Below are positions 1-37,297 of a stretch of 37,297 nucleotides of DNA, piece by piece. Origin of the DNA: an uncultured Bacilli bacterium (GTDB lineage: Bacteria > Bacillota_I > Bacilli_A > RF39 > UBA660); NCBI GenBank assembly GCA_944358405.1, contig CALVQX010000062.1, positions 1-37,297 on the forward strand. Reading direction: 5' to 3'. The notes under the pieces are model-generated. The model made no database searches. It was not told the DNA's origin and saw only the letters and a program-made list of their open reading frames with translations. The position numbers and the translations under genes are program-made. Within the stretch, counting starts at the first letter, position 1; every line of letters begins with the position of its first letter.

Positions 1-33
1 CATTTTCTTTACCTCATCTATTAATTTCTTCAT
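1..33 (-). CDS. Start of an unidentified gene (cut by the window edge)
   Basis: An ATG at 31-33 (minus strand) opens a frame that reads MKKLIDEVKKM and runs off the window. An AGAGG Shine-Dalgarno lies five bases before it. It is downstream of sigK in the same direction, about 70 bases away. Too little is visible to name a product; the first residues are charged and helical. Confidence 0.45.
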   Translation of the reverse strand, partial: MKKLIDEVKKM

Positions 34-101
34 TTTTACCTCTTATTCTTTCAATTAATAGATTATCAAAAAAAGATTAAATTAACAACTTATGTGTCAA
101 T

Positions 102-821
102 CTAACCTTTTTCATGCTTTTGTCCTGGATCGTATTTATTTTCCTTGATAAACTCCCGCAAAATCTTGGTTAGTGCTCTTTTTTCAATTCGAGAAACATA
201 ACTTCTAGAAATACCTAATTTTTTAGAAATAGTACGCTGCGTCTCCTCCGAGGTATTATTTAACCCATATCTCCTAATGATAATTTCTTTTTCTCTAGGA
301 GTCAAAACATTAATATATTTTTTCAAAAGACAAATATTATCTTTTTTATCAATGTCATCAATAAAATCAGGTTTTGGAGCTTTTAATACATCCATAATCG
401 CAATTTCATTTCCATCCTTATCAAAACCAACCGCCTCATTAATTGAAATATCTTTATTATATTTATTATTACTCCTAAAATACATTAAAATCTCATTCTC
501 AATACACCGAGCACAATAAGTAGTAATCTTGACTCCCTTCTCACTAGAAAATGTATCTACACCCTTTATCAGGCCAATAGTTCCAATACTAATTAAATCA
601 TCAGAATCTACATATTTATTATCAAACTTTTTTATAATATGTGCAACTAATCGTAAATTATGCTCAATCAATCGATTTCTAGCATCCACATCTCCTTCCA
701 TTTTCAAGCGAATACATTCTTCCTCTTCTTCCGGACTTAATGGATCAGGAAAAACCTCATTAGAATATGATCCTGTAAAAAAGAAAAAATCTTTCAAAAT
801 AGAAAACAAATTAAAAAACAT
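102..821 (-). CDS. sigK: RNA polymerase sporulation sigma factor SigK (pro-sigma-K)
   Basis: Sigma-70 family factor of 239 residues that closely resembles Bacillus sigma-K, the late mother-cell sporulation factor. Region 2 is visible as ARNRLIEHNLRLVAHI, DLISIGTIGLIKG and TTYCARCIENEILM; region 4 ends in the helix-turn-helix KLGISRSYVSRIEKRALTKI. The first 18 residues are hydrophobic (MFFNLFSILKDFFFFTGS) and are followed by Tyr-Ser, matching the Ser|Tyr site where the SpoIVFB protease removes the Bacillus pro-sequence. The gene is one continuous frame, with no skin-like interruption. An AGGTGATGAT ribosome site precedes the ATG. It follows two small genes in a probable operon. SigK rather than SigE is favoured by the pro-sequence and the SY site. 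Confidence 0.93.
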   Translation of the reverse strand: MFFNLFSILKDFFFFTGSYSNEVFPDPLSPEEEEECIRLKMEGDVDARNRLIEHNLRLVAHIIKKFDNKYVDSDDLISIGTIGLIKGVDTFSSEKGVKITTYCARCIENEILMYFRSNNKYNKDISINEAVGFDKDGNEIAIMDVLKAPKPDFIDDIDKKDNICLLKKYINVLTPREKEIIIRRYGLNNTSEETQRTISKKLGISRSYVSRIEKRALTKILREFIKENKYDPGQKHEKG

Positions 822-837
822 ATCATCACCTAAGTAA

Positions 838-1134
838 TTATATGTTCTTTTTTGTCGAATTATTTTTGCTAGAAAAAGCTTTTTTACGTTTAGAAAAAAT
901 CATTTCTGAAGAAGACTCTTTTCCTTGTAAAATAACAAATTCTTCATTTGCATTTTCAATTCTTTTGGATAAAACTATTTCTTTCATTGAAAAATCATAC
1001 ACTTGATCTAAATAAAAATCCAATGTCCTCCGAACACCCTTTTCTAATTCACAGGCATCATAATAAGAATATTCCAAAGGTTCTAACTCAAAGTCTCTAT
1101 ACTGAAAAGTACCTTGATTAATACGATTTAACAT
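838..1134 (-). CDS. Hypothetical protein, 98 aa, upstream of sigK
   Basis: I do not recognise this protein. It has an acidic, aromatic N-terminal half (LEYSYYDACELEKGVRRTLDF) and a Lys/Ser-rich basic tail, with no membrane segment. Its ATG lies inside the end of the preceding 60-aa gene (7-base overlap), and no good ribosome site is close by, so translation is probably coupled. Its stop is 16 bases before the sigK start, so the three genes are likely co-transcribed. Confidence 0.55.
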   Translation of the reverse strand: MLNRINQGTFQYRDFELEPLEYSYYDACELEKGVRRTLDFYLDQVYDFSMKEIVLSKRIENANEEFVILQGKESSSEMIFSKRKKAFSSKNNSTKKNI

Positions 1135-1310
1135 AGTCTGTAATCGATTTTTTTGATAACCAAGCTCCCATTTTTCTCACTACAATGCTCTACTTTCTGT
1201 TCTAATTCTACCAATTGCTTTAAAATAATTTCTCTCTCAATTTCTAATTGATAAATCTTAGCTTGCAAAAAAGAAATTCTTGTTTGCACATCAGTATTTT
1301 TTTGCTTCAT
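1128..1310 (-). CDS. Small coiled-coil protein, 60 aa
   Basis: A small protein made almost entirely of predicted coiled coil (TRISFLQAKIYQLEIEREIILKQLVELEQKVEHC). A strong GGAGGTG ribosome site sits eight bases before the ATG, and a sigma-A-like promoter lies just upstream, so it is probably a real gene. It is the first gene of the operon that leads to sigK. The function is unknown. Confidence 0.6.
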   Translation of the reverse strand: MKQKNTDVQTRISFLQAKIYQLEIEREIILKQLVELEQKVEHCSEKNGSLVIKKIDYRLC

Positions 1311-1330
1311 ACCGACACCTCCATACTTTT

Positions 1331-1359
1331 ATCATATACTACAAACTTTGAAATCGCAA
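1331..1359 (-). promoter_or_regulatory. Promoter of the 60aa-98aa-sigK operon
   Basis: -35 TTGCGA (1354-1359), 17-base spacer, -10 TATGAT (1331-1336), about 20 bases before the first ATG. It looks like a vegetative (sigma-A) promoter. I saw no sigma-E-type promoter in front of sigK. Confidence 0.5.
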
Positions 1360-1365
1360 AAGAAA

Positions 1366-2781
1366 TCATCCCAAAATGCTCTTAAATTTAGCAACGATTG
1401 TTCTTTTACTATCTAATAAAAATCCTTTATTCATCCAAATTGCATAAATCACCACAACTCCTAAATTTAAAATATCTAAATATAAATTATGTTGATAATA
1501 CAAAAGAATAGAAAAAGTAAAGATTAAAACAGTCTTCCATAATAATCCTTTTTCATATTGGATTCTCATATATTTTTTTAAATCAAAATGACGATATACC
1601 ATCATGACAAAATATGCAACGGCTGTAGACAAAGCAGCAGCATAAAGACCAATAAAGCGAATTAATAAAAGATTAACAACAATATTAATTACTGCTCCCA
1701 TAATTGAAGTCATTGCCACTTGCCTAGTCATCTTCTTTGCTATATAAACCGCACTATATAAACAAATAATGACATTAAAAACTGCACCCAAAACCAAAAT
1801 AGGAATGTAATTATAAGCTTCATTATAACTCTGATTCACCAAAAGCGGAAAAGCAAATGGCATACAAGCAATCATACCTACTCCAAGAGAAGTAAATAGT
1901 TTCACAACGGTATTAGAAATATCAGAAAAGAATTGATCCCTATCTGGACTATTAATATGAAGAGCAGCAGATTCTGACCAAGAAAGATTAAAAATTCCTA
2001 ACAAACTAGACAAGATCGTTGGAAACTTATTACTAACAGCATAAATTCCATTAGCAGCAGCACCTAAAACTGCTGTAATAATCGTCCGATCTGAAACATT
2101 AACAATCCACCAACTAACTCCATTAGGAACCAAAGGGATAGAATACCGATACATCTCTTTAATCAATTTTTTATCTTTCAAACGAAAATCAATTTGACGA
2201 TACATTTTTAACCTGATAAATAAATAAATTGCCCCTAATCCATTGGCAGCAGCCATTGCTGTAATCATTCCAAAGGCACCAAGCCTAAAAAAGACAATCA
2301 ATAAAATATTAAGTAAAATCGTACTCACACCAGTAATAATACAACTAATTGCATAATCTAATGTTCTTCCTACTCCACGAGTTATTTGTAAAAAGTTTCC
2401 AGAAAACGTACAAATGACAATATCAATTAAGATAAGAAAACGATAATCAAATTTCCAAAAACAAGTAACGATTAAATAACCAACAATAAATAACAATAAA
2501 GAAGAAAGTAAAATAATAAAGTTATTACTGTATACTTTTTTTAACTTTTTAGGATCATTACGACAATCGATTAAATATCGAAAGACACTCATCTCAAGTT
2601 CCAATGTGATAATTGGAACGATCAAAGTAACATAGGTAGTGATTAAATCAACGAATCCATAATCCTCTGTTAATAAATAACTAGTATATAAAGGTAATAG
2701 TAAAAACGATATAAACTGTGTACATACTTTACCTGCAAAAATAATAATTGTATTTTTCGCTAATTCTTTCTTTTTATTCAT
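1366..2781 (-). CDS. Polysaccharide flippase (MOP/PST, Wzx-like)
   Basis: A 471-residue integral membrane protein with about 12-14 hydrophobic segments. It is of the polysaccharide-transport/Wzx branch of the MOP flippase superfamily, which moves lipid-linked sugars across the cytoplasmic membrane. The N-terminus ELAKNTIIIFAGKVCTQFISF followed by LLPLYTSYLLTEDYGFVDLI is typical of the family, as are the length and the Arg after the first helices (EMSVFRYLID). A GAGGTGATAAAG ribosome site precedes the ATG. It lies 24 bases after the broken VanZ gene, in the same direction. No glycosyltransferases are adjacent, so the substrate cannot be inferred; a lipid II flippase role is possible but not shown. 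Confidence 0.8.
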   Translation of the reverse strand: MNKKKELAKNTIIIFAGKVCTQFISFLLLPLYTSYLLTEDYGFVDLITTYVTLIVPIITLELEMSVFRYLIDCRNDPKKLKKVYSNNFIILLSSLLLFIVGYLIVTCFWKFDYRFLILIDIVICTFSGNFLQITRGVGRTLDYAISCIITGVSTILLNILLIVFFRLGAFGMITAMAAANGLGAIYLFIRLKMYRQIDFRLKDKKLIKEMYRYSIPLVPNGVSWWIVNVSDRTIITAVLGAAANGIYAVSNKFPTILSSLLGIFNLSWSESAALHINSPDRDQFFSDISNTVVKLFTSLGVGMIACMPFAFPLLVNQSYNEAYNYIPILVLGAVFNVIICLYSAVYIAKKMTRQVAMTSIMGAVINIVVNLLLIRFIGLYAAALSTAVAYFVMMVYRHFDLKKYMRIQYEKGLLWKTVLIFTFSILLYYQHNLYLDILNLGVVVIYAIWMNKGFLLDSKRTIVAKFKSILG

Positions 2782-2804
2782 TACTTTATCACCTCATTTA
2801 TTTG

Positions 2805-3246
2805 TTATGGTTTTCTTTTTAAAAAAAGATAAAAAAGAAAAATTCCTAAAGTAGCACCTGCCGTATCAAGCAAAACATCAAAAACTCTGCCACTTCTTCC
2901 AGGAACAAAAAACTGATGAATCTCATCGCTACAAGCGTACAAAAACGAAAGAAAGACAGATAATATAAATAGCTTACCCAAAGAACTAGAAAACTCTCTT
3001 AAAAAACTAAAAAGTAAGATTCCTAATAGGAAATAAATACCAAAATGTGCACTTTTTCTGACTGGTACTACAAAAACATCGAGAAAATCTTGTGTTTTAG
3101 CGAAAGAAGAAAAACAAAAAAAGAAGAAACTTGTAAAATTACAGCATCACTTTTTTACTAGATTGATCTCCAGTGTCATGCGAAAATGAAAAAATCATTC
3201 CCATGCAAATAATCACTAACAATAATTTTATCACTTTAGTTAACAC
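2805..3246 (-). pseudogene. VanZ-family membrane protein, broken by two frameshifts
   Basis: Joining three reading frames gives a near-complete VanZ-like protein. It starts at a GTG (3244-3246, ribosome site AGGTG) with VIKLLLVIICMGMIFSFSHD, breaks in an A6 run (AGTAAAAAAGTG), continues as SDAVILQVSSFF, and breaks again in a T7 run. It then reads VRKSAHFGIYFLLGILL and YACSDEIHQFFVPGRSGR, the VanZ hallmark motifs, up to TAA at 2805-2807. Adding one base to each run gives exactly 148 codons (147 residues). This is either a recent pseudogene or two single-base homopolymer errors in the assembly. VanZ-like proteins are membrane proteins, one of which confers low-level teicoplanin resistance; the native role is unclear. 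Confidence 0.8.
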
Positions 3247-3263
3247 AGCATCACCTAAAAGTA

Positions 3264-3269
3264 ATCATA
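3264..3269 (-). promoter_or_regulatory. Possible extended -10 for the VanZ-flippase transcript
   Basis: TGA-TATGAT on the minus strand, 18 bases before the GTG of the VanZ frame. No convincing -35 is seen, so the call rests on the extended -10 alone. Confidence 0.3.
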
Positions 3270-3321
3270 TCATAAAAGGCAAAGAAAATCTATGAAATAA
3301 TTTTTCTACCAAAAGAAAAGG

Positions 3322-3348
3322 AAAAAGAGTTCACCTAACTAGGTACTC
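3322..3348 (-). terminator. Weak terminator at the end of murE
   Basis: GAGT-ACCT / AGGT-(GA)-ACTC hairpin on the minus strand followed by TTTTTCC. The murE stop codon lies inside the stem. Confidence 0.45.
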
Positions 3349-4783
3349 CCTCTCTAATGTTTCGATTCGCAACCGCTTGATATGCTTCTTCAATATCGTT
3401 AAAATAAATCGTCTTATCTTTTAACTTCTCATAAGTTTCATTTCCTTTTCCAAGAATTAAGACCATATCTTTCTCTTCTGCCATATCTACTGCTTTTTGA
3501 ATTGCTTCTCTACGATCTAAAACAATTTCATAATTCTGATGAGTCTCTTTCAATTCTTTAATAATATCTTCACAAATATCTTTCGGATCTTCACTCCTTG
3601 GATCCTCATAAGTAAATATTGCATAACTTGCATTCTCAACAACGACATTTCCAACTTTTGGACGTTTTAAATAATCCCGTTCTCCTGCTTGTCCAATAAC
3701 AACGATACTACGATGAATATCTAACGTATGAACAAAATTTAATAATTTATTAATCCCATTTGGAGTATGCGCATAGTCGACCATTACATAATATGGAGTT
3801 TTGGTATTTAACAACTCTAATCTTCCACTAATTTTAATATTTTGAATTCGAGGAAGGACTACATCAAGACGCAATCCCAAAGCCAAGCAAGTAAGTAACC
3901 CGGCAGCCAAATTATAGACATTAAAGTCTCCAAGTAAAGGACTATCTACAGAAAACTGTTCGCCACGATATTGAAATTGAATCATCGTATGCGTTGGATA
4001 GACTTTATAAGAGATAATTTGTAATGTAGAATCTGCATTTTCTCCGTAGGTAAGCACCTCACCATTACAAGCTGCTAGAACTTCTTTAAAATGTTCATCA
4101 TCATGATTCAAAATACAAAATCCGTCTTTTTTGGTTTGTTGAAACAACTTTAATTTTGAAGTAACATAATTTTCAAAACTACCATGAATATTTAAATGTT
4201 CTGATGTAATATTGGTATAAACACTAACATCATAAAGTATCGCTTGAAGACGTCCCCGAAAAAAAGCTTCACTACTAGCTTCCATGGAAGTATATTTACA
4301 ACCATAACCAACAAACTCATTTAAATAAGCATACAATTTATCTGCATCGGGGGTAGTATTTGGATTATCTCCTGTAAAAGCAGCACAATTTCTTCCATTC
4401 GTGCCAATATATCCACAAATATCACTACCAATTAAGGTTTGAATAATCGTCGCAACACTAGTTTTTCCATCGGTTCCCGTAACACCAATCATCTTCATCT
4501 TTTGATCTGGATAATCATAAAACTTCTGACATAAATAAGGAAGTTCACGATTCGTATCTGGAACCTTGACAACAGGAACACTCTTCTTTCCTACATCACG
4601 ACTAACAACAATCGCACTAGCTCCATGTTTTATAGCATCATCAATAAAATCATGACGATCCGCAGTAACTCCCATCGTACAAACGAATAAATCCCCTGGT
4701 TCTACTTCTTTAGAATTGATTTTAATAGATTTAATCAAAACATCAGAATCAATTCCTGGATACAATTCCTCTAATTTTTTCAT
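3335..4783 (-). CDS. murE: UDP-MurNAc-tripeptide synthetase (MurE-type Mur ligase)
   Basis: Cytoplasmic ATP-dependent ligase (482 aa) that adds the third amino acid to UDP-MurNAc-L-Ala-D-Glu in peptidoglycan synthesis. The central ATP-binding motif GVTGTDGKTS (about 101-109), the substrate segments YTNITSEHLNIHGS and DYAHTPNG, and the C-terminal GKGNETY are all MurE features. The amino-acid specificity loop reads YEDPRSEDP (about 392-400). Meso-diaminopimelate enzymes have DNPR here, so the Arg is kept but the Asn is not; diaminopimelate is more likely than lysine but unproven. The start is placed at 4783 because GGTAGGTG fits that ATG; the upstream GTG is part of the ribosome site. Confidence 0.92.
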   Translation of the reverse strand: MKKLEELYPGIDSDVLIKSIKINSKEVEPGDLFVCTMGVTADRHDFIDDAIKHGASAIVVSRDVGKKSVPVVKVPDTNRELPYLCQKFYDYPDQKMKMIGVTGTDGKTSVATIIQTLIGSDICGYIGTNGRNCAAFTGDNPNTTPDADKLYAYLNEFVGYGCKYTSMEASSEAFFRGRLQAILYDVSVYTNITSEHLNIHGSFENYVTSKLKLFQQTKKDGFCILNHDDEHFKEVLAACNGEVLTYGENADSTLQIISYKVYPTHTMIQFQYRGEQFSVDSPLLGDFNVYNLAAGLLTCLALGLRLDVVLPRIQNIKISGRLELLNTKTPYYVMVDYAHTPNGINKLLNFVHTLDIHRSIVVIGQAGERDYLKRPKVGNVVVENASYAIFTYEDPRSEDPKDICEDIIKELKETHQNYEIVLDRREAIQKAVDMAEEKDMVLILGKGNETYEKLKDKTIYFNDIEEAYQAVANRNIREGVPS

Positions 4784-4800
4784 TCTTATCACCTACCAAC

Positions 4801-4829
4801 ATTATACAGTAAAGAAATTGAATTTTAAA
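4801..4829 (-). promoter_or_regulatory. murE promoter
   Basis: -35 TTTAAA (4824-4829), 17-base spacer, -10 TATAAT (4801-4806). Divergent from the arginase promoter 10 bases away. Confidence 0.55.
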
Positions 4830-4838
4830 GCATTTTTC

Positions 4839-4867
4839 TTGATATAGTAAAAAAAATAAGCTAAAAT
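4839..4867 (+). promoter_or_regulatory. Arginase gene promoter
   Basis: -35 TTGATA (4839-4844), 17-base spacer, -10 TAAAAT (4862-4867). The implied leader is very short, about 10 bases. Confidence 0.45.
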
Positions 4868-4885
4868 AATAAAAGGTGACGATAA

Positions 4886-5785
4886 ATGAAAACAATGATA
4901 TTTGGTGCTGGTAGCGACCTAGGAGTACACATTGATGGTGCTCATCTAGGACCAATACAATTAATGAACGATTTAAAAAGTTTCTATAAAGGAGAAAGCA
5001 TGAGCTTTATTCAATACGAAAACATAATCAAAAGTAGAAATTTATCAGATTTAAAAAAAAATGAATATGAAATCGAAAAATTTAATACTGCCTTATATAA
5101 AGCCATGGTTGAAAAAATGAAAGAAAAATACTTCCCCATTTTAATCGGAGGAGATCATTCTGTTTCGATCGCAAGTGCTCTAGCAAGTGCCAAAGTAAAT
5201 GGCAATATTGGAATTATTTGGTTTGATGCTCATACGGACTATAATACTTTTGAAACTACAGTAAGTGGTAACATTCATGGACTGCCCTTAGCAACCATCA
5301 ATGGTTACAAGAATGAAGAACTAAGATATTTTCACGATGGAAATGTAATCCAAGCTGCCAAAACAGTAGTAGTAGGAGCAAGAAGCATTGATGATTGGGA
5401 AAAAGATAATATTAAATATTCTGGAATTACAGTATTTACAACTCAAGATATTAAAGAAAAAGGAGTAGAAGCTGTAGTAGAAGAAGCCTTCAAAATCGCT
5501 GGATATAAAACGAAAGGAATTCACATTAGTTATGATTTGGATTTATTAGATCCTGAAGTAGCACCTGGAGTATCTATTCCCGAATTTGATGGAATTACAG
5601 AAGAAGAAGCCATGAAAATTAATGAACTAATTATAAAACATATCAATGAAGTAGTATCTTATGACCTAGTAGAATTTAACCCCTTAAGAGATCAAAACAG
5701 AAGAACCGAACAAATCGCTTTAAATCTATTAGCACAAACAATAAGAAGTATTGAAAATAAAGGAAAATACGTTAAAAAATATTAA
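4886..5785 (+). CDS. rocF: Arginase (ureohydrolase family)
   Basis: Binuclear-manganese ureohydrolase (299 aa), predicted to hydrolyse L-arginine to ornithine and urea in the cytoplasm. All metal ligands are visible: GGDHS (His91), DAHTD (Asp114, His116, Asp118) and SYDLDLLDP (Asp217, Asp219). Arginase rather than agmatinase is supported by DYNTFETTVSGNIHG: its Asn120 and Ser127 match the residues that bind the arginine carboxylate in known arginases. An AAAGGTGA ribosome site precedes the ATG. It is a single-gene transcript, divergent from murE and ending in a terminator shared with the kinase. No other arginine genes are nearby. Confidence 0.88.
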   Translation: MKTMIFGAGSDLGVHIDGAHLGPIQLMNDLKSFYKGESMSFIQYENIIKSRNLSDLKKNEYEIEKFNTALYKAMVEKMKEKYFPILIGGDHSVSIASALASAKVNGNIGIIWFDAHTDYNTFETTVSGNIHGLPLATINGYKNEELRYFHDGNVIQAAKTVVVGARSIDDWEKDNIKYSGITVFTTQDIKEKGVEAVVEEAFKIAGYKTKGIHISYDLDLLDPEVAPGVSIPEFDGITEEEAMKINELIIKHINEVVSYDLVEFNPLRDQNRRTEQIALNLLAQTIRSIENKGKYVKKY

Positions 5786-5814
5786 AAGAGTAGCCATTTG
5801 GCTACTCTCCTTTT
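5783..5814. terminator. Bidirectional terminator (arginase / histidine kinase)
   Basis: Perfect 8-bp stem GAGTAGCC / GGCTACTC (5788-5795, 5800-5807) with a 4-base loop. A-rich and T-rich flanks serve both strands. The stop codon of the convergent kinase gene lies inside it. Confidence 0.85.
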
Positions 5815-8111
5815 GTCTGCAAATATTTTTCTACTATCGAAATAATATCATGATATACACTATCTAATTCTGCAAAATGTTCATCTACATAAGCAATATC
5901 ATTTTCCTTACTCTTCATTTCATGATCATAAGCAAGTTCAGCTAATTTTGTAAAACCTAGATATTTTGAATTACTCTTTAAAGCATGAACACTAATAGAA
6001 TAATTCTCCATATCTCCTTCTTTTTGATACAGTTGCAACTGCTCCCATTTTTCTTGAGATTCTCTCACAAAATCCTGAAGCATCTCTTGATAACTCTCCA
6101 TATCTCCTAACAACTCTACTGCCTTTTCAACATTGATCCCATTTTCTTCTAAATATTTGATTTCTAAATCCTCACTATCATCTTTTACTAAAGTACCATC
6201 TGCACAAATCACTTCAATCTCTTCATCCTCTTCCTTCGGATTTTGATATATAACATTTAATTGTGCTGTTGGCTCTTTTCCTAAAACTTCATTCATCACT
6301 TGAATTAGTTGATCTTTATCTATCGGCTTTGCTAGATAATCATCAAATCCATCTGCCAAATACTTTTCTCTCATTCCAGTAATCGCATTCGCTGTCAAAG
6401 CAACCACTGGAGTATGAAATCCGGGGATTTTTTTCAACTCTTTTAAAGTCTTCACTCCATTCATTTTAGGCATCATATCATCAAGTAAAATTACGTCATA
6501 CTTCTCTCCAGACTTAATTCGCTCCAAACATTCAATTCCACTATCGATACTAATTACATTTTCTGCATGATATCTTTCTAATAACTTATTAGCAACTTTC
6601 AAATTTAAAATATTATCATCCACTACTAAAATTTTCTCTTTACTCAAGTCCAAAGTAGTACGAATTCTTTTTGGTTCTTCCAAAGTATCTTCTTTCTCAA
6701 TTCGTTGATTTAAAACAACTGTAAATTTAGAACCCTCTCCATAGACCGTATGAACAATAATTCTTCCACCCATCAATTCTACTAACTGCTTCGTAATAGC
6801 CAGACCTAATCCTGTTCCTTCAATAGTCGTATTACGATCCTCATCCAATCTCTGAAACTTCGTAAATAATTTATCTACATTCTCCGGTTTTATTCCTCGG
6901 CCAGAATCTTCTACACTAATAATCAGCTTACAAGCATCTTTCGTATTAATACAATTTACCTCGTACCGTACAAATCCCTTATCCGTATATTTACAAGCAT
7001 TACTTAATAAGTTCGTAACTACTTTCTTTAAATTAGCATGATCCCCATACAATGTAGTTGGTAAATCAGGAGCGATATAATAAGAAAAATCCAATCCCTT
7101 TTCATTCATTTTTGGAGTAATTAATTTTGCTAACTCTGTAAATATATCTACTGCCCGATAAGAAGAATTCACAATTTCCAATTTTCCCGCTTCGATCTTA
7201 GAAATATCTAAAATACCATTGACAATCTCTAAAAGCGTATTAGAAGCATTAATAATATCTTTCGCATTATCCTTTGCTTCTTCTAAAGTTTGTGAATTCG
7301 TAATACAATCACTAAATCCTACAATCGCATTTAAAGGTGTCCTAATTTCATGAGACATACTAGACAAAAAGTCTGTTTTAGCCCGATTGGCTTTTTCTGC
7401 TTGCTCCCTAGCAAGCTCTAATTGTTCAATCATTCTCATGTCTGGATTCTCTATCGTAAAATATGTTAATATCGTGATAAAAACAGCTGCTGATGTTACT
7501 AACAAACATTCCGGAAAACTAGACTGAATCGCTGCTGCCACACCTGCTAAAATAATAAAAGAAAAGACTGGAATATATCTTTTATCAGATATTTTTTTCT
7601 TATTATAAATAATACAAATAGCCCAAAAGACAATACACACTCCTGCAAAAACATAACTAAGAATCGCACTAGGACCATAAGTATACATAATTTTCCCATC
7701 ACTAAAAACATGTAATGGAGCAATCATAATAAGCAATGAAATTCCAATTAAAGCATATAAAAACCAAAAAAACACTTTTTTAAAATAAGAATAATTTTCA
7801 TTATCTTCAATCAAAACATGACCACTATTTTTATTTGATGATATAACAAAGATATAATAAGTAAAAGTAAAAATCCAAGTAAGTAAAGAAACTAAATACA
7901 ATTTACAAATCATATTAGTTCCTAACCAATCAGGAAGCAAAATCCCTAAAAGTACACTAAATACATCAAATACTAATGTAATAATTACAATAACAATCAA
8001 TGAACTATATATTTTATTTTCTAAAGTATTCATCTTCTTCTTAAAAAAATAAACAATAGAAATTAAAGCAATATAAAATATACTAGCGATTTGAAAAAAT
8101 AAACTACTCAT
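5802..8111 (-). CDS. Membrane hybrid sensor histidine kinase (HisKA-HATPase-REC-HPt)
   Basis: A 769-residue phosphorelay sensor. Residues 1-220 carry about six or seven hydrophobic segments, with no large extracellular domain. HisKA follows with SMSHEIRTPLNAIVGF (phospho-acceptor His254). The ATPase domain shows the N-box near NLLSNACKYT, then EDSGRGI and GTGLGL. A receiver domain starts at ILVVDDN with phospho-acceptor Asp544 in ILLDDMMP and Lys in AKPID. A C-terminal HPt domain has HALKSNSKYLG (His709). The whole relay is in one chain, and no output regulator is adjacent, so target and signal are unknown. The ATG at 8111 has a GGGGAGGAAC ribosome site; the longer frame starting 15 codons upstream does not. 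Confidence 0.9.
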   Translation of the reverse strand: MSSLFFQIASIFYIALISIVYFFKKKMNTLENKIYSSLIVIVIITLVFDVFSVLLGILLPDWLGTNMICKLYLVSLLTWIFTFTYYIFVISSNKNSGHVLIEDNENYSYFKKVFFWFLYALIGISLLIMIAPLHVFSDGKIMYTYGPSAILSYVFAGVCIVFWAICIIYNKKKISDKRYIPVFSFIILAGVAAAIQSSFPECLLVTSAAVFITILTYFTIENPDMRMIEQLELAREQAEKANRAKTDFLSSMSHEIRTPLNAIVGFSDCITNSQTLEEAKDNAKDIINASNTLLEIVNGILDISKIEAGKLEIVNSSYRAVDIFTELAKLITPKMNEKGLDFSYYIAPDLPTTLYGDHANLKKVVTNLLSNACKYTDKGFVRYEVNCINTKDACKLIISVEDSGRGIKPENVDKLFTKFQRLDEDRNTTIEGTGLGLAITKQLVELMGGRIIVHTVYGEGSKFTVVLNQRIEKEDTLEEPKRIRTTLDLSKEKILVVDDNILNLKVANKLLERYHAENVISIDSGIECLERIKSGEKYDVILLDDMMPKMNGVKTLKELKKIPGFHTPVVALTANAITGMREKYLADGFDDYLAKPIDKDQLIQVMNEVLGKEPTAQLNVIYQNPKEEDEEIEVICADGTLVKDDSEDLEIKYLEENGINVEKAVELLGDMESYQEMLQDFVRESQEKWEQLQLYQKEGDMENYSISVHALKSNSKYLGFTKLAELAYDHEMKSKENDIAYVDEHFAELDSVYHDIISIVEKYLQTKGE

Positions 8112-8135
8112 AAATGTTCCTCCCCTATCTTCCTC

Positions 8136-8164
8136 ATTATAATACAAAAAGGCCAAAAATACAA
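8136..8164 (-). promoter_or_regulatory. Histidine kinase gene promoter
   Basis: -35 TTGTAT (8159-8164), 17-base spacer, -10 TATAAT (8136-8141), 25 bases before the start codon. Confidence 0.6.
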
Positions 8165-8186
8165 CAAAAATAGGGAAAGTAAAACA

Positions 8187-8218
8187 AAAGAAAAAGAGCT
8201 TTCAATAATAAAAACTCT
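8187..8218 (-). terminator. Terminator of the 10.5-8.2 kb operon
   Basis: AGAGTTTTT / GAAAGCTCT stem (with two G-T pairs), 6-base loop, then T-rich sequence on the minus strand. Confidence 0.55.
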
Positions 8219-8230
8219 CCAAAAACAAAA

Positions 8231-9208
8231 TTACCAAATTTTTTTATTCTTAATTTTTAATTTTTTTCCACATTCTAACCCATGAACAGAACTAATGTTA
8301 GGTATGATAGAATATATATCATCTTTATTTATGATGCCACTTTGACAAATTTTTTCTAACTCATCTACAATAGATGCACCATCATCCAATGCTTTATTAT
8401 ATAAATCCAAGAAAGAATCATGAGAAGAAATATCACGATCCATAGGATGATACCATACATCATGCTCCAAATTCAAATACTTCAGTGCACTATCAGAATC
8501 ACGATGGTAAGAAAAAGAACTACTACCTTTTACCAACGGATCCAAGGCATCAAATACCCTCTGTTTTATTCCAAAGCGATCATATTTAAATACTCTTATA
8601 AATAATTCAAGTTGAGCAAAAGCCTCATCAAAAACACATCCCCCATTTTCAATTTGATACGTTGCCTTCAAGCTATCATTTAGGGTTTGTATCAGCTGAG
8701 AAGAAACATCAAAGGAAAGAGAAAAATCACGATAAACAGGGTACTTTTTCGGATCTAGATGCTCCTTATATTCCATCATATAAATATCAATCAAATTTTC
8801 AACAATTCCATGCATCCAAGTCTTATTCTTAGGATCCCTCACATGATCCCCAGAATAATAAATGATCTGCGGATGAGTATAGGCATCTAATAAATGATGC
8901 ATTACATATCCAGCCCCAAGAAACAAACGCGTTTGTTCTTCTTCAATCGCTCCATTTTCTGCAGCAGATTTCAAAAACTGATAAACAAATTCAGGAAATT
9001 GATATTCTTGAAGTAAAACGGAATTTTCAAGATTATCATTTAATTGTTTAGTACTCTTGATCTTATAAAAATCATGGTAAATTAAGAAATCATGTCCTTG
9101 AGCAAAAATAGCATAATCATCATAATTAGGAAAAGAACTCAATGTAGTATCACTTAATTTTGTTTTTAAGTCTTTATAAAAGACATCATGTGTTTTTGGC
9201 CCTGGCAT
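8231..9208 (-). CDS. Zinc-dependent phospholipase C-like protein
   Basis: A 325-residue protein resembling the zinc-dependent phospholipase C / S1-P1 nuclease-like fold (Pfam Zn_dep_PLPC type). The N-terminus MPGPKTHDVF, then FAQGHDFLIYHDF and GYVMHHLLDAYTHPQ, supply the spaced His and Asp residues (His7, Asp40, His45, His104, Asp108, His112, His122, His133) expected of the tri-zinc site. There is no signal peptide, so it is probably cytoplasmic, and its activity on phospholipid is unproven. The start at 9208 has a GGAGATG ribosome site, which discards five residues of the longer frame. Its start overlaps the end of the preceding cysteine-hydrolase gene only by closeness (stop at 9214), implying tight coupling. 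Confidence 0.7.
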   Translation of the reverse strand: MPGPKTHDVFYKDLKTKLSDTTLSSFPNYDDYAIFAQGHDFLIYHDFYKIKSTKQLNDNLENSVLLQEYQFPEFVYQFLKSAAENGAIEEEQTRLFLGAGYVMHHLLDAYTHPQIIYYSGDHVRDPKNKTWMHGIVENLIDIYMMEYKEHLDPKKYPVYRDFSLSFDVSSQLIQTLNDSLKATYQIENGGCVFDEAFAQLELFIRVFKYDRFGIKQRVFDALDPLVKGSSSFSYHRDSDSALKYLNLEHDVWYHPMDRDISSHDSFLDLYNKALDDGASIVDELEKICQSGIINKDDIYSIIPNISSVHGLECGKKLKIKNKKIW

Positions 9209-9213
9209 AAAAA

Positions 9214-9873
9214 TCATCTCCAATGTTTATATACCTTATGAAACTGTGGAGAATAAGAACCTGCATAAGAAGAATTAGAATTAGCAGAAATAGGAGAACT
9301 ATTATATTCTGAATAATCTACTGCTAATCCTTCATAAACAATATGATCTTGCAAAGTCTCATAAAAATCAAAAGGTCGAATATCTTTCGGATTTTTCCCA
9401 TCAAATAAATCAATTCCACTATCTCGTAAAACCGTAGCTACCCACTGAGAACAAAAGAAGCGATTTTCCGAAGTAACTCCTTTGGCACATAATAACATAC
9501 TCGCAAGACCTAAAAAATTAAATCCATACTGATCACGATGTTCCCAATAATCATCCATAATTTCAGAGATCGTATCAAATTGCTTTGACGTAACATCAAG
9601 TTCCATCACAGCAATTTGACTAATATCTGGTTTTAAGGCAAACATCCCCGTTCTAATATCTTCTTTAATTAAACCCGAATTAAAAGGATTATGAAGATCT
9701 TTTCTAGCAAAAGACATCATATTTCCCAATTTGCTATCTCTAGATAAAGAAATATGAGAATATTTATCTCCTGCATGACGATTCCAAAATTTCATCGCCG
9801 CTCTTAATTTAATAATTTTTCCTGGAACAGTATCCGTATAACTTGCTACAATTTGTATTTTCTTATCATTCAT
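9214..9873 (-). CDS. Permuted papain-like (NlpC/P60-related, YiiX-type) hydrolase
   Basis: A 219-residue protein with the order His (KYSHISLS, His40) then Cys (FFCSQWVATVL, Cys141). This is the arrangement of circularly permuted NlpC/P60 papain-like enzymes (YiiX/YaeF, LRAT-like), which act as amidases, peptidases or lipid hydrolases. No signal peptide is present. The Ser/Asn-rich tail (SPISANSNSSYAGSYSPQ) looks flexible. The start at 9873 is set by AAGGGTG; the longer frame begins at the GTG inside that site. It is the middle gene of a three-gene operon. The family call rests on these motifs alone. Confidence 0.6.
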   Translation of the reverse strand: MNDKKIQIVASYTDTVPGKIIKLRAAMKFWNRHAGDKYSHISLSRDSKLGNMMSFARKDLHNPFNSGLIKEDIRTGMFALKPDISQIAVMELDVTSKQFDTISEIMDDYWEHRDQYGFNFLGLASMLLCAKGVTSENRFFCSQWVATVLRDSGIDLFDGKNPKDIRPFDFYETLQDHIVYEGLAVDYSEYNSSPISANSNSSYAGSYSPQFHKVYKHWR

Positions 9874-9898
9874 TTGAATCACCCTTAATATTCTAAAA

Positions 9899-10546
9899 CT
9901 AATGTTTTATCATTTTCTTAAAACTTGATGGATCACCTATAGCGAGCCTCATTCCATCATGATAAACATGACCTCCAATATAAATAGAACGATTTAAATA
10001 ATCTAAAATTTCTAAATTTCCAATATGAAGATCTCCTGTTATTACACGCAATTTATTAATTTGCTCCATATTTTCAGCATCACTAAGATAAGTATTCCCC
10101 ATCACAACTCTTAAATTAAGATCCTGAAAATCATGAAGTTTCTCTAAATTAGCATCACCCCAGATAGCTTTTAAATCTCTCATTTTATCTAAAGAAATAG
10201 AAGCATCGTATTGAAAATCCTGAACATACACAGAATAATTTTCCTTAGAAGTGATAAATTTAGTACAATCCCCTGTAATACTTTTCAAAGGAACATCAAA
10301 CAACTTACTAGCAAGCTTCTCTTTTTTCTTAATTTCTCTAGCTTCCAAAAAAATTGCTCCAATTGTTGTAACAGCAGCACCACTTACCATTACAATTCTT
10401 TTCAATTGTGACTCATCTCGATAATAAGAATCACGAAGATCCGTTATAAACTGACAACCCTTATCAGCTAGCTTCTTAGAACTATCTCCATTCAACTTCG
10501 CATCAGAAGATAGCTTCACAATCGCATCTAAAAACAAATTTGCCAT
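9899..10546 (-). CDS. Membrane-anchored protein with Leu-rich repeat-like segments
   Basis: A 215-residue protein I cannot name. Residues about 49-66 (IVMVSGAAVTTIGAIFLEA) could form one membrane segment. The C-terminal half has repeats of the form L-x-x-I-x-G-D/N-x-x-L: MRDLKAIWGDANLEKL, LNLRVVMGNTYLSDAENM, NKLRVITGDLHIGNLEIL, NRSIYIGGHVYHDG. These resemble irregular leucine-rich or L-domain-like beta-solenoid repeats. An AAGGGGG ribosome site precedes the ATG. It is the first gene of the operon with the two putative hydrolases, so it may localise or regulate them. Confidence 0.6.
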   Translation of the reverse strand: MANLFLDAIVKLSSDAKLNGDSSKKLADKGCQFITDLRDSYYRDESQLKRIVMVSGAAVTTIGAIFLEAREIKKKEKLASKLFDVPLKSITGDCTKFITSKENYSVYVQDFQYDASISLDKMRDLKAIWGDANLEKLHDFQDLNLRVVMGNTYLSDAENMEQINKLRVITGDLHIGNLEILDYLNRSIYIGGHVYHDGMRLAIGDPSSFKKMIKH

Positions 10547-10562
10547 ATATCCCCCTTATTGA

Positions 10563-10582
10563 CAATACCAATATCTGTATTG
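10563..10582. promoter_or_regulatory. Dyad in the leader of the 10.5-8.2 kb operon
   Basis: CAATAC and GTATTG flank an 8-base centre, lying between the promoter and the first ATG. It could be an operator or a leader hairpin; no regulator is identified. Confidence 0.3.
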
Positions 10583-10591
10583 ATGGCGCTT

Positions 10592-10620
10592 ATTATACCA
10601 TATTTTGAAAAATTTTTCAA
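10592..10620 (-). promoter_or_regulatory. Promoter of the three-gene hydrolase operon
   Basis: -35 TTGAAA (10615-10620), 17-base spacer ending in TGG (extended -10), -10 TATAAT (10592-10597). One of the best promoters in the window. Confidence 0.75.
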
Positions 10621-10649
10621 GTTTTTCCTTAAACTATTAAAATAGAATG

Positions 10650-10690
10650 AAAAAAAAGGCATTTTAGGCGACAAAAGGTCCTAAAATGCA
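10650..10690 (-). terminator. Terminator of ftsA-ftsZ
   Basis: Perfect 10-bp stem GCATTTTAGG / CCTAAAATGC with an 11-base loop, then a run of eight T on the minus strand, about 65 bases after the ftsZ stop. Confidence 0.88.
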
Positions 10691-10755
10691 CTGACTATAA
10701 GAATTTAATTTTTGAATATGGAACATATTACCACTCCTCAAAAATAATCATACAA

Positions 10756-11886
10756 CTAATAATTTCTATCTCTTAAAAATGGAGGTAAATCAAAATCACC
10801 ATCAGAAGAATCATCTTCACTTTCTTGTAAAACCTCCATTGGTTTACTATATTCCGGTTCTTTCATAGGAGTAGATCTCCTAGTTTGAGAAACATTACTA
10901 AATACTGGTTCTTGTGCTACCGTAGTTTGTTTTTTCGGCTTATCAAATCCAGTAGCAATTACAGTAACAATTACTTCATCAGATAAATTTTCATTAATCA
11001 CGGAACCAAAAATCGTATTAATATCTGTATTAGCAGCAGCTCGAACAACTTCTGCAGCTTGCTCTGCTTCAAATAATGTTAAATTCACACCACCTGTAAT
11101 ATTAATAATGGCATCGGTTGCTCCATCGATAGAAGTTTCCAAAAGTGGAGAAGAAACGGCCTGCTTTGCTGCTTCAATCGCTCTTTCTTCACCCATTCCA
11201 ATACCGATTCCAATGATCGCATGTCCACTTTTCTCCATTACTGCCTTAACATCAGCAAAATCCAAGTTAACAAGGCCAACAACAGCAATTAAATCAGAAA
11301 TAGACTGAACACCTCTACGTAACACGTTATCAACTTCTTTAAATGCTTCCAACATTGGTGTTGTTTTATCAATAATCTCTCTTAAGCGGTCATTTGGAAT
11401 AACAATTAACGTATCCACATGCTTTTTTAACTCTTCGATTCCAGCTAGTGCATTATCCATTCTTCTTTTTCCTTCGAAAGAAAATGGTTTGGTAACAATA
11501 GCAACCGTCAACGCACCTAAGCTTTGAGCAATCTCCGCTACAACAGGTGCAGCTCCTGTTCCGGTACCGCCACCCATTCCACAAGTAACAAAGACCATAT
11601 CTGCTCCAGTCAAAGCATCTTCGATTTCTTTTTTAGACTCTACTGCTGCTTCTTTTCCGATTTCAGGTTTTGCCCCTGCTCCTAATCCATCCGTCAAAGA
11701 GGCACCAATTTGAATTTTTACATCTGCCTTTGATGAATTCAATACTTGCAAATCAGTATTGGCAGCAATAAATTCTACACCCTTTACACCAGATTCAATC
11801 ATCCGGTTAATGGCATTTCCTCCACCACCACCTAATCCAATTACTTTTATCTTCGCTAACTGATCCATTTCTAATCCGCCTAACAT
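10756..11886 (-). CDS. ftsZ: Cell division protein FtsZ
   Basis: Tubulin-like GTPase (376 aa) that forms the Z-ring at the division site. The nucleotide-binding loop [13 protein letters not shown] (17-29) and the tubulin signature GGGTGTG (105-111) are intact, and the T7 loop carries NLDFADVK. A variable linker leads to the conserved C-terminal peptide [13 protein letters not shown], which binds FtsA and other partners. The AAGGAGG ribosome site favours the first ATG. It starts 12 bases after ftsA, in the usual ftsA-ftsZ order, and ends before a strong terminator. Confidence 0.97.
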
Positions 11887-11898
11887 ACCTCGTCCTCC

Positions 11899-13137
11899 TT
11901 AATTATCAAAAAAATGTCCAAACACTTTACTTACAATATTATCATTAGCAATTGTTTTCTGCTGAACAGATATTAAATTTTCAATATCAGCATCATTTAC
12001 CATATTATAGGACTTTCCCCGAAGAGAAAGTTTATCATCAAAATATTTAGCAATTCCAAAAGCACTACTATACTTATTGTGCCTGATACCCATCGCCGAA
12101 ATATTACAAACCTTTGCTATCAAGCCAAAATTTTCTTCGATTAAATACTGAAAACCAGCAAGTTCGCTTAGGCCACCTGTTATAATTATATAACGGATTT
12201 CTCTATTTGTTAAGTTTTTTATTTCATTTTTCGCAAGTTTTAATATTTCATCCAACCTAGCTTCTACCACTTTAGAAACTCCAACCTGAGAAACTTCCTT
12301 TGTCTCCCCTGCAACGGTAGAATACTCTACTACATCATTCGTATCAGCATAAGATGCCATGCTAACAGCAAAAGTCTCTTTTAATTTTCTAGAATCTTCT
12401 CCTTTTGTTTTAAAAATGTACGAAAGATCTCTATCAACATTAATACTTCCTACAGGAATCATTGCATTTTTAATTTGAATTCCCTTATTAAATATCGACA
12501 CACTAGTAGACGTCTCACCAATATTAATGATTGCACCAACTAAAGAATTTAATTTCTTAGAACGTACCGTATAATAATCACCCGTTGCACAAAATCCAAC
12601 ATCAACTGTTTCAACACCACTCAGTTTTAATACTTCTAAAATTCGATACAACGGTTCTTTAGGAAGAGTACTAATCACTAGCTTCACCTCTAAAAGACTT
12701 CCTTGCATTCCTTTTGGATCTTTAATATTTTCTTCCTCATCTACTTTAAAACTAATAGGAATCGCTGTAATCAATTCATACTCTTCTGGTATTTGTCCCT
12801 GCAAAGCATCCTTTAATACCCTACTAACATCTTCTCCCGTAATCTCATGATAGTCAATCACCTCACAAGACCCAACGACAATATCCATCATACAATTTGT
12901 AGCAGGCACTGCAGCAACGACTTTTGTAATCTTAATACCAAGCATCTCATCCACTTGCTTCAAAGCTGCCTTCACACTACTAACAGCAGATTTTGTATCT
13001 ACAACTTGACCATTTTTAATTCCCCTAGATTTGCTACTGACAGAAGCTAAAACATGGAATTTATCATGATGTTTTTCGCAAACGACAATTTTAATAGTAT
13101 CTGTGCCTAAATCAATTCCAGTATATATATTACTCAT
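11899..13137 (-). CDS. ftsA: Cell division protein FtsA
   Basis: Actin-like ATPase (412 aa) that tethers FtsZ to the membrane. Visible features are the phosphate-1 motif YTGIDLGTDTIKIV, the second phosphate motif INIGETSTSVSIF, and IIITGGLSELAGF. The C-terminus NIVSKVFGHFFDN is the expected amphipathic membrane-targeting helix. The start at 13137 (MSNIYTG) sits nine bases after AGGAG; the longer frame begins inside that region. It has its own promoter, so ftsA-ftsZ can be expressed apart from the membrane-protein genes upstream. Confidence 0.96.
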   Translation of the reverse strand: MSNIYTGIDLGTDTIKIVVCEKHHDKFHVLASVSSKSRGIKNGQVVDTKSAVSSVKAALKQVDEMLGIKITKVVAAVPATNCMMDIVVGSCEVIDYHEITGEDVSRVLKDALQGQIPEEYELITAIPISFKVDEEENIKDPKGMQGSLLEVKLVISTLPKEPLYRILEVLKLSGVETVDVGFCATGDYYTVRSKKLNSLVGAIINIGETSTSVSIFNKGIQIKNAMIPVGSINVDRDLSYIFKTKGEDSRKLKETFAVSMASYADTNDVVEYSTVAGETKEVSQVGVSKVVEARLDEILKLAKNEIKNLTNREIRYIIITGGLSELAGFQYLIEENFGLIAKVCNISAMGIRHNKYSSAFGIAKYFDDKLSLRGKSYNMVNDADIENLISVQQKTIANDNIVSKVFGHFFDN

Positions 13138-13164
13138 CACTAGCATCTCCTATCTTTAAAATTA

Positions 13165-13192
13165 ATTATACTATAAAATAATCATTTGTCCA
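13165..13192 (-). promoter_or_regulatory. ftsA-ftsZ promoter
   Basis: -35 TGGACA (13187-13192), 16-base spacer, -10 TATAAT (13165-13170), just upstream of the FtsA ribosome site. Confidence 0.6.
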
Positions 13193-13210
13193 AGAAATTT
13201 AATAAATTTA

Positions 13211-14533
13211 TTAAGAATCTAAAACATAAAAATCATAAATATCAATCGTCTTAATTTTTCTTCCTTTTTTTATAACATAATGTAAAATTCTTTTATCTGT
13301 TTGCTTTTTCGAAGAAAGCTCACTAGGATCCACAACAAAAATTGCATCCTTTTTCTTTTTTACCTCTTCAAATAATTTATCACTACCATGATATCCCCAG
13401 TTTCCCTGGTTAATCAAATCCAAATAACTAATTTCTTGTTGCTCTATAATTCGAAAATAATAAGCATTTGCATTCAAAAAAATAAATTCCTTCGAAGAAT
13501 ATTCTTGCATAAAATTGCACACTTCCATCGTAAAAGCAATACTTTTCTTATCTAATAACCGATATTGAAAATTAGGAATATCATTCGGATAAATCACCCC
13601 ATCACTAAATCGATATCCCATAGTAACAAGACAAATTCCTAAAAAAGCAGGAAAGAATAATAATTTAGGTCGCAATATAGTCTTGATATCAAAATTCTCT
13701 AAAAGAAGCATAAAAAACGAAACCATAGCAATTTGAAGATGATAAGAATCAAAAATAGGTAAAACAATACTATAAAAAGCTAGCGTATAATAACACAAAA
13801 TATTTTTAGGATGCCGCAAAGTATAATAACAAGTCAAAAGAACAAGACCTAAAAACAGAAAAAACGTCCATTGAATCTTACCATTTCCTTCCGCAAAATC
13901 CAAAAGCCCTAAAAAGCATAAATCCCAAAAAGAAGAAAAAGAATTAGTAAGGACTAAAAAAACAAGAAAAATACTAAGAGGAAATAATGCTCCTAAACAT
14001 CTTTTCCACAATTTCTTCTTCTCCTTAAAAAAGTAATAAAGACTAGGAAAAAGCAAAAAGGCTCCAACACTCTGCTTCGTTAAAAGGACAATTCCTAGAA
14101 TAAAACCAATCCACCAATCACTTTTGTTCCCCTTCTCTAAATAAACCAAAAGCACATATAAAAAGAAAAGAAAATTATTATAACTAGGATAGGTAAAAGA
14201 AACAGGGAAAAAGAAAAGAAGAAGCAAAAACCATGTATTCTCTTTCCAAAGGGAAAATAACAAATAGCAAGTAACCGTTAATACCATAGCATTGACCGCA
14301 TGAAATACAATCATATTAAAATCAAAAAGAACAAAGAAAAGTGCTTGCAACATAGGATAAAATGGAGTAATCACCATATTAAAGTCAACATAAGGAAGTT
14401 GTCCAGAAAAAATTCCATAAGCAAATCCATAATTCCAAACTTCATCTAAATTTAAGGGTTGAATAAGCAAATTCCAAAAAAAGAAGAGCAAAAACAAGCC
14501 CAAATAGGGAAACATCTTTTTTATTTTTTTCAT
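13211..14533 (-). CDS. Polytopic membrane protein, GT-C glycosyltransferase-like (paralog 3 of 3)
   Basis: A 440-residue protein with about 9-11 membrane segments and a soluble C-terminal part. After the first helix it has LDEVWNYGFAYGIFSGQLPYVDFN. An acidic pair (Asp30, Glu31) in the first outer loop followed by a P-Y-x-D element is typical of GT-C transferases such as PMT/ArnT, which use lipid-linked sugars. Shared with the next two genes are LTKQSVGAFLLFPS, WDLCFLGLLDFAEGNG, and the C-terminal motif SYLDLINQGNWGYHGSDKLFEEV. GAAGGAGTGA precedes the ATG. It is the last gene of the three-paralog operon. The enzymatic role is inferred from topology and motif only. Confidence 0.6.
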   Translation of the reverse strand: MKKIKKMFPYLGLFLLFFFWNLLIQPLNLDEVWNYGFAYGIFSGQLPYVDFNMVITPFYPMLQALFFVLFDFNMIVFHAVNAMVLTVTCYLLFSLWKENTWFLLLLFFFPVSFTYPSYNNFLFFLYVLLVYLEKGNKSDWWIGFILGIVLLTKQSVGAFLLFPSLYYFFKEKKKLWKRCLGALFPLSIFLVFLVLTNSFSSFWDLCFLGLLDFAEGNGKIQWTFFLFLGLVLLTCYYTLRHPKNILCYYTLAFYSIVLPIFDSYHLQIAMVSFFMLLLENFDIKTILRPKLLFFPAFLGICLVTMGYRFSDGVIYPNDIPNFQYRLLDKKSIAFTMEVCNFMQEYSSKEFIFLNANAYYFRIIEQQEISYLDLINQGNWGYHGSDKLFEEVKKKKDAIFVVDPSELSSKKQTDKRILHYVIKKGRKIKTIDIYDFYVLDS

Positions 14534-14537
14534 CTTA

Positions 14538-15887
14538 TCACTCCTTCAAATATACGTAATAGCAATCCCAAGAATCTATCTTTTTACTATTCTCTATAAC
14601 ATATTCAATAATCTCTTTATCTAATTGATCCTCAAAAGATGCTTTCTGAAATTTATCCATATTAATAATAAAGACTTGTGCTTGCATCTGCTCAATTTTT
14701 TCAATCATCTTCTCTGTACCACGATATCCATAATTTCCTCGATTTAAAACATCAAAATAATCTACCCTCTCTTCATTTAAAATAGTAAAATAAATTGCTT
14801 GGGTTCCTAAAAAGATTGGACTCTTCCCATCTTTCTTATACTTATTATATAACTTTACCGTCTGATAAAAAGTAGCATCCGAACCTTTCGGTAGCAAATA
14901 ATATTTAAAGTTAGGAATTCCTTGCAAAAAGACAGTATTCACCCCTTGATATACAAAGAAAAAATTAAACAAAACAAGTCCTATCGAAGAAAGAATAAAA
15001 ACCCACTGTACATAAAGCTTAGGTAAACAGATCAAAGGAATAATACTTAACATAAAAGACATAAAAAACAAATAAAAATGATATTCTGTAAAAATAGGAA
15101 TTAAAAAACTAAAGGCAAAAAAAGAATAACACGGAAAAACATTTCCCCTATCTTTCTTCCAAAGAAATAAAAGAAGAATTTCTAATCCAATAGATATAAA
15201 AAAGTAAGGAGTAAAAAGAATTGTATTATGATTCGTAAAATCAAATAGCCCAAATACACAAATATCTAAAAACGAAAACAAGCTATCCGTAAAAATTAAA
15301 TAAAAGAAAAAGAAAATACACAAGATAAAAAACGGAATCAATCTTTTGATAATTTTTTTCCAATCTCTAAAGTAAAGAAAAAATGTCGGTAATAGCATAA
15401 ATATTCCAATGCTTTGTTTCGTCAAGAAAATAAGACCTAAGAAAAATCCTATCACATAGTCACTCTTCTTCTCTTTTTCTAAAAATAATACAACAACTAT
15501 AAAAAAGTAAGCAAGATAATTATAAGTAGGAACAATATTATTTAAAAATGGAAATAACATAACAAATAACATAATCCAAGCTTTTTTATCATAAAGACGA
15601 AAGAAAAAATAAAAAGTTGCTGTCAAAAGAAGTGCTTGTTCTATCAAAAAGATAATATTATCATGCCCAAACAAACGTAATCCAATAGAAAACAAGAAAG
15701 GAAATAAAGGCGTCGTTAACAAAGTAAAATCACGATAAGGAATCTCTCCAATACTAATTGCATAACTATAACCATAATTCCAAATAGGATCAAATTGATT
15801 ATTAAAATATCCAAATATAACTAAAGTTAAAAAGAAAAATAAAAATAGAAAAATATATTTAAAGCAAGGCCGAATTCTCTCTATCAT
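14538..15887 (-). CDS. Polytopic membrane protein, GT-C glycosyltransferase-like (paralog 2 of 3)
   Basis: A 449-residue paralog of its two neighbours, with the same layout: N-terminal helix, FDPIWNYGYSYAISIGEIPYRDF, many membrane helices, LTKQSIGIFMLLP, SFLDICVFGLFDFTNHN, and a C-terminal YFDVLNRGNYGYRGTEKMIEKI. The Glu of the acidic pair is replaced by Pro (Asp33-Pro34), so chemistry may differ from paralog 3 if that pair is catalytic. The ATG at 15887 follows GGAGTG, which overlaps the upstream stop codon; an earlier GTG is part of the ribosome site. It was probably formed by tandem duplication. Confidence 0.6.
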   Translation of the reverse strand: MIERIRPCFKYIFLFLFFFLTLVIFGYFNNQFDPIWNYGYSYAISIGEIPYRDFTLLTTPLFPFLFSIGLRLFGHDNIIFLIEQALLLTATFYFFFRLYDKKAWIMLFVMLFPFLNNIVPTYNYLAYFFIVVVLFLEKEKKSDYVIGFFLGLIFLTKQSIGIFMLLPTFFLYFRDWKKIIKRLIPFFILCIFFFFYLIFTDSLFSFLDICVFGLFDFTNHNTILFTPYFFISIGLEILLLFLWKKDRGNVFPCYSFFAFSFLIPIFTEYHFYLFFMSFMLSIIPLICLPKLYVQWVFILSSIGLVLFNFFFVYQGVNTVFLQGIPNFKYYLLPKGSDATFYQTVKLYNKYKKDGKSPIFLGTQAIYFTILNEERVDYFDVLNRGNYGYRGTEKMIEKIEQMQAQVFIINMDKFQKASFEDQLDKEIIEYVIENSKKIDSWDCYYVYLKE

Positions 15888-15892
15888 TATAA

Positions 15893-17233
15893 TCACTCCA
15901 TTTCATAAATCGCATAATAACTAATCTCATAAACTTTCTTTCCATGCTCTTGAATATAAGAAGCTACTTCCTTGATATATTGCTGATTAGGATCAGAAGA
16001 GGAATATGCATCCATATCAATGACAATCAAAGCATTTTTCACATCAGCAAGTCTTTTCAACAATTTTTCAATACCATCATACCCATAATTGCCATAGTTT
16101 GGCAAATCAAAATAAGTGATCTTAGAATTATTTTTAATCTTATAAAAATAGTTTTCTGAGCCTCGTAAAAAATAGATCACCTGCTTCTCTTGCGATTCCA
16201 AATAAGTATCCAAATCATGCACTATATTGATATATTTGCTAGAAAGCATACTAAATTCAAAATTAGGATAAGAAACAATTTTTAAATCTGTTAAAAATAA
16301 ATTTTGTATTACGATCCAAATAATATTTAAAGCACATACAAACAAAATACAATAAGGAGCGATCTCTTTTTGAATCACAAGATCTGATAAAAATAAAAAG
16401 ACGACTGCTGCCAAAAATAAACAGACATGATAATAATCAATAATTGGTAAAATACAACTTGCAAAGAAAAAAACATAATAATTAGCAATATCTTTAGGCC
16501 TTTTTACAATACGAATGAGTAAATAAAAGAAACTTATTAAAAAAGCACAAAGATAAAAAGAATCAACAGTAAAATTTCCCTTTCCAAAATCAAAAAGACC
16601 AAAAAAACACAAATCTAAAAAAGAAGGAAAACTATTTGTAAAAAAGAAAAAGCAAAAAGAAATAAAAACTGGAATTAAAAATCCTAAAAACCGTTTTACA
16701 ATCTTTTTATAATTAGAAAACAAATAATAAAAAGAAGAAAGAAATAAAAGCCCTCCAACAGTCTGTTTTGTTAAAAAAGCACATCCAAGTAAAATTCCAA
16801 TAAGATAATCAGATTTTTCTTGTTTTTCACAATAAATTAAAAGAAAAAGCAAAAAAAGAAGTAAAAAATTATATCCTGGAAATAAAACAGAAGCCATGGC
16901 TAATGGATAAGGAATGCAAATAAAAACAAAATATAGCCATGCTTTCTTCCCTAACAATTGAAATAAAATATAAAATAAAACTGCTAATAATATTGCTTGT
17001 CCTAAATAAAAACACAAAATAGACTTAGAAAAAATCAAAAATATAGAATAAAAAAAGGGAGAAAAAGGAGGAATAACCAAATTAAAATCTATATAAGGAA
17101 TCTCTCCTTGTAAAATTGCATAACTAAAGCCATAATTAACGTAAGTATCTCCTCGCATTAAATTATAAGAATATACAAGACAAAAGAAGAAAAAAATGAC
17201 AAAAAAGAAATATTTCAACCTTTTTTTCTTCAT
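15893..17233 (-). CDS. Polytopic membrane protein, GT-C glycosyltransferase-like (paralog 1 of 3)
   Basis: A 446-residue first gene of the tandem trio. It has RGDTYVNYGFSYAILQGEIPYIDFN (acidic residue Asp29, then Thr), FLTKQTVGGLLFLSSFYYLF, SFLDLCFFGLFDFGKGN, and the C-terminal YFDLPNYGNYGYDGIEKLLKRL. The start is set at 17233 by GGAGG eight bases upstream; the longer frame adds 24 residues covering the promoter and leader. A clear promoter and an upstream terminator separate this operon from ftsQ. The specific function is unknown; envelope glycosylation is a reasonable guess. Confidence 0.6.
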   Translation of the reverse strand: MKKKRLKYFFFVIFFFFCLVYSYNLMRGDTYVNYGFSYAILQGEIPYIDFNLVIPPFSPFFYSIFLIFSKSILCFYLGQAILLAVLFYILFQLLGKKAWLYFVFICIPYPLAMASVLFPGYNFLLLFLLFLLIYCEKQEKSDYLIGILLGCAFLTKQTVGGLLFLSSFYYLFSNYKKIVKRFLGFLIPVFISFCFFFFTNSFPSFLDLCFFGLFDFGKGNFTVDSFYLCAFLISFFYLLIRIVKRPKDIANYYVFFFASCILPIIDYYHVCLFLAAVVFLFLSDLVIQKEIAPYCILFVCALNIIWIVIQNLFLTDLKIVSYPNFEFSMLSSKYINIVHDLDTYLESQEKQVIYFLRGSENYFYKIKNNSKITYFDLPNYGNYGYDGIEKLLKRLADVKNALIVIDMDAYSSSDPNQQYIKEVASYIQEHGKKVYEISYYAIYEME

Positions 17234-17263
17234 ATAACAATCCTCCATCATATTCTTACATTT

Positions 17264-17292
17264 ATTATAATAAAACCACCCTACATTTACAA
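17264..17292 (-). promoter_or_regulatory. Promoter of the three-paralog membrane protein operon
   Basis: -35 TTGTAA (17287-17292), 17-base spacer, -10 TATAAT (17264-17269). It lies between the ftsQ terminator and the paralog 1 start. Confidence 0.7.
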
Positions 17293-17315
17293 GAGCGATA
17301 ATCACCTAAAGGACA

Positions 17316-17342
17316 AGAAAAAAGCACTCTAAAAAGAATGCT
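17316..17342 (-). terminator. Terminator after ftsQ
   Basis: AGCATTCT / AGAGTGCT stem (8 pairs, one G-T), TTTT loop, then a run of T on the minus strand. It ends the murG-murB-ftsQ transcript. Confidence 0.8.
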
Positions 17343-17365
17343 AACAGCTCATAAGATAACTTCTC

Positions 17366-18055
17366 CTACTCCATAATTTGAAAGTGATTTCCATTATCTA
17401 AATATAAAATTCCCTTACGATCTTCTAATTGGCTTAAAACATCATTATAATAATTAATCATCTTAAATTTAGTCAAAGTAAGATAAACCATATTTCCATC
17501 ATCCATATATAAAAGAAACCGATCCTTATCATAATCATTAGGTTGATATTCAATATCAGAAATTTTTCCTAAAACATCCTCTTGAATATTTCCCATTCCT
17601 TTAATAAAAGAATCATACTTATCATCTGGAACATAATTCATTAAGCGAGGAATACGAAACAAATCAATCTCTTCCTCTACTGGCACAGTTTCATTGTTTT
17701 TAAAAACCACCGTTTGATCCGTAGAATTAATAAATAAGGGTTGATTTTCTGTAACCTCAATAACCAAAGTTCGGTAAAATCGCTTACTAATATGAACATC
17801 CTCGATATAAGGAGAAGATAATAAGTTTTCCTCCATTTTACCAACACGAAACCAAAGAGACCTAGAATACTCCTTCACGCCAGCAAGCTCCAAAATATAG
17901 TCATCATTTAAATAAGTTGTATTTTTAACAAGGAGATTTTGAATAGGAGTTTGAATATAAACATAAATAGCAAAAGAGATCCCTCCCAAAATAAGAAGGA
18001 TCAATAAAAATGGAAAAATTTTTAATTTTCGCTTTTTTATGATTTTTTTTGCCAT
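17366..18055 (-). CDS. ftsQ: Cell division protein FtsQ/DivIB
   Basis: A 229-residue bitopic divisome protein. It has a basic cytoplasmic tail (AKKIIKKRKLKIF) and one membrane helix (FPFLLILLILGGISFAIYVYI). The extracellular POTRA domain (NTTYLNDDYILELAGV to YIEDVHISKRFYRTLVIEVTENQPLF) is followed by a beta domain. Its place after murB is the standard one in Firmicutes. The start at 18055 uses the GGGAGTAGG site, dropping five residues from the longest frame. The gene follows the murB stop by five bases. The short tail lacks the long C-terminal extension of some DivIB proteins. Confidence 0.9.
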   Translation of the reverse strand: MAKKIIKKRKLKIFPFLLILLILGGISFAIYVYIQTPIQNLLVKNTTYLNDDYILELAGVKEYSRSLWFRVGKMEENLLSSPYIEDVHISKRFYRTLVIEVTENQPLFINSTDQTVVFKNNETVPVEEEIDLFRIPRLMNYVPDDKYDSFIKGMGNIQEDVLGKISDIEYQPNDYDKDRFLLYMDDGNMVYLTLTKFKMINYYNDVLSQLEDRKGILYLDNGNHFQIME

Positions 18056-18060
18056 AAATC

Positions 18061-18969
18061 CTACTCCCAATTTACAAATTCTTGTTCTACCTTTAATTCA
18101 ATGTGATATTCTTGTTTTACCCTTTCCTTTACATATTCAATTAAGCTTTTAATATCACTACTAGTTGCATGATCATAATTAATAATAAAATTAGCATGCT
18201 TTTCACTAACTTTCGCCCCACCGATTTGAAATCCTTTCAACCCCAAATCCTCGATTAACTTTCCGGCAAACATTCCTTCTGGATTACGAAAAACAGAACC
18301 CGCAGAAGGATATTCTAATGGTTGAGATTCCATTCTTCTTTCTCTTCGATCATTCATCACCTTCTCAATTGCAGCACGTTCCCCTTTTTCCAACCGAAAA
18401 ATTACCTCCAAACAAACATACTCAGGATGAGTTTGCAAAAAAGAAGTACGATAATGAAATTGCATCTCTTTATTCTCTAAAGTAATCACTTTAAAATCCG
18501 GTGTTAAAACTTTGACTTCCTGAACAACATAACCCATATCGCTTTTATAAGCACCAGCATTCATAAAAACGCCACCACCAACCGTGCCAGGGATTCCTGC
18601 CGCAAACTCTAAACCAGTCAAACCCTTTTTAGCAACCAAATGACAAAGTTTGATCAAGGAAAAGCCCGCACCAACTCGAACTTTATTATTTCCAAAAAAT
18701 TCAATTTCTGAAAATTCTGATAATCGAATCAAAACTCCCTCATAAGCCTTATCACTAAATAATAAATTAGAACCATTTCCTAATATTTTATAAGAGATAT
18801 TCTCCGCCTTTAACAACTTTAATAATGTCACTAACTGTCCTTCATTTTTAGGATACACAATAGCTCTTGCTACTCCTCCAGCTTTATAAGTTGTATACTT
18901 ATCTAAGAAAACATCTTTTTCGATTTTTCCAACATCTGCTTGTTCTAATTTCTCTATCAATTCTTTCAT
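18061..18969 (-). CDS. murB: UDP-N-acetylenolpyruvoylglucosamine reductase MurB
   Basis: FAD-dependent cytoplasmic enzyme (302 aa) that makes UDP-MurNAc, the second committed step of peptidoglycan precursor synthesis. Visible are YTTYKAGGVARAIVYP, the FAD segment LGNGSNLLFSD, AGIPGTVGGGVFMNAGAY, and YPSAGSVFRNPEG, whose Ser is the proton donor of type II (Gram-positive) MurB. The length is normal for that type. A GGTGAGGCGG ribosome site precedes the ATG. It begins six bases after the murG stop, so translation is likely coupled. Confidence 0.96.
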   Translation of the reverse strand: MKELIEKLEQADVGKIEKDVFLDKYTTYKAGGVARAIVYPKNEGQLVTLLKLLKAENISYKILGNGSNLLFSDKAYEGVLIRLSEFSEIEFFGNNKVRVGAGFSLIKLCHLVAKKGLTGLEFAAGIPGTVGGGVFMNAGAYKSDMGYVVQEVKVLTPDFKVITLENKEMQFHYRTSFLQTHPEYVCLEVIFRLEKGERAAIEKVMNDRRERRMESQPLEYPSAGSVFRNPEGMFAGKLIEDLGLKGFQIGGAKVSEKHANFIINYDHATSSDIKSLIEYVKERVKQEYHIELKVEQEFVNWE

Positions 18970-18975
18970 ACCGCC

Positions 18976-20052
18976 TCACCCAATTAACTTTCTAAGTTCA
19001 TCATAAATCTTAGTTGCAGAGTCTGTAATTCCTAAACTCCTACTTTGAATCTTCATTTGATCATACTGATCTTTATGATCAAACAATTTATCTATCTCTA
19101 ATAAAATCCTCTCCTTAGAAAACTCTTCTTCTGTCACAATTCTACAAGCACCTACTTCCTCTAATTCTTTTGCATTCATATACTGATGATTATGAGTAAC
19201 ATAAGGAGAAGGTACTAATATTGCTGGTAAACCAATCGCTGTAATCTCCGCAATCGTAGAAGCACCCGCTCTAGAGATAATCAAATCAGTATCTTTTAAT
19301 AACTGAATCAACTGATCTAAAAAAGGCACCAATCGAACATTCGTCGGAAGGACAACCTGCTGATAATCTTCGTAATATGCTTTCCCAGTAACAACCAATA
19401 CTTGATAATTTTTATTTTCAAATCCAGGGATTAATTCTTTCAATTTTTGAGTCATTGTAGTAGACCCTAAAGAGCCCATCACAATCACAACTAATTTTTT
19501 AGAAATATCAAATCCTAAAGATCTTTTGGACATTTTGCGAACTTTTAAAATTTCTTCACTACGAGGATTCCCTGTATAAACAACTTTTTGAGAAGGAAAA
19601 TATTCTACACTACTTGGTAAGGAAACGCAAATACGATCAGCAAATCTAGCTAAAAACTTATTAGAAACTCCTGGAATAGAATTTTGTTCATGAATTAAAA
19701 TAGGATATTTCAAACGATGAGCCGCATATAAAACAGGAGCCGTAATATAACCACCAACCCCAATAACCACATCCGGATGAAATTCCTGTATTATTTTTTT
19801 TGCCTTCCCAATTGCCTTTCGAAATTGATTCAAAACTGCAAAATTAGAAAGTAGATGTCGTCGATCTAATCCACTCATTTCAATTCCTTCATAACGAATT
19901 CCTAATTTCGGAATTAAATCTTTTTCCATCCGATCAGTAGTACCAATATACAAAATTTTACTCTTAGGTTCTTTTTCCTCTATTTTATGAATAATTGCTA
20001 TCGCAGGATAGATATGTCCACCCGTTCCCCCAGCAACAACGATCACCTTCAC
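18976..20052 (-). CDS. murG: Lipid II synthase MurG
   Basis: Peripheral membrane GlcNAc transferase (358 aa) that converts lipid I to lipid II. It has GT-B fold motifs: the N-terminal glycine loop AGGTGGHIYPA (7-17), VIGVGGYITAPVL, LIHEQNSIPGVSNK, and the C-terminal DLIISRAGASTIAEI donor-binding segment. Translation starts at a GTG (20050-20052) with GAGGTGA upstream; no better ATG exists. It is the first gene of a murG-murB-ftsQ operon. Confidence 0.96.
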   Translation of the reverse strand: MKVIVVAGGTGGHIYPAIAIIHKIEEKEPKSKILYIGTTDRMEKDLIPKLGIRYEGIEMSGLDRRHLLSNFAVLNQFRKAIGKAKKIIQEFHPDVVIGVGGYITAPVLYAAHRLKYPILIHEQNSIPGVSNKFLARFADRICVSLPSSVEYFPSQKVVYTGNPRSEEILKVRKMSKRSLGFDISKKLVVIVMGSLGSTTMTQKLKELIPGFENKNYQVLVVTGKAYYEDYQQVVLPTNVRLVPFLDQLIQLLKDTDLIISRAGASTIAEITAIGLPAILVPSPYVTHNHQYMNAKELEEVGACRIVTEEEFSKERILLEIDKLFDHKDQYDQMKIQSRSLGITDSATKIYDELRKLIG

Positions 20053-20072
20053 AGTCTCACCTCGGTTAATTT

Positions 20073-20081
20073 ATTATACCA
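20073..20081 (-). promoter_or_regulatory. murG-murB-ftsQ promoter (extended -10)
   Basis: TGG-TATAAT on the minus strand, about 20 bases before the GTG start. The -35 region is only T-rich (TTTCTA at 16-base spacing). Confidence 0.5.
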
Positions 20082-20221
20082 TAATTTCATTATTTAGAAA
20101 AAAGCTTTTAGCTTCTCTTCTACATAAATTGCAAAATTTGACATCAACAAGACTTCATTCTATTTTATTCCTTTTCATTATACATCAGACTAAAATCTCT
20201 GTAAATATCGTCCAGGAAGAT

Positions 20222-20249
20222 TTGTTTTTACAAAAAAGTATGATAAAAT
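20222..20249 (+). promoter_or_regulatory. tmcAL-gmk promoter
   Basis: -35 TTGTTT (20222-20227), 16-base spacer, extended -10 TGA-TAAAAT (20244-20249). Confidence 0.5.
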
Positions 20250-20273
20250 AAAATACACAGAAAAGAGGAATCT

Positions 20274-21440
20274 ATGAAAAGTATTGGAATTATTGCTGAA
20301 TATAACCCATTTCATAATGGTCATCTCTATCAAATTCAAGAAATTAAAAAGAAATACCCTAAGGATACTATAATCATAGCCATGAGCGGCAATTTTACCC
20401 AAAGAGGCGAACCAGCAATCATCGATAAATGGTCAAGAGCTCAACTAGCCATTAAAAATGGTGCAGACTTAGTAGTAGAAATACCATATATCTTTGCCAC
20501 ACAAAGTGCCGACTACTTTAGCTATGCAGGAATCACTTTGCTGGAAAACTTAAAAGTAGATAAATTAGTCTTTGGAAGCGAATCGAATCAAATAGAAGAC
20601 TTAACAGAAATTGCAAAAGCTGAACTAGAAGAAAAAGAGTTTGATAAATTAGTCAAAATTTATTCTAAATTTGGCTATAATTATCCAACTGCTTTGTCCT
20701 TAGCCTTAAAAGATTTAACTGGAAAAGTAATAAAAACCCCAAATGATATCCTAGGAATTACCTACATCAAAACCATATTAAAATATCACTACAAAATAAA
20801 ACCTCTAGCTATCAAAAGAACGAATGAATATCACAAAAAAGAATTAACTGGAGCAATCAGTAGTGCAACAGCTATCAGAGAAAACATAGACAAATTAGAA
20901 AAAGTAAAAAATAGCGTTCCCCAAAATACATATGAAACTCTAACCAAAGAAACGCTTTATAAAAAAGAAGATTATTTTATTTTTTTAAAATATAAAATCA
21001 TAACAGAAAAAAACTTAGAAAAGTATCATCTAGTAGAACAAGATCTAGCTATAAAACTAAAAAAAGAAATATTAAATGCAACATCCTATGAAGAATTAAT
21101 TCAAAAAGTAAAATCAAAGCATTGGACCTATAGTAAAATATCACGTGCCCTACTCCATATTTTGTGTAATAATACAAAAGAAGAAATAGAAAATAATAAA
21201 GAAATAAAATATATCCGCTTACTAGGATTTAATGAAAATGGAAGAGCTTATCTAAATAAATATAAAAAAGAAATACAACTACCAATCATCAGTAAAATAT
21301 CAAAAGAAAAAGATGAAATGCTAGAATTAGAACTAAATACCACCAAGATATACCTCTTACCATATAAAAATGGAGAACAAAAATATAAAAAAGAATACCA
21401 AACAAATTTATATATGAAAAATAAAGGAGAAAGAATATGA
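20274..21440 (+). CDS. tmcAL: tRNA(Met) cytidine acetate ligase TmcAL
   Basis: A 388-residue nucleotidyltransferase-fold enzyme of the YlbM family. In Bacillus it activates acetate with ATP and places N4-acetylcytidine at the wobble position of elongator tRNA-Met. The HIGH-like motif is His14-Asn-Gly-His17 in IIAEYNPFHNGHLYQ. MSGNFTQRGEPAIIDKW, ADLVVEIPYIFATQSADYF and FGSESN are family hallmarks, as is the TGAISSATAIREN segment. Its ribosome site is AGAGG. The 3' end overlaps gmk by four bases (ATGA), indicating an operon. The gene is more A-rich than the minus-strand genes around it, probably because of strand. Confidence 0.92.
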   Translation: MKSIGIIAEYNPFHNGHLYQIQEIKKKYPKDTIIIAMSGNFTQRGEPAIIDKWSRAQLAIKNGADLVVEIPYIFATQSADYFSYAGITLLENLKVDKLVFGSESNQIEDLTEIAKAELEEKEFDKLVKIYSKFGYNYPTALSLALKDLTGKVIKTPNDILGITYIKTILKYHYKIKPLAIKRTNEYHKKELTGAISSATAIRENIDKLEKVKNSVPQNTYETLTKETLYKKEDYFIFLKYKIITEKNLEKYHLVEQDLAIKLKKEILNATSYEELIQKVKSKHWTYSKISRALLHILCNNTKEEIENNKEIKYIRLLGFNENGRAYLNKYKKEIQLPIISKISKEKDEMLELELNTTKIYLLPYKNGEQKYKKEYQTNLYMKNKGERI

Positions 21441-22120
21441 TCAAACAAAAAAAGAATGGAGAACTTATTATAATATCAGGAACTACATGTGCTGGAAAAG
21501 GAAGTGTCATTGAAAAACTATTAGAAAGAAATAAAAATTTATCTCTATCCCTATCCTATACCTCTAGACCTATTCGAGCAGGAGAAGTAGATGGAGTAGA
21601 TTATAAATTTATATCTCATGAAGAATTTGAAGAAAAAATTAAAAAAGGAGATTTTTTAGAATATGCCAAAGTTAGATACGGAGAATACTTTGGAACTCCC
21701 AAAGAAGAAGTAAAAAGATTATTATCAACTGGAAAAGATGTAATTTTAGAAATAGATGTCCAAGGAGCCCAACAAATTAAAGAATTATTTCCCGAAACAA
21801 TTTTAATTTTTATCATGGCTCCAAGTATGAGTGAAGTGAAAAAAAGAATCAAAATAAGAGGGAAAGAAACCAAAGATCAAGTATTAGATAGATTTATTAC
21901 CGCATATAAAGAAATCAATGAAATTCCTAAATATAACTATGTAGTAATTAACGACGAATTAGAAAAAGCAGTAGAAAAAGTAGAAGCTATACTACTTAGT
22001 GAAAAATGTCGAGTAGATAGAATTGAAGAAATTTCAGTAGAAAATCAAGAAGAATTTATGCATGAATTACTAATGGATTCCGATTTTACAAATGAATCAA
22101 TTAGTAACAAAATATCATAA
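21437..22120 (+). CDS. gmk: Guanylate kinase
   Basis: Phosphorylates GMP/dGMP to GDP using ATP (227 aa). The P-loop is GTTCAGKGS (15-23); the GMP-binding region is SLSYTSRPIRAGEVDGVDYKFIS and EYAKVRYGEYFGTP, followed by VILEIDVQGAQQIK, all typical of guanylate kinases. The P-loop differs from the usual GPSGVGKGT in the two residues before the Ala-Gly-Lys, but keeps the Gly-Lys core. A C-terminal extension of about 25 residues, acidic and helical, exceeds the usual length. Translationally coupled to tmcAL. Confidence 0.95.
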   Translation: MIKQKKNGELIIISGTTCAGKGSVIEKLLERNKNLSLSLSYTSRPIRAGEVDGVDYKFISHEEFEEKIKKGDFLEYAKVRYGEYFGTPKEEVKRLLSTGKDVILEIDVQGAQQIKELFPETILIFIMAPSMSEVKKRIKIRGKETKDQVLDRFITAYKEINEIPKYNYVVINDELEKAVEKVEAILLSEKCRVDRIEEISVENQEEFMHELLMDSDFTNESISNKIS

Positions 22121-22126
22121 ATTAAG

Positions 22127-22155
22127 TTTATATAAAAATAAATCAGTGCTATAAT
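22127..22155 (+). promoter_or_regulatory. Promoter of the 113-aa membrane protein gene
   Basis: -35 TTTATA (22127-22132), 17-base spacer, -10 TATAAT (22150-22155). Confidence 0.55.
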
Positions 22156-22183
22156 AAAGATAAGATAAGGAGAAAAGAAAAAG

Positions 22184-22525
22184 ATGAAAAATAATTTAAA
22201 ACTCTATTTAAAAGAAATAGATACTCTATTAAAGAAAAAAGAAATAAAAGATCTAGAAAAAATAAAAGAAGAGCATCTCCTACAAATCCAATTTTTTCAA
22301 CACGAACGGTTCGTCCATCTATTAGTAACTGTTTTTGTAGGAATAGTTACAATATTATTCTTTCTATTTGGTCTACTATTAAAAAACAGTTCATTATTTT
22401 TATTATTCTTCTGTGGAGCAGTTTTATTTATACCATACATTTTCCATTACTACTATCTAGAAAATGGAGTACAAAAAATGTATAAACAGTATTGGGAATT
22501 AAACGATAGAACAAAAGAAAAATAA
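22184..22525 (+). CDS. Small two-helix membrane protein, 113 aa
   Basis: I do not recognise this protein. A Lys/Glu-rich N-terminal helix (LKEIDTLLKKKEIKDLEKIKEEHL) is followed by two hydrophobic helices (LLVTVFVGIVTILFFLFGLLL and SLFLLFFCGAVLFIPYIFHYY) and a short charged tail. This gives both termini in the cytoplasm. An AAGGAG ribosome site lies 11 bases before the ATG, and a promoter and a terminator frame it as a single-gene transcript. Confidence 0.7.
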   Translation: MKNNLKLYLKEIDTLLKKKEIKDLEKIKEEHLLQIQFFQHERFVHLLVTVFVGIVTILFFLFGLLLKNSSLFLLFFCGAVLFIPYIFHYYYLENGVQKMYKQYWELNDRTKEK

Positions 22526-22544
22526 AAAACTACAGAAACTATAG

Positions 22545-22581
22545 CAAAAAGAATAAATCTCAACGAGGATTTATTCTTTTT
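22545..22581. terminator. Bidirectional terminator
   Basis: GAATAAATC / GATTTATTC stem (22551-22559, 22568-22576) extended by A/T pairs, 8-base loop, T run on each strand. Shared by the 113-aa gene and the convergent 126-aa gene, whose stop codon lies in it. Confidence 0.85.
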
Positions 22582-22951
22582 TTTGGGAAGAAAAATTGAA
22601 AATATACTGCCTTACAAATGTTTTTTGTTGCCCCATTATTCTATTATACTGATCAACTAAAAATTGATATTTTCTAATTGGTTGTGCACCAATACTTTCT
22701 AATTGTTGAAAAACCTCTTCTCTTTCCTTATAAGATGAAGGACATAAATCTAATGATTCAAAATAAGAAACGAGTTCCTTAGAAAGATGAATATCATTAT
22801 TATAAAAGAATTGATCTCTTCCAGGCAAATAAATCATATTATATAATTTGATATGAGAAGAATCAATTTTCCTTTCAATATCATAAACAGTTCCGATAGA
22901 AATAGCAAAGCAGATACCAAAATCCGTTGTTACAATCTCATATTTTTTCAT
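22571..22951 (-). CDS. Hypothetical protein, 126 aa
   Basis: Not recognised. It starts MKKYEIVTTDFGICFAISIGTVYDIE and is soluble with a mixed composition; the C-terminal part (KYQFLVDQYNRIMGQQKTFVRQYIFNF) is likely helical. The start is placed at 22951 by AGGAGGGG; the longer frame begins at a TTG overlapping the probable -10 (TATAAT, near 22974-22979). It stands alone between two terminators. Confidence 0.6.
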   Translation of the reverse strand: MKKYEIVTTDFGICFAISIGTVYDIERKIDSSHIKLYNMIYLPGRDQFFYNNDIHLSKELVSYFESLDLCPSSYKEREEVFQQLESIGAQPIRKYQFLVDQYNRIMGQQKTFVRQYIFNFSSQKKE

Positions 22952-23003
22952 ACCGTCCCCTCCTGATCTCAATATTATAACAAACAGCAAAACAAATCAA
23001 CAA

Positions 23004-23028
23004 GAAAAAAGGCATCAGAAAATGCCTT
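23004..23028 (-). terminator. pyk terminator
   Basis: AAGGCAT / ATGCCTT stem with a 6-base loop, then TTTTTT on the minus strand. It overlaps the pyk stop codon. Confidence 0.85.
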
Positions 23029-24442
23029 AGTCTTCAAGTTCTTCAATTTTCATTAAATTCGTTGGACTAGAAATTCCAGTATTAGGAAAACTTCCTGTAA
23101 TTACAAGAATATCTCCTTTATGCAATTCCATAAATTCCTTTGCCTTAGAAACACTTTCTGTAAGAATTTCATCTGTAGAATTACAAATTTTTAGGCAAAC
23201 AGGATAAACTCCCCAATTCAAAGCTAGGCGACGACCAGTTTTCTCATCAGGACACAAACCTAAAATAATCGCATCTGGTTTCAAATTACTAATTAATCTA
23301 GCTGTAGTTCCACTAATCGTAGCAGCACAAATTAATTTGGCATTCAAACGTTCTGCACTCTCTACAACACATTCTGCAATTGCAGTTGGAATGCTATCCA
23401 CACGTTGATGCTCTGTAATATAATCAAAATGAGCATATTGTTCTGTAACTTCGCAAATATTAGCCATTGCTTGAACAGTCTCTACAGGGTGTTTTCCAAT
23501 CGTGGTTTCTCCACTTAACATTACTGCATCAGTACCATCTAAAACAGCATTTGCAATATCACTAGTTTCTGCTCTCTTAGGTCTAGAGCTTTCCATCATC
23601 GTCTCTAACATCTCCGTAGCAACAACACAGATTTTTCCCATGCGACGGCAAGTTTTAATCATATCTTTTTGAACGATTGGTAATCGTTCACTAGCAATCT
23701 CTGTACCTAAATCACCACGAGCAACCATAACGCCATCAGAAACTTCAAGAATTTCTTCTAAATTCTTAATTCCTAAATCGCTTTCAATCTTACAAATAAT
23801 CTGTAGATCTTCTCGACCATATTGTTTTAAAATCTCTTTAATTTCCAAAACATCTTCTTTAGATGAAACAAACGAAATTGCTAAATACTCTCCCCCATGT
23901 TCACATGCATATTTTAAATCAGCACGATCTAAATCACTAACATAAGGAATATTTAATTTAATCCCCGGAACACTCATACTCTTACGATTTCCAAGAATAC
24001 CACCATTAATCACCTTGCAAGTAACACCATCTGCCTCTACACTAATAACTTCAAGTTTCATCTTAGCATTTTCAAGTAAGATAATATCACCAACACTTAA
24101 ACTATCCAAAGCTTCAGGATGATTAACCGTAAATCTTTCTTCATTACCAAGTACATTATCCTTAACAATACGAATAATCTTACCAGGAACCAATTCAATA
24201 GAATCATTTTCTAACATTCCACTACGAAATTCTGGACCCTTAGTATCCCAAAGAATAGCAACACTTTTCCCTGTACGTCTTCTCACTTCACGTACAGAAG
24301 CACAAGCTTGATCTCTTTCTTCAATCGTAGCATGTGTAAAATTAATTCTTGCAACATTCATTCCTGCTAAAACCATCTTCTCCATAACATCAGGCTGATT
24401 TGATGCAGGACCAATACTACAAATAATCTTTGTTTTCTTCAT
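23027..24442 (-). CDS. pyk: Pyruvate kinase
   Basis: Glycolytic enzyme (471 aa) making pyruvate and ATP from phosphoenolpyruvate and ADP. Seen are KIICSIGPAS, MNVARINFTHAT, LWDTKGPEFR, ICKIESDLGIKNLEEI (with the active-site Lys), MVARGDLGTEI, and VATEMLETMMESSRPKRAETSD. The C-terminal domain ends at about residue 471 without the extra PEP-utiliser-like domain seen in Bacillus pyruvate kinase. The start at 24442 follows AAGGAG; the longer TTG frame covers the ribosome site. Single-gene transcript. Confidence 0.96.
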   Translation of the reverse strand: MKKTKIICSIGPASNQPDVMEKMVLAGMNVARINFTHATIEERDQACASVREVRRRTGKSVAILWDTKGPEFRSGMLENDSIELVPGKIIRIVKDNVLGNEERFTVNHPEALDSLSVGDIILLENAKMKLEVISVEADGVTCKVINGGILGNRKSMSVPGIKLNIPYVSDLDRADLKYACEHGGEYLAISFVSSKEDVLEIKEILKQYGREDLQIICKIESDLGIKNLEEILEVSDGVMVARGDLGTEIASERLPIVQKDMIKTCRRMGKICVVATEMLETMMESSRPKRAETSDIANAVLDGTDAVMLSGETTIGKHPVETVQAMANICEVTEQYAHFDYITEHQRVDSIPTAIAECVVESAERLNAKLICAATISGTTARLISNLKPDAIILGLCPDEKTGRRLALNWGVYPVCLKICNSTDEILTESVSKAKEFMELHKGDILVITGSFPNTGISSPTNLMKIEELED

Positions 24443-24474
24443 TCTTACTTCACTCCTTTTTAACAAGCTATATA

Positions 24475-24503
24475 ATTATAGCATATTTATTAAAAGTTTT
24501 AAA
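24475..24503 (-). promoter_or_regulatory. pyk promoter
   Basis: -35 TTTAAA (24498-24503), 17-base spacer, extended -10 TGC-TATAAT (-10 at 24475-24480). Confidence 0.6.
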
Positions 24504-24759
24504 GAAAAAATAGAAATTTTATAATGAAAATACATAATCACAATATTTACGGTAAATATACTAAGTTCATTAATAAACCAACCTTAATTATATTCTGATT
24601 GATATAATGATGTATTTAATAAAGATTTGCTGACAAGCTGACCAAAAGAAGCTTTGTGTAGCCGTAATATTTACTATCAACATTTAATGATAATAACAAA
24701 AGTCCATCTTAAAAATAATACCCCATAGATAGAAAGTGGAAAATAGCTAGAAAGACAAA
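24504..24759. other. Intergenic region without a recognisable gene
   Basis: About 250 bases between the pyk promoter and the mutM side with no convincing frame on either strand. It holds a perfect 8+1+8 dyad, ATATTTAC-G-GTAAATAT, at 24543-24559, and a partial copy of one arm (TAATATTTAC) near 24665-24675. Nothing else could be assigned. Confidence 0.5.
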
Positions 24760-24867
24760 TTACTTAATGAATAATAATTTCTTTAACGTTTTCATTATCG
24801 AAGCAATATCAATAAAAACATCTACAATAATAGATAAATACAATAAAAGACGTATGATTGTTCTCAT
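24760..24867 (-). CDS. Possible small hydrophobic peptide, 35 aa
   Basis: An ATG six bases after the mutM stop opens a 35-codon frame, MRTIIRLLLYLSIIVDVF and then IDIASIMKTLKKLLFIK. It is basic at both ends with a hydrophobic centre, so it could be a membrane peptide. No clear ribosome site is present, so it may be chance. Confidence 0.25.
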   Translation of the reverse strand: MRTIIRLLLYLSIIVDVFIDIASIMKTLKKLLFIK

Positions 24868-24873
24868 AAGTCT

Positions 24874-25695
24874 TTATTTTTGACACTTAGGACAAAAGTA
24901 TGTTCCTCTGCCGCCTACTTTAGTAATCGTTATTTTTCCCCCACAAGTTGGACATACTCCATCTTTTTTGCCGTGGACAAGAAGTTCGTTTTGAAACAAG
25001 CCATGCACTCCTTCTTCTGAAGTAAAGCTTTTGATCGTAGTTCCACCAAGTTGAATTGCTTTTTCTAAAACTATTCTAGTATTCCGAATGATATCCTCAC
25101 ACTCTTTTAAAGTAACATCACAAGATTTTCTCAAAGGATGAAGATGACTTAAAAAAAGAATTTCATCATCATAAATATTTCCAATTCCTGCAATAATACT
25201 TTGATCTAATAATACCGTTTTTATATGTGTTTTTTTAGCATGAATTTTCTCATACAAATACTCTTTGGTAAGAGCATCATCAAAGTATTCTAACCCTAAT
25301 TGACAAAGTGGATATTTCTCCATATAATCACTTTTATTAAGTAAATACATTTTACCAAATTTCCGCACATCGTGATATCGAAAGCTAACATCATTATCTA
25401 AAATAAATTCCACATGCTCATGCTTCAAAATAGGATCACCTTTTTTTCGAAAGAAAAATTTTCCCTCCATCCTTAAATGAACTAGCAAATTATCTGTATC
25501 TAAAGAAAAGACAAGAAACTTTCCACGCGTAGTAATATCATGAATGACCTGTCCTACCACTTGCTTTTCAAATTCCTCCTTACTAGGATAAGCAATAATG
25601 TTGTCCCAATAAACCGAACAAGCATGAATTTTTTGTCCAATCAGTCTTGTTTTCAAACTACGCGCAACAGTAATAACTTCTGGTTTTTCTGGCAT
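24874..25695 (-). CDS. mutM: Formamidopyrimidine-DNA glycosylase (Fpg/MutM)
   Basis: Base-excision repair glycosylase/AP lyase for 8-oxoguanine and ring-opened purines (273 aa). The catalytic Pro2-Glu3 is present in MPEKPEV; most homologs read MPELPEV. Also seen are the helix-two-turn-helix IIAGIGNIYDDEILF and the C-terminal zinc finger CPTCGGKI to GGRGTYFCPKCQ, with four Cys. A GGGGATAGG ribosome site precedes the ATG. It lies 79 bases downstream of polA in the same direction, a frequent polA-mutM arrangement in Firmicutes, and may share its transcript. Confidence 0.95.
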   Translation of the reverse strand: MPEKPEVITVARSLKTRLIGQKIHACSVYWDNIIAYPSKEEFEKQVVGQVIHDITTRGKFLVFSLDTDNLLVHLRMEGKFFFRKKGDPILKHEHVEFILDNDVSFRYHDVRKFGKMYLLNKSDYMEKYPLCQLGLEYFDDALTKEYLYEKIHAKKTHIKTVLLDQSIIAGIGNIYDDEILFLSHLHPLRKSCDVTLKECEDIIRNTRIVLEKAIQLGGTTIKSFTSEEGVHGLFQNELLVHGKKDGVCPTCGGKITITKVGGRGTYFCPKCQK

Positions 25696-25774
25696 CCTAT
25701 CCCCTACTTTCTAACTCTATATTGAAACAACTTAAAATCATTTGAATATTCAAATACTTCCATAAGTTTCTCCA

Positions 25775-28384
25775 CTATTTTGCTTCATACCAATTATTCC
25801 CTACTTCAATATCAACTTTCAAAGGAACCCTCAATTGAAAAGCATTTTCCATAATATTTCTAACAATCTCTTTGACTTCCTCCAACTCCTCATTCAATAC
25901 GTTAAATACCAATTCGTCATGAACTTGAATTAGCATCTTACTTTTCAATCCTCTCTTAGCAAGTTCCTGATAAATCGCTACCATTGCTTTCTTTAATATA
26001 TCTGCAGCACTTCCTTGAATTGGCGTATTTAAAGCCATTCTCTCCCCGCTGCTACGAATCATATAATTTTTACTTTTTAACTCTTCAATCACTCGTTTAC
26101 GATTCATTAATGTTTTTACATAACCATTCCGATAAGCCTCTTCTTTTTCTTTTTCCATATATTCTTTAATTCCTGGATAAGTCTCTAAATAATTATCAAT
26201 AAATTTCTTTGCAGTAGTAATATCAATACCCAAATCTTCGCTCAAACCAAAGCTACTAATCCCATATAAAATACCAAAATTCACCGCTTTTGCAGTCCTA
26301 CGCATATCCTTGGTAACTTCATCCATAGAAACATGAAAAATATCTGCAGCTGTTTTCGCATGAATATCATCCCCCTCGACAAAAGCCTGAATTAAGTTTT
26401 CTGCATTAGAAACATGAGCAAACACACGAAGTTCCACCTGTGAATAATCACTAGATAAAATTTTAGAATCTGCATCAGGAATAAAAGCCCTACGAATTAA
26501 TTTAGAATACTCAGAACGTGCTGGGATATTTTGCAAATTTGGACTAATACTAGAAAGGCGTCCTGTTCTAGTTAGTGTTTGTGTAAAAATCGTATGAATT
26601 CTACCATCTTCACGCACCTCTGACTTTAAGCCTACCGCATAATTCGTATATAGTTTCGCTAAAGTACGATACTCCAATATTTTATCTACAATTGGATGAA
26701 CAAATCTAATTTTATCCAAAATATCCTTACTGGTAGAATATTTATTACCTTTCACACGAGCAGGATAAGGAATCTGTAAATCTTCAAATAAGACTTTCGC
26801 TAATTGAGAAGGTGACATAATATTAAATTTAGAACTAGCATCCTCATAAATCTGCTCCTCGATTTGATCCATTTGCGTTTTTAACTCCTCAGCAACCTTT
26901 TCTAAATAATCAACATCTACTCTGATTCCAGTCAACTCCATATCCGCAAGCACACTAGCTAAAGGCATCTCTATTTGTTCAAATAACTCCTCCTCCTCGT
27001 TTTGTCTTAATTCTTCTAAAACCTGTTTTCTAAAATCATAGATAAATTTTGCTTTTTGACAGCAAACTTCAGCAAGTTGTGCATCAGAAATTTCCTTGGG
27101 GCGCTTATCTGTCCCATATAAATCTTCATAGCGTGGAATAGATACATCAAAGGATTGAGCAACAAAACTAATATCGTCTTTTACTATATAATCTAGTAAA
27201 TAAGTAGCAATCATCATATCAAACGAAACATGTTGAAAAACAACTTCTCCAGAATTCAAAACAACAATACACTTTTTTAAATCATAAGTAAACTTTTCAA
27301 CTTCGCTAGAAAAAATATCTCGATATGATGCGATCTGATCAACTGATATAAAATATCCTGCTTCTCCGTCATAAATACCAATACCTAAAACTTCACTTTT
27401 ACTATAAACAGAACCTCTAGTTTCTAAATAAAATGAAAAATCTTTCAAACGAAAATCACGAATAGAACGAATTTCCAACTTTTGATGTAAAGATGGAGAT
27501 TTTGTGGAAGAATCATTTTCTAGCAAATTAAATTTTTTAAGCAAAGAATGAAACTCAAATTCTTCTAACATCTTGACAAAAGCCTCTTGATCAACGCCTA
27601 AATACTTGCAGTCTTCTAAAGTAAAATCTAAAGGAACAAAACGATAAATAGTTGCTAGTTCATAGCTCATATAAGCACTTTCTTTATCTGCTAATAACTT
27701 TTCTTTTGTCTTCCCAGAAACCTCATCAATATGGGCATACAAATTATCAAGACTTTCATATTTGGAAAGTAAATTAATAGCCGTTTTCTCACCAATACCT
27801 TTAACACCAGGAATATGATCACTAGCATCACCCATTAATGCCTTTAGATCAATCATTCGAATTGGATCAACTTGATAAGTTTTTCGAAACTCTTCTTTAT
27901 CCATCATAATAAAATCATTTTGCTTTAAAAGCTTTACCGTAACTTCATCACTAATCAATTGTAAAAGATCTTTATCACTACTAACAATAGTCGCAATAAA
28001 TTGATCTTCTTCATCTACCATTCTAGCAAGGGTACCAATAATATCATCTGCTTCATAATTATCAATCTCAAAATGCTTAATTCCCATCGTATCTAAAACT
28101 TCCTTTGCTTTCGGAAATTGCACTTTTAACTCCTCTGGCATCTCTACTCGACCAGCTTTATATTCTGTATATTGATCATGACGGAAAGTCTTACCTTTAT
28201 CAAAAGCAACCATAATATAAGATGGATTTTCTTCTTTAATAATTTTATTCATCATATTAATAAATCCATACAACGCATTGGTGGGGAATCCTTTGGAATT
28301 TTTCATAATCACACCTTGGTAAGCAGTAGCATAAAAACTACGGAATAATAAATTATTACCATCCACCAAAATTATCTTTTTCAT
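25775..28384 (-). CDS. polA: DNA polymerase I
   Basis: An 869-residue repair and Okazaki-fragment polymerase. The N-terminal 5'-3' exonuclease domain (IILVDGNNLLFRSFYAT, DNYEADDIIGTLAR, LMGDASDHIPGVKGIGEKTA) is intact. The middle 3'-5' exonuclease-like domain appears inactive: the first motif reads FYLETRG, lacking the catalytic Asp, as in Bacillus Pol I. Polymerase motifs A (SSDYSQVELRVFAHVS), B (RRTAKAVNFGILYGISSFG) and C (QVHDELVF) are intact. An AGGTGA ribosome site precedes the ATG. It starts 46 bases after the small SOS-type peptide gene, and no terminator separates them. Confidence 0.97.
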   Translation of the reverse strand: MKKIILVDGNNLLFRSFYATAYQGVIMKNSKGFPTNALYGFINMMNKIIKEENPSYIMVAFDKGKTFRHDQYTEYKAGRVEMPEELKVQFPKAKEVLDTMGIKHFEIDNYEADDIIGTLARMVDEEDQFIATIVSSDKDLLQLISDEVTVKLLKQNDFIMMDKEEFRKTYQVDPIRMIDLKALMGDASDHIPGVKGIGEKTAINLLSKYESLDNLYAHIDEVSGKTKEKLLADKESAYMSYELATIYRFVPLDFTLEDCKYLGVDQEAFVKMLEEFEFHSLLKKFNLLENDSSTKSPSLHQKLEIRSIRDFRLKDFSFYLETRGSVYSKSEVLGIGIYDGEAGYFISVDQIASYRDIFSSEVEKFTYDLKKCIVVLNSGEVVFQHVSFDMMIATYLLDYIVKDDISFVAQSFDVSIPRYEDLYGTDKRPKEISDAQLAEVCCQKAKFIYDFRKQVLEELRQNEEEELFEQIEMPLASVLADMELTGIRVDVDYLEKVAEELKTQMDQIEEQIYEDASSKFNIMSPSQLAKVLFEDLQIPYPARVKGNKYSTSKDILDKIRFVHPIVDKILEYRTLAKLYTNYAVGLKSEVREDGRIHTIFTQTLTRTGRLSSISPNLQNIPARSEYSKLIRRAFIPDADSKILSSDYSQVELRVFAHVSNAENLIQAFVEGDDIHAKTAADIFHVSMDEVTKDMRRTAKAVNFGILYGISSFGLSEDLGIDITTAKKFIDNYLETYPGIKEYMEKEKEEAYRNGYVKTLMNRKRVIEELKSKNYMIRSSGERMALNTPIQGSAADILKKAMVAIYQELAKRGLKSKMLIQVHDELVFNVLNEELEEVKEIVRNIMENAFQLRVPLKVDIEVGNNWYEAK

Positions 28385-28396
28385 ATCTATATCACC

Positions 28397-28412
28397 TGAT
28401 ATAAGTATATCA
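28397..28412. promoter_or_regulatory. 16-base palindrome upstream of polA
   Basis: TGATATA-AG-TATATCA, perfect except for the two centre bases. On the minus strand it includes a TGA-TATACT extended -10, so polA may have its own promoter with an operator-like site on top. Confidence 0.4.
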
Positions 28413-28430
28413 CACTTACTTTACTTTGTC

Positions 28431-28592
28431 CTACTTTAAACCGAACTTTAATGCCACACTAGCGTTAGTATTTCTAAAATCTTGTTTTTCCAACCGCTCT
28501 ACACGATCTGCTGCCATAAATAGACAAAAAGTAACAACCATATAAATAGAAACTACAATAAATCCTCTCTTAATACTTTTTTTCAACTTCAT
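28431..28592 (-). CDS. 53-aa single-pass membrane peptide, candidate SOS division inhibitor (SosA/YneA-like)
   Basis: The frame starts at an ATG (28592) eight bases or so after AAAGGAGAGG. It has a basic start (MKLKKSIKRG), one membrane helix (FIVVSIYMVVTFCLFMAA), and a short polar outside tail (DRVERLEKQDFRNTNASVALKFGLK). It is transcribed divergently from lexA, and a LexA-box-like site lies between its -35 and -10. In Firmicutes this position holds SOS-induced division suppressors (YneA in Bacillus, SosA in Staphylococcus), which are small N-terminally anchored proteins. There is no LysM domain as in YneA; SosA also lacks one. The functional call is inference from location, topology and operator; sequence similarity was not tested. 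Confidence 0.7.
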   Translation of the reverse strand: MKLKKSIKRGFIVVSIYMVVTFCLFMAADRVERLEKQDFRNTNASVALKFGLK

Positions 28593-28622
28593 AATAAACC
28601 TCTCCTTTCAATTGATAAATTT

Positions 28623-28651
28623 AGTATATATCATACAATTGTTCGTGTCAA
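28623..28651 (-). promoter_or_regulatory. Promoter of the 53-aa peptide gene
   Basis: -35 TTGACA (28646-28651, consensus), 17-base spacer, -10 TATACT (28623-28628). The spacer contains a LexA-box-like site. Confidence 0.75.
28632..28645. promoter_or_regulatory. LexA-box-like operator 1
   Basis: CGAACAATTGTATG on the minus strand, matching the Gram-positive SOS box CGAACRNRYGTTYC at 11 of 14 positions. It exactly fills the space between the -35 and -10 of the peptide promoter. Confidence 0.6.
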
Positions 28652-28659
28652 TAAAAATT

Positions 28660-28673
28660 AAAACATTTGTTTG
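28660..28673. promoter_or_regulatory. LexA-box-like operator 2
   Basis: CAAACAAATGTTTT on the minus strand, matching CGAACRNRYGTTYC at 12 of 14 positions. It overlaps the lexA -35, consistent with autorepression. Confidence 0.65.
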
Positions 28674-28699
28674 ACATTTTACAAAAAAAATGGTAAACT
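28671..28699 (+). promoter_or_regulatory. lexA promoter
   Basis: -35 TTGACA (28671-28676, consensus), 17-base spacer ending TGG, -10 TAAACT (28694-28699). Confidence 0.7.
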
Positions 28700-28719
28700 T
28701 AAAACATAAGGAGGAAAAC

Positions 28720-29337
28720 ATGGAAAAACTTACCACAAAACAAGAATATATCTTACAAATTATCAAGCAATTAATTGCTAATAATGGTTACCCCCCAACA
28801 GTAAGAGAAATCGGAGCTAAAGCAAACTTACACTCCCCTGCTACAATTCATTTTCATCTAACAAAATTAGAAGAAAAAGGATACATAAAAAAAGGAACAA
28901 GCAAAAATAGAACAATCGAACTACTAGTTCCAAATGAATATATCGAAAAAAACGAAAATATTGTAGAAGTTCCTCTACTTGGAAAAGTCACAGCAGGAAC
29001 GCCAATAGAAGCAATAGAAACTCCAAACGAATATTTTCCATTGCCAGCTAATTTAATAGGTTCCAAAAAAGAAGTATTTACATTAAAAGTAAGTGGTGAC
29101 TCCATGATTAATGTAGGAATTTATGATGGGGATATCCTAATTGTTGAAAGACAAAATACAGCCAAAAATGGAGATACTGTAGTTGCAATGAATTCAGACA
29201 ATGAAGCAACCGTCAAAACCTTCTACAAAGAAAATGGATACTTTAGACTACAACCAGAAAATGATACGTTAGAACCAATTATTTTAAAAGAAGTAACAAT
29301 TTTAGGAAAAGCAATTGGATTATATCGAAAATTTTAA
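28720..29337 (+). CDS. lexA: SOS repressor LexA
   Basis: Self-cleaving SOS repressor of 205 residues, the same length as Bacillus LexA. The N-terminal winged helix-turn-helix reads NGYPPTVREIGAKANLHSPATIHFHLTKLEEKGYI. The cleavage site is Ala92-Gly93 in GKVTAGTPIE, and the catalytic dyad is Ser128 (SGDSM) and Lys166 (ATVKTF). The start is set at 28720 by AAGGAGG; the upstream ATG of the longer frame lies inside the promoter. It probably represses itself and the divergent peptide gene. Confidence 0.97.
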   Translation: MEKLTTKQEYILQIIKQLIANNGYPPTVREIGAKANLHSPATIHFHLTKLEEKGYIKKGTSKNRTIELLVPNEYIEKNENIVEVPLLGKVTAGTPIEAIETPNEYFPLPANLIGSKKEVFTLKVSGDSMINVGIYDGDILIVERQNTAKNGDTVVAMNSDNEATVKTFYKENGYFRLQPENDTLEPIILKEVTILGKAIGLYRKF

Positions 29338-29428
29338 ATACAAAAATATTTCAAGATATAAATTTACTATCAATTATTTTTTTCAATAACAAGCAATCAA
29401 ATGATTTATAACAGGAGTGATAAATACT

Positions 29429-29830
29429 ATGACAGAAACATATATTTTATTTGGAATTATCATTATATTAATTTTTATAATTATATTTTTAATCAAAAAT
29501 AAGAATACAAACACAATAGCAGGTTTTAAAAAGGGAACAAATTTAGAAGAAGATGCTGAAAAAATATTAAAAAATTTAAATATGAAAAATCTAAAGGGAC
29601 CAGTAAAAACAAGTAAAATGATAACGCACAAAACATTCAGCAAAGCAATATATAAAAACGGAGAAAAGATTTCAGAAGAAACTAGTAATACGGAAAGTGA
29701 AATCCATAGTGAGGCATTTACTAATTGTCCAAACTGTGGTGCAAAAATCGAAAGCCCAAATATAACAAATTGCCCTTATTGTAATACAATATTAATAAAC
29801 ATGAATATAACAACAAAAAAAGATAGCTAA
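29429..29830 (+). CDS. Membrane-anchored zinc-ribbon protein, 133 aa
   Basis: One N-terminal membrane helix (YILFGIIIILIFIIIFLI) is followed by a Lys/Asn-rich region and a C-terminal zinc ribbon, CPNCGAKIESPNITNCPYC, with two CxxC pairs. The middle stretch (KTSKMITHKTFSKAIYKNGEKISEE) has no known motif. The start at 29429 has GGAGTGA about 10 bases upstream. No family name can be given. It ends at a strong terminator that lies in a decayed insertion element. Confidence 0.7.
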   Translation: MTETYILFGIIIILIFIIIFLIKNKNTNTIAGFKKGTNLEEDAEKILKNLNMKNLKGPVKTSKMITHKTFSKAIYKNGEKISEETSNTESEIHSEAFTNCPNCGAKIESPNITNCPYCNTILINMNITTKKDS

Positions 29831-29860
29831 CTTGAACGGACCTCCAAAAATTGGACAGTT
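29831..29860. repeat. Terminal-repeat-like end of a decayed IS3-type element
   Basis: On the minus strand it reads CTGTCCAATTTTTGG then AGGTCCGTTCA, resembling right ends of IS3-family (IS150-group) elements. No matching left end was found near 30224-30260. Confidence 0.4.
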
Positions 29861-29869
29861 TAATTATTT

Positions 29870-29916
29870 AAGGATTGTAACCTATCATTTATAGGAGACA
29901 GTCCTTTTATTTTTTT
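29870..29916 (+). terminator. Terminator after the zinc-ribbon gene
   Basis: AAGGATTGT / ACAGTCCTT outer stem and CCTAT / ATAGG inner stem, followed by TTTTATTTTTTT. It probably came from the insertion element and now serves the upstream gene. Confidence 0.7.
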
Positions 29917-29988
29917 AATTCTATATAATTAGCTATCGCTAAAATTAATTCATCTATATTTTATACTTATTTTCTTGATCATAAAATA

Positions 29989-30223
29989 TCTCTATCTGTT
30001 GTTTTTTCACCCAATAAAACTCTATTAATAATTTTTTCATAACTATTAAATTTCCTATTTTTAGTAGTTTTAAGAATATCATAACCATGTTTATCAATTA
30101 GTTTAACTAAATATCTAATTTTATCCATCCCTATAGCATATTGTTTTGATAAATATGTTGATGATTCATCATTTTAATTTTATTATAAACACCTATTCTA
30201 TTTTCATAAGTTAATTTTGACAT
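29989..30223 (-). pseudogene. Degenerate IS3-type transposase OrfA (helix-turn-helix) remnant
   Basis: The frame MSKLTYENRIGVYNKIK begins at ATG 30223. A one-base frame change then gives DESSTYLSKQYAIGMDKI, RYLVKLIDKHGYDILKTTKN and NSYEKIINRVLLGEKT, ending at TGA 29989-29991. This is the pattern of IS150-type OrfA helix-turn-helix proteins (starting with a K-L-x-x-E element and a LIxLIDKHG core). The OrfB catalytic part is absent: only about 130 bases separate the remnant from the terminal-repeat-like sequence. So the element is internally deleted as well as frameshifted. Confidence 0.65.
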
Positions 30224-30225
30224 AT

Positions 30226-30260
30226 AAAAACCTCGTTTCTTGGACATAAGAAACGAGGTT
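30226..30260 (-). terminator. tcdA terminator
   Basis: Perfect 13-bp stem AACCTCGTTTCTT / AAGAAACGAGGTT (30229-30241, 30248-30260) with a 6-base loop, then TTTTT on the minus strand. Confidence 0.9.
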
Positions 30261-30269
30261 CATATCAAC

Positions 30270-30965
30270 TTAACTATCATTTTTTATATCGGCAATAAAC
30301 TTTCTAACAACATGACTTGCTATCAAAAGTCCTGCACTACTAGGTACAAAAGAAGTAGAGCCTAACGTCTCTGTCTTTTTCGCAACTTCTCTTGAAAATA
30401 AAACCGTAACTTTTTTCGTAATATTTTGATCTTTGATATATTTACGTAAAATTCTTGCCATCGGATCATTAAAAGTCTTCCTAAGATCAACAATTTCTAG
30501 TTGACTAGGATCCACTCTTTTTGCTGTTCCCATACAAGAAATGAAAGGAATGTTTCTCTGAATACAACAAGAAATTACACTCTTTTTAGTACTCATCGTA
30601 TCACAAGCATCAACAAAGTAATCTATAGAAAAATCAAACAAACTAGAAATATTAATAGCATCAATAAATTGATCAACCTTAATAACTCTACAGGCTGGAT
30701 TAATATCATGAATACGCTGTTCCAAAACATCTACTTTCTTCTTTCCTACCGTAGAATCTAAAGCAATGATCTGTCGGTTAATATTTGTTTTTTCAATCAC
30801 ATCAAAATCGACTAAAATCAAAGAACCAATTCCACTACGTGCTAGTGCCTCTACAACATATCCACCAACGCCACCACAACCTAATACTAAAACAGTTTTT
30901 TCCCTTAAAAGAAAAAAAGAATCTTCACCAATCAAAGAAATCAGTCTAGAAAACCTATCCGACAC
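30270..30965 (-). CDS. tcdA: tRNA threonylcarbamoyladenosine dehydratase TcdA
   Basis: E1-like ThiF/MoeB-family enzyme (231 aa) that uses ATP to cyclise t6A37 to ct6A in tRNAs decoding ANN. Seen are the nucleotide loop VLGCGGVGGYVVEALARSG (27-45), LVDFDVIEKTNINRQI with its Arg, FVDACDTMSTKKSVI, FISCMGTAKRVDPSQ, and the C-terminal GSTSFVPSSAGLLIA, all TcdA/YgdL/YrvM features. Translation begins at a GTG overlapping the upstream gene by 11 bases, with only a weak AGAAGG site, so coupling is likely. It is close to aspS, as yrvM is in Bacillus. Confidence 0.9.
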   Translation of the reverse strand: MSDRFSRLISLIGEDSFFLLREKTVLVLGCGGVGGYVVEALARSGIGSLILVDFDVIEKTNINRQIIALDSTVGKKKVDVLEQRIHDINPACRVIKVDQFIDAINISSLFDFSIDYFVDACDTMSTKKSVISCCIQRNIPFISCMGTAKRVDPSQLEIVDLRKTFNDPMARILRKYIKDQNITKKVTVLFSREVAKKTETLGSTSFVPSSAGLLIASHVVRKFIADIKNDS

Positions 30966-31782
30966 TAACCGATAAACCTTCTTCTACTAATGGAGTATTC
31001 TTTTTAACAAACTGTAAATTCTTTTTTTGAGATTCAGACTGAATTAACTGAAAAGGTTGATCATAGATAAGTTTATATAAATAAGACATTTTTGCATAAA
31101 TATCACGATTACTCAAAGCCATTTGATAATAATGATTTAAACTTTTCGTATCCTTCGTATTAAGTTTTTCAAAAGAATGAAGAATCTGCTGAAACTCCTC
31201 CTCAGAAATAGAAGCTTCTCTAATGACAGTGCAATCAAAAATTTGCATAAAATCCAACAATCGAACTAAATCTAAACACCCTGACTTTTCTAAGTAAAGA
31301 GCTATTTTACCTTTATCATCTACTTGAGAAAGTATCTGCCGAACTTGAGAGATCCGCTCATCTGTCAAAATTTCATCAAAGCCCATCTTTTCCAAAGAAA
31401 GATACTTTCCTTTCGAAGAACCAGGAATCTCCTTCTGCATATCCAAAACAGCATTCACATAAAAACGATCTAGTGCATCATGAACTTTCTTCGGAGGCAA
31501 ATCAACTTCATAAATATCACAAATATCACTTTCTGGATCCTTCTTAGTGGAAACGCGATATTGTCGCTTATAAAGAATAGAATAACTACGAAGGAAATCA
31601 ATAATTGCCATTTCATCTTTTACTTGAGAAAATGGAGACTCAGAAAATTTTTTCCCATTAATCATAATATCACTCTCATCAAGATCCTCTACTGGAAATT
31701 TTGAAATTATCTTTTCTGCTCCCTTTAGTCTTACTTCCACATTCAAAATTCGATTTTTATTTACGATTGGCAAAATAATCAT
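30955..31782 (-). CDS. Hypothetical protein, 275 aa, coupled to tcdA
   Basis: Not recognised. It is soluble, starting MIILPIVNKNRILNVEVRLKG; the first part has beta-like segments ending in DLDESDIMINGKKF, and the rest appears alpha-helical (KGKIALYLEKSGCLDLVRLLDF and SISEEEFQQILHSFEKL). No catalytic motif or membrane segment is visible. The start is placed at 31782 by GAGGTG. The longer frame adds 14 residues with no support. It shares a transcript and an 11-base overlap with tcdA, which may hint at a link to tRNA modification, but this is conjecture. Confidence 0.7.
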   Translation of the reverse strand: MIILPIVNKNRILNVEVRLKGAEKIISKFPVEDLDESDIMINGKKFSESPFSQVKDEMAIIDFLRSYSILYKRQYRVSTKKDPESDICDIYEVDLPPKKVHDALDRFYVNAVLDMQKEIPGSSKGKYLSLEKMGFDEILTDERISQVRQILSQVDDKGKIALYLEKSGCLDLVRLLDFMQIFDCTVIREASISEEEFQQILHSFEKLNTKDTKSLNHYYQMALSNRDIYAKMSYLYKLIYDQPFQLIQSESQKKNLQFVKKNTPLVEEGLSVSVG

Positions 31783-31807
31783 GAAACAACACCTCGCATG
31801 GTCTATT

Positions 31808-31816
31808 ATTATACCA
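31808..31816 (-). promoter_or_regulatory. Promoter of the 275-aa gene and tcdA (extended -10)
   Basis: TGG-TATAAT with a poor -35 (TTGTTT at 16 bases, 31830-31835, inside the terminator T-run of the upstream RNA). Confidence 0.45.
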
Positions 31817-31836
31817 CAACACATAAAAAAAACAAT

Positions 31837-32018
31837 AAAAAAGTCAGTTGAGAGCGTCCTAGCGAACGATAAAACCTGCTCTTAGTACAGGTGGGTGTCC
31901 TTACACTATCTTTAGGATCCCTATTTAAAATAGGTTTTCAACACCGATAGTTGATCAAAACTCCCGTATCGTTATTTTAGTCGGTTTTAGATGGGCTGGT
32001 GTCGCATCTCTCTGACAT
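31837..32018 (-). ncRNA. ssrS: Structured small RNA, probable 6S RNA
   Basis: A gene-free stretch with its own promoter and terminator encodes an RNA of about 180 bases. The two ends pair: 5' GTCAG-(A)-GAGA-(U)-GCG with 3' CGC-UCUC-(AA)-CUGAC, directly followed by TTTTTT. Inside, AACGATA pairs with TATCGTT, CCTATT with AATAGG, and ACCTG with CAGGT around a 9-base loop. A long end-to-end hairpin with unpaired middle regions is the 6S layout, and in Bacillus the 6S-1 gene sits by aspS and yrvM (tcdA), as here. 6S RNA binds and inhibits sigma-A RNA polymerase. It is not a T-box (no specifier or T-box core) or an SRP RNA. Assignment by structure and synteny, not by alignment. Confidence 0.6.
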
Positions 32019-32022
32019 CTAT

Positions 32023-32052
32023 AGTATACCATGTAATAATAGAAATATACAA
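32023..32052 (-). promoter_or_regulatory. Promoter of the probable 6S RNA
   Basis: -35 TTGTAT (32047-32052), 18-base spacer ending TGG, -10 TATACT (32023-32028). Confidence 0.6.
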
Positions 32053-32103
32053 GCATTTTCACCGAATTTAAAATAAAAACATAAATTACTATAGGTGAAT
32101 AAT

Positions 32104-32880
32104 ATGTATTTCAATACAAGTGAAGTATCCATATATTATGAAAAGTATGGAAATAAAGATAAAACGATTCTAATTCTTCCAGGTTGGGGAAATACTAGAA
32201 CAACTTTTTACAATATCATTCACTACTTTCAAGAAGAATATACAATATATATATTAGATTATCCAGGCTTTGGTAATAGCATCATTCCAAGTAAAACTTT
32301 AACAATATATGATTATGCAAATATAATTAGAGAATTTATGGAAGAAAATAGGATCAATAATCCCATTATTATAGCCCATTCTTTTGGTGGCAGAATTGCT
32401 ACCCTACTAACTGGATACTATAAAGAACGAATTGATAAAATCATCTTAATTGATGCTGCATCGATCAAACCAAAAAAGAAAATAAGACAAAAAATAAAAG
32501 AAAAACTATATAAATTTTTAAAAAGATTAATCAAAATTTTCCCTCCTGTTCAAAGGGAAACTTATCATCAAAAACTAATTCAATATTTTGGATCTGCAGA
32601 TTATCAAGCACTTCCTGTTCAAATGAGAGAAACATTTAAAAATATTGTGAATGAAAATCTCATCTACTATTTAAAATATATAGAAAGCGAAACATTAATA
32701 TTATGGGGAAAATTAGATCAAGATACCCCAATTAAAGATGGCATAAAAATGAATCGCTTAATCAAAAATTCTGCATTAATTGTCTTTCCTAAAGGAACTC
32801 ACTTCTCCTATCTAGAATATCCCTCATTAACCAATCAAATCATTCAAGAATTCTTAAAAGAAAAAGCTGTGGAAGAATAA
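32104..32880 (+). CDS. Alpha/beta hydrolase
   Basis: A 258-residue protein of the alpha/beta-hydrolase fold. LILPGWGNTRTTFYN forms the oxyanion region, YPGFGNS follows, and the nucleophile elbow is AHSFGG (Ser93). The acid is likely Asp in WGKLDQDTPI and the base is His233 in PKGTHFSYLE. Between them lies a Lys-rich cap (KPKKKIRQKIKEKLYKFLKRL). The substrate is unknown. There is no signal peptide. The start at 32104 is favoured by AGGTGA; the longer frame begins at the GTG of that site. It is divergent from the probable 6S RNA. Confidence 0.85.
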   Translation: MYFNTSEVSIYYEKYGNKDKTILILPGWGNTRTTFYNIIHYFQEEYTIYILDYPGFGNSIIPSKTLTIYDYANIIREFMEENRINNPIIIAHSFGGRIATLLTGYYKERIDKIILIDAASIKPKKKIRQKIKEKLYKFLKRLIKIFPPVQRETYHQKLIQYFGSADYQALPVQMRETFKNIVNENLIYYLKYIESETLILWGKLDQDTPIKDGIKMNRLIKNSALIVFPKGTHFSYLEYPSLTNQIIQEFLKEKAVEE

Positions 32881-32893
32881 TTCCACAGTTTTT
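32862..32893. terminator. Bidirectional terminator
   Basis: CTGTGGAA / TTCCACAG stem with a 6-base loop and T runs on both strands. Shared by the hydrolase and the convergent 202-aa gene. Confidence 0.88.
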
Positions 32894-33500
32894 AAGAAAT
32901 AGCCTCTACAACGATTCTTCCTTGATACGTATTAAGAGAAGAAATACCTGAGGCAGCATCACTATACCAAATCTGTAAAAGGTGAGTAATGGAATCATGA
33001 GGAGCCAAAACGCCAACCACAAGATCCCCTTGATCAAGAACTGATAAAGCACGAGGTGCATCATGATTGATACTATACCTCAAATAATCTTTATTAATTT
33101 CCCCACTCTCTTGATCATCGATCAAGCGAACTCGATAAACTAATTCTTCTTCCCCATCATTCTCAACTTGAAACTCAAAAGGAACTACAGTATTAAGAGC
33201 TTGCTCATCACTTAATAAAGAAGAAGGACTAACCTCAATTTGATCAAAAGAAGTATTCCCAACCATTTGTTCCGTAATATACAAAGAATCATTTGAGAAT
33301 TCCGCTAAAGAAAAAGAAGAAAATACAATATAAGAACCACCACAAATAAGAAGAAAGAAGAAAAGAACTAAAAGCAACGTATATCTTCTTTCTTCTGCTT
33401 GTATTTTCAAAATTACATGATCTAATTGACTAGAAGAGTACTTTTTAATATCTACCTGCGTTAATTTTTTCTTTTCTCTCTTTTGTGCTGTTTTTCTCAT
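32892..33500 (-). CDS. Membrane-anchored extracytoplasmic protein, 202 aa
   Basis: Not recognised. A basic N-terminus (RKTAQKREKKKL) is followed by a helix that reads LLLVLFFFLLICGGSYIVF, and then an outside domain of about 130 residues rich in beta strands (VVPFEFQVENDGEEELVYRVRLI, GRIVVEAIS). The domain looks Ig- or camelysin-like only in general character. A GGTAGGG ribosome site precedes the ATG, with an extended -10 (TGT-TATACT) at 33523-33528. It is downstream of aspS, separated by 80 bases. Confidence 0.65.
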   Translation of the reverse strand: MRKTAQKREKKKLTQVDIKKYSSSQLDHVILKIQAEERRYTLLLVLFFFLLICGGSYIVFSSFSLAEFSNDSLYITEQMVGNTSFDQIEVSPSSLLSDEQALNTVVPFEFQVENDGEEELVYRVRLIDDQESGEINKDYLRYSINHDAPRALSVLDQGDLVVGVLAPHDSITHLLQIWYSDAASGISSLNTYQGRIVVEAIS

Positions 33501-33580
33501 ATCAATTCCCTACCTTTATCTAAGTATAACATAAATTCACAAAAAACAATACTGCTCTTTCCAAAAATTATAACAAAGAA

Positions 33581-35320
33581 TTAAAGATCAAGAGCAATTC
33601 CAAGTTCATGCAATTGCTTCGAATCCACAACATTAGGGCACTCACTCATTAAATCAGAAGCAGATGTAGTCTTTGGAAAGGCGATCACATCACGAATGTT
33701 TTCAGTCTCCGTCAATAACATTGCCAAACGATCTAAGCCAAGAGCTAACCCACCATGAGGTGGAGTACCATATTTTAAAGCTTCTACAAAGAAACCAAAT
33801 TTATTTTCAATATCACTAGGAGACAATTCCAAAGCTTGAAACATTTTTTCTTGAACTTCTTCCTGATGAATACGAATAGACCCTCCACCAGCTTCATAAC
33901 CATTAATCACAATGTCATAAGCTTTAGAATAACAATGTGCCTTATCTGTAAGTAACTTATCTACATCACTATCCAGTGGTGCCGTAAAAGGATGATGACA
34001 AGCAACAAAGCGATTTTCTTCTTCACTAAACTCAAATGAAGGAAACTCCGTTATCCACAACAATTCATATTTTCCTGCCGGAATAAGACCCAAATCTTTT
34101 GCTAATTTGCATCGCAAAGCACCTAGAGAAGTCTTAACAACAGAATACTTATCAGCAACGATCAAAACCAAATCATTCTTTTCCAAATGCAAAGTATTTT
34201 TTAAATGATCCAGCTCACCTTCAGTAATCACTTTCGCAATACTTCCACTAACCTCATCCAAAATTTTTAAATAAGCAAGTCCACTCGCTTTATAAGTCTT
34301 AACAAACTCCGTCAATTGATCTAGTTTTTTTCTAGAATATTCACTTGCTTGATTCTTTACTACCAAACAATTAATAATTCCACCAGAATCAATCACATCT
34401 CTAAATACTGTAAATTGCGTATTAGAAAAAACAGAACTAATATCTTGAATCTTCATATCAAAACGTAAATCAGGTTTATCAGAACCATACAAACGAATCG
34501 CATCATCATATTTCATTCGACGAAGTGGTAAAGGAATAGAAATTCCCTTTACTTTTTCAAAAACATAAGCAAGCAAACGTTCCGTAAGAGTCATGACATC
34601 ATCTTGTGTTACAAAACTCATTTCTAAATCTATTTGAGTAAACTCAGGTTGTCTATCACTACGTAAATCTTCATCACGAAAGCACTTAGCAATCTGAAAA
34701 TATTTTTCCATCCCACCAACCATCAAAAGTTGCTTAAATATCTGTGGAGATTGAGGAAGAGCATAAAACTTTCCTTTATTTACTCTACTAGGAACTAAAT
34801 AATCTCTCGCTCCTTCTGGTGTAGACTTACAAAGAACAGGAGTTTCAATTTCTAAAAAACCTTCTTGATCTAAAAAGTTCCGAACCGCCATCGTAATCTG
34901 ATGACGTATTTTTAATTTGTTTTGTAAATTTGGACGACGTAAATCCAAATATCGATATTTCAACCTTGTATCTTCCAAGGCCGTAGTATCATCCGTAATT
35001 TCAAATGGTAAATCCAAAGAAGAATTTAATACTTCAATAGAAGAAAGTTCAACCTCAATATCACCAGTATCTAAATTAGGATTCTTACTTTCTCTTTCTT
35101 TGACCACACCAACGACTTTTAAAACAGATTCACTCTTTAAACTACTAGAAATAGAATAACACTCTCCATTGCGAGCTACCAATTGTACAATACCACTGCG
35201 ATCTCTTAAATCAATAAAACAAACGCCACCTAAATCTCTCTTTTTTTGTACCCAGCCATATAAAGTAACTTCTCTATCCACATCATTAATTCGTAAACTA
35301 TTATTTTTTATCTCTTTCAT
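33581..35320 (-). CDS. aspS: Aspartyl-tRNA synthetase
   Basis: Class II synthetase (579 aa) of the bacterial AspRS type. It has an N-terminal OB-fold anticodon domain (VTLYGWVQKKRDLGGVCFIDLRDRSG), motif 1 in FLDQEGFLEIETP, motif 2 in FRDEDLRSDRQPEFTQIDLEMSF, a GAD-type insert, and motif 3 in GLALGLDRLAMLL. The length excludes the short archaeal type. An ATG two codons upstream is possible, but GAGGG fits the ATG at 35320 better. It starts 12 bases after the hisS stop, as one operon behind the T-box. Whether it also charges tRNA-Asn cannot be told here. Confidence 0.96.
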   Translation of the reverse strand: MKEIKNNSLRINDVDREVTLYGWVQKKRDLGGVCFIDLRDRSGIVQLVARNGECYSISSSLKSESVLKVVGVVKERESKNPNLDTGDIEVELSSIEVLNSSLDLPFEITDDTTALEDTRLKYRYLDLRRPNLQNKLKIRHQITMAVRNFLDQEGFLEIETPVLCKSTPEGARDYLVPSRVNKGKFYALPQSPQIFKQLLMVGGMEKYFQIAKCFRDEDLRSDRQPEFTQIDLEMSFVTQDDVMTLTERLLAYVFEKVKGISIPLPLRRMKYDDAIRLYGSDKPDLRFDMKIQDISSVFSNTQFTVFRDVIDSGGIINCLVVKNQASEYSRKKLDQLTEFVKTYKASGLAYLKILDEVSGSIAKVITEGELDHLKNTLHLEKNDLVLIVADKYSVVKTSLGALRCKLAKDLGLIPAGKYELLWITEFPSFEFSEEENRFVACHHPFTAPLDSDVDKLLTDKAHCYSKAYDIVINGYEAGGGSIRIHQEEVQEKMFQALELSPSDIENKFGFFVEALKYGTPPHGGLALGLDRLAMLLTETENIRDVIAFPKTTSASDLMSECPNVVDSKQLHELGIALDL

Positions 35321-35332
35321 ATCCATCCCTCA

Positions 35333-36682
35333 CTAATTATCATGATGACGGCAATGACAATCATCACCACAGTCCTCACCACAAGAACATTCTTCATCGA
35401 TATCTTCAACACCAGTATTTAATTTCTCATCTAAATAATAAATCAAAACATCTAAACTAATGATTTCTTCTTCTTTTGTCTTATTATTCTTAATTTTAAT
35501 TTCATTATTGTCTAAATCTTCACTATTTAAAATAGCAATATATTTTGCATTTAGTCGATCTGCTTGCTTAAATTGTCCTTTTAGAGCACGACCAGTATAT
35601 TCAGTATCAACAATAAATCCTGCCATACGTAACTCTTGTGCTAAATAAGTAGCATACTTCTTCTCATCTTCATTTACATACATTAAGAATAAATCAATAT
35701 CCTCAACAATTGGTAACTCTACTTTTTCAAGTTCTAAAGCCATAACAAGTCTACCAATACCTGAAGCAAATCCAATGCAAGGAGTTTCAGGTCCACCAAT
35801 TTCACTACATAAATGGTTATAACGACCTCCAGCACCAAGGACATTGTTAGAACCAAATCCTTCTACCTTTGCTTCTATTTCAAACACGGTATGGTTATAA
35901 TAATCAAGACCACGTACAATGTTAGGATTTACTTCATACTTAATCTGTAAAATATCTAAATAATCTTTTACTTTTTCAAAACGCTCGCGACTTGCAACAT
36001 TCAAATAATCAATCGTCTTTGGAGCATTCTTTAATAATTCATTATCAGCATCTACTTTACAATCAAGAATACGAAGTGGATTCTTTTCAAATCGAGTTTG
36101 ACAATCTTCACAAAGCTCATTAATATGAGGTTTAAAATAGTCAATCAATGCCTTACGATACATTTCACGAGATTCTTTATCTCCTAAAGTATTAATATTA
36201 ACTTTAATTTCTTTTAACCCTAACATTTTATAAATATTAACAGCAAGTGAAATAACTTCAGCATCGCTCATAGGGTCATCGCTACCTAAAACTTCCACTC
36301 CAAATTGAGTAAGTTCACGGTCACGACCAGACTGTGGTCTTTCATAACGATACATCGTACCATTATAATAAACTTTCACCGGTTGGTTAGGATCTCCATA
36401 CATTTTATTTTCAACATAACTACGACATACCCCTGCAGTTCCTTCTGGACGAAGTGTCATATTTCTTCCACCACGATCAACAAAATCATATGTCTCTTTT
36501 GTTACAATATCAGTGCTTTCTCCAATACCACGGTGAAATAATTCAGTAGACTCAAAAATTGGTGTACGAATATAAGTATAATTGTATTTCTCCATAGTCG
36601 CATCAATCATACTTTCTACATACTTCCAAATTTTAGCTTCTCTTCCATAAATATCATTACATCCCTTTGGTTTTTGTATCAT
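35333..36682 (-). CDS. hisS: Histidyl-tRNA synthetase with a Cys/His-rich C-terminal tail
   Basis: Class II synthetase (449 aa). Seen are KPKGCNDIYG, motif 2 (YRYERPQSGRDRELTQFGVEVLG), the His-binding motifs GLDYYNHTVFE and GGRYNHL, and the anticodon-binding domain. After the usual end (LDEKLNTG) the protein continues with an acidic stretch and ECSCGEDCGDDCHCRHHDN: five Cys and three His in 19 residues, suggesting a metal-binding tail. The start at 36682 follows TAGGAGGAG, and 21 residues of the longer frame would lie in the leader. First gene of hisS-aspS, controlled by a T-box. Confidence 0.95.
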   Translation of the reverse strand: MIQKPKGCNDIYGREAKIWKYVESMIDATMEKYNYTYIRTPIFESTELFHRGIGESTDIVTKETYDFVDRGGRNMTLRPEGTAGVCRSYVENKMYGDPNQPVKVYYNGTMYRYERPQSGRDRELTQFGVEVLGSDDPMSDAEVISLAVNIYKMLGLKEIKVNINTLGDKESREMYRKALIDYFKPHINELCEDCQTRFEKNPLRILDCKVDADNELLKNAPKTIDYLNVASRERFEKVKDYLDILQIKYEVNPNIVRGLDYYNHTVFEIEAKVEGFGSNNVLGAGGRYNHLCSEIGGPETPCIGFASGIGRLVMALELEKVELPIVEDIDLFLMYVNEDEKKYATYLAQELRMAGFIVDTEYTGRALKGQFKQADRLNAKYIAILNSEDLDNNEIKIKNNKTKEEEIISLDVLIYYLDEKLNTGVEDIDEECSCGEDCGDDCHCRHHDN

Positions 36683-36689
36683 AAAATCT

Positions 36690-36885
36690 CCTCCTAAAAA
36701 TAAAAAGATGACCCCTACTAAGGACGAAATTCTCCGTGGTGCCACCTTATTTTATACTCTTACAACCAATAACGAGGTTAATCGCTTCCATCTACTGGAT
36801 GTCTTCTATTTTATTTCATAAAGTATTTCCACCAGCCATACTCTCTCTATTTAATCCATAAAATATACTCTTTCCACAGAAGTTA
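36690..36885 (-). promoter_or_regulatory. T-box leader of hisS-aspS
   Basis: A tRNA-sensing riboswitch. The T-box core reads AGGTGGCACCACGG (36734-36747). Upstream, AGAGAG and GGCTGGTG are the conserved Stem I distal elements. A UAUUUUAU / AUAAAAUA helix closes the lower Stem I below the AGUA-containing side of the specifier loop. The opposite side reads GAAGACAUCC, with the codons GAC (Asp) and CAU (His) sharing one base (36799-36803). T-rich sequence follows the T-box core before the ribosome site. Uncharged tRNA is expected to favour the antiterminator and switch hisS-aspS on. Confidence 0.85.
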
Positions 36886-36890
36886 TACTT

Positions 36891-36919
36891 ATTATATAGT
36901 AATTTTTATGTTTTTGCAA
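36891..36919 (-). promoter_or_regulatory. hisS-aspS promoter
   Basis: -35 TTGCAA (36914-36919), 17-base spacer, -10 TATAAT (36891-36896), directly before the T-box leader. Confidence 0.75.
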
Positions 36920-36946
36920 TAAATTTCTCTTACATCAACAGCAACA

Positions 36947-37297
36947 TTATAAATACTTTCCTAAAAAATCATCACACTTTTTCATTACCTTTTGAGAAAC
37001 ATCCTCTTGAGAAAGACCAATAGAAGATAATTTATCTTTATCAAAATAGTCCCCACGAATCATAGAGAACTTCCTATACAATGCTTCATCATTCATCATC
37101 GCAATAGCAAGTAATGGCCCGTAACTATATTGAATAGAATCATCAAGAGAAATATTTTCATTAACTAGTTCACTCTCATCAAATTCAAAAAAGTCATTTT
37201 CCTCTCCTTGTTCTAATACATCGGCTAAAATTTTCTCCCTAGATATAAAATTGCTTCGTTTTCTAAGCTCATTGGATGAAAAAACAGAAAACAATAA
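36947..37297 (-). CDS. Partial gene, C-terminal part of an unknown protein
   Basis: The frame is open to the window edge, so at least 116 residues belong to a longer protein. It is acidic (EQGEENDFFEFDESELVNENISLDD), with YSYGPLLAIAMMNDEALYRKFSMIRGDYFD and an amphipathic end. No domain is recognised. Its stop precedes the hisS-aspS promoter by about 30 bases. Confidence 0.6.
   Translation of the reverse strand, partial: LLFSVFSSNELRKRSNFISREKILADVLEQGEENDFFEFDESELVNENISLDDSIQYSYGPLLAIAMMNDEALYRKFSMIRGDYFDKDKLSSIGLSQEDVSQKVMKKCDDFLGKYL

What the first reader, a model, noticed from the sequence alone, without database searches (positions are those of the whole stretch)
28397..28720. Divergent lexA and a 53-residue membrane peptide, both with LexA-box-like operators
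The frame at 28431-28592 is too short for usual gene calling but has a strong ribosome site, a consensus promoter (TTGACA-17-TATACT), and a LexA-box-like site filling the spacer; a second box overlaps the lexA -35. Divergence from lexA and the topology (basic tail, one helix, short outside tail) match SOS division suppressors of the YneA/SosA type. Its sequence suggests a distinct, very short version without LysM. This is the best candidate in the window for an undescribed regulator.
Basis: partly seen in the sequence, partly recalled or inferred. Interest (0 to 1): 0.7.

Follow-up and report, generated by a model that had tools for sequence, protein, structure and literature searches.

The report
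Short SOS cell-division brake family
Next to the DNA-damage repressor gene lexA, uncultured gut Bacilli encode a conserved peptide of about 50 residues, predicted to sit in the membrane and to be LexA-controlled; it likely pauses cell division while DNA is repaired, and relatives of it lie in phage-like DNA.

Summary
A 53-codon frame (28592-28431, minus) diverges from lexA, with TTGACA-17-TATACT and a LexA-box-like site in the spacer; a second box overlaps the lexA -35. It is a real, selected gene: a divergent single-helix ORF (28-58 aa, median 50) occurs at 94 of 108 lexA loci, and at 27 of 35 in a one-per-genus sample. A distal box is found at 91 of 94 ORF+ loci and 0 of 14 ORF- loci, over about 9 changes on the LexA tree. 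In the window's own genome, 3 of 11 box matches are promoter-placed: lexA, this ORF and recA. One sequence family (80 of 93 by profile) shares Y17, R30 and L34 (R[IV]ERL just outside the membrane); 13 are too diverged to link by sequence. No Pfam or NCBIfam model fits. Position, control and topology match the SOS division inhibitors YneA, SosA and DivS, but LysM is absent and homology to them was not tested. Best reading: a LexA-repressed brake on septal wall synthesis; function and target are inferred. New: relatives in phage-like early regions, without a LexA box at their promoters.

The parts
28431..28592 (-). 53-aa single-pass membrane peptide gene (K8, G10, I16-Y17 in or at the helix, R30-[IV]-E-R-L34 just outside)
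   Evidence: no Pfam/NCBIfam family
28599..28608 (-). ribosome site AAAGGAGAGG
   Evidence: sequence
28623..28651 (-). promoter TTGACA-17-TATACT of the small gene
   Evidence: TTGAC[ATG] with 16-18 nt spacing in 94 of 94 ORF+ loci
28632..28645 (-). LexA-box-like operator CGAACAATTGTATG filling the -35/-10 spacer
28660..28673 (+). LexA-box-like operator AAAACATTTGTTTG of lexA; such a site is kept also where the small gene is absent (13 of 14 ORF- loci)
28671..28699 (+). lexA promoter TTGACA-17-TAAACT
28720..29337 (+). lexA (LexA_DNA_bind and Peptidase_S24 domains)
25775..28384 (-). polA (DNA polymerase I), 46 nt downstream of the small gene, no terminator-like site found between; possible read-through from the SOS promoter (inferred)

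Best explanation
The 53-codon gene divergent from lexA encodes a conserved peptide that is predicted to span the membrane once and to be repressed by LexA, and it likely acts as the SOS cell-division inhibitor of these bacteria, stalling septal wall synthesis until DNA is repaired. Shown by sequence: the gene, its selection, its lexA-linked position, and a LexA-box-like site inside its -35/-10 spacer; no locus without the gene keeps a distal box. Inferred: DNA damage activates RecA, LexA cleaves itself, the spacer operator empties and the strong promoter fires. The peptide inserts N-in; its helix likely docks on a late divisome membrane protein (FtsW is the leading candidate by analogy with YneA and SidA). 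The invariant Arg and nearly invariant Leu just outside the membrane would do the work that LysM does in YneA and the juxtamembrane segment does in SosA. A CtpA-type protease, of which the genome has one, would clear it so that division resumes.
For: Conservation: ORF at 94 of 108 unique lexA loci and 27 of 35 in the one-per-genus sample; 26 of 26 disjoint pairs have dN<dS. Regulation: TTGAC[ATG] with 16-18 nt spacing in 94 of 94; distal box in 91 of 94 ORF+ and 0 of 14 ORF- loci. On the LexA tree ORF presence changes about 9 times, at least 6 on supported branches, and the box follows the ORF in 5.5 of 6 supported pairs on average, never the other way. recA is the only other promoter-placed box among 11 in this genome. 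Topology: N side more positive in 92 of 94, equal in 2; the model is one helix 3-39, block pLDDT 93-96 at residues 11-30. Y17 and R30 invariant in 56 rows, L34 in at least 90%. Kind: the Gram-positive SOS division inhibitors listed in the SosA paper sit beside lexA, have one membrane span and an outside C-terminus, and show little mutual similarity (PMC6851548 passages). Targets: three SEDS-family proteins and one CtpA-type protease in the genome; FtsA, FtsZ and an FtsQ/DivIB-type POTRA protein in the window. Relatives in phage-like early regions would fit an anti-division peptide.
Against: No functional data. Homology to YneA, SosA or DivS was not tested, as no such sequence was in hand. In YneA the helix alone localises but does not inhibit (PMC13396833 passages), so a LysM-less version needs another active part. 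The tail after R[IV]ERL is poorly conserved, and helix conservation shows no significant face (p 0.08-0.10). Thirteen of 93 lexA-divergent ORFs are not linked by sequence (hhalign probability 17%), and the second type lacks the R30/L34 motif. Eight of 35 one-per-genus lexA loci lack the gene, so it is dispensable.
Confidence: 0.68

Rival explanations
1. A membrane-depolarising SOS toxin like TisB or DinQ: LexA-controlled, single span, slowing metabolism rather than division.
For: Small, one helix, basic N-terminus, predicted LexA control; DinQ is a 27-aa LexA-controlled toxic peptide that depolarises the membrane (PMC3567139 passages).
Against: TisB and DinQ have an antisense RNA and a processed transcript; here the -10 to ATG distance is 30 nt (22-31 for 5-95% of 94), and no Rfam match with E up to 1 lies in 27800-29500. 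An invariant Arg and a nearly invariant Leu outside the helix, and linkage to lexA, suggest a protein partner (inference).
Confidence: 0.13
2. A SOS-induced membrane adaptor with another partner, such as a membrane repair, nuclease or transport protein, not the divisome.
For: Only position, control and topology argue for division.
Against: The lexA-adjacent single-span peptides that the SosA paper lists are division inhibitors (PMC6851548 passages).
Confidence: 0.12
3. A leader or spacer ORF whose role is to carry LexA control to polA downstream.
For: polA follows in 74 of 94 ORF+ loci, 46 nt away here, with no terminator-like site.
Against: It is not followed by polA in the other 20 of 94 (12 tkt, 8 other, one of these cut by its contig end), it stays with lexA rather than polA, and its codons are under amino-acid selection.
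Confidence: 0.05
4. A chance ORF.
For: Short, no known family.
Against: 94 of 108 loci, dN<dS, invariant residues, linked operator.
Confidence: 0.02

Closest known systems
SosA (Staphylococcus aureus)
   Same: Divergent from lexA, LexA-controlled, one helix at residues 10-30, no LysM, key residues just outside the membrane, proposed CtpA turnover (PMC6851548: abstract, passages and the results section on the C-terminus)
   Different: 77 aa against about 50 here; SosA's essential residues are 40-45 (Y, E, D, H), here R30 and L34 are conserved; homology not tested
YneA (Bacillus subtilis)
   Same: Beside lexA, SOS-induced, single N-terminal helix that targets FtsW TM7 (PMC13396833: abstract, passages and two sections; position from PMC6851548 passages)
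   Different: YneA needs its LysM domain to inhibit; no LysM here
DivS (Corynebacterium glutamicum)
   Same: Beside lexA, single span, no LysM (PMC6851548 passages)
   Different: Homology not tested
SidA (Caulobacter)
   Same: SOS-induced inner-membrane peptide that acts on FtsW (PMC4211646 passages)
   Different: 29 aa; not linked to lexA (recalled); homology not tested
DinQ/TisB (Escherichia coli)
   Same: SOS-induced small membrane peptides; DinQ under LexA, single span
   Different: Type I toxins with antisense RNA (PMC3567139 passages)
Gp11 of phage PhiNM1
   Same: Small phage early membrane protein that blocks division, via MurG and DivIC (PMC11237401 abstract)
   Different: No homology tested; only a precedent for the phage relatives

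Membership tests
SOS division inhibitors of the YneA/SosA/DivS kind (a functional kind) | Gene beside lexA, divergent | tested here: met
   94 of 108 loci
SOS division inhibitors of the YneA/SosA/DivS kind (a functional kind) | LexA operator at the promoter | tested here: met
   By sequence only; LexA binding not tested
SOS division inhibitors of the YneA/SosA/DivS kind (a functional kind) | Single membrane span, C-terminus outside | tested here: met
   Predicted only:
SOS division inhibitors of the YneA/SosA/DivS kind (a functional kind) | Blocks cell division after DNA damage | not testable with these tools
   Needs experiment
YneA | LysM domain | tested here: not met
   No LysM in the 53 aa and none among the 19 Pfam families that any of 56 members matched at E up to 0.1; LysM proteins lie on other contigs of the genome
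YneA | Sequence homology to B. subtilis YneA | not tested
   No YneA sequence in hand; NCBIfam gave no fit, but I did not verify that it holds a YneA model
SosA | Length near 77 aa | tested here: not met
   28-58 aa, median 50
SosA | Conserved segment just C-terminal of the helix | tested here: met
   R30, E32, L34; different letters from SosA residues 40-45; not in the second type
SosA | Sequence homology to staphylococcal SosA | not tested
   No SosA sequence in hand
TisB/DinQ type I toxins | Antisense RNA and processed leader | tested here: inconclusive
   No Rfam hit and a short -10 to ATG distance; an unknown antisense RNA is not excluded

The most novel reading that the evidence does not exclude
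A group of uncultured gut Bacilli runs its SOS division checkpoint with a minimal inhibitor: one helix plus a five-residue R[IV]ERL collar that jams the septal synthase without any wall-binding domain. Phages of these hosts have captured the peptide, stripped off LexA control and express it as an early gene to halt host division.
Probability: 0.33. Interest if true: 0.68.

Novelty: new variant of a known kind. Interest (0 to 1): 0.52.

Why it matters
It points to a DNA-damage division checkpoint in a large uncultured lineage for which the papers that I could search describe none. It offers about a hundred natural variants of a near-minimal inhibitor, for asking what besides a helix is needed to stop septal synthesis. 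The phage copies suggest that the same tool may be used against the host.

Tried and rejected
Chance ORF: rejected. LexA was sought in class- and phylum-wide samples so as to reach Bacillus or Staphylococcus loci for a YneA/SosA profile. The phylum sample gave 19 of 295 genomes, all in the window's own class, so that comparison failed. Foldseek against PDB: no match at E up to 10. Helical face of conservation: not significant. Profile link between the 56-row family and the second type: inconclusive. The viral hit L162 looked like an unrelated frame in GC-rich DNA and was dropped. A match with internal stops in G233 was dropped. In some searches the 15 loci of minus-strand hits were read unflipped and those rows are void; one search repeats them correctly. 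One search's looser box count (threshold 8 of 10) gave 94 of 94 ORF+ and 10 of 14 ORF- loci with two or more sites; it does not discriminate, and I replaced it after seeing it by the position-bound rule. Its TTGAC-plus-half-box count was 88 of 94 against 0 of 14. ORF labels were set by a script and then by eye for 17 loci. L011 and L019 were first flagged positive by the script and then set negative, because the frames lie inside other genes; L031, with only 28 aa, was kept as positive.

Full report
What is there. The frame 28592-28431 (minus) codes for 53 residues. It has a strong ribosome site, a near-consensus promoter and a LexA-box-like site that fills the spacer between -35 and -10. lexA starts 127 nt away on the other strand, with its own box over its -35. 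No terminator-like site was found in 27800-29500, and polA follows the small gene after 46 nt.

Is it a gene? I collected lexA loci in two ways: 30 from relatives' genomes and the best 80 named records of 439 found by a genome-wide scan. Two were duplicates, leaving 108. A divergent single-helix ORF was present in 94 and absent in 14. The 80 are biased to close LexA relatives. The sample is fairer: 37 genomes of the window's family, one per genus, own included. In 35 of them lexA's start could be read (one lexA, in G009, is cut by its contig end; G024 and G027 gave no lexA), and 27 of these 35 have the ORF. Eleven further loci that I picked by hand from the order search all have it, one with only 28 residues; four of the eleven were already in the main set. 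Lengths in the 94 run from 28 to 58 residues, median 50.

Selection and sequence family. Of 193 pairs with at least 55% protein identity, 166 had usable dS; dN<dS in 165, median ratio 0.27, and 26 of 26 disjoint pairs agree. Choosing pairs by protein identity lowers dN. A profile started from 56 of the peptides and grown on these loci finds 80 of 93 lexA-divergent ORFs, the 56 starting rows among them, and 0 of 2,693 other ORFs of 25-120 codons at E 0.01; 13 are missed. Eight of the 13 align as a second type without the R30/L34 motif (with one further relative); profile comparison of the two types is inconclusive (17% probability).

Regulation. The best -35 is TTGAC[ATG] with 16-18 nt spacing in 94 of 94; at the same threshold 366 of 1,880 shuffles and 3 of 14 ORF- loci pass. 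A box-like site lies inside the spacer in 86 of 94 by a fixed pattern. With a position rule (84-205 nt upstream of lexA, at least 9 of 10 symmetric positions), 91 of 94 ORF+ loci have a distal box, 0 of 14 ORF- loci do, and shuffles reach it in 5%. The three ORF+ loci without it are L015, L029 and L040. In a further set of 12, 10 of 11 ORF+ and 0 of 1 ORF- have it. The lexA-side box is present in 94 of 94 ORF+ and 13 of 14 ORF- loci. Because loci are related, I also counted on a LexA tree: 9 changes of ORF presence, at least 6 forced by supported branches; the bootstrap had not settled. In 6 supported independent pairs the box follows the ORF in 5.5 on average and never the other way; sign test median p 0.03, range 0.03-0.125. 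In six ORF- loci polA is the gene next to lexA, with ORF and distal box both gone. In this genome, 11 sites match CRAACANNTGTTYG with at most one mismatch, against 7 for the reversed pattern. Eight lie inside ORFs; the other three are at lexA, at this gene and 68 nt before recA (RecA confirmed).

Anatomy. The N side is more positive than the 15 residues after the helix in 92 of 94 and equal in 2. The model is one helix from 3 to 39, confident in the membrane part, with a weak tail (mean pLDDT 77). Y17 and R30 are invariant in 56 rows, and L34 is at least 90%. There is no Pfam or NCBIfam family and no LysM. Of 132 database relatives with E up to 0.01, the 120 listed carry no Pfam domain and, where a source names them as proteins, are 'hypothetical protein'.

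Reach of the profile. A class-wide search with the 56-row profile hit 13 of 296 genomes at 1e-4: 12 of the window's family and one outside it with internal stops. At least 20 family genomes were not hit, some of which do have the ORF at lexA by eye (G026, G031, G036), so the profile misses diverged members. Among 16 genomes searched at E up to 1, eight lack the ORF at lexA: G035 has a clear relative elsewhere (E 2.7e-5), four have only weak matches (E 0.009-0.17) and three have none.

Phage relatives. The G035 relative, 50 aa, lies in a prophage-like region beside a repressor-like and a replication-initiation-like protein. Viral contigs L159 and L160/L161 carry further ones; L160 and L161 encode the same peptide. 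L161 lies among a repressor, an exonuclease, SSB and a DnaD-like loader; for L159 the named neighbour is a DNA methyltransferase. They match the grown profile at 1.3e-10 (L137), 1.5e-8 (L159) and 6e-4 (L161). No box of 8 or more lies within 400 nt upstream of L161 or L137. L159 has one 9-of-10 site 233 nt upstream, away from its promoter-like TTGACA. Scans with the window's own peptide and with the L024 peptide found no viral relative. The hosts of these viral contigs are not known here.

Mechanism. The Gram-positive SOS division inhibitors listed in the SosA paper sit beside lexA, have one span and an outside tail, and resemble one another little (PMC6851548, passages). YneA binds FtsW TM7 through its helix and needs LysM to inhibit (PMC13396833, abstract, passages and two sections). 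SosA lacks LysM and needs residues just outside the membrane (PMC6851548, one section). SidA has 29 residues and acts on FtsW (PMC4211646, passages). The genome has three SEDS proteins, which I did not sort into FtsW and RodA, and one CtpA-type protease. I therefore commit to a LexA-repressed brake on FtsW or the late divisome. My odds: LexA control 0.93, division inhibition 0.7, FtsW as target 0.45.

Known or new. Searches for YneA/SosA/LexA papers, SOS inhibitors with SidA, RF39 with LexA, small SOS proteins of Firmicutes, phage division inhibitors, and Onthousia found no description of this family (listings only, except for the five papers named in this report). Subscription papers and preprints are not in that library. 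tkt follows the gene in 12 of 94 loci; that yneA or sosA lies near tkt in Bacillus and Staphylococcus is recalled, from no call. Of the 80 named records one bears a species name, Candidatus Onthousia faecigallinarum (L090, LexA 80% identical).

Noticed in passing
L137:1486-1638 (-), L159:282-449 (+), L161:3980-4138 (+): Phage or prophage-like relatives of the SOS peptide sharing LNARFEYLN, without a LexA box at the promoter; two of the three lie in replication or early regions.
   Followed up: partly
25775-28431 (-): polA lies 46 nt behind the SOS peptide gene with no terminator-like site; in 74 of 94 ORF+ loci polA is the next gene, so DNA polymerase I may be SOS-coupled.
   Followed up: partly
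L163, L164, L113 upstream of lexA: Another family of the class has a different 57-aa lexA-divergent peptide (MFNKICL type) with several box-like sites, followed by a gene that looks YnzC-like by eye; two of its sequences do not match the present profile.
   Followed up: partly
L031:1299-1382 (-), L181 upstream of lexA: Two family members end after 28 residues, right behind the helix, yet keep box-like sites: natural helix-only versions or decaying genes.
   Followed up: no
L005, L095, L103, L112, L016, L025, L119 upstream of lexA: Some loci have three or more LexA-box-like sites between lexA and the peptide gene.
   Followed up: no
29432-29830 (+): Gene after lexA: one N-terminal helix plus two C-terminal CxxC pairs like a zinc ribbon, no family over its cut-off.
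   Followed up: no
13211-17305 (-): Three tandem multi-span membrane proteins that look paralogous, between ftsA/ftsZ and the FtsQ/DivIB-type gene in the division cluster.
   Followed up: no
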